DNA of 64,000 nucleotides, from positions 62,001 to 126,000 of the forward strand of contig JBBELK010000936.1 in NCBI GenBank assembly GCA_037783545.1. The letters are read 5' to 3'. Positions 1-64,000 of the stretch are shown one piece after another; within the stretch, counting starts at the first letter, position 1; every line of letters starts with the position of its first letter. The translations under genes and the position numbers were made by a program. The notes beneath the pieces were generated by a model, which saw nothing but the letters and a program-made list of their open reading frames with translations, made no database searches and was not told where the DNA came from. Source of the DNA: Henricia sp. BOLD:AAB3569. Taxonomy: Eukaryota > Echinodermata > Asteroidea > Spinulosida > Echinasteridae.

Positions 1-1737
1 GTGACGTGAAGCGCGTGCGACTGTCAATCAATTGACATCAATTCAAACATATGAAACACCATGAAAGGCGCCATTACAACTGCTATCTTCAACAGATAAG
101 CGTAATGAGCGAAGCCGACGGCTTTTCGCGCGTATACTGATATCACGTTGTCATGTCACGGAGAGATACTCGCAATCGCAGAAAATAGATAGCTACCTCT
201 GGCTATCACGGCGAAGGGGTGTTCGCGAGTCGTATTATGCGCGGCCAGGCAGCATGAAATGTAAATACTGCGTATACACTACGGGCACAGCGGGCTCAAT
301 GTGCATGCACTCTGCGGACAGAATGCGCATTTTAATATCGGGATTTATAGGTCATGCATAACAAGGGTATTCGATTCATCGAGTAAAGGACCTCCATAAT
401 TCTTTGCTTTGCCTGGCTGTGTAAAGTCGACAGAGCTTGGGGACTCGTTGCAAAATGACGAAGCTACACTTTAGGCTGACATTTGTAAACCGGTGCCGTG
501 TTATTTCTGCCATTTTGTGCACCCTCTTGCGCTGAGCCAAACAGGCCAATCGCATTCCGACTGCTGTATCCTGACAACTCTGTGGCATGTGTGGCATTCC
601 CGCAACCCACTGCGCCGGGCCGTTGTATTATGTATGCAGGCAAAATATGAAAATATACCACAGATGGGAAATTACACAAGCACTCTCAACAATACACCAG
701 CATGCTTATTATGATCATATCTTGCTGGGTGAATATTGTGTGTGTGCAGTGCTTGGAGAATAGCCCAGCCCCCAGGGCTTAAGTCGCGATGCAATCATCG
801 TATGCATCCTCTTTCTATCTGTTAGTACAACAAATGGCGAGCCGGCCATCAAAGATCTTGTCACAGTTAATATTCCGAACAGATGTACATGATCCCGCGA
901 TGATACTGTAATGAGATGTGTTATGTTCCGATGACGTTGTACATGTCAAATATTACCGGTTCGACAGACACACTCATTGTGTGTATAATAACACACATCC
1001 ATTACCCGCTGTGCTTCTATGTTATGGGTGAAACGGTTGTTTTGTGGTCGTGAAGCTAGCGCCATGTTGAAGCAGGTATTTTGAAGGCGTTCATAACTCC
1101 AGGATAGCGTTGACCACTGCATGCATGTTTCAACGTAGTTATTCCACGTGTTGTATCACTTTCCATTGAGAGAGAACAAATTATGATGGGGCATGTCAAA
1201 TTGATGGAATCCAGGACCATTTATACAAACGAAGTCGACAGCAGCAAAAAACGTTTGGTGAAGATGCAAACAACCTACTTACACCATGGAGGAAGAAACA
1301 AAATTCCTCCATGCTTACACTTAACCATAACTATCTTGAATTATCCAATACAAATTCGGGTTAATTAATAAACACCCTTACTGTGGAGGACTAATGAATT
1401 TTAAACAATTATTTAAAATATTTCAGCATTAGCATGCTAACATGGATAGCTATAGCAAACCGGTAAGGGAAAGTTAATTCGGTTATGTATCCGTGAACAG
1501 ACTAAGTTTCAGGGAGTGGAGAAATTATACCGTTTGATTTTGGAAACTGGTCTTTCCAAAACCAGGTCATGTATACACTGTTTAACAGTGTCCGAGTGAT
1601 TTGTAAGTTTTCAGTTGTCATGTGGTAATGACAGATGTGTATTAAACATGACGTAAAGTGGTGTAAACGAGATTCGTGAAGTGGTGACGGTATCCTTTTG
1701 CATATATGTAATCACTAAATTTAAAGGGGGGTACATT
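1..1737 (-). other. Start of KCNN intron; no exon seen
   Basis: AT-rich non-coding DNA downstream of the SK donor. None of the conserved S2, S3, pore (GYGD) or calmodulin-binding motifs appears in any minus-strand frame. The only structure I noted is a short hairpin at 1285-1313. Confidence 0.7.
1285..1313. repeat. Hairpin with CATGGAGGAA stem
   Basis: A perfect 10-bp stem, CATGGAGGAA against TTCCTCCATG, around a 9-nt A-rich loop. A near copy lies at 5706-5728. Confidence 0.6.
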
Positions 1738-1739
1738 AC
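1738..1739 (-). other. Splice donor of the KCNN exon
   Basis: On the minus strand the sequence reads AAG|GTAATG. Translation past this point loses SK similarity at once and runs into non-conserved residues before a stop, which supports splicing here. Confidence 0.85.
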
Positions 1740-2603
1740 CTTGCTGTAAAAGAACCAGGATAGCTCCGTTTCCACGATCATAACAACAATTCCAAACATA
1801 GCAATAACAAGGGCATAGTCACTGAGTCGTTTACGTCTCTCAAAGAGCGATCGTCTCAGGCCCAATCTATAGCCCGTGTTGGCATGACTGTAGTGGGTTT
1901 TCTTTATGCCGCTACCGCTGGATTTTCGGCTGGATCCCTCGGTCGCTCCGTTGCCTTTGTTCATATCCTCTACCACCGAGGAGCGGGCCTGCGACCGCTC
2001 CGACCGGTGCAGCTGCAGCGGCGTGAAGCGGGGGATGGTACCGTTCACGAGGGCCGACCTGTGTGCCAGGTTGACGAACCGATTATCACTGGACGGTTCA
2101 GCCAGATGCTTGCGTTTTTGTACGGGTCTCCTGCCGCTACTGGAGCCACTACTACCTTGTCCCTTGGGTTGGTGTTTACTCGAACTCCCACCGATAAAAA
2201 AGAGTTCTTCTTTTGTTGGGCTGTCAGGTGTGTCATCTTTGTCTGATGTCTGCAGTAATCCTGTGTGAGCGGTTGTTTGGGGGGAGTCCGGTGTGGAGTC
2301 CCGTGCTTGTAGTTCGTACTCTTCGCCAGCGTAGTGACTGCGGAGTGGCTCCCAGCCTCCTCCGCCTCGTCCATGGTAATCCATGCTACGGTCTCTGCAT
2401 GAGGCAGCCGCAGCATGCAGCTGCTGTTGTTCCGCAGCCGCCGCGGCTACCACAGCGCGAGTGATCGGGGTTTCAGCGTTGTCAGATGAGGGCGCCAGCA
2501 CGCCCGTACACGCCGCTGTCGACTCGTCCGTCTGATAGAGCAGTTGCTCGGTCGAGTCTATACATGATTGCATATTGGATGGCGATACCATTACAACAGC
2601 CAT
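1740..2603 (-). CDS. KCNN: SK/KCNN-type calcium-activated K+ channel, first coding exon
   Basis: The exon encodes 288 residues. The last ~47 ([20 protein letters not shown], then a hydrophobic segment ending [11 protein letters not shown]) closely match the region just before and through S1 of small-conductance calcium-activated potassium channels, whose vertebrate form reads [20 protein letters not shown]. S1 spans about residues 261-284. The preceding ~240 residues are a low-complexity cytoplasmic N-terminus with Ala/Gln, Ser/Gly and basic stretches, typical of this poorly conserved part. SK channels are tetrameric plasma-membrane channels gated by calcium through constitutively bound calmodulin. 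The ATG at 2603 has a good context (G at -3, G at +4) and is the first after an in-frame TGA at 2642-2640. The exon stops after an AAG codon at an AAG|GTAATG donor, phase 0, where I expect the S1-S2 boundary. The pore, S2-S6 and calmodulin-binding exons are absent and must lie left of the window. Confidence 0.9.
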
Positions 2604-3520
2604 GCCGACCTTCAAGGTGTGTCTAAACAATGCATACCTTCACCAGAGCTCGTTATCATTGTGCTAGCCAAACACCTACTCGCTAAGGATTCTCCATGCG
2701 GCAATATTCCCACAATTGGACGGCGTTGGAAGACAAAAGCGGCGGGGATAATGCATTAAATGACGTGATTTCCAGCGGTTCATTATCTCCTCGTGATTGC
2801 GGCTTCCCTGCTGCCAGAAATGTTACCTCCCACCGATTTGTTGACATTTCGCCTTGTTTTAATACCGCGAGAATTTTCTCCGTTTCTCGCTAAATCACGG
2901 ACTAATATAAACACGTCAAGGCTAGCTGGGGTGCTGTCTGCATGGACTCGATGGACTCGATTCCCTGTGTGGATGTTCGTGATATCAATCCTTGGTCTTG
3001 GCTCGCACGGCGTGTAATCACTGGCGAGACAATAATGCTCCGGGCTTCATAATTTCAACACGAAATCCGACGATATTCAACTGTCGAATGCTTGTGATGC
3101 AGTTCCTTTGGGAATCTCATGAAAACATCTTTCGTGATCACCATAGCCACTCTGCAACTGTAAGCTTGCAAGTGTCGGGTGAAGCACAGCAGTTGGGACT
3201 GAAGAGAGCTCCCTGTAGGTTAGTAACTCCGGCTGGTCGGTTGCTCAGACAGAAACACTGAATTCTCGATTTCTCTATTTCTGTCGTCTCCATGCTTTCA
3301 ATCTAGTCTCGGGCACGAGTCGGCGAGCACAAGGCTGACGGGACCCCACTCTATAGTTGGCCGGATCACCTTATTTTGAATTCACGGAAGCGTCAGGCTG
3401 TCGCGGAGCAGGCTACTTGAAACCACAATCCAAGATTTCCTTGGAGCGATTTAGCTCCCAGAATATCCATTAAAAACGTCGGTGATGTTTCCTTGTTGAG
3501 ACGAATAGCATTCCCTGTTT
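2604..3520. other. Upstream flank of the KCNN coding exon
   Basis: Contains the in-frame stop at 2642-2640 and presumably 5' untranslated or promoter DNA of the SK gene. It is less AT-rich than its surroundings and I see no repeat. I cannot place a transcription start. Confidence 0.4.
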
Positions 3521-3539
3521 ACAGATGAGTATGCTACCT

Positions 3540-3765
3540 GCATAGCCAATGGGGAAACAAAAGAAAACATTAAAGGCCAATGTATCATTTTGGAAGTTTA
3601 CGAATTCCTGAAATAAGGACAATATATCCAAAGAAGAATGTTGGTGCAGCAATGGTTCAGAACACCTTTAAAATCTATGCATGGGCTTTGTGTTAAGTGA
3701 ACGCTAATTATGTGTGCACACACATTTTTTTTAAAATCACCTTCAGTTGATAATTCCCCTATAAA
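3540..3765 (-). mobile_element. Fragment of MITE family A
   Basis: Minus-strand copy of the window's commonest MITE. It has the internal blocks around AATGTATCATTTTGGAAG, CATGCATGGGCTTTGTGTT and TGTGTGCACACACATT seen in copies at 9.4, 40.1, 53 and 58 kb. A second small element interrupts it at 3766. Confidence 0.55.
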
Positions 3766-3896
3766 CCCTTTGCATCGGCGGTCATGACAGGGGGCAGCCA
3801 CATTGTCACCGCACATCACGCACGAGTATAGGATCTATTGTCACATAATTTAAATATGAAAACCTGCTCCCTGTCATGGCCGCTAGTGCAAAAGGT
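3766..3896. mobile_element. Short inverted-repeat MITE (CCCTTTGCA... ends)
   Basis: About 130 bp with ~30-bp imperfect inverted ends. The left reads CCCTTTGCATCGGCGGTCAT; the right, read in reverse, has CCTTTTGCACTAGCGGCCAT; both continue into GACAGGG. A longer relative with the same ends occupies 9365-9862. Confidence 0.6.
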
Positions 3897-3939
3897 CTCT
3901 AGAAGTATTACATGTATCTTGTTCAGATACTACGTTTTG

Positions 3940-4480
3940 ATCTTAAATAACTTTTGATTTTAAAAAAATTCACATCATGCAAGCAAGGCTTGTGAGTTTT
4001 ATCAGTTTTGGACGATGAAAAAAACCACCTAAATTTCAGAATTTGCCACTTTGGACTTGGCCTCCTCCAATGTCGATACACCGCTGGCGACTGATGGAAT
4101 ATGCATGCTTCAGCCAGAAGCTTCTAAAGGAATGCAGGATCACCCTTATTGTTATTGCAAACCATCTTGATCGTTTTTCATAACTCATCAAGAGGTGTAA
4201 AGGGACCTCAGACATAAACAATTTTCTTGACAATGGAGTATGCTGTGTCGAAAGTGGCAAATTCTTTAATTTGGGATTGTATTCGTAGGGCTTTTAAATC
4301 TCACCCTCTTGACCAAAACTGATGAAACTCATACAATACAATTTGTCAGGCCTTGTTTACATGATGTGACATTTTGGTTTAAATCTGTTAGAAATTGAAA
4401 AAGATATTTTAGATCAAAAGTAGGACAGCATTTTTTGACACGTATATAGTATAAATACATCTGGTGATGGTACTGATGGA
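3940..4480 (+). repeat. Interspersed repeat B, copy 1, with inverted core
   Basis: Related to 47840-48240. The flank after 4285 (TTTTAAATCTCACCCTCT, then CAATTTGTCAGGCCTTGTTT) is colinear with copy 2. The core 4045-4250 runs in the opposite orientation and is bounded by inverted GAATTTGCCACTTT / AAAGTGGCAAATTC. Confidence 0.7.
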
Positions 4481-5690
4481 TACCACTGCTCTGAACACTC
4501 AGTGAAGAAGGTTTTTTTTCTTGTCAACTCGTGACGTAAAAGATTGAGTCATTGAAAATGATATAAATGGGCCTTTAAATAACATCGTAATGGTTCTTTG
4601 AAAGACCCAAAAAAATCTTTCCCTGAGGCTTATTATTGTCGCTGAGTTATACGGGTCACTTGATGCGAAATGAAAATCACTCAAGTATGCGTAATTCTAG
4701 GCAAATCGAAAAATGATAGCATCTACCTTCTACATATAACCTGAGGTACCCGGTATTATTATTTGGGAGAACACACGTGAATGCAAATCATATAGAGGGT
4801 TGTTGAAGATATCGTGACACATAAAACGAGCGGCATTTTTTTTCTTCACAATGCATGTTAACATATCATCAAATCAAACGAAAATGCGTCACTTCGAACG
4901 TGAACTTTGCACCAGTCAAACATGCAAATATTGAAGACATGTCGTTCATGTATTTCCCCCCGGGTTTCAAGCACATTACGATATATAACAGGTTGTGTGA
5001 AAAAGAAAAGACAAAAGAAAGTAAATTTAAAAGTAAATTTCAGACCACCTTGTAATTCCTCTGTTAAATGAGAAGCACCAAGTTTTAGGAAAGCCTGTAC
5101 TTTAAGAAATTGCTGGCGGTGCCCAGATACCGCCTGTAATGTCCGTGTTTCGCCTGGAATTTCCTTTGTGTTTTTGTATTTTAATGAGCGTGGATCTGCC
5201 ACAGATTTCTTCTTATGGTCGCAAAAACTCGACCTAGCCTGTGCGACTTAGGCCTATACTACCTTTTTCCAGAGCGGGTCACATATTTAAAACAATCATT
5301 GTATTATGATCAGTGATTGGTTGAGGTGAATAAAGTGTTACAGATACATGTGCATATTATTTTAGATGGTCATGACAAAGCAATAGCCTAAAACAGAAAC
5401 ATGAACCCATTGTTAGCAGGAAACAATAAACAAAAAGAGAAAAATTGCTTTTTGAAATATAGTTCAGAATTCAAAATGCATTTCGCAGACCACGCAGACT
5501 GCAAAGGCATGTGTGCGTCTTAGTTACTCTATACAAGTGACCAACATTAGCATACATGTATACGCAAATTTCCCGCAGACGGTATCTGATTGGTTAAAAA
5601 TTCAAGATGGCAACTCGATATCTGGCCATACCAGTTTGGATGGCGACAGATCTGGGTACCATACCGATCGTTCTGCATCACTTACGATAC
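4481..5690. other. Gene-free AT-rich stretch
   Basis: No recognisable protein, RNA or mobile element. The short ORFs here have no family features and are taken as chance. Confidence 0.5.
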
Positions 5691-5705
5691 TAATATTGCA
5701 TGCAT

Positions 5706-5728
5706 CATGGAGGAAGAAATCCTCCATG
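5706..5728. repeat. Second CATGGAGGA hairpin
   Basis: CATGGAGGA / TCCTCCATG around a 5-nt loop, flanked by TGCATGCA runs on both sides. Resembles the hairpin at 1285. Confidence 0.55.
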
Positions 5729-6390
5729 CATGCATGCAGTCTATATTAAACCGCAAAGTGTAAAGATCCAAAATTAAGTTTAGTATATAATCCCATCAAA
5801 ATTAAACATGGAAATGCAATTAAAAGACAATATCGGCTATATTTTCAAGCTATACACTGAATATGAATGCCTAAATGGAGCAGTTCACGAAAATGTTTGG
5901 CGTGCATGGGTGGAAAGGTTGGTGAACTTTTGAGGGTGGATGAGGGGGAGAGGGGTAAAGGCTAAAAAATATTGGCTTTACAGTTCAAATACCAAAAATT
6001 AGCACTGACATGTATGACCAATCTACTGAATCAAAATATTTTGAGCGATTTTGTTTTATACAATCAATTATTTAGAAAAATTAATTATTCAGAACGATTT
6101 TGCTGAAACCAAACGACCATGACAAAAAGACAAGTGATGAAATAAACAAACAAAACACACAAGAAAAACAAATCCAAGGTAAAATTTCCCAGACTTACAT
6201 GGTTAAGGGAAAATCTAAAAAATGAACACTGTAGGCTACTGGTACACAGTCTGAAGTTCGAATCCCGGCCCAAAGCGTTTCCTTTATTTGATACGCATTT
6301 AAAATATCAAATTAAACAACCCTTTCAAAAATAAATAAACGATCCGTTTGCTCGTGTGTAAAAAAAAAAAGGCCCAATTCTGCAATGTGT
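5729..6390. other. Gene-free stretch with a possible SINE scrap
   Basis: Around 6254-6268 GTTCGAATCCCGGC resembles a tRNA B box and follows a weak A-box-like GGTTAAGGG, but no SINE body can be followed. Nothing else is recognised. Confidence 0.3.
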
Positions 6391-6399
6391 TTACGTTGT

Positions 6400-6720
6400 T
6401 GTTATCTCGGCGAGTATTCAGCGAAATACGTACGGCATGGCATATTTTATGCTAATGAAAAATCCCTGCTGCGCAACAGGAATATAATCGTTCACATGCC
6501 CGCATCTGCTAATTAAGCGCTAAGCGGTTTCCGTCGACCCGGCGGCTTAATGGTCGCGTGATCACGTGATTGCACTTCTCACCCCTTAATGATGTCCGAT
6601 AGTATTTGGCTTGATATTTAGCAAGCCCGGGAAAGGCAGAAAAACCTGAAACCAAGCCAGAATTATCTGGCTAAATGTCATGAGCGTGACCCCGTGAGCC
6701 GCATCAATCAGTCAGTTTCA
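6400..6720. promoter_or_regulatory. Non-repetitive block, possible regulatory DNA
   Basis: Balanced-GC DNA without hairpins or repeat matches inside the window. It holds an octamer-like TATGCTAATGAAAA, a homeodomain-like CTAATTAAG and a palindromic E-box TGATCACGTGATT. It lies about 4 kb upstream of the SK coding exon. Enhancer function is inference only. Confidence 0.2.
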
Positions 6721-7780
6721 GGCTTGGCGTGCAGTGCACACGTACAGTACAGTATATGCATTGCGAACACCAAACACATGTACATAATATTATAGTCGGA
6801 TACTCGGATGAAAAAACAAAATCCAGAAAACAAAATGCTAGGGCAATTGTATTGTTTTCAAATTTTCGCAAATTTTAAAACAACCGTGAATGTTTCTATG
6901 AAAACAAGTAACAAAATGTAGCAAAATCATAGTGGATGAGCCTACCGCTGCCATCGCAATAATTCAGAAATGTCTGTATTTTGCCATTTTATTCTCACTG
7001 TAAATTCATAAAATAATTAAACACATTGTGCATTAGAAGGTCGTGCATTATGTTTACACCGGACCCAGGGCCAATTTCATTAAGCTGCTTACCACAAATT
7101 ATATTATTTTGTTTTAATTTGTAAAAATAGGTAACCAGTCAAAATCATACGTGATATGTATTTACTGATATTCTGCTACGGTTGCTAAGAACCTATGGCC
7201 TCACTGACTCATCATACCTGGCACGATCATTCCCAGGTCAGGGCTAAACCATGGCTCAAGAAAGCTAACCAAACGCACTGTAAAATGGTGGCGTTCGATT
7301 AGTTTCCACCGTTTAACACGTCGTTAACCTCGTTCATGTGGTGTCACTAACTACCACACACGATAATGCCCAGGTGTCAAGGCGTAAACTGGAACTGTAA
7401 ACTGGAACCGTATCCATGTAGATTGAACATTCCGATTGGGAAAGGTGCCAGTCTAATTAAGTGTCGTCTTAATTACGAGGCTTGAAACGCATATGTAGTC
7501 TGGTACCTTTCCAATCAGCAGTATACATTGTACTGACCTTCTGCTGGGGTTCTCGATTGGAAATTGCTACGGTGTAAATAATTGGTCTATGAACTGGCCT
7601 CTATAATACAAAGGATGGTATACAATAGCAGATGCATTGGGTCAGTGCGACAATTGAAGCAACGCACCGGCCATCATACCTCAGGACAAAACAATACTTT
7701 ACCTTGACTGCTCCCCGGTCCATATCAGTGATTGCCTCACCTGCAGCAAGAAGGCGGACTGCGGCTTCATTCAATAAGGG
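6721..7780. other. Gene-free stretch
   Basis: No supported gene or element seen. The ORFs are short and without motifs. Confidence 0.4.
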
Positions 7781-7792
7781 GGTTTTTCCAAA

Positions 7793-7873
7793 TCTCCGCC
7801 TCCGGCTCCGTCTCCATGTGGTTTACGTGGATCCGGAGCCTGAACCTGAGCCCAAGTCAAGATTTGGAAAAAA
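7793..7873. mobile_element. Small foldback with hexamer-repeat arms
   Basis: The outer stem TTTTTCCAAATCT / AGATTTGGAAAAA encloses degenerate hexamer repeats, CTCCGGCTCCGTCTCC on one arm and GGAGCCTGAACCTGAGCC on the other. The Pro-Glu run in one frame comes from the hexamers. Confidence 0.5.
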
Positions 7874-8094
7874 GGCCTAGGTTAGTGTGTCTATGTTTTG
7901 GTATGGCGCCTCACGTGGAAACGAAGCAATCTAACCCGAGACACCTGATACACTAACCATGCAACGAATTACCCAACTGCATGAAGTCTACCAACTAAAC
8001 TCTACTAAACTGAGGCACATCTTCTTTCGGATGATCCCCTAAAGGATCTGGTTGTTGAGACTCAAGTCGTTGCCCTGTAGCCACCTAGGAGGTT

Positions 8095-8285
8095 CTTCAG
8101 CTCGAGCACCAAGTGCAAGAAAACAGGAAGAAATTCTCAGTTTTTGAGGTGAGAGGAAAACCCACGGAATCAAGCAGGGACTGAGAACCCAATCCACATA
8201 CTGACCCAGACGGGACTCGAACCAGGGCCACAGAGGTGGAAGGCGAGGAAAGGACCGCTACGCCAACCCGATTCCCCATTGAGGC
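8095..8285 (-). mobile_element. tRNA-derived SINE, family 1
   Basis: On the minus strand an A-box-like GTTGGCGTAGCGGTCC (8256-8271) is followed about 35 bp later by a B box GGTTCGAGTCC (8213-8223). The body includes CAGTCCCTGCTTGATTCCG, shared with the SINE at 43.7 kb. The two boxes are the internal Pol III promoter. The head is too diverged to be a working tRNA gene. Confidence 0.75.
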
Positions 8286-8289
8286 ATAT

Positions 8290-9360
8290 GAATACTGTAA
8301 TCTAACAAAAAAAAACAGCATGGGCGATCCCAACACTTCCATTTTTAAAACAATAGCACCCAAAATAGAACAATGTTGATTCAAAATTTCTTGACTCCCA
8401 AAATTACGAGCATATCAGACGATACAGAATTCGCCAAATTTCCGCATGAAAAGTTTGATTTTGCAAATTAGGACTATCTTTCCTGGAAAAACCACTGCCA
8501 AATTCCCGGAATTTTGTAATTTCCGCATCTATTAACATTCAGAATTTACTTCCTGAAATCGCCAAGATAATGAGAATCGATTCCTTCAAAAGACGGAATC
8601 ACGATTTCAACTCACAAATTGGAATCGATTCTAATCTAGCATGACTTTCAGCCCATAACATGACTTTGACGAATGATCAGCCTCACATAAACTACTGTTA
8701 GTTACCAGAAATAAGCCACGGCTGCTTTCGCACATTCATTACTCTTTCACATACGATAACGACCATCGGTGGGCTCGACCGTGGAGCAGAATAACACTAA
8801 TGAGCATCTGGTAGAGATATTATCTACTCCTTTTATTTCTTGGTTCGTGAACTCTAATCAATCATATTTCTTCATAGCATTAACGCCAGGCGCTTCAATG
8901 ATAAGCGTTTGGCCAGCGACTGGCGCTTTATTACGATATGGTCAAGCCAATTAGGTTCACTTAACACATTGTGGACGAGAGGAAAATTGAAGAATGTTTG
9001 AATGGTTTATTTATCTCTGCGACGCGTTGAGTTTTGCAATTTGGGTGATTCACAATGGCGCCACCAAGAGTTTGACGCGGAAAGGCTGCTTTCGCTGTGC
9101 ACTATGGGAAGAAGTCGACACGAACGTCGCTGGGTTTATGATAAAACATAGTATGCTGTATATAAAGACTATTTTCTTTAAAAACACTTAAAATAATCTA
9201 GACTTCCTATATATACTTCTTCTGAGATGGTATGTGTGGTCATGGAGGTAGGTGTGGTAAAGTCCTCCCCTGAATCATTTGCGCCAGATCATGTACGCGC
9301 AAGATGTACGCATAGAACTAGGCTATACATGTATCTTGTTTGGGATTCTTCCAAGTTTAT
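8290..9360. other. Gene-free stretch
   Basis: Nothing recognised. AT-rich with short chance ORFs. Confidence 0.4.
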
Positions 9361-9364
9361 ATAG

Positions 9365-9862
9365 ACCCTTCGCACCGGCGGCCATGAAAGGGGCAAGTTT
9401 CCATAATTAAACCCTCAATTAATTTTTACCCAAAATTTTGCTTCTTGAGTTACAATGTTAACAAACATCACATGATTTTTGTCTGTGTAAAGTAGTACTT
9501 TTGAGGGAGAAATTGCCAACTGAAGGAGAGTTTTTAAAAAACATTTGTCTGCAGACAACCTTTTTACCATTCATTCACACACAAAAACATGCATGGATTT
9601 TTCAGGTTCTCTGAGGTATTACTGCATCTATGTGGCTGATATTTCTACAAGGCAGTTTTCTCGACGTAGGCTTTTAATTACGAGTGGAAATAACGCTGTT
9701 TTTAACAGTTTACCAATCATTTTCTATCTTTAAATGGTGTGACAATAGACTCACAAAGTGCCTAATCGTTAATGAAGCACGGTGACAATGTGATTGCCCC
9801 CTGTCATGGCCGCCAGTACTAAGAGTATTGCCCCTGTCATGGCCGCCCGTGAAAAGGGTATA
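9365..9862. mobile_element. Inverted-repeat MITE carrying a MITE A copy
   Basis: Left end CCCTTCGCACCGGCGGCCAT. The right end holds two inverted copies of the same motif (ATGGCCGCCAGTACTAAGAG and ATGGCCGCCCGTGAAAAGGG). The interior from about 9400 to 9735 is MITE family A, so a young copy apparently inserted into an older element whose short relative sits at 3766. Confidence 0.6.
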
Positions 9863-10029
9863 TTACACATTTGTTTTGTCAATACACCACCAGAATTGTT
9901 TACAGTACAGTATCTGTTTAAGATTAAGGCCCGTAAACAGGACTTGCAATATCCCAACATTTTAATCAACCACGGTGACTGAAAAAACGAACTCAAATAA
10001 AAGACGGGTTGAAGTTGTTCCAACTGTCC

Positions 10030-10105
10030 AGTGCAATGATTCGCTTTACAGTCACTTCGCCCCATACCACTTCGACCCATTACCACTTCGCCCCGCCACA
10101 ACTAC
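10030..10105 (-). repeat. GGGCGAAGTGG block, left inverted half
   Basis: Three tandem copies of a ~16-bp motif, read here as CACTTCGCCCCAT / CCACTTCGACCC / CCACTTCGCCCC. The complementary orientation lies at 11036-11120. Confidence 0.6.
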
Positions 10106-10179
10106 AAAATGGGTTACAATTTTTTTCATCGGCTAAAGTTTTGAGAAAAAAATGATGCCAATTTTGCAAGAAATAAAAT

Positions 10180-10692
10180 AGGCCTATAACTGATGACCTA
10201 AAGTGGCGTACTCATGTTACAAATATTCTCAAAAAAGCTAACGGTAGACTTCACTTGTTGAAGACACTTAAATGTTTTGATTTGCCCCTTGAGGATCTTG
10301 TCACAGTTTTTAAGGGTTATGTGAGACCCCTTGTAGAGTATGCCTCCCCAGTTTGGCACCCAGGGTTAACATCTAGGGAAAGCGACATTCTGGAAAAAGT
10401 TCAAAGAAGGGCATGTAAAATCCTGTTGGGTAGGAACTATAGTACATATCATAATGCACTTAGTCGTTGTAACCTCCAGGTACTAAGTGACAGACGGAAA
10501 CAACTTTCTTTGAATTTTTGTCAGTCATTGCTCACTTCAGAAAAGTTCAGGAGTTGGATGCCACCAAGCAGGGGCGAGGTTCATAATAGGAATCTCATAA
10601 ATCCACAGAAAATTACTTTACCCTTCTGTCTGACAAAACGTTGCCAACAAAGTCCTATTATGTTCATGGCAAAACTCTGGAACAACTCCTAA
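10180..10692 (+). pseudogene. 3' fragment of a LINE reverse transcriptase
   Basis: An open frame without its start encodes ~170 residues typical of the C-terminus of CR1/Jockey-type non-LTR retrotransposon proteins: DDLKWRTHVTNILKKANGRL, GYVRPLVEYASPVWHPGL, then LEKVQRRACKILLG. It ends at a TAA at 10690. The catalytic palm and the endonuclease are missing, consistent with 5' truncation at insertion. The frame is only distantly like the LINE at 23.9 kb, so this is a different family. Confidence 0.8.
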
Positions 10693-10880
10693 GTTATCAG
10701 CTGGATTATTGTTTTGTGTTTTTGTATTGTCTTGACATTTTTATTATTATTATTAATATATGTATGTGTATAGGTGTTGTAGATTACGTAATAATGTACA
10801 TGTATATATATAATTTTATTGTGTGTAACTGTATTTTTAATTCTGCTTTTAGCGGCGACAAATACAGATAATAAACCATT
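10693..10880 (+). mobile_element. 3' tail of the LINE fragment
   Basis: AT-rich untranslated DNA with (ATT) repeats, ending near ACAAATACAGATAATAAACC. It follows the LINE ORF directly and I read it as the element's 3' UTR. Confidence 0.5.
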
Positions 10881-11035
10881 CTATCTATCGAATGTACTGT
10901 AAATGAACATATATTTTTTAACATTGTATCTAATGTATAAACAGTAAAATGTAAGCAAAAGTAATGGAAATGGAAATAGGGCTACAGACATATCACCATC
11001 GTTCACAATAACATTAGTTACGGTCAGATTAAAAT

Positions 11036-11120
11036 ACCATCAGGAAGTGGTAATGGGGCGAAGTGGCATTGGGCGAACTGACATGGGGCGAAGTGAAAAC
11101 GGGACGAAGTGACCGACATC
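11036..11120 (+). repeat. GGGCGAAGTGG block, right inverted half
   Basis: Tandem GGGGCGAAGTGGCATT, GGGCGAACTGACAT, GGGGCGAAGTGA and GGGACGAAGTGA, in inverted orientation to 10030-10105. Together they flank the LINE fragment. Confidence 0.6.
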
Positions 11121-11164
11121 GAATGAGCTTCGCCCGAGATCATATATTTATATAACAAAACGAT

Positions 11165-11440
11165 AATTGAATATTAATTTATATATGTGTGTGCACACAT
11201 TTTCTTACAAGGGTGCCCTCATGTTAACGAAACTCGGCCATTGCTACCGTCACGGTGGTATGACACTTTTTCCCGTGCACAATTTCTTGAAAGCTTGGAC
11301 AAAGTTTTCATTGTTTTCTCCAAACTTAGATGAGGTACTGAGTTGACGTATACACACAAGGTTGGTTTTCATCATACACATCCTTTATCACACGTGGAGA
11401 TAACGCCGTTTGTAACAAAAATATAATCTATCTTAATCTT
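11165..11440. mobile_element. MITE A fragment
   Basis: Carries TGTGTGTGCACACATT, GGTTGGTTTTCATCATACAC and GGAGATAACGCCGTTTGTAA, all signatures of the right half of family A. Confidence 0.55.
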
Positions 11441-11884
11441 TTGCGGCCAAGCTTATACTTTTAAAATCCAACCTCCGATAACCATGGTCGTATAGTATAC
11501 AATATTTATTTGTTTACTCAATTGACAACATCTTCAACGACGCAAATTATACAGATTTGATGTGCAGATAAAGGTAATATGTACAACATTCGCAAACATT
11601 CGACAACCGATTGGTCATGTTATTGTGCAAAAAGCTCGTTCGATTATGAACTCTTGCCTCAGCATGCTTTGCCAATGGGCGCGGTACTGCCATTTTAGCC
11701 CAACGCTATGGTGCAAAAAAAATGGCAAAAGGCACTTTTGGTATTGCCCCGTTTCATAGCGCTAATCCAAAATGTCAACACAATTACGTAACAAAACGTT
11801 TTCACCAGCGCTTCGTTTGGTAGATATGTACGCGATACAGTACCATGAAACAAATGCAAAATTGCGTTCCTTAGTTTGTTTTAC
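11441..11884. other. Gene-free stretch
   Basis: No supported feature. Confidence 0.4.
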
Positions 11885-11887
11885 ACT

Positions 11888-12015
11888 GTACCTTCTGGCT
11901 CAGCTAGTAGAGCATCTGCCCGGTGATCCAGACGTCTTGGTTTTGAATCCTGATAAGGCCTGTTGTGATTTTCTCTCATCCCATAGTGTGGTTCAATAGT
12001 ATGAAATAGGGATAC
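11888..12015 (+). mobile_element. tRNA-derived SINE, family 2
   Basis: A box TGGCTCAGCTAGTAGAGC near 11896 and B box GGTTTTGAATCC at 11939-11950, then a body with GATAAGGCC and GATTTTCTCTCATCCCATAG. The same body follows the B box of the SINE at 42.5 kb. The head matches the unit of the satellite at 20.6 kb. Confidence 0.8.
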
Positions 12016-13275
12016 AAAAAGGACAATAGGCCTACACATTCCGTCATGGGACTCAAACTTTGCTAACAAACGTGGACTCGTGCAAAAAAAAAATCTCGGT
12101 ACACCAATCTAAAACAACAAGAGAAGTACTGCCCTACCTGAACGTGGATTTGCAGTTCTGTTTAATTTTCACAGTAGCCACGTGTACAAGTAGCGAATTT
12201 CTCTCAAAATCATGCCGCAGAGCGAAGCTTAGAACAGGTGTTTCCGCGCCCGGTTGCCGAGAATCGAACTGCCGAACGTCGAACGGCACAACCAAATACC
12301 GGCAGAGAACGAGCTGCAAGTTGCACACATCAAACGCGATGCACGTACTGCCTAATTAAATTAATAACTCGCTCACTCCATCTTCACCCACTCAAAATCT
12401 CCCTCTTTTCAATTTTCGGCTCTCCAATCCACGCCAAAACGATGTCCCGTGCATTCCAACACACCAGAGGAAAAAAAATAAAACCAAAGTCCAAGTATGG
12501 ATCTAACTACATATACAGCATATGTCACCGTGTCGGCACGCTTTGTCCATGCGGGATTTAATTAACATAATGCTACGCCTATACGAAGCTGGTTAAAATG
12601 TGACTATTTTTTTAAATCCAGATGCGACTAATGATCTCATGTTTGTTTTACGTCGGTGTGTCAACATGCGGGGGCGGTGTCACATTTGCGCCGGTGGCTG
12701 GACGCGAAGAGGGACGAAATGTCACATTTTGGAGGCGAGGTGTAATAAATGCGCCGCATTTTCGCAGTATTTTAGCCACTTTAGTTAATGATTACTCCAA
12801 CGGGAAGATTGATGGTGTGGCCTATGAGATTTGCAAGCTCGGTCGGAGAAACTCCCAACCACACAAACGCACACCACGACACCGGGGGGCCACGGGCCAA
12901 CAACCCCCGGCACGAACTGTGATAAACATCGGTACTTCACACCCTGTAAATCGCCGAGGCCGTGAGAAATGTTAGATAGTTCTGACGTGCTGAATTTATC
13001 AATACAGTGCATTGTCGTCATAACGCATGTGGTGTCACAACAGACACTGAGGTCCAATCACACTACTAGGACACATGGTTCAATGGTTAATTTCCCATTA
13101 ATATAGTAAATGTAGTATTAAAGCGGGAATCAAAGTTGATGTTGATTTTTTTTTAATAAGCTTATGCAGTGATTACAGCTTTGCACATAATTTGCCCTAC
13201 TGCCCCACAATGGAAGAGAGCAGTATCATGCAAAATGTCGAATTCGGGATATGCCACCTACGGGAAACTTTTAAA
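12016..13275. other. Gene-free stretch
   Basis: No recognisable gene. The 60-117 residue ORFs overlap on both strands and lack family motifs. Confidence 0.4.
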
Positions 13276-13280
13276 ACGCG

Positions 13281-13517
13281 TGTGGCCATGGGGGAGCGTG
13301 AGAAAAATATTGATATCAGGTACGGGGGTTGGGCAGATTGTACCATTTTAGACTTATTTCGAGTATGAAATCGCGCATACTTCACAAATTTATGAGAAGT
13401 ATACCTTATACATAATTGGTGATACCCAGTATCAGACTTGAAAAAGGTCTAAAATTGCACAACCCGCCCCCGTACCTCATATCAATAATGTTTTCGTACG
13501 CTGCCCCATGGTGTGGC
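13281..13517. mobile_element. Inverted-repeat element, ~80-bp arms
   Basis: The left arm (GTGGCCATGGGGGAGCG, then ATTGATATCAGGTACGGGGG) is the reverse complement of the right arm (CCCCCGTACCTCATATCAAT, then CGCTGCCCCATGGTGTGGC). About 70 bp separate the arms. Confidence 0.65.
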
Positions 13518-13522
13518 ATCAA

Positions 13523-13617
13523 ACAAACCGGTCCTTTTTGATTGTTTACGTCACGTTTGAGCTTAAGTGCGCATGCTCAATGTGACGTAACAATGAAAAA
13601 GGACTGGTTTGTTTGCT
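13523..13617. mobile_element. Small palindromic MITE
   Basis: CAAACAAACCGGTCCTTTTT pairs with AAAAAGGACTGGTTTGTTTG across a short centre with inverted TTACGTCAC / GTGACGTAA. It adjoins the inverted-repeat element at 13281. Confidence 0.65.
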
Positions 13618-13865
13618 GCCACCAAGCGTCTCAAAAGTCTCTCATCGGCTTCGTGTAACACGAATCATGTTGAAATAATGACTTGGAGATACTGCGGTTG
13701 TTCCAATAATGCATCGAATTTTCACGATTTGATGAGGTACAGAAAAAAAGCTACAGCATCTGCCTATAGTTATCATATTCCGGTGTAAAAGGTTAGTCTG
13801 TCCCCACTGGTATAATTGTGTCCCCCGGGCACGTTTACCAGGATGCAATCCGGTAAATGTGTAAG

Positions 13866-14040
13866 GGGGGGGGGGGGTGGGGTGGGGGGGGGGGGGGGGG
13901 GGGGGGCGACAAATTTACCTAAATAAATCTGACCCCCAACCCCGCCTCCGCCCCCCACCACCCCCCCCCCTAGTTTAATCTGTCCCGTGCCCAACGGTAA
14001 ATGTGCACCCCTCCCCTCCCCCAGTGAAAGTGTCCCCCCG
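13866..14040. repeat. G- and C-tract cluster
   Basis: Runs of up to about 20 G, then C-rich DNA, between repeats of GGTAAATGTG. Exact tract lengths are probably unreliable in the assembly. Confidence 0.7.
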
Positions 14041-14049
14041 TGCAATGTC

Positions 14050-15515
14050 ACAACGTTACAAGTCGGCCACGTAAAAGTTGGAACAGCGCCGCGCCGCGGC
14101 GCAGTCGATCACGTGTCGTCATAGATGTGCCGAGCTCAATGATAGGTTGAGAACTGTATACGCGTGTGCAATATGTCTCCAGAATACGGATTGCTGATCT
14201 GTCTGATTTCTTTCAATCGAAACATAGCTCGATTGATTTTACATAGGCCTACTGTATCTACATTCTTTCCGAATTGAAGGCTTTAAATAGGGCAGAAGAA
14301 TCTGGATGTATTTCCTGTGGACTGAACTTATCAAAAACAACTTCTACGTGCAAGACCAGGGGACAAAATAAACTCGAATAAACATAGGAGGGAGCGGGGG
14401 ATCTTTACCTTGATAATTCTGTCCCCACGGACAGTTTTACTTAGGGACAGATTTACCGGCGATAATTAAGGATTAACTTTCGTGCTATTTTAAATTGTGT
14501 AGATTGAGATGTTAAATTATACCGAACGATGTAATTTGTGTGCAATTTGTCATAATTTCTAGTCTTCCATTGTATAGCACCCCCACCACACCTGATCCTA
14601 TAGGTTTTCCATTCCGAAATCTAAAATAAAATTCAAGATAAACCTCATGGTACGTACTGTTGGTTTTGAATAATGACCAACCATTTCGTCACAGAGAATA
14701 TAACCTTTTTCGGCATATAAAACTACGCACCTACTATATATGCCAATAGGCCTACGCGAAAATCTTTAGAAGACCAATTAGATTGTATTGGTTTCTGTCT
14801 TGGCCATCTTTTGGTAGTTTGTGTTCACATCGTGTTTTTGCCATTTCACTGGGCACCAAACACAGACTAATAAAAACCACTGCTATATATTATACAAGAC
14901 ACAGCAATATGCGGCTCCCTACAAAAAAAAAGTGTACATTGTATATAATATTAAGTGTATAGACCAAGAGCAGTGCACCGGCTTCAATATGTTGTATGCT
15001 CTCAACTTTTTTTATTTATTTATTTTTTATAAAAGAAAGAGATTAGAGCAAAATCTGACCAACATCGTGATATTTAGGTTTTATAAAAAGTTAGCAAAAA
15101 TTATAAATACAATTTCATGAAACTGTCAGCACTTCATGCACCGTGCTCTCACACGACGGTTATTCAGAGTTCACTTATATATAGCTAAAACGGTATTTTT
15201 GCAGTTGTGCTTTTTGATTGCTTCATTACATGCGGGCTATAATCTAGCTTTATTTCTCAAGAGTAAACAACCCCCATTTCACCACCGCATAGGTAAAATG
15301 TCAGACTTCGTATTTGGCGCCTCAGAGGGTTGTTATGAAAATATCCAGCCAACAGTTTTGAATTTACCACCGCTGAGATATGATTACTTTCGATTGCTTA
15401 TTATCAGTATATCTGAATTTGTGTTTTCTTTAAGTGTCTAGGGATTCTCTTTCTCGTGAAGTTTATGCAATGGCGACAAGGGAATTTTGTTGGCGTTGCA
15501 TGAGGTTTTCGATTT
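14050..15515. other. Gene-free stretch
   Basis: AT-rich; several short plus-strand ORFs without motifs. The region near 14390-14460 echoes the TCTGTCCCCAC motif of 13.8 kb. Confidence 0.4.
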
Positions 15516-15523
15516 TTTTTAGA

Positions 15524-15778
15524 CTGGATTCACATCACTATAAGCCTTTTCGCGCGTAAATGCAACGCAAGTCGACATGGGAAAAAAGCGATGTGGATGG
15601 AATTTGGAGTTAAATGATGTACTGAATATCACAGAATGACAAAAACACTTTCCGCCCAAGATAAATCTGTGATTTTCAGTGCCTGCCTCGTTTCGTTCCA
15701 AATTACCTCCAAGCCGGTTTTTCCCCTTAAAACGACGTGCGTCGCATTTACGCGCGAAAAGTCTCAGTGTAAATCCAT
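15524..15778. mobile_element. Inverted-repeat MITE with CpG-rich arms
   Basis: The left arm (TGGATTCAC, then CTTTTCGCGCGTAAATGCAA) and right arm (GCATTTACGCGCGAAAAG, then GTAAATCCA) are inverted repeats of ~65 bp at roughly 75% identity. About 255 bp in all. Confidence 0.7.
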
Positions 15779-17690
15779 TCTTCCGGGTTCACACATTATA
15801 TAGGTACATCTGCAAATACACATCTTTTCTGCTTTTTCCACCACTATCCATAAGCCTTTGCACCTGTCAGTGCTTTAAGTATAACAGATCCTCATGTAAC
15901 CCCCAAATCCACATATTTCTGGAAATTGCATGTGGCAAAAGTCAATCCTTTTACCCGGGGCACTTCAATGTACTGTAAGTTCTGTAATATCACAAACTGC
16001 ACACTTTATCTGTGATTTGAAAAGCTAGTATGGAAAGAGAAAAATTAGCAAGCCAAGATAAAGTAGCAGATTTTTATAGGAGCGGACGCGGACCAGGTTG
16101 CAGAGGAATGCTTGGGGCACTGCATTCTACTCTTGCTGAAGCCATTGCAGCAGCTGATCGAGATTAGCAGGAGGACGGTGATGCTATTGAACGCCCAAGC
16201 TCGTCGCTCAGATGTTATGGAGTTCAGATCGAGACTGTTCACTGGCCATTGCAATCCGTTGACCCTGGCTTGCTAAAGAAAGGCGTTCACTGCTCCAGTC
16301 TGGAGCGATGGGGCCTGGAAGGCAGTACCCCAAGCCTTCCTATGCAACCTAGCTGGGCTGCTCCATGCGACAACGCTGCCTTGAATGCATGAAACAACGG
16401 TGGTCACACGCGCTACTAACACTGTTTGCCAGATACACTGTTGTCATTTTAAAATGAAAGGGTTGTTGAGTGTAACAGCCTATAGCTTTCTTATCACTGC
16501 ACAGTTTGGCATAACATTTTCTGTAAACACTTCTAGATTCCTAAATGAAATAATGGAAAGAACATTAAATTGTTAAGTGTTGTCATTCCTGTATATGGCA
16601 TGTATGCGAACAACTGGTCCCTTAACTTTTGTGGATGGGTATATGTTACAACAAAGTAACGCTGCTATGTCCCCATGTAACAAAAACAGACACTTGTTGT
16701 CTGTCATGTTACACACGTTACATGGAAAATTTAAAACAAGCAGGTTGTTACATTATTTTTTTACCCTTTTGGTACCTAAGTTGTCTTCTCAGAACAACCT
16801 AAGAAGTATCTGTCAGAAACTATATCCCTCGCGCCAAATCCACCTAAAGTCAATATCTATATTGTTGTCACGACATTGCACAGTGTACCGAAATGTGTGT
16901 CATGCACATACACGTATCAATACAAAGTGCACGTCCGTCTGTAACAAGTTTCTTTTTTTAATGTACACGTATTTACAAATAATGTAGAAAATGAGTTAAT
17001 ACTTACCCATCTGAAGTACTTATATCAATAAACGAGGATAATATTGTCTGTTTTCGTTATACCGAGATGGGCAACATGACCACACAACATGCCTACAAGA
17101 TAAACACCGGGGCTGTCTGTCACACGCACAGAGACGGGCCAACGCCGAGTTCATAAAATGACGTGTTTGGAGACTTGCGGGGCGGGTAAAATGACGGTTT
17201 GCTTTTAATGAAAAAGTGATATTAATATAACGGAGAGCCAGCGTCACGGGCTAGTATGTGGGGATCATACGGCGCCTGGACGCAGCGTCATCGAAGCCGA
17301 AAGATTATATGAGATACCATCCCCCCCCCCCCCCCCCCCCCCGCATATATCTATGTTATTTCATTTCTGTGGTGATATGGCAATACCCAAATAGACGTGA
17401 AACGTGACGTTACGATTTGTTTACAATTCTATGTGGGAGTCTCAGGGTACCAGACGGTGTTGGTTCAAAGAAAAGCACACACACACACACGCACCCACAA
17501 ACCACGACGCCATTTTGTTTTAGGTCTAGTGTTCGTTGCCTTGCACACATTTAAATTCATCATTTTATTATCGTTTTCTCGTAAAAAGATCATCTTGGGG
17601 GGAATCATCGCATTGAACAGCCGAAACCACTTCAATATTTCACGAATAAGGTTTCTTAAGAGTTAAGGTTTTTATGGTGAAATATATATC
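15779..17690. other. Gene-free stretch
   Basis: 16045-16380 has a somewhat coding-like composition in several frames, all with stops, and I recognise no family. A C-tract lies at 17322-17342 and a short (CA)n near 17476. Confidence 0.4.
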
Positions 17691-17693
17691 CGG

Positions 17694-17915
17694 GCACACT
17701 GCAAAAACTGTGGTGTTACATTAATACCAGTGGTGTTGTCTTATATAGATACCAAGCCTGGTGTTAAGTTTTAACACCACAAGTATTAGTTTTATCACCT
17801 AGGGTGTTAACAAATAATGCATAATTCCAATTGAAGAATAAAAACTAACACCCATTGGTATCCATGTAAGACAACACCACTGGTGTTTATTTAACGCCAC
17901 AGTTTTTGCAGTGCA
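17694..17915. mobile_element. MITE with ~70-bp terminal inverted repeats
   Basis: Both ends start CACTGCAAAAACTGTGG and continue into ACCAGTGGTGTTGTCTTA, GATACCAA and GGTGTTA. The element is ~220 bp with no coding. Superfamily unclear because I see no convincing target duplication. Confidence 0.75.
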
Positions 17916-17949
17916 ATATATCTTTAAATTATACCTCTCTTGTGATACG

Positions 17950-17984
17950 CAGTGGCGGATCTGGAGGGGGTTGAAACACCCTCG

Positions 17985-18018
<34 letters not shown>

Positions 18019-18055
18019 ACCCCCCCCCCCCCCCACCCCACCCCCCCCTTTTATC
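17950..18055. mobile_element. One end of a hAT-like MITE with long C-tracts
   Basis: Begins CAGTGGCGGATCTGGAGGGG, a terminus like that of the hAT-type element at 28613, followed by poly-C tracts to 18048. No matching far end was found. Confidence 0.5.
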
Positions 18056-18367
18056 TCAGGGCCGCATCCCTAAAGAAATGGGGAAAGCGAACCACGTCGT
18101 CAGTGGGGAATTAACAATTCGAACGCTGGTAATGCGCCGTGTATTCCCAATCCAACTAGCGGCATGTTGGCCGGGGCCTACAAAATAACACACACCGTAC
18201 CGTGTAGCAATTACAAAATGGGCGCGCCCGATAAATTTCAGCTCATCTAAGCTTTACGCGCGTGCACGTCACCGGACAGCCAGGTAGAAAATCTACCACA
18301 TTCAGAACGAAAATTACAGCGCTCCGTGGGTGCCATCCCTCTTGTAATTAGAGGATAATTTACCTCA

Positions 18368-18778
18368 AAGTTGACTCATGGATCAAGTCGACTTGGCGAG
18401 ATAATTTAGGTTTCCAAATCGACATCCTATAAATTAATTAAGTAGATTTTGCGAGATTTTATGTTGCCGGGTTGACTTCCTAAATATACCAAGTCGACTT
18501 GGCCACAAATTATCTTACCAAGTCGACTTACTGAATATTAAGAAAGGCGACCTGGACACAAACAATATTTTGCCAAGTCGACTTAGTAGATTTATGAAGT
18601 CGACTTTTGGCATTTTCGCAACATAAAATATGTCGCCAAGTCGACTTACTGAATTCAGGAAGGCGACTCGGCAACATAACATATCTCGCCAAGTCGACTT
18701 AGTAGATTTAGGAAGTTGACCTGACAACATAAATTCTCTCGCCAGGTCGACATAATCCACGTTAGAAGTCAACCTAGA
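18368..18778. repeat. Degenerate array of AAGTCGACTT palindromes
   Basis: Six exact AAGTCGACTT and several decayed copies (TTGACTTCC, GGCGACCTGG, GGTCGACAT), spaced so that motif plus linker is about 60-65 bp. Linkers recur as TTAGTAGATTTA and CAACATAAAATAT. Confidence 0.65.
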
Positions 18779-18784
18779 CCGTGA

Positions 18785-19040
18785 CGGGTTGTGGCACTTG
18801 TGCTCTTGAGCAAGGCACTTAATCACACTTGTTCCGTCCTTCGGAAGGGATGTAAAGCCGTTGGTCCACTGTGTTAGGTTTCGGTATAACGCACTTTAAA
18901 GATCCCAGAGCATTCTTTCGTGAAGAGCAAGGGGAGGGATTCCCCGGTGTCTATGGGCATTTCTAATTTAACTTAGAAGTTGATATATCTAAGTTAATTG
19001 ATCCCATTCCTGTAATGTTGGATGTGGTGAATAAATAAAA
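18785..19040 (+). mobile_element. Interspersed repeat tail, SINE or LINE 3' region
   Basis: Includes TTGAGCAAGGCACTTAATCA, CCGTCCTTCGGAAGGGATGT and AAAGCCGTTGGTCC, a block widespread in animal SINE and LINE tails, and ends in AATAAATAAAAATAAA. No A or B box precedes it. Confidence 0.5.
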
Positions 19041-19559
19041 ATAAAGTAGTTTGTCTCGGTATCTAAGCAAGTAGGATGGCACAGAGCGCCTTGGTAACTA
19101 TAAATAATCTGCATCTTTTATGATGCGGTGGCCCCAGTGGGGCCCTCTGGCCATTTTTTTTGTTTCTGAGCGGCTTATTATGAGTCCCACAGTTCGGCCG
19201 ACTGAGCACGTACCTCAATCATCGTCTCTGCGCTCGGAGTAATTTGCGCCATCTTTGTTTTCCCGCCAAAACGGCGGACAAGGCAGCCTAAAGTATGCAC
19301 TTTCTAACGTGTAGATGGTGATAATCACACACATTTTATGCAGCCACAATTTACGAATTACTGAAGCCAAAATGGTTCAAAAATAAAAGAAGTATATAAA
19401 CTAAGGTAAATCGGCACCAGTATGCACACAAATTGTTGATTAGGTCTAGTTTTCAAGATACGCTACTGGGTCAGTATACACGAGTCTAGACATGGGAATG
19501 GCGGAGGATATAAAGGGAAGGATTCTCACCCAACTGAAACAAGAAATAAAGCAACCACT

Positions 19560-19890
19560 TGGAGAGATCTAGGTTGACAGTTTGGTTAAAACTACACTGT
19601 CTGCACATTGCAAAACCTATCTTTGAAACATTAGCTGGCGCCCTGATTTCTTCACTTCTACATAGGGGTGCAGTTTTTAAAAGTCCACATACTATGTTGG
19701 TGTTGCTACGTGGTGCACGCCATTGCCTAGCAATCAACAGTCTGGTTGCTTTATGCCATTTCCTCCTACCGTGAACTCGGTGTTTATTCTGCACTAAACA
19801 ACTGCCGCGTGCACAAGGTCACATTACATAGCAACAACAATTTAGTCTGGTCATCTGGGTACTAAGTGTGCGTGTGAAAGGACGTACGTC
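19560..19890 (+). repeat. Interspersed repeat C, copy 1
   Basis: From 19680 it aligns with the reverse complement of 43990-44300, for example TTGCTACGTGG, TTTATGCCATT, GGTCACATTACATAGC and TTTAGTCTGGT. Roughly 75-80% identity by eye; type unknown. Confidence 0.55.
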
Positions 19891-20600
19891 GGTACACCAG
19901 ACGCTGTGCACGCGAAACACGAAAAAGGGTAATTGTTATATTGGATTCACCACATCAAAAGTCATAATAAATAGTACATTTCATCTCTGAAATACATGTA
20001 GGCCTATACAACGTCTTTTTAAAAAAAGTAGACCAGTGTAATTTATGCCAATGCTTTAGGTCTGCCGAGCATCTATAAACCAAAAACAAAAACTCTACAT
20101 TGCTTCTGGTGAAATACAAGCAAACCAAGTAAAGGGAACCAACTACGCGAAAAAAATATACACACACGATCATTATGCAAAGGCAAATAAAGTATCCCAG
20201 TGAAATCTTAGTTGTGGGCACGCTCGCTGTCTCTCTTCAGGTCAAACTGAAATGAGAACCTGTAGACAGATACCCGTATGGTTGTTACTTAATGAATATT
20301 TGATGTCCTGAACGTTTGATATGCCCACAAAAATTAAGTGGCGTGAAAGTTCCTTGCGGGATCAATTTATTTATTCCATGTAACTGCCCAGGTATGCACA
20401 AACAGTTAACAACCACTGACCTATGTACACTGTGGACTGGTAGCGACTTTCGAAAGATACAACCGTCCGCCATCTTAATATAGACAAAGACAACGCTTTG
20501 TAGAGACTGGTTATATAGACCGTATCGAATAGCTGCCATCTAGTATTGGCAACCTTTGTTGTTTAAATTACATGTAGTCAACAATGTAAGCGCAAAAGGT
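19891..20600. other. Gene-free stretch
   Basis: No gene recognised. ORFs are short and unlike any family known to me. Confidence 0.4.
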
Positions 20601-23185
20601 GAGATAAGAGGCACGGTGGTATACTCCCTCAGGTTCCACTGAGACCTCTGACACACCGGATAGATGCTCTACCAGCTGATATCAAATGCACGGTAGTATA
20701 CTCCCTCACGTTTTCCCTGAGACCTCTGACACACCGGACAGATGCTCTACCAGCTGAGATAAGATGCACGGTGGTATACTCCCTCAGGTTTTTCCTGAGA
20801 CCTCTGAAACACCGGACAGATGCTCTACCAGCTGAGATAAGATGCACGGTGGTATACTCCATCAGGTTTTTCCTGAGACCTCTGACACACCAGACAGATG
20901 CTCTACCAGCTGAGATAAGATGCACGGTGGTATACTCCCTGAGGTTTTTCCTGAGACCTCTGAAATACCAGACAGATGCTCTACCAGCTGAGGTAAGCGG
21001 CACGGTGGTATACTCCCCCAGGTTTTTCCTGAGACCTCTGAAACACCAGACAGATGCTCTACCAGCTGAGATAAAATGCACGGTGGTATACTCCCTCAGG
21101 ATTTTCCTGAGACCTCTGACACACCAGACAGATGCCCTACTAGCTAAGATAAGCGGCACGGTGGTATACTCCATTAGGTTTTTCACGAGACCTCTGAAAC
21201 ACCAGACAGATGCTCTACCAGCTGAGGTAAGCGGCACGGTGGTATACTCCCTCAGGTTTTTCCTGAGACCTCTGAAACACCGGACAGATGCTCTACCAGC
21301 TGAGATAAGCGGCACGGTGGTATACTCTCTTAGGTTTTTCCTGAGACCTCCGACACACCGGACAGATGCTCTACCAGCTGAGATAAGATGCACGGTGGTA
21401 TACTCCCTCAGGTTTTTCCTGAGACCTCTGAAACACCAGACAGATGCTCTACCAGCTGATATAAGCGGCACGGTGGTATACTCCCTCAGGTTTCCCTGAG
21501 ACCTCTGACACACCGGACAGATGCTCTACCAGCTGAGATAAGATGCACGGTGGTATACTCCCTCACGTTTTCCCTGAGACCTCTGAAACACCGGACAGAT
21601 GCTCTACCAGCTGAGATAAGAGGCACGGTGGTATACTCCCTCAGGATTTCCCTGAGACCTCTGACACACCGGACAGATGCTCTACCAGCTGAGATAAGAG
21701 GCACGGTGGTATACTCCCTCAGAATTTCCCTGAGACCTCTGACACACCGGACAGATGCTCTACCAGCTGAGATAAAATGCACGGTGGTATACTCCCTCAG
21801 GATTTCCCTGAGACCTCTGACACACCAGACAGATGCTCTACCAGCTGAGATAAGATGCACGGTGGTATACTCCCTCAGGTTTCCCAGAGACCTCTGACAC
21901 ACCGGGAAGATGCTCTACCAGCTGATATCAAATGCACGGTGGTATACTCCCTCAGGTTTCCCTGAGACCTCTGACACACCGGACAGATGCTCTACCAGCT
22001 GATATCAAATGCACGGTAGTATACTCCATCACGTTTTTCCTGAGACCTCTGAAACACAGGACAGATGCTCTACCAGCTGATATCAAATGCACGGTAGTAT
22101 ACTCCCTCACGTTTTTTTCTGAGACCTCCGACACACCAGACAGATGCTCTACCAGCTGAGATAAGATGCACGGTGGTATACTCCCTCAGGTTTCCCTGAG
22201 ACCTCTGGCACACCGGACAGATGCTCTACCAGCCGATATCAAATGCACGGTAGTATACTCCCTCACGTTTTCCCTGAGACCTCTGGCACACCGGACAGAT
22301 GCTCTACCAGCTGATATCAAATGCACGGTAGTATACTCCCTCACGTTTTTCCTGAGACCTCTGACACACCGGACAGATGCTCTACCAGCTGATATAAGCG
22401 GCATGGTGGTATACTCCCTCAGGTTTTCCTGAGACCTCGGACACACCGGACAGATGCTGTACCAGCTGAGATAAGATGCACGGTGGTATACTCCCTCAGG
22501 TTTTTCCTGAGACCTCTGAAACACCAGAAAGATGCTCTACCAGCTGAGGTAAGCGGCACGGTGGTATACTCCCTCAGGTTTTTCCTGAGACCTCTGAAAC
22601 ACCAGACAGATGCTATACCAGCTGATATAAGCGGCATGGTGGTATACTCCCTCAGGTTTCCCTGAGACCTGTGACACACCGGACAGATGCTCTACCAGCC
22701 GAGATAAGATGCACGGTGGTATACTCCCTCAGGTTTTCCCTTAGACCTCTGACACACCGGACAGATGCTCTACCAGCTGAGATAAAATGCACGGTGGTAT
22801 ACTCCCTCAGGTTTTTCCTGAGACCTCTGACACACCAGACAGATGCCCTACCAGCTAAGATAAGAGGCACGGTGGTATACTCCCGCAGGTTTTCCCTGGG
22901 ACCTCTGACACACCAGACAGATTCTCCACCACCTGATATAAGAGGCAATGGTATACTCCCTTATGTTTTCCCAGAGACCTCTGACACACCGGGAAGATGC
23001 TCTACCAGCTATGCGGCACAGTGGTATACTCCCTGCAGGTTTTTCCCAGACCTATAAAAAAAAGGAGATACTTTACCTGCTGAGCCATGAGGCAAAGTAG
23101 TATACTCCCTCATTGTTTCCCAAAGACCTCTACCACACCAGGCAGATGCTTTACTATGAGGCACAGTGCACTCCCTATCAAAGTG
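20601..23185 (-). repeat. 78-bp satellite derived from a tRNA-SINE head, ~33 units
   Basis: On the minus strand each unit reads CTCAGCTGGTAGAGCATCTG, TCCGGTGTGTCAGAGGTCTC, AGG(A)AAAACCTGAGGGAG, TATACCACCGTGC. This matches the 5' head of the SINE at 42.5 kb (TGGCTCAGCTGTTGGAGCGT, CGGCCCGGTGAGTCAGAGGT) from its leader through the A box to just before the B box, where the next leader is joined. Each unit keeps an A-box-like sequence but has no B box. Units are about 76-78 bp and highly alike in the body. The right 250 bp is progressively diverged, while the left edge is sharp. Because 78 = 3 x 26, 26-residue repeat ORFs run through both strands; I do not regard them as genes. Confidence 0.9.
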
Positions 23186-23760
23186 GTATATTTTCCCTAT
23201 GAGTCCAACTCTACTCAAACTCGGTGCTGTAGGCAATATTTGTTATGGTGCATAATCAACATACAAATAAAGTAACCAATAACGGGATGAGAGAATAAAT
23301 TAAGTTGGTCCAATTATTGCCGTTTCAACGGGTATTTAGCTAGAGTGGTGTACCAGCAAAGTGGGCCGCACTAATGCAGCAGGGTCATGGTCAAGTTGAG
23401 TTCGATTATTTGGACAGGACGCTAGGGCTCCGACAACCACTTGCCGCTGAAACAACAGTGACTGCTGTATATACCCCCCAAAATGAGGGTTTTAAAATCA
23501 GCGATACTTACAAAATAAACCAGTACTTTTAACAATGTTTGATTTATTCTTTTAACTGTCCATCTTTCATATTTTGGTTTGGAAACGTATTCGCCTTTAC
23601 ACGGGAACACAAAAACAAGATGGCGACCTGCTACAACCAATTTGTTCAACTTACCATTTTGTTAATAATGGTGAATTTTTGTGAATTTTTTACCACATTT
23701 GTGAATTGCTCACAAAAGCAGTCAAAATATCACGTCCGATCTATTCACAAAAGTTACTTA
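23186..23760. other. Gene-free stretch between satellite and LINE
   Basis: No supported feature. Confidence 0.4.
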
Positions 23761-23867
23761 GGATTTTATAATTTTTTTTAGACATCTCAGTTGATGAAAT
23801 AGCGCGTATTTAAGAAAAACCACCAAAACACTATTAAATAAATTTAAAATTTCCATTTGGCAACTAA

Positions 23868-25472
23868 ATAAACTGTACATATTGCACTGATGACTGCCAT
23901 TCGCAAAAATACTCAAATAAGATTTTTTATTTAAAACCAGTATGCGAATCTTTTGTGCTTAAACAGCTCCGTGCTACCCCAACAAACAAGGCTACAGGGT
24001 GCGATGATTGCCCTTCGAAGCTTATTAAAATGGCCGCTTCTGCCATTGCACAACCTCTGACCTACATTATTAACCTGTCGATTGCGTCCAATAAATTTCC
24101 AAAAAATTGGAAAAGGGCCAAAGTAACGCCAATATATAAAGGGGGAGACAAAAAAGACCTTAATAATTACAGACCGATTTCAGTTTTGCCTATTCTTTCT
24201 AAAGTAATTGAACGTACTGTTTTTAAACAATTATATGCTCACATGAATTCTAATGATCTTTTAAACAAATTTCAGTCAGGATTCAGGCCGCTTCATTCAA
24301 CGTGCACAGCTTTAATTAATGTCACCGATGATTGGCTAACAAATATAGACAACGGAGAAATCACTGGGGTTGTATTGTTGGACTTGAAAAAGGCATTCGA
24401 TACAGTTGACCACACAGTCTTAATTAATAAACTAAAACAATATGGTGCCGATGATAAAGCTATACAGTGGTTCACTAGTTACCTACATAATAGAGTTCAA
24501 TACACGTCGCTTACTAGCGGGAAAAAGTCAAATTTTGCGCGTATAAGTTGTGGTATTCCGCAAGGATCCATTCTTGGGCCACTGCTTTTTATCTTATATA
24601 TTAACGATTTATCAAAACACATTATAAATTGTAAAATAAGTATGTATGCAGACGATACTGTATTGTACTATGCAAGTAAAAATCTAGAAGATCTGGAAAT
24701 GAAAATCAATGAAGACCTTGTTAATGTTAAATGCTGGCTCAATAACAATAAGCTTAGCTTAAACATTAACAAGACTGAGTACATACTTATTGGTTCTAAA
24801 CCTAATTTACGTAGAGTACCGAGAGATGGAATTAGCATTACAATTAATGAATTTTCGTTAAAGCGTGTAACCACTTGTAAGCATCTTGGGCTGTTGGTAG
24901 ATGAAAACCTTTCCTGGAATAACCACATCGATCACATCAGGAAAAAGGTATTGTCAGGTATTTATGCCATTAAGAAAGCCAAGAGATGCTTCCCCATACA
25001 AACATGCAAAATGGTTTATAATGCACTAATTGCCTCACATTTTAATTATTGTGACGTGGTATGGGGAAACTGTGGTATCACGCTGCAAACAAAACTGCAA
25101 AAACTCCAAAATAGAACTGCACGCATCATAGGAAACAAAGATTGGAATAGCCCTAGTCGCCAAATTTTGAATGAACTTGAATGGAGTACTCTTAATGTTA
25201 GCAGACACCATCACGAGGCTATACTAATGTATAAAGTCATCCACGGTAATGCCCCGGTATACTTGTCTGATAAATTCAAAGTAGCCAGTACAAACTATAA
25301 CTTACGACGTAATAACTCGACACTTTCACTACCAAAACCCAAAACAGAATCACTTAAAAGAACCTTTGAATACAGAGGGGCTATAACCTGGAACGGTATT
25401 GACTTATACACACAGAACCTCCCGAATATTATCAGTTTCAAGGGGAAGCTTAGGGACTCCGTAGTTTTGTGA
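23868..25472 (+). CDS. Non-LTR retrotransposon reverse transcriptase, 5'-truncated
   Basis: Open for ~534 codons with no natural start; the copy begins within ORF2. Recognisable RT blocks in order: KATGCDDCPSKLIK, NYRPISVLPILSKVIE, SGFRPLHST, the catalytic motif A VVLLDLKKAFDTVDH, GIPQGSILGPLLFILYINDL, the catalytic YADD box in MYADDTVLY, then KHLGLLVDENLSWNNHI and the C-terminal YNALIASHFNYCDVVWG. This suits the CR1/L2/Crack-Daphne/Jockey group of LINEs. The upstream apurinic endonuclease domain is missing, typical of 5' truncation during target-primed reverse transcription. The RT frame is uninterrupted and keeps its catalytic aspartates, so the insertion is probably young. No host role. 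Confidence 0.92.
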   Translation: MNCTYCTDDCHSQKYSNKIFYLKPVCESFVLKQLRATPTNKATGCDDCPSKLIKMAASAIAQPLTYIINLSIASNKFPKNWKRAKVTPIYKGGDKKDLNNYRPISVLPILSKVIERTVFKQLYAHMNSNDLLNKFQSGFRPLHSTCTALINVTDDWLTNIDNGEITGVVLLDLKKAFDTVDHTVLINKLKQYGADDKAIQWFTSYLHNRVQYTSLTSGKKSNFARISCGIPQGSILGPLLFILYINDLSKHIINCKISMYADDTVLYYASKNLEDLEMKINEDLVNVKCWLNNNKLSLNINKTEYILIGSKPNLRRVPRDGISITINEFSLKRVTTCKHLGLLVDENLSWNNHIDHIRKKVLSGIYAIKKAKRCFPIQTCKMVYNALIASHFNYCDVVWGNCGITLQTKLQKLQNRTARIIGNKDWNSPSRQILNELEWSTLNVSRHHHEAILMYKVIHGNAPVYLSDKFKVASTNYNLRRNNSTLSLPKPKTESLKRTFEYRGAITWNGIDLYTQNLPNIISFKGKLRDSVVL

Positions 25473-26000
25473 CCCTGCTATTTTATACACACTTAGACTA
25501 TTACTTCATCGGTTCCCTATCCAATGTTCTTACCCTCAAGTTAAATCGACTCGATATATTTATTCCAAATGTAAATTTGTTTTTATTTTATTTTCTGTCT
25601 ATCCAATATAATTATCTTTTATCGTTTTATCACATATAAGTCTGCTTTATCACAAATAATTTGATTTTTTGGGTGTGATATCGTGTATTTCCCTTAATTA
25701 TAAATGTTACTGTTTATGTGTGCAATATTGTTTTTCTTCCTACGTTGTGTTTGAATGTGCTTAGTTCATTGTAACTGTATTTGTCTTATAAGTTATTTTT
25801 TTTATGTTTTAACTTAACCATTTTAAAAAAAATTTATGTACCTTAAAATTCTTGCCATTTTTAGTTATTTTTATAATCGTAGTTTTATATAACGTATATA
25901 TATTTTTTATTTTCGTTGGTATACACGGCCCCTTGAAAACCAACAACATGTTGAATGGGTCACCGTGTCTAAACAAGTGTTAATAATAAAAATACATACA
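25473..26000 (+). mobile_element. 3' UTR and tail of the LINE
   Basis: T-rich untranslated region ending near CACGGCCCCTTGAAAACC, GGGTCACCGTGTC and a short AATAATAAAAATACATA tail. CACGG and CCGTG could form a terminal stem, as is common in CR1/L2 tails. The exact 3' junction is uncertain. Confidence 0.65.
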
Positions 26001-26700
26001 GGGTCTCAATGATATAATGGTATACATAATATACAAAAACACAACAGATGTCGTTGACATTTTATGCAACGGGCATTTTACAACGTTTACGATATGCACC
26101 CATTAATTTATATATATTCTACTGAGTTTGTGTAAATTGAAAATGGTTATTATGGTAATTGTTATCAAATGACAAAGTCCAAGTACAATGCAACCCACCA
26201 TTTTCATCAATTTGTTATGGATGAAGGGAAGTTATTATTACGGCAGTGAATCATTGAGTTTACAATTGGCATATAGAAATGTCTTGGGGTAATGTCATGC
26301 GTTACAGCCTTGGTGGACGGTTTCATGTGGTACAATGTGCCACGGAAAGTGATGCAAGATCTAAAACGACTGTTCAAATGAATAATAGGATGATTTACAC
26401 AAATATTTGGCTGCATTAGTTTATTTTGTACGGGCATTTGTTATTTTGCTCATCATTTATAAACATGTGTATTTGGCTTGTTTAGACCCTTTTAGAATTT
26501 CCATAAATTTCCATATAATTATTCCACTTGCTACTACTGTAGCTGTTTTTAACCTTAAAAACCACGTACATATATTGTTTGGTTAGATATTCCCCTTGAA
26601 TATTTCCAAGTATGTTTGGAGTTTTACTTTACTTTCAAGTAATTTAAATTATCATTTTGTTACTGTGAAACTGCAGTGCAGCATACATGTGTACGTTTAT
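26001..26700. other. Gene-free AT-rich stretch
   Basis: No recognisable feature. Confidence 0.4.
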
Positions 26701-26739
26701 TGGTCTCTGGGGTATATTGTCCTCTTCAGAAGCATCTGC

Positions 26740-27960
26740 TTCCCTTTCAAGGTCATCGTGGATTGTCAAGGGGTTGCAGCAGGCTTCACCTCCCTCACAC
26801 TTGCAGTATACTCGGTGCAGGACAGTCCATCTGAGCGGCAGCTACACTTTCTATGACTGCATTGCCTTCCTTTCGGCCCTGCAGTTGCAACTAGTTATAT
26901 CGAGCAGATTGGGTGGTGCTACTGGTTTTGAGGAGGAGGGTATGACAGTGCCTCGTTCATCAGACAATTTCCACCCAAAGTTAGTAATAGTAGCGACCTC
27001 AGGAGGGCGTCCACTCTGGTCAGCAGCCTTTCACAACATGACTTGAAGATGAGCTCCGAGTGTGTGCAGTACAAGGTTCTCGTCTGTTGGAGATAGTTTC
27101 TTTAGTTCTGGAAGTTTCTTCCTTCTTCTGTATATGTTGTACCAAGCCTCATTCGTAGACGCAGCCCTTTTCTGACCATAAAGGGCTAAGAAGAAGCTTG
27201 TGCCCGTGTTGCTTTGTGTGACATCTACTTCTCCAAGAAAGGTGTCTAAGCCAGGGATAACGTTCTGCTTCAACACTTTCAGTGCCGGGGCCTTGACCTT
27301 TCCACAGGGATACAACCGGAGAGTGCATGCATGCCTGGCACTTACCACCCAACGTTGCTACAGTGGCACTGATGTCTAGGATTGTGCCATCCCATTTCTC
27401 CATCTGGACTTGAGAGTGAATTCGAGTTTTCCAGGCCCAGTATACTAAGAGAACAAAAACGTCGGTGTCATCACTTAGAATGCGAATTATGTTGGCCCCT
27501 GCAGAAGCAGCCTTGCGCGTGTAACGTGCAAGGGTTATGTCAGCCTCGTCGTGAGTTACAAGACAATCAACAGGGCTCACCATGCTGATTCTGTGGCCTA
27601 CGTCACAAGTGCACAAGACACGACCAAAAGTTGAGAAAATAGGGCCTCCATGTCATATACAGGTTTTCCTTTGACCACAACAGTTTTCTTCATCAGCTGC
27701 ATTGTCTTTACTTTCATTTGTATTGGATTATGAAACCCACCAGGGAGTAACAAAGCAAACCTGTCACGCATCTCTTCTCCGGTCTTGATGGCGTCAAGGA
27801 CAGTGACCTCTGGTGGAGCTACTTGTCCATTCAGCAAAAAAGTATGGTACCATGGAATGATAAGACGAGCAGTCAGAGACATGAGAAGACAATGTGAGCT
27901 GTGTATTGAGAGAAATGGTGGGTATGTCGAGGGCACACACCCCTGAATTTATCTGTAAGG
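26740..27960 (-). pseudogene. Broken intronless copy of a PIN/FEN-like, Cys-rich multicopy gene
   Basis: Blocks in order on the minus strand: IKTGEEMRDRFALLLPGGFH; THDEADITLARYTRKAASAG; IIRILSDDTDVFVLL; then KVLKQNVIPGLDTFLGE and NEAWYNIYRRRKKLPELK; then a cysteine-rich stretch near 26,800-26,900. This is a family I know from many invertebrate and fish genomes as intronless uncharacterised proteins. The acidic EAD and DDTD blocks resemble the metal-binding residues of FEN/XPG PIN-domain nucleases; that assignment is my inference. The copy is broken in at least three places. Its carrier is unknown, and I see neither LTRs nor terminal inverted repeats around it. Confidence 0.65.
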
Positions 27961-28093
27961 TAAGTTTGAAAATAATGTGTTCTTTCATCACTTATCCCAC
28001 TTTCAAGCGAAGGGCTAACTTGTCACAGTGATGATTTCACCACCTTTCATAATGGCCATGTTTGCTTAGTCATGCATGAAAGTTACATAATAA

Positions 28094-28401
28094 TGCACCT
28101 ATCAATTGTCCCCCCCCCCCCCCTACCCCTCCTAAGAGGTGGGGATTGTCACCTTTTTTGTCACAAAATCCACACCCCTGGAGCAACATTTAGGTGACAA
28201 AAATCCCCACCCTCGAGTGCAAAACATGAAAATATTATTTCAAAGGATCAAATGCCCCACCTTGGGGCATGAAAAACGTGACCAAACCCCCACATAGGGG
28301 TGGGGCAGCGCGGGGGAGGGGGGGGGGGGGGGGGGGAGGGGGGGGCCGAGAGGGGCGAGATGGGGGGTGGGGGGGGGGGGGGGAAACAACTGATAGGTGC
28401 A
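28094..28401. mobile_element. MITE, TAA target duplication (PIF/Harbinger-like)
   Basis: Ends TGCACCTATCAATTGTCCCC and, inverted, TGCACCTATCAGTTGTTTCC, both running into C-tracts. TAA flanks both sides (28091-28093 and 28402-28404). The 3-bp TWA duplication is the PIF/Harbinger habit. No coding; the interior holds G/C-tracts and GGGGCAT repeats. Confidence 0.65.
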
Positions 28402-28479
28402 TAACCCTGGTTCCATTGAACAGAGGACATTGTACTTTCCCTACATACACACCTCTTTTTGAAATATTGCACAAATTTC

Positions 28480-28530
28480 GGATAATTTGCATTGAAAGAT
28501 AGGTAATCCATCTTTCAATGCAAATTATCC
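28480..28530. repeat. Perfect 21-bp stem hairpin
   Basis: GGATAATTTGCATTGAAAGA(T) pairs without mismatch with its complement across a 9-nt loop (28501-28509). Confidence 0.85.
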
Positions 28531-28612
28531 TTTTTTATGGACACCCTGTATACAGTGTATTGTAACAGACTAACATTGCGATGCTAAACTACCTTCACAA
28601 TAATCATGGAGG

Positions 28613-29042
28613 CAGCGGCGGCGCTACGGGGGATGGGGGGGGGGGGGGGGGGGGGGGGGTGGGGGGGGGGGGGGGGGAATTCCCCCCCCCCCCCCCCAGT
28701 TATTTTGTTTGCCCCCCCGGTTTGCCCCCCCCCCCAGTTTTAAATTTGAGTTTAATCCCAAACCATTGCACCCAATTTGTTAAAATGTTGTTTGCGCTGT
28801 AAATAATAAACTCAATTTCATCAATCATAATTAGCTGGCACCATCAAAAAAGCCCAACACACTTTCGATAGATTTGCCAGGAAATACCCCCACTCAAGAA
28901 TAATGCTGGTGTAGTCCGTCAAAGTGGTAAGTCAATGCTTTTCTGCAGTACAAAATTACAGTATAGATTTTTGTTTGCCCCCCTAATTTTAAGTTTTCCT
29001 CCCTCTTGCTCCCCCAGATTAACAGGTCTGGTGCCGCCGCTG
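28613..29042. mobile_element. Non-autonomous hAT element with 8-bp target duplication
   Basis: Ends CAGCGGCGGCGCTACGGGG and, inverted, CAGCGGCGGCACCAGACCTG. Perfect 8-bp duplications CATGGAGG flank it at 28605-28612 and 29043-29050, the length produced by hAT transposases. About 430 bp, no ORF of note, with long G and C tracts including a G17-AATT-C16 palindrome at 28661-28697. Confidence 0.85.
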
Positions 29043-29050
29043 CATGGAGG

Positions 29051-30180
29051 AAGTACTACTTAAAAAATAATGCCAAAAGACTACCCAATATACATGCACG
29101 TCTTCTCTTTGATTTTATCCAACTTCGTTGCACTCCAATCCCAATCACTGCATACGCTACACTACAAATGCCAACCATATTCACTGTCAGCCAGCATCCA
29201 GAGCAGACATGATTTTAGTCATCTACAGAGGGCGCCCTTCGTCCAACAATTAGGGGAATGGTTAATTAGGAATAAACAAAAAAAATACAGTAGAAAGCTT
29301 CAAGAGGAACACTTTCTCGGGTCGAACTGTAACTTTCATTTAGAATGCTACGTGTATACGTGTACTTCTGTGATTTTAATTGACAAATGAGAACTGAGGG
29401 TTATATATGTACACTGTCCTAATTAAAATGCCAAATTGAGGCGAACAGGAAATTTATAGGAAGTTCTGGTTGTCAAAAATGAATTTCTTGCGGTGGTTAT
29501 CATATTTGTAGATGCTTATTTGCTTCGTTACATTGATTTTTGTTCAAGTTATGGCGTTTTTACAATTTTTTTTGCAATTAATTAGCTATCTATGCTGATT
29601 AGGGATGTAACCGACATACGTTACATGGGATGTCTGCAGTATAATACCTCAAGAAGCTCAGTTTGAAACTCATGCATGCTCAATGAATGTCATGTTTAAT
29701 TCTAGTTGATGTCACAAATAACAAGTAACAAGGGCGTGGCACAGGAGTAACAGGTAGCTGATTGCAATGTCATGACGATAAGGTTTGCAGGATACAAGTC
29801 TAATGCAAATCCAATACAAGTCCAATGCATGGTTCGACGCAAGGTTGTACGCAAGGTTCAACTATTTAGGAAGAAAGAAAGAAAATACTGATTTTGAGTT
29901 CAATGCGTCATATAAATAATCACTGTTTGGCAATCAATCTTAACCAGTTTACAATTATGAAAAACAGTCACTGTCCAAAATTACTAGGAACATAATCCAA
30001 ATCTATCCACAAATGTCTGTCTTCAAATCCAATAAATTCTCCAATACAATCCGTGAAGAAATGAAATATCAGTGAACATACTTTTGCTGAGCTTCCATGG
30101 GATGTCAAGTTGTGTTGACTAATGAGTACAAGAAATGGCAATGTCTGTACATGTACTGACTAGTAGTGTATATGACCATA
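29051..30180. other. Gene-free stretch
   Basis: No gene recognised. Around 29800-29880 there are short direct repeats of AATACAAGTCCAATGCA and GACGCAAGGTTGTACGCAAG. Confidence 0.4.
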
Positions 30181-30182
30181 CA

Positions 30183-30313
30183 TGTCTGCAGGAATGTCTG
30201 CAGGAATGTGCCACACCCAAATATTCAAATTAAAAATAACAGCGCCGTCAAGTTACTCACAAAATATAGCGCCCTCAAAGTTAAATAATTGGCCCCATAC
30301 CAAATTCTGTCCA
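30183..30313 (-). repeat. Left terminal direct repeat of the BEL/Pao element
   Basis: Shares GGAATGTGCCACACC, AATATTCAAAT and ATTGGCCCCATA with 34853-34974. It runs from TG to CA, as LTRs do, but is short for an LTR. Confidence 0.65.
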
Positions 30314-30539
30314 TTACATTCCGGACCCTAATGCTCTTGACCAGTCAAAGCATTACCTAAACATAAAGGACAGAATTTAACGTCAGGGTCATCAAAATTC
30401 ATACCACCATTTATATCTAGCGCAAAAAAATGTTTTATACAGTCCAAGACATCCGGGGTGTTAAAGTCACTGAAATCCTTTATGATTTTTGGAGTTGTCG
30501 TCCAGTGTAATCCTCTGTGATCATACAGCTCTATGGTCA

Positions 30540-30830
30540 AATCAAGAACAGTTCCTCAGACCATATCCCCTTCCAAGAAGACGAGTTTGTCAATGGGACA
30601 AAGATAGACTCCAGTCTGTGTTCTCACTTGTGCAGATCTCACCTTCCCATCTTTGCCTGGGTAAGTATCAACCACGAGTAAAAGGGCCACTGATATCGAG
30701 AAATGCACACATTGCGCTTTGGGTTGATCCATTTCTGTTGTTCTTGTAGTGATGGAAGATATTCTTTCAGCCATCGTTTCCAGAAGATATCGGCTGGGTA
30801 TTGTATTTGACGCCATCTTCGTCTGTAGAC
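30540..30830 (-). pseudogene. BEL/Pao DUF5641-like C-terminal region (fossil)
   Basis: Recognised from WKRWLKEYLPSLQEQQKW in the neighbouring frame and by its position after the integrase. Part of the broken element. Confidence 0.7.
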
Positions 30831-31600
30831 ATCCTGCTCTACAAACCGTCCGGGAGGCAGGTTGGGTCCGGAGCGAAGGAGAAGTAGATGATTTGGTGTC
30901 AAGGGAGTAGGATCTCTTGGGTCATCAGAAAGTCGCGTAATCGGTCTTCCATTGACAATACCCTCAACTATGCAAATCAACGTTTGGAGTCCTTCATCAA
31001 CGAGTGCTTCTTGACCCAGTAAACCGCTCAGCACAGAACGAACTGTTCTAATTTGCCGTTCCCAGGTACCACGATGTGGTGCGATGCTGCAGGTGGGTTG
31101 AACAGCCAGCGTATCTCTCTTTGAAGGAGATACATGTAGTTGTGGATCTTAATTTGATTCCTGGACTGCTTGTCGTAGCTCACGGTTTGCACCGACGAAG
31201 TTGGTACCATTATCACACCTAATTTCAATGGGACTACCACGGCGAGAAATCAAGCGCTGTAAAGCGTTAATGAGGGAGTCTGTGTCGAATGTGTGGCAAA
31301 CCTCAAGATGGATGGCTTTCATAGACAGACACGTAAATAAACATCCATACCGCTTCACTAGACTTCTGGCACGCTTCAACATGAACGGACCAAAGATGTC
31401 GACCTCTAGCATGCTGAATGGTGCAGGTCCAGATGTCACACGATCTGCAGGTAAGTCAGACATACGTTGAGTCAATGTTGACGCTTTCCTTTTTCTACAT
31501 GGGATGCACTTGTGAATCACTTGTGAATAACTCTTGGGCTGTTTGACCTCTAGAGACGTCATCTGCTGGGTTAGACGTGCTGTCCACATATCGCCATTGT
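30830..31600 (-). pseudogene. BEL/Pao integrase region (fossil)
   Basis: Contains SMLEVDIFGPFMLK, MKAIHLEVCHTFDTDS and IRCDNGTNFVGANREL, the characteristic integrase core blocks. Part of the broken element. Confidence 0.85.
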
Positions 31601-32800
31601 AATGCTTTCGAGAACTCTAGTATTCTTGAGATACGGTTGGCCACGAAGTAGCGTTTGTCCTCGTTTCTGTGAAAGTGAGGCACAATCATACTGTCGCTCC
31701 AAAATACACTTTTTTTTAAGTGGCAGCAACAGCTCCTTGCGGACCATTTCATCGAGTTTGATGGAGAGAACCTCTGCAGCGAGTTCCAGACGAGGAATGG
31801 TGGTTTTCTTCAGAGGTGCTAACTTTGCTTTGGCCATCAACAGACAACAGTTTACTTTACCATCAATATCCTGCAGACGCACCATATCCTCTTTCTGAAG
31901 CGTCGCAGAAATGATGCAACTGAATGGTAGCATTAGAACCAAACCCTTGTGGCTTGATGCATCGAGGAACTGATAGATGTCTGGGATTGCTTGCAAGACG
32001 TCACGAGAATTACTAATTCATTTCCTGAGCTTGAAACCTCCGAGTGCCAACATGCTGGAAAACTGGTTGATGAGTCTGATGGCTTCATCACTGGTAGCAA
32101 CCGACTTTAGACAATTGTCTACATAACAATTTTAGTCAACAGTCCTGACGGTTTCTGTGTCATACTTGCTGATGTTTTCTTGTGCAGTCCATTTCAGAGC
32201 GAAATTAGCACAACTGGGTGACCACACTCCTCCAAATAGGTGAGCTGTCATGCGATACATCTTCGGTGAGCAAGATAAGCTGTCCACAGAAAGCGCAACA
32301 CATCTCGATCTGGTGAAACATCTGGTGAAACATACCCTCAATGTCGGCCATATTATTGCAACCAGTTCTTATCGAAAACGAAGCAAGACGCCAAGCAACT
32401 TGTTGATTAAATCGGTGCACTGTATGATTGAGAGAGATTCCGCGGAACTTGGCAGCACAATCGAAAACAATCCTGCGTTTTCCTGGCTTATGCGGATGAA
32501 ATACAGGGTGGTGCGGCAGGTACCAAACTGCGCCATCTGCTCTCTCAACGTGCTCTGGTAGTACTTCTTCAGCATAGCCACGATCCATAAGCTCTTTCAT
32601 GCCTGCAACGTATTTGTCTGCAGCGTATTCAAGACTGGATCCTTCGCCAATTTTCTCCCGAGCAGACGCAAGCGATGTTCTGCCATAGCCTGGTTACCAA
32701 GAAGACTGGGTGGTCTTGAATTGAATGGTGTCCATCGAGTAATGCCCATTCCGAAGATGAACAGACTCTTCCCATATAGCTGCTGCCTTTCTGTCACTCA
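31600..32800 (-). pseudogene. BEL/Pao reverse transcriptase and RNase H region (fossil)
   Basis: RT blocks such as PHKPGKRRIVFDCAAKFRGI and NMADIEGMFHQ, followed by the Pao-type APLKKTTIPRLELAAEVLS connection. Part of the broken element. Confidence 0.82.
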
Positions 32801-33199
32801 CAGACATGCTGGTATCGCTACCTCCAAGATCCTCTAGTAGCCAAAACCTCTCAACCTGTCGCTATAGGCTAATACATGCACATGCATCAGTACTAATCAA
32901 GTGCGAAGTTACCTGGTTCTTGGCCCCTGACTTAATTGGTCCATTAAGTGTCCATCCCAAAAGGGTCTTCGTGGCATAAGGTGTCCCAAATTTACCTTCG
33001 CAAACATCTTACGAGGTCATCACTGAAGGATTATCTTGCCCAATGATTAGATGTACATCTGTGGGGTTGACGTCAGGCAGCATTTTGTCCCGCAAATGTG
33101 GCCATGCATTGGTGTCTAGGCCTCATATGTTACCAGACAATCTGGGTTGACGCATATCTTGGGCCTGGTTAGAACATTAGTCATGACAACAAGATTTTC

Positions 33200-33480
33200 A
33201 TCATCAATGTCCGCGACTTTCAGGTCGACACAAAGACATCAGTGACGTTGTTGTGGTTGTCCAATGTTGTAAGCTTCACTGCGTCACGACGGCCGGAAAT
33301 TCCAAGCTGTTCTATCGAAGCCTCATAGCAAAATGTCTGCGTCGATCCAGTGTCAAGTAGTGCATAGGTAGCGAGAACATCTATGGACCCTTTACCCCTC
33401 ACCTTCACGGGCACATTAGGTAGAGCAACTTTCCCAACTCCAGCCCCAGTGATGGTACATGCCACATTACCTGAAGCACC
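33200..33480 (-). pseudogene. BEL/Pao aspartic protease region, DUF1758 (fossil)
   Basis: VLATYALLDTGSTQTFC contains the DTGS signature of retropepsins. Part of the broken element. Confidence 0.8.
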
Positions 33481-33590
33481 TGGGTGTACTGAACTTGTGC
33501 CGACAAATGGAGGTGCGTTAAGTGTTTACAAGTGCCTGTTGATGTGAAGTCATTGGTACGAGGTAGATGCAGAAACTTGGTGTGCTTTAA

Positions 33591-33949
33591 AGATAGTATA
33601 CATGATTAGTAAACTGTTACAAATAGTTTTATCCCCCTGTGTGATTGAAGATATGCATGATTAAAACCAACCTGAGCAAAAACCAGCTCCGTATACTTCG
33701 TCTAACTTTTGAGAAAACAGTCAAAAAAGGGTTTGCAGTCATTTCGCCCCGAAACCACTTCGCCCTGAACCACGGCCTGAGCACGAAGTGGTTTTGGGGC
33801 GAAATGGCACTTGGGCGAAGTGGTTTGGGAGCGAAATGGCAATTGGGCGAAATGGTTTTAGGGCGAATTGAATTTAAGTCTCGCGAGACGAAATATAATT
33901 GTTTTGCTCATTTCTCAAAAACTGTGAACATTTCTGATGTAGACTGCCT
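33591..33949 (+). mobile_element. TTAA MITE with internal GGGCGAAATGG block
   Basis: TTAA at 33587-33590 and 33950-33953 bounds 359 bp with ends AGATAGTATACAT and, inverted, AGGCAGTCTACAT. The first half matches the MITE A end (AAACTGTTAC, GTGTGATTGAAGATATG). The middle (33738-33876) is a foldback of tandem GGGCGAAATGG motifs. It is nested in the BEL/Pao element and closely related to 62601-63130. Confidence 0.75.
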
Positions 33950-34850
33950 TTAAAGCACAGCCTGGCACAGTACACACAGTGGTTCTTTTGCAGTCACGCT
34001 CCCATTGTCCAGGATGAAGACAGTTGACACAAAGCTGGTGGCTCTGAACGAACTATAGACGATCTGTCACCTTAAGTGTCCTCCAACCATTACAACCGAA
34101 CAAGATGTGGTCTTGCGTGCAATATGGACACAAGACAGTGCTTCGCTCAGGATGGGTACCGCCACTCTCTCCACCTGTCTGTGGTTTTTGCCTTGACTGA
34201 AACTGGGGATTTTGTGATGTAGACTTCTGAAACCTCTGCTCCTCTTGGGTATTAAAGATGACACGAGGCTTGCTCTTCCTTTGTTCCTTTGGCTTGATAC
34301 TCCTCTGTGACTTGTCAGGTCGATGGACACTCAGTAATGTGCCAAACACGGGATCATTGGCACGCTCAGCTGCCAATGATCAATTGTGGGAGCCTGCTCT
34401 CGATGAACTTAAGATGGTGCACTCTTTTTAGCCAGCCCTTTCTGAGGTCAAATGGCAACTTCTCGATGATCTTTGCCAAACTTTGCCGATTATTCAGTTC
34501 CACAAGCTTACCCATCGTATGCAATGTCTCACGACAATTTCTCAGCTCATCCGAAAACTCCAGCAATCCCTTATTGTCAGTGACAGGAGGTCGGCCAACA
34601 ATCTTGCTAATCCAGGCATCTGAGATATCAAATGCATTTCCAAATCGACTCTGAAGCAGCATTCTTGCTAGCTGGTAACCTTCATGGGGCTCCTTCACTG
34701 CACAGCATTGTATCATTTTTTAAGCTGATCCCGTACAGTACTGCAACAATCTCGCGAGCTTTGCACCGTCACTGATCGTGTCCTTGTCTACAATATTCTC
34801 AAAGGCACGGATGAATGTCCAGTACTTAACATGATCCCCGTCGACGCATA
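33950..34850 (-). pseudogene. BEL/Pao gag region, DUF1759 (fossil)
   Basis: Recognised from the helical QLARMLLQSRFGNAFDI and MGKLVELNNRQSLAKIIEKL blocks and a downstream Cys/His cluster. Part of the broken element. Confidence 0.75.
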
Positions 34851-34852
34851 CA

Positions 34853-34974
34853 TGTCTGCAGGAATGTGCCACACCTAAATATTCAAATCAAAAATAACAG
34901 CGCCCTCAAGTTACAAAATATAGCGCCCTCAACCAACCAAATTTAAATTATTGGCCCCATATCAAATTCTGTCA
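34853..34974 (-). repeat. Right terminal direct repeat of the BEL/Pao element
   Basis: Partner of the repeat at 30183-30313, at about 90-95% identity apart from small indels. Confidence 0.65.
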
Positions 34975-34977
34975 ATT

Positions 34978-35687
34978 TCAAGGGAAAGTGCCCAACTTGC
35001 AGCAGTGGGCAACCGAGCTGAATTTTCATATTTTATGTCATAAATGATATTTTCATCAAAATGTTTTAGAGTACTTGACATTTCTGGTTTACACTACAGG
35101 CCCTATGGGGACGCGGCCGCGGCATCTAGACTAATGCACAACCAAAGGTCCTCATCGAGTTTTTTTCTTTCTGCTTCGCCATGCCAACCATGAACTGAGA
35201 ATGATTGCATCAGCTCCCCTTAACTCGTAGTCTAAAAACAAAGAGTTGTTCTACGACATTTCTCACTGTATAGACCACATTTGGAATGCATCCAGATTTT
35301 ATGCTCATCTTTTGGAATATGTTGTTTAATATTTTTTTAATTGGAATGTCAAAAGCATGTGCATTATCAAAAAACATGGGCAGTCAAATCTAAGACTTTC
35401 AATGTGATATGAATAATTTTGGACAGGCATAAAAACAAAAAACCTCAATGTCACGGCCGTGGGGTACTAGACCTAGGCCGCCCCTGGCAAAGAGGGTTGC
35501 TGGTCCATCCTCCGGTGACAGAAGATGAGGCACGACACACCCAAAGAGCACATCGGACATCAAATGTGTAGACTGATTAGGCTATGATTTTATTTCATGA
35601 TTCTTGTTTCCAATCCAGACACAGTGGAATCAAACCAAAACCAAGGCTAAGAACAACAAACCCCTGTGTGCAAAACAATTACACACT
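34978..35687. other. Gene-free stretch
   Basis: Two similar segments, GCGGCCGCGGCATCTAGAC near 35112 and ACGGCCGTGGGGTACTAGAC near 35452, hint at another decayed repeat. Nothing else seen. Confidence 0.4.
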
Positions 35688-35691
35688 TTAA

Positions 35692-36356
35692 AGGGGCAAT
35701 CAGAGTTTATTTCTTCGCTTTTCACGAGAATAAAAAGGTATTTTATTGATCAACAAATTCCGAATAAAAAATAAAATAAAATTCCACACCTGTTGAAAAT
35801 TAAGGACAAATTTTCATCGTAAATTTACCTTCCATTTTATGCGGACAACAAACGGAAACATGTGAATCTTTGCGCGATGAGTTGAAAACAACATCGGCTG
35901 TTTTCAAAACGACCGTCTTCGTCTGTGCATGGCTCCGGCCTGGTGTATCCCAGCAATATTAATGGATTTAGAAACATCTTGGGACAATGCTAATTTGAAT
36001 GTTCACCCCCCTTGAGCATATTTATTAACACCAAGATAATTCACGAAGGTAAACTATTCAAAATACCGAGTCTGACCGCAAAACTCCGAGCGTTTCGAAA
36101 ACGGCCTATGTGGAACAGATTTTGCGCGTACGTCGACACATCCATACGTATCACGTGCATAGCTACGCCCTGAATACTGCTATTTGCATATCAATTGCCT
36201 GCCGACCAGGTACTTTTCATTGGGAAAAATATAAAGTGGATGGATCTAAAAAGATAGGAGGCTTGTATTTTTATTCATAGACTATCGACTGGTTCAAATA
36301 AATCGTGATTTTTGGCGAGGCCCAGTCTTCGGACAGTACAAACTCTGAATTCCTCT
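35692..36356. mobile_element. TTAA-flanked MITE, 665 bp
   Basis: TTAA at 35688-35691 and 36357-36360. Terminal inverted repeats AGGGGCAATCAGAGTTT and AGAGGAATTCAGAGTTT match at 14 of 17. No coding. TTAA targeting is shared by piggyBac and Kolobok transposons. Confidence 0.72.
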
Positions 36357-36591
36357 TTAAGTATACAATTATAAAAATGGAATACACAACTAGGCTACAT
36401 GTAGATGTACAAGGGTTGATTAAACAGATTAATAATAGTAATCCTCAGGGACTAGAACTTCTAGTGCCAGGTTATTAATTGAGAAAAACAATGAGAGATA
36501 ATTAAAGCAATGAGAGATAATGTTCACATTGTATAAAATAGATTAACCCTGTGATGGCAATCGGGACTGTGGTGGCAGGCTCGTCAAGCCT

Positions 36592-37187
36592 CATCCTCTT
36601 GCAACAGTGCCCCTTTAACGCACTCCCTAACTCCTGCGTACAGTGGCCCTGTTGAAACCGGCCCCATTTCGCGGTGGAACAAGCGACAGAAATCTTGTCG
36701 CCTCTGCTGGACCAATCAGGACGCTTGGCAGTGCATTGCAGCATGATTGCAGCATTCAAATGTAACGCGCGCAGATTGTAAACACCGTGCATGCATGTGA
36801 TACATGTACTCGGTAATGCTGGCCGTTGTCCGCGTCGGCGATTGGCTGCTATTTAAAGGCATACTGGGGAATCCGTTCCATTACATTCGTCAGCATGCAT
36901 CCCTGTTATTAATTTGAAAAACTGCCGAGTAAATTAAGATCGTCGTTTGAAAGTTTGGTAGGAATGGGACAGTCATAAAAAAAGGAACGGAACCCTATAC
37001 AATTTCCGGAAAGTATAGAAATCGTTTCTTTTCGGCATAACATGACCGAATTGATTAAATTACATCAAAATGACGCGGGCGTGAGTTGGCTCAAGACAAC
37101 AGCCGGCTCACTCCACAGATTTGCGTGGATTTCCTCACTATTGTAACGTCGCTTTGCAAAGTGGAAATTCCCTGAGATCTCAGGATG
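36592..37187. mobile_element. Non-autonomous element with 9-bp TSD, copy 1
   Basis: 596 bp, about 93-95% identical to 47217-47800. Ends CATCCT / AGGATG. Flanking 9-bp duplications GTCAAGCCT and GTCAAGGCT match at 8 of 9. A 9-bp duplication is characteristic of Mutator-like transposons, though Merlin and others make 8-9 bp. Only 6 bp of terminal inversion is visible. Inside is CGATTGGCTGCTATTTAAAG, a CCAAT-plus-TATA-like pair. Confidence 0.8.
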
Positions 37188-37569
37188 GTCAAGGCTTGGC
37201 AGTCACTTCTCTTGAGCTATCAGACCATTATGCTACCATTTCAGGAATTAAAAGCACAAAGTTGACATGAATGACAACACTTGTCACATTAGGAATCCCA
37301 TATTATAAACCATCAAAACAAAACAAGTTTTATATGATCTTATAGGCCTACATGTGGTAATGAGTAAAATAATATCCGTGTTTAACTGTACACGAAAATG
37401 GAATGCACTCTAAATTGGGCCATGCATGACTTGAGCGAAACTTACATGGGAATCTACAAAATAGTGTCGCACTGAAATGTAATGTCTTTGCAAATGGACC
37501 ATGTGTACATACAAGTACCCCAAATTGTACGAGACACACTATACTACTGCACGGTGCCATGTACATTAA

Positions 37570-38094
37570 AGGCCCAGTGGATCATTTGCAATGACCCCAA
37601 AAAGTAATCGACGAGTTTACAGGGGAAAAGTTCTGAAAGTAAAGATTGAATTAATAGCAACTACCCAATGAAAGGTTTTCGCTCAAAATTTTATAATTTT
37701 ACCAGAAAATAATCCGTAAAGATGAAATTATTTAGATCGTTTGCAAACGATTTACTTATTTTTGGTTCGCATCTACGCGGTCCAAAATACATGGGCGCTG
37801 TGTACTCCGTGTGCGTGTTCCAACGCGATGCATTTTTATGGATCGCGCGCACACGCAGTATGTGCGCCACAGAGTGCATGACGCAAGCCACATATAGTAC
37901 CCGATCAACTGAGAACGAATATTTGAAACACCCCGCCAAGACCAGGAAAATGCATATGGATTTTCATGGTTTTTTTAAACGTGGTACATTTGACAAAGCT
38001 GAAATTTCTTCGGATGAGTTTGTTGATGTCTTTCTTTTGATTTATAATGGTTTTATTCGCAGAATCGCTCAAAAACAGATCATCTACAGGGCCT
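37570..38094. mobile_element. TTAA-flanked MITE, 525 bp
   Basis: TTAA at 37566-37569 and 38095-38098. Inverted ends AGGCCCAGTGGATCAT and AGGCCCTGTAGATGAT match at 13 of 16. The left end equals that of MITE A. A 130-residue ORF inside (37722-38114) has no recognised domain and overruns the right end, so I take it as chance. Confidence 0.72.
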
Positions 38095-38099
38095 TTAAA

Positions 38100-39420
38100 C
38101 TACATTATGTATAGTGCATACGTGACGTATGACATGACGCATCCAAACCTGACAAATACCGTCATGAAAACACTCACAAAATGCATCGAAACCATTACTA
38201 TTCACAGATATAAGGCTAACCAGTGTGTTCTACATTAAATAGCGGTCTACTTGATGGGGTTGGATGAGGGTGCAATAACTAAGAAAAGTTTTAAAAGCGA
38301 GTGATTTTTGGAGCAGAATGTCTCACCTGGCATCGCTGCAAGGCAACAGCGGCGAAAAGGCCATGCACTGGAAAGTTCCACAACGGCGCGGCCCACAGGC
38401 CTACAAATCACGAGGTCGTATCCGTGCGCTGGCGGTAAAGTGCACTTAGAAATCACTCCGCCATTCATAAAAACCAAGATTTTACGCATTGCTCCCTCAC
38501 CAACATTATTGCAAATTGGCAGAAATACAACTGCTTGGAAAGTAAACAGTTTATGATTCAACAATTCTACGGGAACATCAATAGATTATTCAAATCCAAT
38601 TACTTCTGTACATGCATCAGTTTACAGGCACTATTTGTTGTGGCGAATTAAGAAGTACAGTCTGTGCTCAGGTGCAATGTAGCTAACGGGTTGCATAATT
38701 TAATTAGCATTTACCATTAAAGGAAATGACAGATAAAATGACAGGCCACACATTAACATTTCTATTGTTATGCTAAATGTTGAACCAAAATATTCTGTGG
38801 ATTTGTACATATGCCAACTAAATGTTCTAGGGTAAAGTGAAAGTACTCCCACCACGCCAGCTTGTATATGAGATAAATTCATAGGGTATGAATAATTTCG
38901 GCTTAACTGTTTGTAGTTTAAAATTAATGAGCCGTACATTTCAGTTTTACACGTATTCCGGGCATGTGTATTTACATGCAATTTTTCCAAATCCAATGAA
39001 GTATTATGAACTATACTTGAATTAAAGACATTTTACATGATTGGAAATTTATTAAAACAGTAGGCCTAACAACAGCATCACCCAAAAAACACCACAAAAC
39101 ACAAAACAAGTGGGGGTGGTGTGGGGAAGAGCAGTCCAGGTAACTCGGACCCTAACTATCACACCCCCCACCCCCTGCATCCCCCACCCCCAACCCCTCC
39201 CCCCACCCCTGCATCCCCCCCCCCACCCCCCAAAAAAAATATGGATCCGCCTATGCTGACCCACATAAAGAAGACTATGTAAATTGGATATACCTGTTTA
39301 TATGACTAGTTTACTTGGGCTTTAATGTGGCTTGAATTTAAAATGATGTATTTTCTGCATAGCTTCGTAATATTCAATACATTATGTTGCATAATAAAGA
39401 TAACGTGCAAAACAAAATTC
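38100..39420. other. Gene-free stretch
   Basis: A C-rich tract at 39164-39230 ends at ATGGATCCGCCTATGCTG, the reverse of a CAGCATAGGCGGATCC hAT-like terminus. No other feature. Confidence 0.45.
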
Positions 39421-39429
39421 CACAACTAA

Positions 39430-39566
39430 AGGCATGCACAGGCTCGTCAGCAATGCGAGCGCGCCAAATTCGTACCACGAATTACGCAGCACCATAGCAA
39501 AGGCATGGAGCTGCGTATTTCGTTGCACGAATTTGGCGCGTGCGCATTGCTGACGAGCCTGTGCCT
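39430..39566. mobile_element. Foldback MITE D, copy 1
   Basis: Near-perfect palindrome of ~137 bp. The arms read CACAGGCTCGTCAGCAATGC then GCGCCAAATTCGT and CGAATTACGCAGC. Flanks CTAA and TTAA suggest a TTAA target. Copy 2 is at 53754. Confidence 0.8.
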
Positions 39567-40118
39567 TTAAGTCAAAAGAAAACGAATAAGGAAAACATTT
39601 TAAACTGACCGATAGAAGTGATCACTGTAGTGATTCAATGGAAAACACACATTTTGACAATTTCTCGGTTTCTGTCCATGTCTCCTCTTTCCCGCCAAGT
39701 AACACGACCATCCTTGATGATTTCTGGTCAAACAGCACGTTTTTATGGCAACCGTGTAAACCTCGCAAAATGCTCTGTCCTGTCCGGTATAATTATGTGT
39801 AAATAACGCATATATTTCTTCTTGTTACTAAGTGCGCTCGATTAGCTTCCACGGATCTACACAAGTTTATGTTTGTTCTTGTGGTCTCCCTGAATGATCA
39901 TCCCATGCAAAATCATCCCTGGGTCGAGGATGGCTCATGAAGACTAAACGAATGCACCCAATGGGGACTTGTTCACACGCTTTCGTGCTATGTTGTGCAG
40001 CTATATAGAAATACTCGTGTGTAATTTGGCCCGCTAGCCTCTGCTTACGATATGCTGAAGATGGATCATGTTTTTTAAGGTGGTAGTTTTAGGCTCCAAA
40101 TGTAAAATATAAGTTTAA

Positions 40119-40451
40119 AGCCCAAGTACATCATTTGCAGTTACCCAAATTTTTACTACACGGGTCATGAAAACAAATAACGACCCCAATAGGCTAGTGT
40201 TGATATGGTGACAACACATATTTGTTTCCCCGTGACCCGTGTAAAATTGTATCTTAGTGGGAGAAATCCTCAACTGAATGTGCTTTCAAAAAACAATTTC
40301 TGCAGGCATTTTTTATACCATTCTTTCAACACAAAAACCATGTATGGATTTGTTCACGTTCTCTGAAGTATTATTGCAACACATGATTATTCTTTAGTTA
40401 TTTTGATCCTGTTCCTAAAAGTTTTCCAATCATGTGTGCCCTAATCTGTCT
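40119..40451 (+). mobile_element. MITE A, full copy with TTAA flanks
   Basis: TTAA at 40115-40118 and 40452-40455 bounds 333 bp. Landmarks in order: AGTACATCATTTGCAGTTAC, AAACAAATAACGACC, AACACAAAAACCATGTATGG, TTCTCTGAAGTATTATTGCA, AAGTTTTCCAATCATGTG. It serves as the reference for the family. Confidence 0.75.
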
Positions 40452-40862
40452 TTAAAGTTTGAACTTTTGTATTTTCGATATAATACAAGCAATTTGACCC
40501 CCGAAAATATATACAACCGTGCGTGCTGCACGTGATGACGCGTGTACAGGACCATTGAGTTCGTTTGTATAGATGGCTTTATTTTTGCGGACACAATGGT
40601 GCGGACATAATGTTTTTTCGGACACAATGGTGTGGGCATGTATGGTCTTTCCGACACAATAGTGCAGACATAATGGGCTCAAAACCATCTGCGGACACAA
40701 TCGTTCAAGCGGACACAATAATCCTAGATCTTGTATAGAGGGGTCACACAATTATGGATACAACTCGCACGTCAAGTTTAAATTATTTAACTGTGGGGAT
40801 CGCGTATATAATTACTTGACGTGACGGTAAATTGTGTACACAAATAGGAGATTGATAGACGG

Positions 40863-40990
40863 TCGGGTTGTTGGCGTAGTGGTTTCACTGCTGGCGTCCC
40901 GGGTTCGATTTCTGGATTGGGTTTCAAGTCCCATGACCGCGTGGATACCACCACCCACCCACCACCCCCCCCCCCCCCCCCCCGATATTT
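40863..40990 (+). mobile_element. tRNA-derived SINE, family 3
   Basis: A box TTGGCGTAGTGG (40871-40882) and B box GGGTTCGATTT (40901-40911). The body includes GGGTTTCAAGTCCCATGACC and ends in a C-tract at 40965-40983. On the minus strand, a chance ORF through the C-tract gives poly-Gly. Confidence 0.65.
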
Positions 40991-40999
40991 CCCTGGGGA

Positions 41000-42495
41000 G
41001 TCGATAATAAAGTACAAAGTATATAGGCCTCAGTTGCCAACGACACCATCAAATTAACCACAATGATGAGGACCAATTTGGGGAGACAAACATTGACTGT
41101 TTCGTGCAATTCAGATCATTAGAAAGTCGGAATCCGTGCAGTTTCAACGGGATTGGGACGCAAGATTCCGTGCTTCTACAACCAAGTACCGGGTTTGGAT
41201 CGAAAACCATGGCCCTGATCTGAAGCTCAGCGCTCCCGCAGAACAATCTTTGAAACACGCTGCTTTTGGTCACGATGTACGCGGAAAAGCTGGTAGCAAA
41301 GGAATTTGGAGGTCCAAACTATAGCGGTAAAGACGCGTGGGCTGGTCGGAAATGGGGGAGGGGGTTGTTGGGATACCTGGGAGAAAATTCAAGAAAGCGT
41401 GGGCGCAAATATATGTTTACATAAATGAGACATTTCCTGCAGTAATTTCCTTTTCAGATGTATTTTTAGCCCTTTCATATTTGGTCAGTTTTAGGCTTTT
41501 GAGCTGTAAGAGCAACACATATATGTTTAGGTTTTAACGCCAAAATAAACACCCTTTTGATGTTAAATACCTTTTAACGCGTTTGACATTTTCAATATAA
41601 ACATGTTTAATGTCTTAAACAAATATAGACGCCAAAATATGTCTTTGCACTGATAACACTAAATAATGAACACTTCGATGTGTGTAATGCCTTCATAGAA
41701 TTGTTTTCATCAAGGCTTTCACAGAATAGAGTAACTTCTGCATGGGCATACAAGTTTTGACAGGCCAATGCAATGTATAAACCTGCTTTTATCTCTAACC
41801 CTAGTAATCATAATTAAAAACAAAGTGTGCGGGTTTCTGTATTCAAATGGGGACGTTTAACAAAAGGAACAATAGGGTCCGCGATTTTAGGACGTCCGCG
41901 ATTTGGAATCGTGTACAAAACAAACGAGAGCAGTCGCCAACAGTCCAAACAAAAGAGGAACAATATGGGACGTCCGCGCTGGGAGGTGGGCACAAGACTG
42001 ATTGTACTTGAAGAGAAAGGAAAAGTGGCCAAGAGTGAGATCTGTCGTAAACGTATCTTGATCTGCGGACGACAGTTGATACATTCGGACCAATACAAAG
42101 ATTTAATTTCTACAACTTCTTGTTGAAACGTATATAGGGCACCGTTATATACTGCCTCCGGTAAACCGTCCCGTCTGGCACGCACTAAAAGCCACGTCAA
42201 CTCGATAAACATGCGCCCTGCATGCTTATGATCGGTCTCTTGAGTAAAACTTCGAAGATAACTTGTTCATCCCTCAACTCGTGGAAAGCGAAGAAAAAAA
42301 ACCCACTTCACCACAGTTCTTATTCCAACATAACGTGGGTTTAGAATAACAATTGGTATCTTCTCTCATCATTATGCTTCAACGCCGCACGTACGCTTGT
42401 CTCTTTAGTCTTGAAAAATGTCCGCTGGCCTCCGGGACACTTGGCGATTTTACATGCCGGAGATGGACAATTTCCCCGGAGCAATCTTTAACATA
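41000..42495. other. Gene-free stretch
   Basis: No supported gene. A 99-codon ORF at 41827-42126 (MGRPRWEVGTRLIVLEEKGK) faintly recalls the N-terminal helix-turn-helix of Tc1-like transposases, but I cannot extend it. Confidence 0.35.
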
Positions 42496-42499
42496 AACA

Positions 42500-42665
42500 C
42501 TGCAGACGATATGAATGTATATAGAGACCACCAAACTCGGCATGGGAGAAAATCGTAAGGGCCTTATCGAGATTCAAACCCGAGACCTCTGACTCACCGG
42601 GCCGACGCTCCAACAGCTGAGCCATGAGGCACAGTAGCACACTTCCTCGGGTTTTCCTTTGGACC
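42500..42665 (-). mobile_element. tRNA-derived SINE, family 2
   Basis: Minus strand: leader GGAAAACCCGAGGAAGTGTG, A box TGGCTCAGCTGTTGG (complement of 42610-42624), then GTGAGTCAGAGGTCTC and B box GGGTTTGAATCTCG (complement of 42568-42581), then GATAAGGCCCTTACGATTTT. Its head is the source type of the satellite at 20.6-23.2 kb. Confidence 0.82.
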
Positions 42666-43009
42666 CAATTGAATGTATAGAGACAGTCAAAAATAGTATA
42701 TTTTGGCTCGAATAAATGAAAAAGAAAGTCGGCCATCTTACGACACTGGGATAGTCTGGTTTCGGTGGCTTCAAGGGCACTTCTATGTTCTATGGGAAAA
42801 TTAAAAATCCAATATGTTTTTCTTCGGTGGACAATAAACTGGGGCAGTTTTCTCGTCTTGCCCCCAGACGTCAATGAGATGTTTAAAACAATCCTTTAAA
42901 AACAATGAATCCTAATTTTGAGAAATAAGATTCGTTTGGCGTTTAAAACCACTTTAAGCTATTTACGTCTATAGATTGATCACGTGAGTACAATGCATAC
43001 AACGTAATC

Positions 43010-43220
43010 TGGTGGGCGTAGCCGTGGTACTTTCCTCGCCTTCCACCTCTGTGGCCAAGGTTCGAATCCTGGGGAAATATGTAGATCGAGTTTTCAGTTG
43101 CTGCTTGATCTCCCCGGGTTTTCCCACCTTTGTATGTGTTTTCCTCCCGCAATTAAAACAGTACATTTTTCAACAATCTGTAATTGGCTTTGATGATGAT
43201 GTTGATTGGTAAATAAAACG
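43010..43220 (+). mobile_element. tRNA-derived SINE, family 1
   Basis: A box GTGGGCGTAGCCGTGG near 43012 and a perfect B box GGTTCGAATCC at 43059-43069. TTTCCTCGCCTTCCACCTCT between the boxes is nearly identical to the SINE at 8.2 kb. The tail has TGATGATGATGTTGATTGGT and AAATAAAACG. Confidence 0.82.
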
Positions 43221-43690
43221 AATAGCCATTTTTTGTTTACATTGCCTCGTTGGTTATGCACGGATTTAGTTCTTTCTTCAGAAATAACGCTCCAAGGTCG
43301 GTTTAATTGTGAATTGGATTTCGTACTGATGACCTCACTGGACGATATAGCGAATAATCAATGAACCCAATCTTCTCTTGCCCAGCGGTATAACTATGAA
43401 GATTGGGCCTGGAAATAGAATGGTAGATTAGAAAACCGCGCATGCCTTGATGCTAAAATCTATACAGGTGAGAGCACTGCGTCTCATTACACGTTCGGAT
43501 GCACACAGTAACCTTGGAAGCTGATTGCAACTTGAACGACGGTCTGAAAGGACTGTCAATTCGCAATTAGAGTGGCTATTATGTGCATTTCTGTTTATTA
43601 ATTCTTCTGGTACACTGAAACCAATGATTTCCCAAAGGCACCCACGGTTCTGTAGCTCTCAAGACTGCATGAGGAATACTGTGAAGAGAA
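43221..43690. other. Gene-free stretch
   Basis: No supported feature between two SINEs. Confidence 0.4.
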
Positions 43691-43699
43691 GACGATGAA

Positions 43700-43875
43700 G
43701 AAACATGATTGTTTTAGAGGCGGGAGGGAAACCCGTATGTGTCGAAGAAAAGTGGAAACCCCACGAAATCAAGCAGGGACTGACCAATCCAACCCACATG
43801 CTGACCCGGGCGGGTTTCGAACCCCCTGTGCGCGATTTAATCAGGGACTCGGTTAAACCAAGCAGGGCCAACAGA
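43700..43875 (-). mobile_element. tRNA-derived SINE, family 1, diverged head
   Basis: Minus strand B box GGTTCGAAACC (complement of 43812-43822). The body CCCGGGTCAGCATGTGGGTT, then CAGTCCCTGCTTGATTTCGT, matches the SINE at 8.1 kb. The A box is degenerate. Confidence 0.75.
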
Positions 43876-43989
43876 AAAGCGCACTTGTAACAAACTGCGA
43901 CGTCATACTTTTTAAAACTGAAATTCTTCTCGATTTGCCCAAATTGAGTGATAGCTTTCGAAATGGATCTCGTCATGTCCAGAACATAG

Positions 43990-44300
43990 GCCTTTTACGT
44001 GTTTCACATGTACTGACGTACTTCTTTTTACATGCACACTATAGTATCAAAATAACCAGACTAAATTTGTGTCGCTATGTAATGTGACCGGGTGCACGAG
44101 GAAAGTACAAAAGCAATAACGTGTTCTTGGTGAGAGAATGGCATAAAGAAGCCAGACTGTCGGTTGCAAGATAATGACATGCGCCACGTAGCAACAACAG
44201 CATAGTTTGTGGACGTTTTAAATTACTAAAGGTTACACGCAAACTAAGGCTAATCGTGAACTTACAGCCAAACACAGATGTGGTAATGGCGTTAAATTTC
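43990..44300 (-). repeat. Interspersed repeat C, copy 2
   Basis: Reverse complement aligns with 19560-19890. No terminal structure found. Confidence 0.55.
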
Positions 44301-44430
44301 TCCCACAAAGGTATACCATTTTACACGGGAAAAAAATCACGTGGTGTTTGTTACCATTGTTATTGACACTTTTAGCCGGATTTCTCTTGTCAAATCGTGA
44401 AGTAAAATGTTGGGTAGCTGCAAATGATTG

Positions 44431-44605
44431 GCCATAGACTACTAAAGTGAAAACGTCACCCTTTGTGTGTTGCCATGGTTTTTGGGTCTACACTAAAACT
44501 AGTGAACTGTTTCCCTACGCTATAAAATGGACGTTTCAGATTACCAGCGAATGTTTAGACCCAATTACCATGGCAACTGACGTCACACTTTAGTAGTCTA
44601 TTGGG
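44431..44605. mobile_element. Small inverted-repeat MITE
   Basis: Arms of ~60 bp: ATAGACTACTAAAGTG, then TTGCCATGGTTTTTGGGTCT, against TAGACCCAATTACCATGGCA, then CACTTTAGTAGTCTAT. About 175 bp, no target duplication found. Confidence 0.72.
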
Positions 44606-44609
44606 GCTT

Positions 44610-46450
44610 GATATACGCGGTACGCCGCCATAGTGACTCTCAGATCAACATCACTTGCTACGCGACCTGACGGCTAGTGCCTCGCTGTATACAGACATAA
44701 TACATTATCGACAAATGAAAGACGGAGAAAAAAAATGCACTGGATGACGTCATCCTTGGCTACTAGCCTGGACAAAGACCTGCCAAACAGCGGCTCGAAT
44801 TACGATTAGCGGCAGTCATGATGACGTCATCACTTATATGCCATGTAACCCGCCACAGCTGTTTTTTTTTACATATTAGCTCGGGGCGGGGAGCTATATC
44901 GTTTTTCATATTTGTCTTGCCGCTGACAAAAACACTTCGGCATCAGCTAATTTTTGCATTTGTTCTGTGAATGCGATTGTATATCATGTGGACGTGCTGC
45001 ACATTTCAATTCTGTTGATACTACGTGAAGTTGTACACGGGTTTTTATAACAATGTTGATTTTCGTTTCTTTGCATAGAATGGCGTTGAATATCAGTAAA
45101 AATGGTACATTTTTATTAGCTTATAATTACTTCACTTTTGTCAAGTGAAGTGGCATTATTTTATTTAAGTGGCAATATTTAATTCACCTTAAGTGCACTA
45201 GTGGCTAAAACCCGTATACAGGATTTACAAAATCTACAAAACCAACAAATTAGTATGAGATACATTTGAGACTGCCGTGGATAATATTGTGAACAATCTT
45301 GTGAAACCACAGTACATGCTGTGCGTTTCTAAGTTCCTAGAATATTTGTGTGCTTCGTATCACGGCATAACAAAATCTCAAGACCTAAGTTCCCCTTTTG
45401 ACAAGGTTAATACATTACGATAAAAAGGACAATGTATCTGAAAAAAATACTGATTTCTTTTTGTGAATACATGGTGTACAGGAGTGACACCCCGCATCGG
45501 ATAAAATGTGTGTGAAGGAAATGTTTCGTGACTGGTCCACAAGAACAGCGCCATCCCCAATAAAATCTAGTCACAGTTCTACACGTGGGGGCGCTGTGTA
45601 CAATGTCCGATATCAAACACTGCACAAAATTATTCGCTCTTTACACGGAATATTTTGCGTGCCCTCAACTGTTTAAGAGATAGTTGAGAGCAGAATGAGT
45701 GTGATCCAGTGTAGAAATTGCCCATCACCGTGCTTCAACTGCAAGTATTTAGATAATCTAGCTTGTAAAAGTGGCCTTATTTTTCCCAGTAGCGTATGGG
45801 ACTTTTTTTCCAAAATGGACGCTGGCCCGTTTGGCAATTTTCACTCTTCCAGGTTGGTTTTATTTCAAGAGGAAATTAGTAAATAAAATTGATGGATTAC
45901 CCCCACAAAATTTAACAGAATTGAAAAAAAAAGACTTCAATGAGTATTTCGCTCTTTGTCCCGATATACTGTAAGACATGTAAGTATTTTAAAATAAATT
46001 TTGAATATTTTGCATTTAGCATTGATTTCTACGGGGGTCCGGTTTTGGAGTGCACGGCCGCACAGGATAGCACAAATGTACGAGTGTCGCCCTCACGCGG
46101 CAAGGGCCAGGGATAAAAGACAAACGTGAAAAATAGAATACAGCATAAGTACTTCGTGCATCCATATGGCAATTCACCACTTGCATGGTCGCGTTCAAAA
46201 CGAGGCTTTCCTGGCATACGTCATATGTTACAATGGACAGAAGTCAACGTTACAGCAACCGACACATCGCTAAAATTGCCATTTTTTGTGAAGCTTGTTT
46301 CCGCTTTTCAGTGGGCAATATTTCTTTGCATTACAATAATGTACGAGTTGTACTTGTTGGGCAAAAGGTCTTTTGTTTCTTGGGTATAATTCCATTTAAA
46401 TGACAAAAATTACTCTCTAAGATGGAGCATACGCATATGTAGGCAAATAT
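44610..46450. other. Gene-free stretch
   Basis: No gene recognised. ORFs of 60-87 residues lack family features. Confidence 0.4.
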
Positions 46451-46454
46451 ACAT

Positions 46455-46881
46455 GGGTAATTCCCAAAATTGGGGGTCCAAAACGTTTGGTGTCCCAGTT
46501 ATGTACGACACGCTCAGCTTCAAAAATCGCCACTCATGATCACAAATTCTCAGTAATACACTGTGGTCTATGATTATATAGGGGACAGCATCATTTTCTT
46601 GAATATTTTATCATCTGATTACTGACAAATATTCGAAACAAATGGTTCATAATTTGTTCCATGATATTAAAGAGGAATTTGGTGTCCCGGGTTACATACG
46701 CCAGTGAAAAAAAGCTGAGTTTGCATTAACCTTGGTGCCTTATCCATACACAAACATTAAATTTAAGTGGCGTTTAAAAATAAACATTTTCTGCTGGGAA
46801 ACCACTTTCACTCACTAAAAACACTTGGAAAATCTTTAAAAGCATGTCACACTTTTGGACCCCTAATTTTGGGAATTACCC
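46455..46881. mobile_element. MITE with ~29-bp inverted ends, ACAT duplication
   Basis: Ends GGGTAATTCCCAAAATTGGG(GGTCCAAAA) and, inverted, GGGTAATTCCCAAAATTAGG(GGTCCAAAA) differ at one position. ACAT flanks both sides (46451-46454 and 46882-46885). 427 bp, non-coding. Confidence 0.8.
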
Positions 46882-47216
46882 ACATACTTCAATGGCCAAG
46901 GAACGAGGTTACAGAGTAGTTTCAAATTGTCATCGAAAACGAGGATCTCGGTACTTTCTTTGGTGATAAAATTTGCAAATGAAAAGACTCGTGACGTAAT
47001 ACAATGGCTCAGCATCTGAAACGAGGCTGTCAGTGCCAATATGAAATTTGTCAATCCGTCAATCGTGTACGCTCTTTGTGCGTGTCTCTGCGACAAAGCG
47101 CGAAGGCGCGCGAAACCATGGCACTTGATTGGACTACATACGCGCCAGTGATTTGCTAATGTGCATGTAGCTCTCGCTCTTTTTTTTTTGTTCGGTTGCT
47201 TCATCTTCTTAGAAAT

Positions 47217-47800
47217 CATCCTCTTGCAACAGTGCCCTTTTAACGCACTCCCTAACTCCTGCGTACAGTGGCCCTGTTGAAAAAGGCCCTATTTGGCGGT
47301 GGGACTAGCGACAGAAATCTTGTCGCCTCTGCTGGACCAACCAGCAGTGCATTGCAGCACGATTGCAGGCATTCAAATGTAACGCGCGCAGATTGTAAAC
47401 ACCGTGCATGCATGTGATACATGTACTCGGTAATGCTGGCCGTTGTCCGCGTCGGCGATTGGCTGCTATTTAAAGCATACTGGGGAATCCGTTCCATTAC
47501 ATTCGTCAGCATGCATCCCTGTTATTAATTTGAAAAACTGCGGAGTAAATAAGGTTCGTCGTTTGAAAGTTTGGTAGGAATGGGACAGTCATAAGGAACG
47601 GAACCCAATACAATTTCTGGAAAGTATAGAAATTGTTTCTTTTCGGCATAACATGACCGAATTGATTAAATTACATCAAAATGACTTGGGCGTGAGTTGG
47701 CTCAAGACAACAGCCGGCTCGCTCCGCATATTTGCGTGTATTTCCTCAGGGTATTGTCACGTCGCTTTGCAGAGTGGAAATTCCCTGATATCTCAGGATG
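47217..47800. mobile_element. Non-autonomous element with 9-bp TSD, copy 2
   Basis: 584 bp, a close copy of 36592-37187. A perfect 9-bp duplication CTTAGAAAT lies at 47208-47216 and 47801-47809, which fixes both boundaries. The internal CGATTGGCTGCTATTTAAAG is identical to copy 1. Confidence 0.88.
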
Positions 47801-47839
47801 CTTAGAAATATGCAGTTTACAAAATATACGCATAATATT

Positions 47840-48240
47840 ATGTCCATGCAATGTCAAGGAAAATGTCTATGTGTCAGAGGTCCCTTTGCACCTCTTGAGT
47901 TGCGCAAAACGTTCAAGGAGGTGTGCAATGACATTATTGGTGATCCAGCAATCTTTTAGAAGCTTTCGGCTGCAGCACGCACTTTGTGCCACCGTATCCA
48001 GCGATGTATCGACATTGGATGACGCCAAGTCGAAAGCGACAAATTTTCAAATCGATTTTTGTATATGGCTTTTAAATCTCACCCTCTCGGACAAAGCTGA
48101 TGCAAGTTGCTCAATACAATTTGTCAGGCCTTGTTTATATGATCTGAAATTTTGGTTTAAATCCATTGGGAAAAAAAATACGACAAAGTTATTTAGGATC
48201 AAACGTAGGACATGTTTTTGACACGTAGGCTACACCTAGT
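47840..48240 (+). repeat. Interspersed repeat B, copy 2
   Basis: Related to 3940-4480. Landmarks GAGGTCCCTTTGCACCTCTT, TAGAAGCTTTCGGCTG, GATGTATCGACATTGG, CTTTTAAATCTCACCCTC and CAATTTGTCAGGCCTTGTTT lie in one orientation here. Confidence 0.7.
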
Positions 48241-48950
48241 ACCAAACTCACGTGATGCACTGCTCTTGTCAATTTACGTTTTTCAGAGAGAAAAGGCGTT
48301 AAAATAAACCAAATTCAATGCAATACACCTTGCCCAGGTGTAACGATGCCCCGTGTCGCGATGTCTATCCCCGATATATTATCTTTTCGCCGGTCGCCGG
48401 CCGCCGGCCAACGCCGCCGGCCAAACGTTTCTGTTGTTCGGCTCAAAGCTCCATTGCCTACTTATCGAGTGGATTATTCCCTGCCAAGGGTATATTAAGA
48501 AGCTTATTGTGGAACGATTAGGCACCACCTTAAGTATATTCGATCGGTTTTCAAGCCGTGGCTATACGCCATACAAGCGCTCCACCCAGCACCACGTACA
48601 CGGAGTATATGGTTTCACGGAATTGATTTAGTGTTGGCGCAATGCCGATTATTCGAGTCTGTAGTTTGTTTCGGGCAATCGAGTATATTGGCACCAATTG
48701 ATCGTGTACGTCTCGCCATTTTTCGGCTATTTCTGATATGTGAAGTCTGGGTACTAACCATTGACGCGTCTAGTGCACCGACCTATATGCAATGGACTGG
48801 TTGTCGACTCCCCGCCACAGTCCGCCATCTTACGACAGGCAAGACAATGCCTTGCCTATAACTAGTACCTATCGTCATTTGAATATTATGCACATAGAGC
48901 CTCGTTCTGAATGCAACAGTGCAATGGGCCCATATTACTTTCAGTTTAGT
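48241..48950. other. Gene-free stretch with a CCGGCC cluster
   Basis: 48390-48425 is a GC-rich run of overlapping CGCCGGCC motifs in otherwise AT-rich DNA. An ORF over it (48353-48631) matches nothing I know. Confidence 0.4.
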
Positions 48951-48955
48951 AAATT

Positions 48956-49560
48956 TAAAGAAATTACAGGATTGGAAAACTGTTACAAACAACGTTATCT
49001 CCATGTGTGATTGAGGATATGTTTGATAAAAACCAACCTGTGTATGTAAGTCAGCTCAGTATCAGTATGTTCCCAGAAAACAATGAAAACCGTGTTCATG
49101 CTTTCAAGAAAATGTGCGAAGCCATCGTCCTATTTCGGCTGGTTCACTAGCTACACTGCATTGAAAACGTAGCCACGGTAGTCAGGGCCCTATTTTCGTT
49201 CATATGAGGGCGCCCTTGTAAAAACGTGTGTGCACGAGCATTTATATAAATTCGTCTTTAATTATCGTTTTAAATGGTTGATTAAAAATTTGGGACACTG
49301 CAAAGTTCGTCAAATTGAAAGCCCCAGTGCATCATTTGCAGTTACCAAAATGTTACTTCATGAGTTGACAAGAAAAAAAGTGTTGATAGCAATGGAAACA
49401 AACACCATGTGATTTTGTCATGTGTAAAATGGTGATGGGAAAATTGTTAATTGAAGGTGCTTTTTTTTTTTTTTTTAAGTGTAACAACATTAACTGTTCA
49501 TCTATTTCTAAAGATGACAGTAAAAGCCTCTTTCAGGTTTATAAATATTTGATGCTCACC
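48956..49560. mobile_element. MITE A copies
   Basis: TTAA at 48952-48955, then AGAAATTACAGGATTGGAAA, CGTTATCTCCATGTGTGATT and AAAAACCAACCTGTG (one end), followed from about 49312 by GTGCATCATTTGCAGTTACC and AAACAAACACCATGTGATTT (the other end). Two partial copies or one rearranged copy. Confidence 0.55.
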
Positions 49561-49574
49561 ACCTTGTAATTTAG

Positions 49575-49975
49575 GAGACGCGTGCACTGGTGGTCTAGTG
49601 GATTTTCTGGTGATAGGTCCGTGGTTCGAAGCCTAGACACTGCTATCGCGTTGTGTCCATAGACAAGACACTTTACTTCACATTGTCTATCTCCACCCAC
49701 ACTATGAACATCTAACAATGGAAATTGGGCACACACCATTGTTACTAACAATGGGGTTACAATGAACATGTACATGTTTTTGCTCATAGTGCCAGTTGTA
49801 TAAATGGGTACCGGAAAATATTGGTTGGGAAATCCAACCAACTGCTGGGGGACTGGCATCCCATCCAGGGGGGGTAACAATGCTCCTAGTCACTCCATGC
49901 CATGGAAACCGGGGATGAGTACCAGCCGTATGAGCCAGCTTGGCTCGTGAACCGACTTCACTTTACATATACCTG
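49575..49975 (+). mobile_element. Long tRNA-derived SINE, family 4
   Basis: A box TGGTGGTCTAGTGGATTTTC (49588) and B box GTGGTTCGAAGCC (49621-49633), followed by a ~340-bp body with AGACAAGACACTTTACTTCA and a 3' part AGCCAGCTTGGCTCGTGAAC, CGACTTCACTTTACA. About 400 bp. Confidence 0.78.
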
Positions 49976-50157
49976 ATTATTTAATGACTTTAAAAAGACG
50001 CGTCCCTTGCGTGATCCACGCCGTTTGCTAATTAGCTTAATTACGAAGTTCTTAAGCACATAAGAACTTTAAGTTAAAGTGGTGGAACCGTTTGCGTAAC
50101 ACTTTTGAAATGGCGTCATTTAATTCCACAGTTGGCACAGTTCACTTTATAGTGTTA

Positions 50158-51716
50158 CAATAGACCTATGACATAATGACGTAACGCAATGTTTACCGCG
50201 GTGCATTATGGGTGAAAAGTGGGACGAAATCTCTTTACTCTAGTTTGCGTGCGTTGTATGCATAGCGCCTAGCGTATTATAGTCTAGTCAATTTACGATT
50301 TGACCTAGAACTAATTGCAATAAAAATCATTCTAAAATGAATCTATGCCGCAACATTCAAATAAACAACATATTAAAAATCTAATTGTTTCTTTTGAATG
50401 AGTGGAAAGGTGTTTTTGAAGCAGTTTTTGAAGACAAACATTAAGAATTAAAATTTAGTCTGGTAACGTTCCTCAGTCTGTATGTTTCGTAATAGTGGAT
50501 GCTTAGTAATACGACCACTTGCGAGCAGACGACGACGTCTCAGAAACTAGTCTGGTAACGTACTCCAACCTACATGTTTCGCGATGGTAGGTGCATGGTA
50601 ATCACGACCACTTGCGAGCAGACGGCAGTGTCCAAATCAGGTGCTCGCTTAAGTGGTCGTGATTAGGCCAAACAAAATAATAGTTCTGCTTCCGGTTTCC
50701 CGACCGACCCTATTTTTTGGCTGCGACCCTAATTTTTTTTTTTTTTTATTTTTTAAAAATAAAATATGTTATTTTAATTTCAAAATTTAAGTGTGTCCAA
50801 TAGTTCCGTTGTACTGAGTTAATTGTGCATTGGTGGTATGGGAGAGTTTCCCCGTTTTTGGTTGTGCGAGTAAAGGAACGTTTTTCAGTTCCTTTAGGTT
50901 TAGCAAGAGCTAGCTTTCTGGGCTTCCGTCTGCCCTTCATCAGTTGCGGGTGGATTCAAAATGAATCGGATTACCTCGCATTTGGGTAAATCTTTAGAGC
51001 GATAGAACCAGCTTTTTTTTAAATTTATGTTAGTTAGAGCAGGATTGTTTAGTGTTCAGTGACTGCTCTTTTTTTTATAGTTCTGGTTTGTTGCTGGTAT
51101 TAAAGTTGAGTGGAGTTTCCATTGTTTTACTGTTACCCTTAAGCCTTGACTACACGCAGATGCCTCCATATGATTGTGCACAAAAAAAATTGGCAAAAAA
51201 AAAAATTCCCTACCTACCTACCCTATTTTGAAATGCCATGTAATCGGAAGCAGAATTTTTTTTTTTTGGCCTTACCATGCACCTACCATCGCGAAACATG
51301 TAGGTTGGAGTACGTTACCAGACTAGTTTCTGAGACGTCGTCGTCTGCTCGCAAGTGGTCGTATTACTACGCATCCACTATGACGAAACATACAGACTGA
51401 GGAACGTTACCAGACTCAATTTTATTTATTAATGTTTGTCTTCAAAAACTGCTTCAAAAACACCTTTCCACTCATTAAAAAGAAACAATTAGATTTTTAA
51501 TATGTTGTTTATTTGAATGTTGCGGCATAGATTCATTTTATAATGATTTTTATTGCAATTAGTTCTAGGTCAAATCGTAAATTGACTAGACTATAATACG
51601 CTAGGCGCTATGCATACAACGCACGCAAACTAGAGATGCAGAGATTTCGTCCCACTTTTCACCCATAATGCACCGCGGTAAACATTGCGTGACGTCATTA
51701 CGTTTCAGGTCTATTG
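50158..51716. mobile_element. Giant palindromic (foldback) element, 463-bp arms
   Basis: The left arm 50158-50620 and right arm (50642-50665 plus 51275-51716) are reverse complements at over 90%, with a 21-nt loop at 50621-50641. Outer ends CAATAGACCT / AGGTCTATTG. Each arm carries a ~95-bp direct duplication (GTCTGGTAACGT to GCGAGCAGACG). A Harbinger-like element splits the right arm near the loop. No target duplication found. Confidence 0.85.
50666..51271. mobile_element. PIF/Harbinger-like element nested in the palindrome
   Basis: 606 bp with ends GGCCAAACAAAATAATAGTT(CTGCTTCCG) and, inverted, GGCCAAAAAAAAAAAATTCT(GCTTCCG). A TTA duplication lies at 50663-50665 and 51272-51274. The intact left arm of the host palindrome shows the pre-insertion sequence GTGATTACCATGC, confirming one TTA was duplicated. 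A 64-codon minus-strand ORF (50746-50940) rich in Lys/Arg is unrecognised. Confidence 0.82.
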
Positions 51717-52050
51717 CATGGCGCGTACATGGACAAAACGCTTGACAAAACGCTTGCCAAAACAATATGACTGCCGTGCAAAGGTCTGTAGCCTATACGA
51801 TAGACTTGTGACTGGATTTTAAAGATACAGTCTGCAGTTTACCCTTGAAATGAGCTGGTTGCAGTTGTGCGGTCGATATATTTTCATGGAAATAACTCGC
51901 GACTTATTAAAGTACAAAGGCCGACACTTGTACTTCTGTTCCATTAGTATTAGATGATGTAGTCGTAAATAATTAATCTGCATGAATAATCGAAAAACAA
52001 ACCGTAGAATTTACAAACAGGTGCTGGTGGTATTACGTTGTGGTAGTTAA

Positions 52051-52286
52051 AGCGGGCCTCCCACTGTGCGATATTGCCACGAATTTCCAACGATTAGCTA
52101 CGAAATCGTTTAAATTCGTGGCAAAAATCGCACAGTGGGAGGCCCGCTCTGTGCGATTTTGGCCACGAAATAAGTACGATCAGCTACGATTTGGTACGAT
52201 TGTGTATAGACTATATACACAATCGTACCAAATCGTAGCTACTCGTTGGAAATTCGTGGCAAAAATCGCACAGTGGGAGGCCCGCT
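52051..52286. mobile_element. Foldback MITE E, two fused copies
   Basis: TTAA at 52047-52050, then a 98-bp hairpin (AGCGGGCCTCCCACTGTGCG to CGCACAGTGGGAGGCCCGCT), fused to a second 138-bp palindrome with the same right end and a central GTACGATTGTGTATAGAC inversion. Confidence 0.78.
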
Positions 52287-52319
52287 GTGAAATTTTTGTT
52301 TAAATCCGTTGAAAAATGA

Positions 52320-52470
52320 TAAAGTTATTCAAGATCAAAAGTAGGACATGTTTTGTTTGTTTACACGTAGTACATAGGTTGGTTTTATTACACATATTCT
52401 CAATTACACATAGCACTAACGCCGTTTGTAACAATTTTCTAATCATGTAATATATCGTTAAGGTTGCGCG
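52320..52470. mobile_element. MITE A end fragment
   Basis: GGTTGGTTTTATTACACATA, AACGCCGTTTGTAACAATTT and CTAATCATG match the MITE A end. Confidence 0.5.
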
Positions 52471-52890
52471 CGCGCACCCACATGCTCAATTTCACCTTGA
52501 AAACAACTTTGAATAATGGTTTTCTCTGTTTGCCAAAGGTATGAAGTCTATTATTCAGGTTGAATACACTGAAGCTCTGCTCTGGCGATTTTTGATGTTT
52601 ACAAAACCCGTGCCCTTGCCTTAAATTATGCGAAAACTAAAAAAACAAAAATCTTTACCGAATCGAGTAGTTTGTCGGCATCTCAAGTGGACAACGGACG
52701 CAGAGGTACATCCGCTCACACGCGGTCAGCATTGGACCTGCATGCATAATTTACATTTCCGGCATTGACGAATTACGGTGCGTATATGGCATAGAGGGGA
52801 AAAGGGGGTTCGTGGCGGGAAAGATCGAGCTAGAGCGAACCTGAAGTTTGTTCTTGCATAAAATTTGGAATATATTTGGGTAAAAAATGG
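52471..52890. other. Gene-free stretch
   Basis: No supported feature. Confidence 0.35.
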
Positions 52891-52894
52891 CTTT

Positions 52895-53470
52895 ATAAAG
52901 CCCAAATACATGATTTGCAGTGACCCAAAATGTTACTTAGTGTTGACAAGAAACAAAACACGACTTAAATGTTGATAGCAATTTGTAAAATGGTAGCTTT
53001 TAAATTATAATAAACATTTTCAAGTTACGATGAGCCAAAATGATGGATAGACGATGAATTAAGGCAAGCCAACGTCATTAAAATTGTCGACATCTTAGAG
53101 ACATGTTTTAATCATGCTGCATGTAAAGCAATTTGCAAAGATTAAAGGCCAATATATCACTTGCAATCAACCAAAACTTTACATCATTGGTTTGACAAGA
53201 AAAACATTACTTATGTTGATAACAATGGTATACAAACACCACAATCTATTTCTGTTTAAAATTTTACTCTATGTACGAAATTATAACAACTGAATGTGGT
53301 TTTTAAATAAATATGTGTGGGCACACACATTTTCTTTACCATTCAATTATACATGTAGCACAAAAACATGCAACAGATTTAAAAGGTGTTCAAGATGAAA
53401 CATTGCTGCATCTGAAGAATTGCTGCATGTAGCTGAGATTTATACAGGGTAGTTATAGACCTCTCTTTTG
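52895..53470 (+). mobile_element. MITE A, two overlapping copies
   Basis: ACATGATTTGCAGTGACCCA at 52908 and ATATATCACTTGCAATCAAC at 53150 mark two left ends, followed by TGTGGGCACACACATTTTCT and GCACAAAAACATGCAACAG. Confidence 0.6.
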
Positions 53471-53753
53471 CCACGTCACAGCTCGAGTTTGGTTGGCAAA
53501 AGTATGGAAAACACTCAGGCAAAACCAAAACAATATTTTAAACATTTGTACAAATGTTACAAAAATATTTAAAACAGTGCTCCATCTATTAGGAATAAAC
53601 AAATCAATAACGGGATGCATTTGTCTTTTTAAAGAATTGTCTAACAGTTTTGATTTGGATCACAAATTATTTCAACAAATTGAAAGTTTTTTGTAACTTG
53701 TGGCCGCTCATGCCAACCAGCGCGGTTTGTTTATCAACAAAAGAAAGGTCTAT

Positions 53754-53887
53754 AGGCACAGGCTCGTCAGCAATGCGCGCGCGCCAAATTCGTGCCACGA
53801 AATACGCAGCTCCATATATCAAAGGCATGGAGCTGCGTATTTCGTGGAACGAATTTGGCGCGCGCGCATTGCTGACGAGCTGTGCCT
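53754..53887. mobile_element. Foldback MITE D, copy 2
   Basis: Palindrome of ~134 bp with arms CACAGGCTCGTCAGCAATGC, then CGCGCCAAATTCGTGCCACG. TTAA follows at 53888-53891. Both strands give look-alike ORFs because of the palindrome. Confidence 0.8.
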
Positions 53888-53929
53888 TTAAAGTATAGAA
53901 CAAACTGTTAAAAGGGGCGTTATATACTG

Positions 53930-54220
53930 ACTCGTGATTAGAAGCCCATGTTGCAGTAAATTTCAGCCACATAGTAATACGTTTGAAAACATGAAAAAAT
54001 CCATGCATGGTTTTTGTGTTGAGTTGAATGGTAAAAAGTCTTTTGCAAAAGATTTATTCTTTTAAACCAGCTTCAGTTGTTAATTTCTCACACAAAATAC
54101 CATTTTGGACTGAAATAAAGTAATGTGGTGTTTGGTACTAGTGTTAGTTTAGAAAGGTTTTTCTTGTTAACTTAATAAAAAAATTGGGTCACTGCAAATG
54201 ATGTACTCTACATAACATTC
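53930..54220 (-). mobile_element. MITE A, minus-strand copy
   Basis: Read on the minus strand it begins GTACATCATTTGCAGTGACC and proceeds through the acceptor-like TACCATTCAACTCAACAC to AACCATGCATGG. Confidence 0.62.
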
Positions 54221-55082
54221 ATTATTTAGATATGCCCATTGCCCTTATTCCATGAATCCGTAAAAAAAAAAAAAAAGAGTCAACTTGCAAAATGATATAT
54301 TGAGCATTTAAGGTTCTGTGTTAATCCGGAATAATAAATTAGGTGCCATATGCACTGGGTCATTAACATGCAGTGTTAGCCCGACAGCTTCTGCCGATAT
54401 TTATGCATGCATACACACGTACGGGCCCGGTTTCATTTGTTGCTTGCACTATTCCATACATGCCACGTAATTACAACTGCCCCAAACTCTTCATCTTAAG
54501 TTAAAACGATGCCATCAACCATGTTTCCCTGCTAGAGCTACCGAGACACCGTGATCCGTCTTACAGTCGGCCAAAAACGCTAAGAACACCTAAGCCTGCA
54601 CTCGCGTCTGACCGCGCGCCGATGATAGATTTTGACGGAGCGGGGGTGATAATTTTCCCCTCGCGGTGCTGTCCAACGCACGCCTCCGTAAAAAGCAAAC
54701 AATTAATGACAGCTGCTGCATTATTCTTTTTTTGTTTCTCTCTCTCTCTGCTTTCCCCCCTTCACTTGCTTTCTTGACATTCCTCCATTATATATTAAAT
54801 CCTACAAAATCTCTGCACCGAACATTTTGCACTTTGTCTTGATTATTTGATTTAGACTGCATCCGTACACGATTTCGAATTTTAAAATCAATTTGTCTTG
54901 TTGATGGAAATGGTGTTTGCGAAAGCGAAACACGGGCCATGATCAGACAGTACGATTGATTCGGCTATCTGATTTTGTCGGACTGTTCCGGGTCTAATCT
55001 AAACACCTCCGCCATTTCAATCAAATGGTGTTTATAACAGACAAGTTCACCTCAAACGTAAAGGGGAAGAATTAGGCATAAT
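54221..55082. other. Gene-free stretch
   Basis: 54590-54720 is non-repetitive and GC-richer, without ORF signal, then a short CT run near 54738. No assignable function. Confidence 0.4.
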
Positions 55083-55086
55083 TTAA

Positions 55087-55661
55087 AGGGACCCTTATTT
55101 AGGATTTGTATCAATGAAATCTATGCTTTAAAACCACTCTACTCAGTTAAAGTCATAAAAATTTCTATTTGGAGCTTGCTTTGGGGGTTAAAACAAAGGT
55201 TTTTAGTTTTTATGCTAATGCGAATATGCATATTCATGACCAAGGTCACTATGTCACAAGAGGCAAACACAGGAAATTTCACATTCAACTGTGCACAAAA
55301 GATTCCACTTTTTTCTCAATTTTCCTGAAACTTTTGTAATCCATGGCTGTTTGAGTTTGTTTTACATGTTGCCTGCTGTAAGCCATGACAAAACTGAGGG
55401 CAGAAACTGCAGCAATTTGCCAAAAGTCCAACTTGAAGTCTTATGTTTTTTCTTAACTTTTCCCTTCTGTCTTCCTTATGTGATGCACTAAGAACAGCGC
55501 CCTCTGTCTGTGATTTATTGCAGTGAAATCTTCAAAGTTGAAAAAGGCCACCTTTTATTGATTTTACATCCAAACGAACAATAGTATGTCTTGCTGAACA
55601 AGTAATCCGTCATTATGAAGCAAAGCTTAGGCACAAAGTTGTTTAGCATGTCACAGGCCCT
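55087..55661. mobile_element. TTAA-flanked element, 575 bp
   Basis: TTAA at 55083-55086 and 55662-55665. Ends AGGGACCCT and, inverted, AGGGCCTGTG, so the terminal inversion is short. No coding. Confidence 0.5.
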
Positions 55662-56112
55662 TTAAGCAGCGTGTTGATGTCGACTATAATATGCTGTCCG
55701 TATCTGAACCTTAATTCCCAGTCGCGCCAGAGGTACGGAAATTGTCCGCTGAACAACGTAAAAAAACAACTCTTATAAAGTACCTCGGAGATTCGTTTTT
55801 GATAACATGCCCATTACAAATTGCCGTGCTTTGCATATTGCCAACAGGTATTTCTTTGAAAGTGTAAAGATGCTTGGTTAGGAAATCAAGATTTTCCCCA
55901 CCAATATGGACATGTTTTTGCGGACGTAGACTGACATGATGTTAAACTGTGAGTACATAATTTATTAGATGCAACAATTAAAGGAGCGTGGTTAGATTTA
56001 CTGGAAATGTGATCTAGATCTAACTTAACAATCATATAAAATACATCGCAAAAATAATATTCATAACAAGAAAACAAAAAAAATACAAAATATTAAGGTG
56101 GAAATTGGAGAG
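55662..56112. other. Gene-free stretch
   Basis: No supported feature. Confidence 0.35.
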
Positions 56113-56116
56113 TTAA

Positions 56117-56225
56117 GCAGGCCTCCCACTGTGCGATTTTTGCTACGAATTAGGTACGAATTTTGAAAGGGATGATGACGTCAACCATGCAACGATTGCA
56201 TGGATGACGTCAATATTGATGCCTT
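56117..56225 (+). mobile_element. MITE E, one end only
   Basis: TTAA at 56113-56116, then GCAGGCCTCCCACTGTGCGA and TTTTTGCTACGAATTAGGTA. The far end is missing; GGATGACGTCAA repeats follow. Confidence 0.6.
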
Positions 56226-56439
56226 GTTTCCCCACTCCCATATGCCGTGAAGTATGTAAAAATCTGTTGTGTCCTGACTCAAGTCCGAGTGCCGAACTGC
56301 AAAAGATGGCGACTTACATGAAGCGTTACAGAGTTAGGCAACCCTTTGCAAGTGTTGTCCCTTCCTTTAAGCCTAAATAGTAAGGTGGCTTCAAACATTT
56401 TTTGTTTGAAAGCAGTTTTTCTTCGTTTGTTTTTCCTTT

Positions 56440-56560
56440 TTTGGAACGTGAGGTACAGGTTGGTTTTAATCATTATACGCATCCTTGACAACACATGCAT
56501 GGATATGACGCCGTTTATAACATTTTTCCAACCCTGCAATCTATATTTAACTTACGTGTT
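56440..56560. mobile_element. MITE A end fragment
   Basis: GGTTGGTTTTAATCATTATA, GACGCCGTTTATAACATTTT and CAACCCTGCAATCTATATTT. Confidence 0.5.
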
Positions 56561-58290
56561 ATAACCAAAGGGTACTACAATAATTACATATCCACGTTGA
56601 CGTCGATGTGTTCATGATAATGACACAAACAATATAATACCCACCGGAGTGTAAGTAACATACGGTTTATTGCTACTGAAAGGCGGCGTGCGATAAAGAC
56701 CTGCGTTAGAATAATGCCCATGGGTAGGAACATCGTGTAATGAACTTCTCTGCGTTGTAATTTACAGAACCGCTGGGACATGTGACAATGTGATATAGAC
56801 ACCTTTGGGGCAGAGTTCTTTGTATACCGGGACGGCGAGGAACGATAATCATCGAAGATTGTAAAACCGAGATATATTTGTGAGCCAATCTTAGATTACA
56901 TTCGTTGTTTGTCGGATATACGTGGGTTTTTTTTCCAGTGAAGACTTATCCGGAACATGAGCTCACGTAGGCCTATACGATTCCCAATTGAACAACTGCT
57001 TATTTTACGACGAAACGAAAAGCGATATACATGTAGGCCTATATCCTCTCGTGGAAACAATTTCCAATCCTATAAAACGCAGCCATGCTGGGGCCAATAT
57101 GTTTTGTGCTAAGCACAATGCTGCTATAGCACACACACAAAATGCTTAGCACAGAATTTATTTGCTATACATTACTATATATGCGATGTGTATTTACATA
57201 TATTGTGCTACTGTTTCTAAGAACACAATTTCAATGGCATACATGTTTGATTGGTAACTTATTTTACAGAGCAAACAAATTGTGCTAAGAAAATGTTTGT
57301 GCTTAGCAGCGCCATGAAATTGACCCCTGATTGGAAAGATTCCACAGTATTTCTCAAGCCCCGTCTTTCTAACGAGGCTTGGTAAGCAAACGAAGTCTGG
57401 TGGCACCGTTACAACAAGCAATAGGGCCTACACAAATTATACACTCATGGTGCAACTTCGAACAAGACATGAATTAGCCCGAATGCGGCCGGATATTTGC
57501 ATTACAGCACGCCCTTAGGCCGCCGCCATGTTTTTTTAAACGGCAATTGAGGAATGATATTTCTGGAACCTGCAGGACGATCGTTGCCTCTTGGCCAGAT
57601 GGATGAAGATTTCTGAATAAGGGAACGTGTTTTGGAAAAGGTATGAGTTTCTCTATGTGTAGGTACCCTAATCTCTTTCCTGGGTGAGAGAAAAATCTCG
57701 CTCAAAGTATGTAGCAAATTCGCTACAAAAAAGTCCGGCCGCAGGGTGCGGTTAACCGCTCTGGCCGCCATGTGTGACGGCCAGAGGCGTTCGGGCTAGA
57801 CATGAATCATCCACTATCGAACCCTTCCAAGTTACCAAAAGTGTTTTACAATTATACCTGCATAAATTCCCCATGTACCTCCTAAAAATATACATCCGTT
57901 CCACGTTATCTGCTCCTTTTAATCTTACGGCGATACGCCGATACTGCGGCGCGTGTCTTCACTCAAGCATGATTTCAATTTCTCCACGACCTTCAATATT
58001 ATGATGTTTTTGTTAATAAAGTGCGGGTATTTTTTTCAGATAATTGAAGAACACTGTCTATATACGCGGACCTATATTAACGGTATACAGTGACTTTTTG
58101 TGTGTTCCAGCATGTTGATTGTTATTAGCTGTCAAGTGAGGCACTGCTCGAAGAATATAGATTATATAATTTATGATTAAGTGATTATTTTTAGGGATTA
58201 TGATTAATTAATTTGTATAGTTGCTTGGTATACAAAATAGCAAAATTGATTTCGATGGCAGACATGATAAAGCATTTGTTACTATAAGGT
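56561..58290. other. Gene-free stretch
   Basis: CpG-containing DNA around 57480-57800 has two GCCGCCATG-type YY1-like motifs on the minus strand and a 90-codon ORF, but no recognised protein. Nothing else seen. Confidence 0.35.
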
Positions 58291-58294
58291 GTGT

Positions 58295-58690
58295 TACACG
58301 ATCTAAAGACCCAAATACATCCAACATTTTTTATTTTATTGAGTTATCAAGAAAAACACGACTAAAAGTGTTGATAGCAACCGTTACGGTAACCAACACC
58401 ACATGGTTTGTTTTTCGTGTAAAATGGGACCCGAAATTGCTAATGTGTTTTTTTGCCATTCATTAAAAAACCAAGAATTTCTGAATTACATTAAAAAGAA
58501 TTGTGTCTTACTGCATCTATGGGGGCTGAAATTTCAACAAGGCAGTTTACACGTATCTACATTGTTGTCATGCTGTTGTTCCTGGAATTCTGGGGGGGAA
58601 ATGTTTCTACAAAATGTACTGGGGCTTTATAAACCCCCAGTTACACAACAGGTTACGACCTGCTGCAACTGAAAATCACAAGGAATCTTA
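58295..58690 (+). mobile_element. MITE A copy
   Basis: AAGACCCAAATACATCCAAC, AAGAAAAACACGACTAAAAG, GTTGATAGCAACCGTTACGG, CACCACATGGTTTGTTTTTC and TACTGCATCTATGGGGGCTG follow the family order. Confidence 0.65.
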
Positions 58691-58789
58691 AAATTATTCC
58701 ACAAACAATCTTGGATGGTATTTTCTTGGGTAATCGCAAGACCGAAATCGGTCGCGGGGAGATTTTAAAAAAAAACCGGCCGCGACCAA

Positions 58790-59060
58790 AATGATCGTGG
58801 CTCGTTTTAAGTCTTAAGCTAGTCTTAAGTAGGTCTTCAGATGGTCGCGCGACAAGTCTTAGATGGTGTTATGTGGTCGAGGCTGATCATGGGACTCTCT
58901 CGTCGTCCCACAGTCGCACGACTTCCTACGACTAGTGGCATGACTAGTCGCACTACCAGTCACACGACTAGTCTTGCACAGTCGTGCGACTGGTCTTTGA
59001 CACTCGTACGTATAGTTCTGCGATTTGTCGTGCTATCAGTCTGCTACCAATCAAGGACAG
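58790..59060. repeat. Degenerate GTCGCACGACTAGT repeats
   Basis: CAGTCGCACGACTTCC, ACGACTAGTGG, CACACGACTAGTC and CAGTCGTGCGACTGGTC recur in both orientations, forming a foldback. Confidence 0.55.
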
Positions 59061-59067
59061 GTCTTAA

Positions 59068-59207
59068 ACGGGCCTCCCACTGTGCGATTTTTGCCACGAA
59101 TTTCCTACGAATTGGTACGATTATCGGAGACTGCCTATAGACTCTACACACAATCGTACCCAATCGTAGCTAATTCGTTGCAAAAATCGCACAGTGGGAG
59201 ACCCGCT
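59068..59207. mobile_element. Foldback MITE E copy
   Basis: ACGGGCCTCCCACTGTGCGA to CGCACAGTGGGAGACCCGCT, with TTAA at 59064-59067 and 59208-59211. Confidence 0.82.
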
Positions 59208-59211
59208 TTAA

Positions 59212-59351
59212 ACGGGCCTCCCACTGTGCGATTTTTGCCACGAATTGGTACGATTACCAGAGACTGTCTATAGACTCTACACACAATCGTAGGAAATCGT
59301 TCCCATGTCGTAGGAAATTCGTGGCAAAAATCGCACAGTGGGAGGCCCGCT
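59212..59351. mobile_element. Foldback MITE E, adjacent copy
   Basis: Same ends as the copy to its left. It shares the TTAA at 59208-59211 with it and is followed by TTAC, a decayed TTAA. Confidence 0.8.
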
Positions 59352-59895
59352 TTACAGTGTGACTGCTAGGCTGACATCGGAGAAATACCCACGACTGGAC
59401 CAAATATGGTATTTTAAAATATATTAGCCCCAAAGTCCCTGTTTCACTCAAATGTATTTCGTAGCTGGCTTCCAGAACAAAGAGGTATTGACAGTGGCCG
59501 CACTTTGCGTAATTCGCAGTTGCTATTAAACAGTCCCTAGAGTTCGTACGCAACGATATGCCAATAGCCCAATCCCTTACCTTGTTAAGGTTTTTAATGA
59601 ACACGTGAACACATGAACTTGTGAACTCAGTAGATTCTCAAAACTTTGTTTTTGTTTATCTCATTCTACTAGCCGAATACCGTATGTGTGAATTTTAATG
59701 TTGTTATATCTAGTGTTTTAAGGATTTTTTATAAATTGTCTTGTGTACTTGTGTCTTTCATATTTTATTGTAATGTCTCTTCAATTCAGCCCATGGGCTG
59801 CGAATATGGCACATTAAACCAGAATAATAATAAAAGTATAGAAAACGTGCGAACACATAACAAAACAGTGGAATTCATTTATACATACGTGTATA
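59352..59895. other. Gene-free stretch
   Basis: No supported feature. Confidence 0.35.
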
Positions 59896-59897
59896 TA

Positions 59898-60383
59898 CAG
59901 TGAAACCTGCTCTTAAGGCCACCTCTATAAAGAGGCCACCTGTCAAAGTGGCCACATTTGTTCGGTCCCAAACCAGTTTGTACACAGACAGGTGGAGGTT
60001 TAACCTTGATATTAGGGCCCCTCTCTAACGCGGCCAGTGGCCAAGGCACTAGGATTTCTGTATGCACAACTCTATGGCGGTTGAACCTGGATAATATGGC
60101 CAAACACAGTAAATCGCCTAAATAAATCAAGCTACTGTGGGAAATTGTATGAGGAGCTTTAACAAATTGTTAAAAACAAAAGAAAATTCAACTTTATAAT
60201 GAGGAAACCTTTCATACACATTCACTTTTAGCTGTTTCTCAACTATAGACATGCACTGTGGTATGTTTTATGGTGTTTGGATATTCCTGCATGTGTACGC
60301 TAAACCTCTATATAAGGGCCACCTGCATATTCTGGCCACATTTCGTCGGTCGCTTGAGTGGCCACTATACGCAAGTTTCACTG
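59898..60383. mobile_element. pogo/Tigger-like MITE, TA duplication
   Basis: Ends CAGTGAAACCTGCTC and, inverted, CAGTGAAACTTGCG, flanked by TA (59896-59897 and 60384-60385). Sub-terminal repeats of GGCCACCT and GTGGCCACATTT lie near both ends. 486 bp. The CAGTG start with a TA target suits the pogo branch of Tc1/mariner. Confidence 0.75.
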
Positions 60384-60639
60384 TAGCATGCTTTGAATGC
60401 AATACAAAACGTACATGCGGGGCATTCTACCCTGAAATGGCCCCTCAAAGATATAAGCGAAAACCAAGTCACGTTTATTTGTTCAGAATTTCCCAAGAAT
60501 AGCAGTAGACCGAAGCTAAAAAACGACGGAATTCACTAAAATGGGCGTCAAGTGTTTATCCGCTCACTCACGAAGGCTGCTTGTCGTGTGTGCAGGCGCG
60601 CGTGCGTGCACTTTTAGCGCATCAGCAGAAGGGAATCTC

Positions 60640-60900
60640 TCAGCATAATGGTTGCGAAGTGCTGCAGTGCATTCGTGATGGAGGACCGAGGTTTGACGTC
60701 AGTTGCCGGGGCAACTAAGCATCGACCAATCTACTATAAAGTCGCAGGGAAACGGTTGGTGAATTTTGCTGGGAACAATTACTTTGGTAACTAACAAAAT
60801 GTGACGTTGGTCTTTCGGCTCTCGATGGCACAAAACAGTAGTGCGCATGCGTTGAACGACCGCATGGGGGCCGCCATGTTTCTTCTTCATCGGACAAGTT
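60640..60900. promoter_or_regulatory. Possible promoter with NRF1- and YY1-like motifs
   Basis: TGCGCATGCG at 60842-60851 matches the NRF1 core, and AACATGGCGGCC on the minus strand near 60877 resembles a YY1 initiator site. On the plus strand an ATG at 60648 begins MVAKCCSAF, reminiscent of a THAP domain start, but the next residues do not fit. Weak. Confidence 0.2.
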
Positions 60901-62100
60901 CGAGCGGCGACTATGGTTCGATTATTTGAATATCCTAATAAAATATTCAATCGAATATCGAATATTCGTTTGGACTGAATGGCCACATGTTTGTGTATAC
61001 AAAATGTAAAAAAAAACCGTATATCGATGCATTAAATAAAACTGTCACTCTATAATGGGATTCATTCTTCTGCATGGTTGCTTTTGACAGACATGTTTTT
61101 GCTGCAAAAAAACTAAATGCATTTAGGAATAATCCTTGTATCATTATTCGTATATTTCGTTACCAATCTAATGTTCGAATATCTTATACAGCTCTAAAAC
61201 ATGCGTAAATAACATGGCATTTTTGTAAACGTATTCAAATTCCATGCATACTTACATAACAAAAGCTTGTTCTTAACGACCATAGAGCTTGTCCGGGACT
61301 TGTCCTACCTATCAACAACTAATGTATGCAAAATATATTCCAGCCAAAGAAATAAAGTTTAAAGTATAAGGCGAATGAAATAGTTGATGTATAACTTGGC
61401 AATGACACAAGAAACATCCATGCATGAATTCGGATACATACGAAAACGGCCTATATACCACCTTAATAACCTGTTGAAAAAGCCTGAAATCAGGCAACAG
61501 TCTAAATTCTGACCCTTATGCGTCAATTTGGAGCAATGGTCAGCCCAAACAAAGGTCAGTTTGGTCAGTTGTTAAAAACAACTGACCTTTCCTCAAGTAC
61601 TGTCTCCAATTCTTAAAATTCAATTAACCCACACGGTTGTTTCCAGTCCGATTGTCATCCATCCGGCTGGTCCTTGCCAAGTGACCTGGCAATTCCCGGA
61701 ATCACGCGGAAGGATGGTTCAATCGTGTCCCCTGAATTAGCTCCATATAGAATGCAAAGCGTTTATTAGAAAGGTGCCAGGCTATTTATGCGTTGCAACC
61801 CTCGTCTGACAACGAGATTTGGGACGCATATGAAGCTGGTATACCTTTCAAATCAACAGTTTGTATTCTATAGAACTGATTCAGGGGACCACGATTGAAC
61901 TGTCCTCCTGTGTGATTGGGTCTATTTCTATTTCTATATATCTGAAGGAAGGTCACAGAACCACTCAACAAGAAAAAGTAGCATGCGCTTTCTTGTTTTT
62001 CACCCCAACATCCATCCGTAAACATAAACCTTTTAACTTGATAAATGTTTTTCGCATAACAATTTTAGCTGTAACGCCAAGTTCCATTTCTGAAAAGCCA
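60901..62100. other. Gene-free stretch
   Basis: 60930-61190 has scattered ATTCGAATAT-like motifs. No gene seen. Confidence 0.35.
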
Positions 62101-62104
62101 AATC

Positions 62105-62240
62105 TTACACTTGTACAGGGTTGGGAAACTGTTACAAACGGCGTTATCTCTAGGCCTATGTGTGATTGAGGTCAGTGTGTATGACAAAAACGTGTGATAA
62201 AAACCTGTGTATAACTGCTCGATGCGAAGCCACTAATTTA
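62105..62240 (+). mobile_element. MITE A end fragment
   Basis: GTTGGGAAACTGTTACAAAC, GGCGTTATCTC, GTGTGATTGAGG and TGTGATAAAAACCTGTG. Confidence 0.5.
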
Positions 62241-62600
62241 AGCTGGTTCTCCGGCTATACTGCACTGAAAACAGAGCCATAAATCAACGGTATTCTGGGG
62301 CTTAGTTAGTTCACTCAGTACATGAATATCATCCCGAACGAAATCATTGCATTGGATAGTTTTTACTGCACTGCTTCATGGAATCGGATAAAATTAGTTT
62401 TAAAAACATGTCGGTGTTTATTTTTATTTTTTTATTTTTACGACATCCTTAACATTATACGGATTGAGGGCGCGAAAATTTAGAATTATGGTAATGAGAA
62501 AAATATGACAAATGATATGGTATATCAACATCTCAACACCCAGTGCACGGCAAAATGGGGGAGGAGGCGTCAATATTGGTAGGTGGACACACTCCTTTAA

Positions 62601-63130
62601 AGATAGTATATACATGATTGGTAAACTGTTACAAATAGTTTTATCCCCCTGTGTGGTTGAAGATATGCATGATTAAAACGAACCTGAGCAAAAACCAGCG
62701 CCGTACTTCGTCTAACTTTTGAGAAAACAGTCAAAAAAGGGTTTGAAGTCATTTCGCCCCAAAACCACTTCGCCCTGAATCATTTCGCCCCGAACCACGG
62801 CCTGTGCACGAAGTAGTTTTGGGGCGAAGTAGCATTTGGGCGATGTAGTGTTTGGACTTTGGACGAAGTGATTTGGGGCGAAATGGCATTCAAGCGAAGT
62901 GGTTTGGGGGCGAAATGGCACTTGGGCGAAATGGTTTGGGGGAGAGTTGAATTTTCGTCTCATGAGACGAAAACTAATTGTTTTACTCATTTCTCAAAGA
63001 CAATAGCAATTCAGACAAAACCATTTCAGGGGAAGTTTTCTACGGTCATCATGTTTATATTGTTAAAGTTAGGCGTAAATCTGTGAACATTTCTGATTTT
63101 CGATATACATGTACCAATCATACACTGCCT
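62601..63130 (+). mobile_element. TTAA MITE with GGGCGAAATGG block, copy 2
   Basis: TTAA at 62597-62600 and 63131-63134. The first 150 bp are ~93% identical to 33591-33740. The middle (62750-62950) is an expanded block of GGGCGAAGTGG/GGGCGAAATGG repeats in two orientations around GGCCTGTGCACGAAG. The right inverted end is AGGCAGTGTATGATTGG. Confidence 0.78.
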
Positions 63131-63134
63131 TTAA

Positions 63135-63640
63135 AGTCCAAAAAAAGATATTCCATAATATTTCGACGATTTTCTGTTTCATATTCGTAAATATTGCACA
63201 CGACCCTTTATATGAAACTTCCCGGTGGGACGCAGACGTACTACAGAACAACACATCTTTCGGTCGATGTTTCATTTTGTACATCTATAAATAGCTCCAT
63301 GTTCCCGCTTATTAGTGCACGGTTCAAGTTACATGTACACACGCGACGTGGCAGTAAAATGTTAGATGGTATTTTCTTCCTTAAGCCCGGAAAACAGTGC
63401 AGAGGCGTTCAATTTAGCCTCTGGCCTTTGTGCAAATTTGCGTATCATCAAGATTCATTTTGTGAGCTATACTTGTCCGATTTGCCTGCTTGTTTATCTG
63501 ATAGTTACTGACATAAATAGGCCGTTCTTATTCAATTCATTTACCAAATTATCATCAACGGCGTGCACAGAGACCTAAAATGCGATGACGTCAGACGTCG
63601 TGCTTTGTTTACATGAATCTTGTTTCCACTGGATTGTCTC
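63135..63640. other. Gene-free stretch
   Basis: No supported feature. Confidence 0.35.
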
Positions 63641-63644
63641 TATA

Positions 63645-63880
63645 TACTGGCTTACATTTTTGCAGTGACAAAAAATGTAACCTCTTGAGTTGACGGCAAT
63701 GGTCACAAACACCACATGATTTTTCTACGTGTGAGATGCTACCTTTGTTGGAGACATTGCCAACTGAAAGTGCTACTCGGAAAAGAAGAAAAACAAATTT
63801 GCAAACTAATTTTTTTTAACACTTCATTCAACGCAAACACCATGCACGGATTTTTACAAACAGGTTATTAGGAACACCTT
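63645..63880 (+). mobile_element. MITE A copy
   Basis: TTGCAGTGACAAAAAATGTA, CAAACACCACATGATTTTTC and ACGCAAACACCATGCACGGA occur in the family order. Confidence 0.6.
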
Positions 63881-63914
63881 AGGGGTAAAAAGGGGGTATT
63901 AGGGGGACATTTGG

Positions 63915-63947
63915 AATTAGGGAGACATTTGTGATGTCTCCCTAATT
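63915..63947. repeat. 14-bp stem hairpin
   Basis: AATTAGGGAGACAT / ATGTCTCCCTAATT around a 5-nt loop, near the right edge. Confidence 0.7.
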
Positions 63948-64000
63948 TTCAAAAATCAATTTAAAAAGTTAGGGCGCAAACCTGTCTTATTACGGCACAA

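What the first reader, a model, noticed from the sequence alone, without database searches (positions are those of the whole stretch)
20601..23185. A satellite born from a tRNA-SINE head, one A box per unit
Each ~78-bp unit equals the 5' head of the SINE at 42.5 kb: leader, A box and the stretch to just before the B box. The B box is replaced by the next leader. The join sits where AACCTGAGG of the leader resembles the TCTCAGG before the B box, suggesting short-homology tandem duplication followed by homogenisation. About 33 A-box-like Pol III elements now lie in a row without B boxes.
Basis: partly seen in the sequence, partly recalled or inferred. Interest (0 to 1): 0.75.

Follow-up and report, generated by a model that had tools for sequence, protein, structure and literature searches.

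The report
Satellite grown from a sea-star SINE
A 2.5-kb run of 33 similar 78-base repeats, probably in a sea-star genome, was copied from the front part of a tRNA-derived dispersed element, and similar runs occur at many other places in that genome, showing how dispersed elements can turn into satellite DNA.

Summary
The array is real: 78 bp x 32.9 at 20600-23154, sense on the minus strand. It is not a lone locus. In this 740.7-Mb genome (probably a sea star) the unit joint occurs 12,802 times with up to 3 mismatches, reversed control 0. Of 45 sampled runs with visible 3' end, 26 run on past the B-box position. The source head scores as a tRNA; the array does not. Units tend to resemble their own locus: nearest neighbour local for 210 of 385, about 16 expected. 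One pair of otherwise identical copies differs by exactly two units. The window's A-box-altered form, at 0-1 mismatch, is listed only in this array.

Verdict: a SINE-derived satellite, a kind described in squamate reptiles (PMC10702118); a new member in another phylum. Two reader claims fail: the A box is altered in nearly all units here, and the joint's direct similarity lies elsewhere (leader TCTTAGGG, head TCTTGGG). Retrotransposition of the source is not shown.

The parts
20600..23154 (-). satellite array, 78-bp unit x ~33 (leader + A-box half of tRNA head, no B box)
   Evidence: TRF; unit extraction; no B box
23155..23232 (-). decayed first unit and SINE-type leader at the 5' end of the array (reads GTTGGACTCATAGGGAAAAT)
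   Evidence: sequence; compared by eye with the leaders listed
23233..23298 (-). body of an upstream SINE-like copy, no head recognised, followed by the leader as in other loci
   Evidence: BLAST of the repeat consensus, positions 140-205; sequence
20513..20601 (.). part of a short inverted-repeat element (MITE-like) abutting the 3' end of the array; no SINE body here
   Evidence: 75-82% matches to L042, L067, L100, L098, L032
42524..42670 (-). single-head SINE-like copy with leader, head and start of body
   Evidence: consensus 21-169; direct repeats at 42512-42525 and 42671-42684, 14 bp with 1 mismatch
11884..11993 (+). 5'-truncated single-head copy (end of leader, head, start of body)
   Evidence: 82% over 112 positions

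Best explanation
A SINE-derived satellite, probably in a sea star. The source is a tRNA-derived, SINE-like repeat of about 230 bp (leader, tRNA head with A and B boxes, body). A 78-bp segment, from the leader's GAAAACC to about GGTCTT(A/G)G just before the B box, was duplicated head to tail; the joint falls where leader TCTTAGGG and head TCTTGGG resemble each other (the anatomy is shown, the mechanism inferred). A few-headed form was then spread to many places (inferred; several thousand loci by extrapolation). At many of these places the head run behaved as an ordinary minisatellite, gaining and losing units in blocks by unequal exchange or slippage (supported by local nearest neighbours, run-specific block periods, and one pair of copies differing by exactly two units). 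In the window the run appears refilled from one or a few units with an altered A box; the 5'-most units are the most divergent and keep an older form. Function: most likely none. The units lack a B box and here mostly an intact A box, so they should not recruit TFIIIC or start Pol III transcription (inferred from recalled knowledge of type 2 promoters).
For: Array; unit = SINE 5' segment; head is tRNA-like (13 Rfam tRNA matches at E up to 1 in 16 loci that I chose, nine at or above the gathering score). Joint 12,802, B-box ends 6,164, leaders 1,942 matches, reversed controls 0. Of 57 runs of three or more units, 45 show their 3' end and 26 of these run on past the B-box position. Mean distance within loci 0.100, between 0.129; nearest neighbour local for 210.4 of 385 units, ties shared, about 16 expected. 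Seven runs tested at up to 12 lags: lowest-p periods of 2 units (L033, L034), 8 (L041), 6 (L089), 4 (L037). L077/L078 identical over 1,584 aligned bases but for 157 bp = two units. Window form: the 15 listed matches with 0-1 mismatch all lie in this array, the other 85 listed have 2; 5,831 matches in all with up to 3. Marker GTGTGTC in 277 of 364 units outside the window, GTGAGTC in 16, other 71; single heads carry GTGA in 12 of the 13 that could be classed, of 22 single-head rows.
Against: Direct repeats at the ends were found for 9 of 51 elements against 45 of 602 mismatched-flank controls, and two of the nine are the near-identical L077/L078, so retrotransposition of the source is not shown. 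The source often appears as a seamless head-to-tail dimer or permuted copy, unusual for a plain SINE. The window's own single copies do not reach Rfam's tRNA gathering score (0 matches). The joint cannot be fixed to the base; none that I see of the 100 exact leaders listed carries the TTCTTAGGG form that gives the best short homology; a crossover at the longer exact repeat TTGGGTTC left no product. Local homogeneity is uneven: L042, L047, L049, L083 and the twins L077/L078 have no local nearest neighbour, and in L047 units are further apart within (0.198) than between loci (0.156). Of four locus pairs aligned only one shows a clean unit-number difference (L081/L082 none, L075/L088 too different, L085/L086 share only 467 bp), and that one could be an assembly effect. 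The marker differs less clearly in the terminal heads (Fisher p 0.071, 0.023, 0.13 for three markers).
Confidence: 0.8

Rival explanations
1. A many-headed mobile SINE: elements with several heads are themselves transcribed and retrotransposed, so head number is inherited through transposition rather than grown in place.
For: One joint form is very common and 353 of 396 sampled unit lengths are 76-79, which points to one founding duplication that was then dispersed; multi-head units carry a marker rare in single heads; 26 of 45 runs run on past the B-box position into body.
Against: Units tend to cluster by locus, and five of seven runs tested have their own block period; one near-identical pair differs in unit number; the window form is listed only here; no consistent target-site duplications. 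An A box and B box at normal spacing exist only in the last head, so a transcript should start there and lose the upstream heads (inference from recalled Pol III promoter architecture).
Confidence: 0.35
2. Independent satellite births: each locus made its own duplication of a resident SINE at the same short homology.
For: Other segments of the same repeat have made their own tandem arrays (22-bp array in L060, 17-bp array in L070), and L085/L086 hold an alternative joint TGGTTTCTTAGGG, so duplication within this element recurs.
Against: One joint dominates among the sampled units; independent births would be expected to scatter breakpoints. Markers of multi-head units differ from those of most classed single heads.
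Confidence: 0.15
3. Array of whole tRNA-like genes whose B box decayed: the 78-bp unit is a complete tRNA, the leader being its degenerate T arm and acceptor.
For: 78 bp is close to tRNA length; AAACCTGA matches AATCCTGA of the T arm at 7 of 8 positions.
Against: Leader within the unit against T arm: 475 of 2000 shuffles score as well (the longer leader does better, 65 of 2000, but through TTGGGTTC, which is not in the unit). The leader stands upstream of a tRNA-like head in single copies. No Rfam match in the array at E up to 1; no ARAGORN tRNA in the window.
Confidence: 0.03
4. Functional Pol III / TFIIIC array (boundary element or small-RNA source) kept by selection.
For: In 343 units from other loci the A-box stretch is among the most conserved 12 bases of the unit (rank 3 of 78 windows, 96.1% against 93.5% overall).
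Against: That ranking is biased because units were found by an anchor that covers most of the A box. The window array has an altered A box in nearly all units and no B box.
Confidence: 0.04

Closest known systems
SINE-derived satellites (sSat1-3) of squamate reptiles (Vassetzky, Kosushkin, Ryskov 2023, PMC10702118; outline, parts 1-3 of 5 of the text and the Discussion read)
   Same: Tandem units that are a segment of a tRNA-SINE, shorter than the SINE, often with a terminal unit that runs on to a SINE end; locus-specific variants and block periodicity; many loci in one genome; differing unit number between some matching loci.
   Different: Other host phylum and other source repeat. The major snake unit includes box B and part of the body; here the unit is leader + A-box half and excludes box B. 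Subtelomeric preference was not tested here.
Tandem multimers of whole SINEs (Dip, B2; PMC8466645, passages seen) and dimeric SINEs (mentioned in PMC10702118)
   Same: Head-to-tail SINE units; the source element here also often occurs as a head-to-tail dimer.
   Different: Those repeat the whole element, up to eight units; here a 78-bp part repeats up to about 40 times in the sample.
tRNA-containing tandem families of amphibians (OAX/satellite I of Xenopus, Hy/polIII of Hydromantes, PolIII/TAN of Cynops, Rana/polIII; as described in PMC10702118, and partly in the table of PMC9659126, passages seen)
   Same: Tandem repeats with a tRNA-related region.
   Different: Units of about 200 to 360 nt, longer for OAX, whose link to a SINE PMC10702118 calls inconclusive; here a source repeat lies in the same genome and in the same window.

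Membership tests
SINE-derived satellite (sSat) | Head-to-tail array of a contiguous segment of a SINE, shorter than the SINE | tested here: met
SINE-derived satellite (sSat) | Source SINE dispersed in the same genome | tested here: met
   1,942 leader and 6,164 B-box-end matches with up to 3 mismatches, reversed controls 0; that the source is a true SINE is itself only partly shown, see below
SINE-derived satellite (sSat) | A terminal unit running on towards a SINE end | tested here: met
   26 of 45 runs run on past the B-box position; 4 of these (L052, L061, L066, L069) came from a search with the body, so the share is biased upward. In the window only the 5' side runs on
SINE-derived satellite (sSat) | Local homogenisation, stronger in long arrays | tested here: met
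   210.4 of 385 units have their nearest neighbour in the same locus (11 units in loci with fewer than four were left out); 37.5 of 40 in L033, 26.9 of 33 in L041, 29 of 32 in the window, but 0 in L042, L047, L049, L083, L077 and L078. Met overall, not in every run
SINE-derived satellite (sSat) | Heterochromatic or subtelomeric location | not tested
   contigs are unplaced
tRNA-derived SINE (source element) | tRNA-related head with A and B boxes | tested here: met
   Rfam RF00005: 13 matches at E up to 1 in 16 chosen loci, nine at or above the gathering score of 29; none in the window itself at the gathering score
tRNA-derived SINE (source element) | Target-site duplications | tested here: inconclusive
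   9 of 51 elements against 45 of 602 control pairs; elements near the ends of fetched stretches or under 90 bp left out; one convincing 14-bp pair at 42.5 kb
tRNA-derived SINE (source element) | Fixed 3' end, variable 5' end | tested here: inconclusive
   read by eye: 3' ends with body fall mostly in two zones, about 135-182 and 194-217 of the consensus, 5' ends are scattered; dimers and permuted copies occur
tRNA-derived SINE (source element) | Pol III transcription; LINE-related or simple-repeat tail | not tested
   no RNA data; no LINE search made
tRNA gene array | Units fold and score as tRNA, with A and B boxes | tested here: not met
   0 Rfam matches at E up to 1, 0 ARAGORN genes in the window, no B box, A box altered

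The most novel reading that the evidence does not exclude
A SINE lineage that lives with a built-in head minisatellite: a subfamily with duplicated promoter halves was itself mobile, seeded thousands of loci, and each seed keeps expanding and contracting, so that satellite birth in this genome is a by-product of transposition rather than a rare accident.
Probability: 0.4. Interest if true: 0.6.

Novelty: new member of a known kind. Interest (0 to 1): 0.45.

Why it matters
[quoted passage not shown] This genome shows the same process in what is probably an echinoderm, with single-head copies, runs of a few units and runs of 30-40 units side by side, so the steps from dispersed element to satellite could be ordered in one species. 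It also shows a promoter fragment being amplified and, in the window, losing its motif while the array is homogenised.

Tried and rejected
Chance similarity: rejected (shuffles; reversed-pattern controls of 0).

Leader as a decayed T arm: not supported.

Hammerhead or other known RNA in the source element: only tRNA matched at E up to 1 in the 16 loci given.

389-bp higher-order repeat in the window (second TRF row of the array): lag 5 not better than permuted order (p 0.18); only lags 1-4 are closer than permuted order.

Crossover at the 8-bp exact repeat TTGGGTTC: the predicted product has 0 matches with up to 3 mismatches.

Hairpin-driven expansion: as single-stranded DNA the window unit has z -1.19 and -1.32 for its two strands (26 and 20 of 200 shuffles as good), the genome unit +1.14 and +0.96; weak, not pursued.

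General target-site duplications: not shown. A first unit-extraction script missed most units because of its matching mode; its numbers are not used and one search replaces it.

Literature: searches found no paper; some searches listed 1, 4, 7, 15 (of 34) and 4 papers. In the titles and abstract starts shown I saw no report of SINE-derived satellites in echinoderms; the sea-star genome papers listed were not opened, and most subscription journals are not in that library.

Full report
What is there. Tandem Repeats Finder places an array of a 78-bp unit, 32.9 copies, at 20600-23154. Read on the minus strand, each unit runs from the leader (GAAAACCTGAGGGAGTATACC...) through the A-box half of a tRNA-like head to GAGGTCTC, just before where the B box would be. 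The unit aligns with the copy at 42.5 kb over both leader and head (58 of 74 positions for the window unit, 66 of 78 for the consensus of units from other loci, far above shuffles). No B box is found in the array with up to 3 mismatches.

Where it lies. The window is G000:C936:62001-126000 in a 740.7-Mb assembly of 2104 contigs. A cytochrome oxidase I search found mitochondrial contigs in which TGA is read through 11 times. Several codes give an open frame of the same length (tables 5, 9, 24; longer with 14); table 9 (echinoderm) puts asparagine where I recall it conserved, as in FSTNHKDIG. The tRNA order before COI (Leu, Gly, Tyr, Leu, Asn on one strand, Gln on the other) is that of sea stars as I recall it. 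So 'sea star' rests largely on recalled gene order, and the species is not known to me.

The source element. Single-head copies fetched by their exact leader (L113-L120, 8 of 20 asked for) and copies fetched by their body (L051-L070) share a unit of about 230 bp...TTTGCCCAGTTGCGCNACCATGCAACACCGAGAGAAAAATTGGGTYCWTAGGGAAAACC, tRNA head, B box, body ...CATCCCAAGTTTGGTTGTTTCATTTCAATGGTGATYAGGCACCATACCARATNTTG. Its head matches the Rfam tRNA model with up to 56 bits (13 matches at E up to 1 in 16 loci that I chose, nine at or above the gathering score); the window's own copies do not reach that score. Copies often run seamlessly from body into the next leader, as head-to-tail dimers or permuted copies; 5' ends are scattered, while 3' ends with body fall mostly in two zones. 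Direct repeats at the ends were found for 9 of 51 elements against 45 of 602 mismatched controls, so I call it SINE-like and do not claim that retrotransposition is shown.

How common the array unit is. The unit joint (AGAGGTCTTRGGGRAAACCTGAGGGAGTATACC, up to 3 mismatches) has 12,802 matches, head-with-B-box ends 6,164 and 5' leaders 1,942; reversed controls gave 0. These are matches, not loci; the mismatch limit loses diverged copies, and the assembly may hold both haplotypes. The 100 exact joints listed fall into 42 clusters by my count by hand, so several thousand loci is an extrapolation. Among 57 sampled runs of three or more units (from L031-L090, L093-L112 and the window), 45 show their 3' end and 26 of those run on past the B-box position; of 43 with a visible 5' end, 15 begin in the body or spacer of an upstream copy, 15 in the leader or at a unit start, and 13 elsewhere inside a unit. 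Sampling was by unit, body, leader or joint, so these shares are biased; four of the 26 came from the body search. Longest sampled runs by anchor count: L033 with 41 (cut by the end of the stretch), L041 with 34, the window with 33.

How the runs change. In 396 units from 42 runs, mean distance is 0.100 within and 0.129 between loci; the nearest neighbour lies in the same locus for 210.4 of 385 units (ties shared; loci with fewer than four units left out), with about 16 expected from the chance column. This is uneven: L042, L047, L049 and L083 have none, and the near-identical L077 and L078 have none, as expected if each unit's best match is in its twin. Seven runs were tested for block periods at up to 12 lags each: 2 units stand out in L033 and L034, 8 in L041, 6 in L089, 4 in L037; L039 and the window show none, though window neighbours at lags 1-4 are closer than permuted order. 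Of four locus pairs aligned, L077 and L078, on different contigs, are identical over 1,584 aligned bases except for 157 bp, two units; they may be two haplotypes or a recent duplicate, and an assembly effect is possible. L081/L082 show no unit difference, L075/L088 are too different to read, and L085/L086 share 467 bp.

The window array. Its units are the most distant from other loci among the loci with four or more units (0.186). Within the array the 5'-most units are the most divergent (median 0.24-0.28 for the first three against 0.08-0.14 for the rest) and still show the older form GCCTCATGGCTCAG, whereas the others carry forms such as TTATCTCAG, TTATATCAG, TTACCTCAG and TTGATATCAG. The pattern for the TTATCTCAG form has 5,831 matches with up to 3 mismatches; of the 100 listed, the 15 with 0 or 1 mismatch all lie in this array and the other 85 have 2. 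One or a few A-box-altered units thus appear to have refilled the array (inferred). A perfect A box occurs at one site, at the 5' edge, 19 sites have at most one mismatch, and 0 of 32 units have a perfect box, against 286 of 364 units elsewhere (consensus recalled). No Rfam family matches the array at E up to 1. The 3' end has no SINE body; it abuts part of a MITE-like element.

The joint. AACCTGAGG lies 3' of the joint and is the inverted partner of CTCAGG (hairpin), so it is not the direct repeat. At the joint, head GGTCTT|GGG and leader GTTCTT|AGGG share TCTT and GGG. Outside the window the joint forms include TTGGGGAAAA (61), TTGGGGGAAA (19), TTGGGGGAAAA (18), TTGGGGAAA (15), TTGGGAAAA (14), TCAGGGAAAA (13) and TTAGGGAAAA (8) (the loci found with the window unit may be enriched in TCAGGG). 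Four or more shared bases at a random break have a chance of about 1.6% (my arithmetic), so this is suggestive only; and the leaders listed read CCATAGGG or TTCATAGGG, which share less. The product of a crossover at the longer exact repeat TTGGGTTC is absent. L085/L086 hold an alternative joint.

One origin or many. Units outside the window carry GTGTGTC in 277 of 364 cases, GTGAGTC in 16 and something else in 71; single heads carry GTGA in 12 of the 13 that could be classed, of 22 single-head rows among 53. The terminal heads of runs differ less clearly (9 rows; Fisher p 0.071, 0.023 and 0.13 for three markers), and several single heads were chosen by their leader. With one dominant joint, this favours one founding duplication that was spread, then local growth. 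How a few-headed form spread is not shown.

Known kinds. SINE-derived satellites were described in squamate reptiles (PMC10702118; outline, parts 1-3 of 5 and Discussion read), whose authors found earlier amphibian cases inconclusive and left it uncertain whether such satellites are restricted to squamates. The arrays here meet the tested features of that kind, location not being tested. I therefore file the finding as a new member of a known kind, with a promoter-half unit in a new phylum.

Noticed in passing
window 20513-20601; L067, L098, L100; also L042 and L032: A MITE-like element (end TATAGACCGTATCGAATAGCTGCCATC) adjoins the leader of this SINE at GTA/TA in L067, L098 and L100, suggesting repeated insertion at the same TA; it also matches elsewhere in the stretches L042 and L032. 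Part of a copy borders the window array.
   Followed up: partly
L060 and L070: Other parts of the same repeat form their own short arrays: a 22-bp array of the head in L060 and a 17-bp array just after the B box in L070.
   Followed up: no
L075, L087, L088, L110: Long G runs have grown at the G stretch of the unit joint, so the joint may seed homopolymer expansion.
   Followed up: no
window 13865-13906, 17986-18048, 28312-28383, 28635-28677: Long G or C tracts: 42 bases at 90% G, 63 at 90% C, 72 at 73% G, 43 at 95% G (TRF match rates).
   Followed up: no
window 10053-10094, 11044-11111, 33784-33867, 62809-62942: Recurring 15-32-bp tandem repeats of the type CGAAGTGGTTTTGGGG at several places in the window.
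   Followed up: no
L035, L037, L046, L108 and window about 23298: These copies begin at almost the same place, just after the tRNA 3' end (consensus 132-140), as if cut by tRNA 3' processing; the sample is small and other copies begin elsewhere.
   Followed up: partly
G000:C955 and C2104: COX1 recurs three times on C955 at 16,221-base spacing, so the mitochondrial genome is assembled there in tandem, probably an assembly artefact.
   Followed up: no
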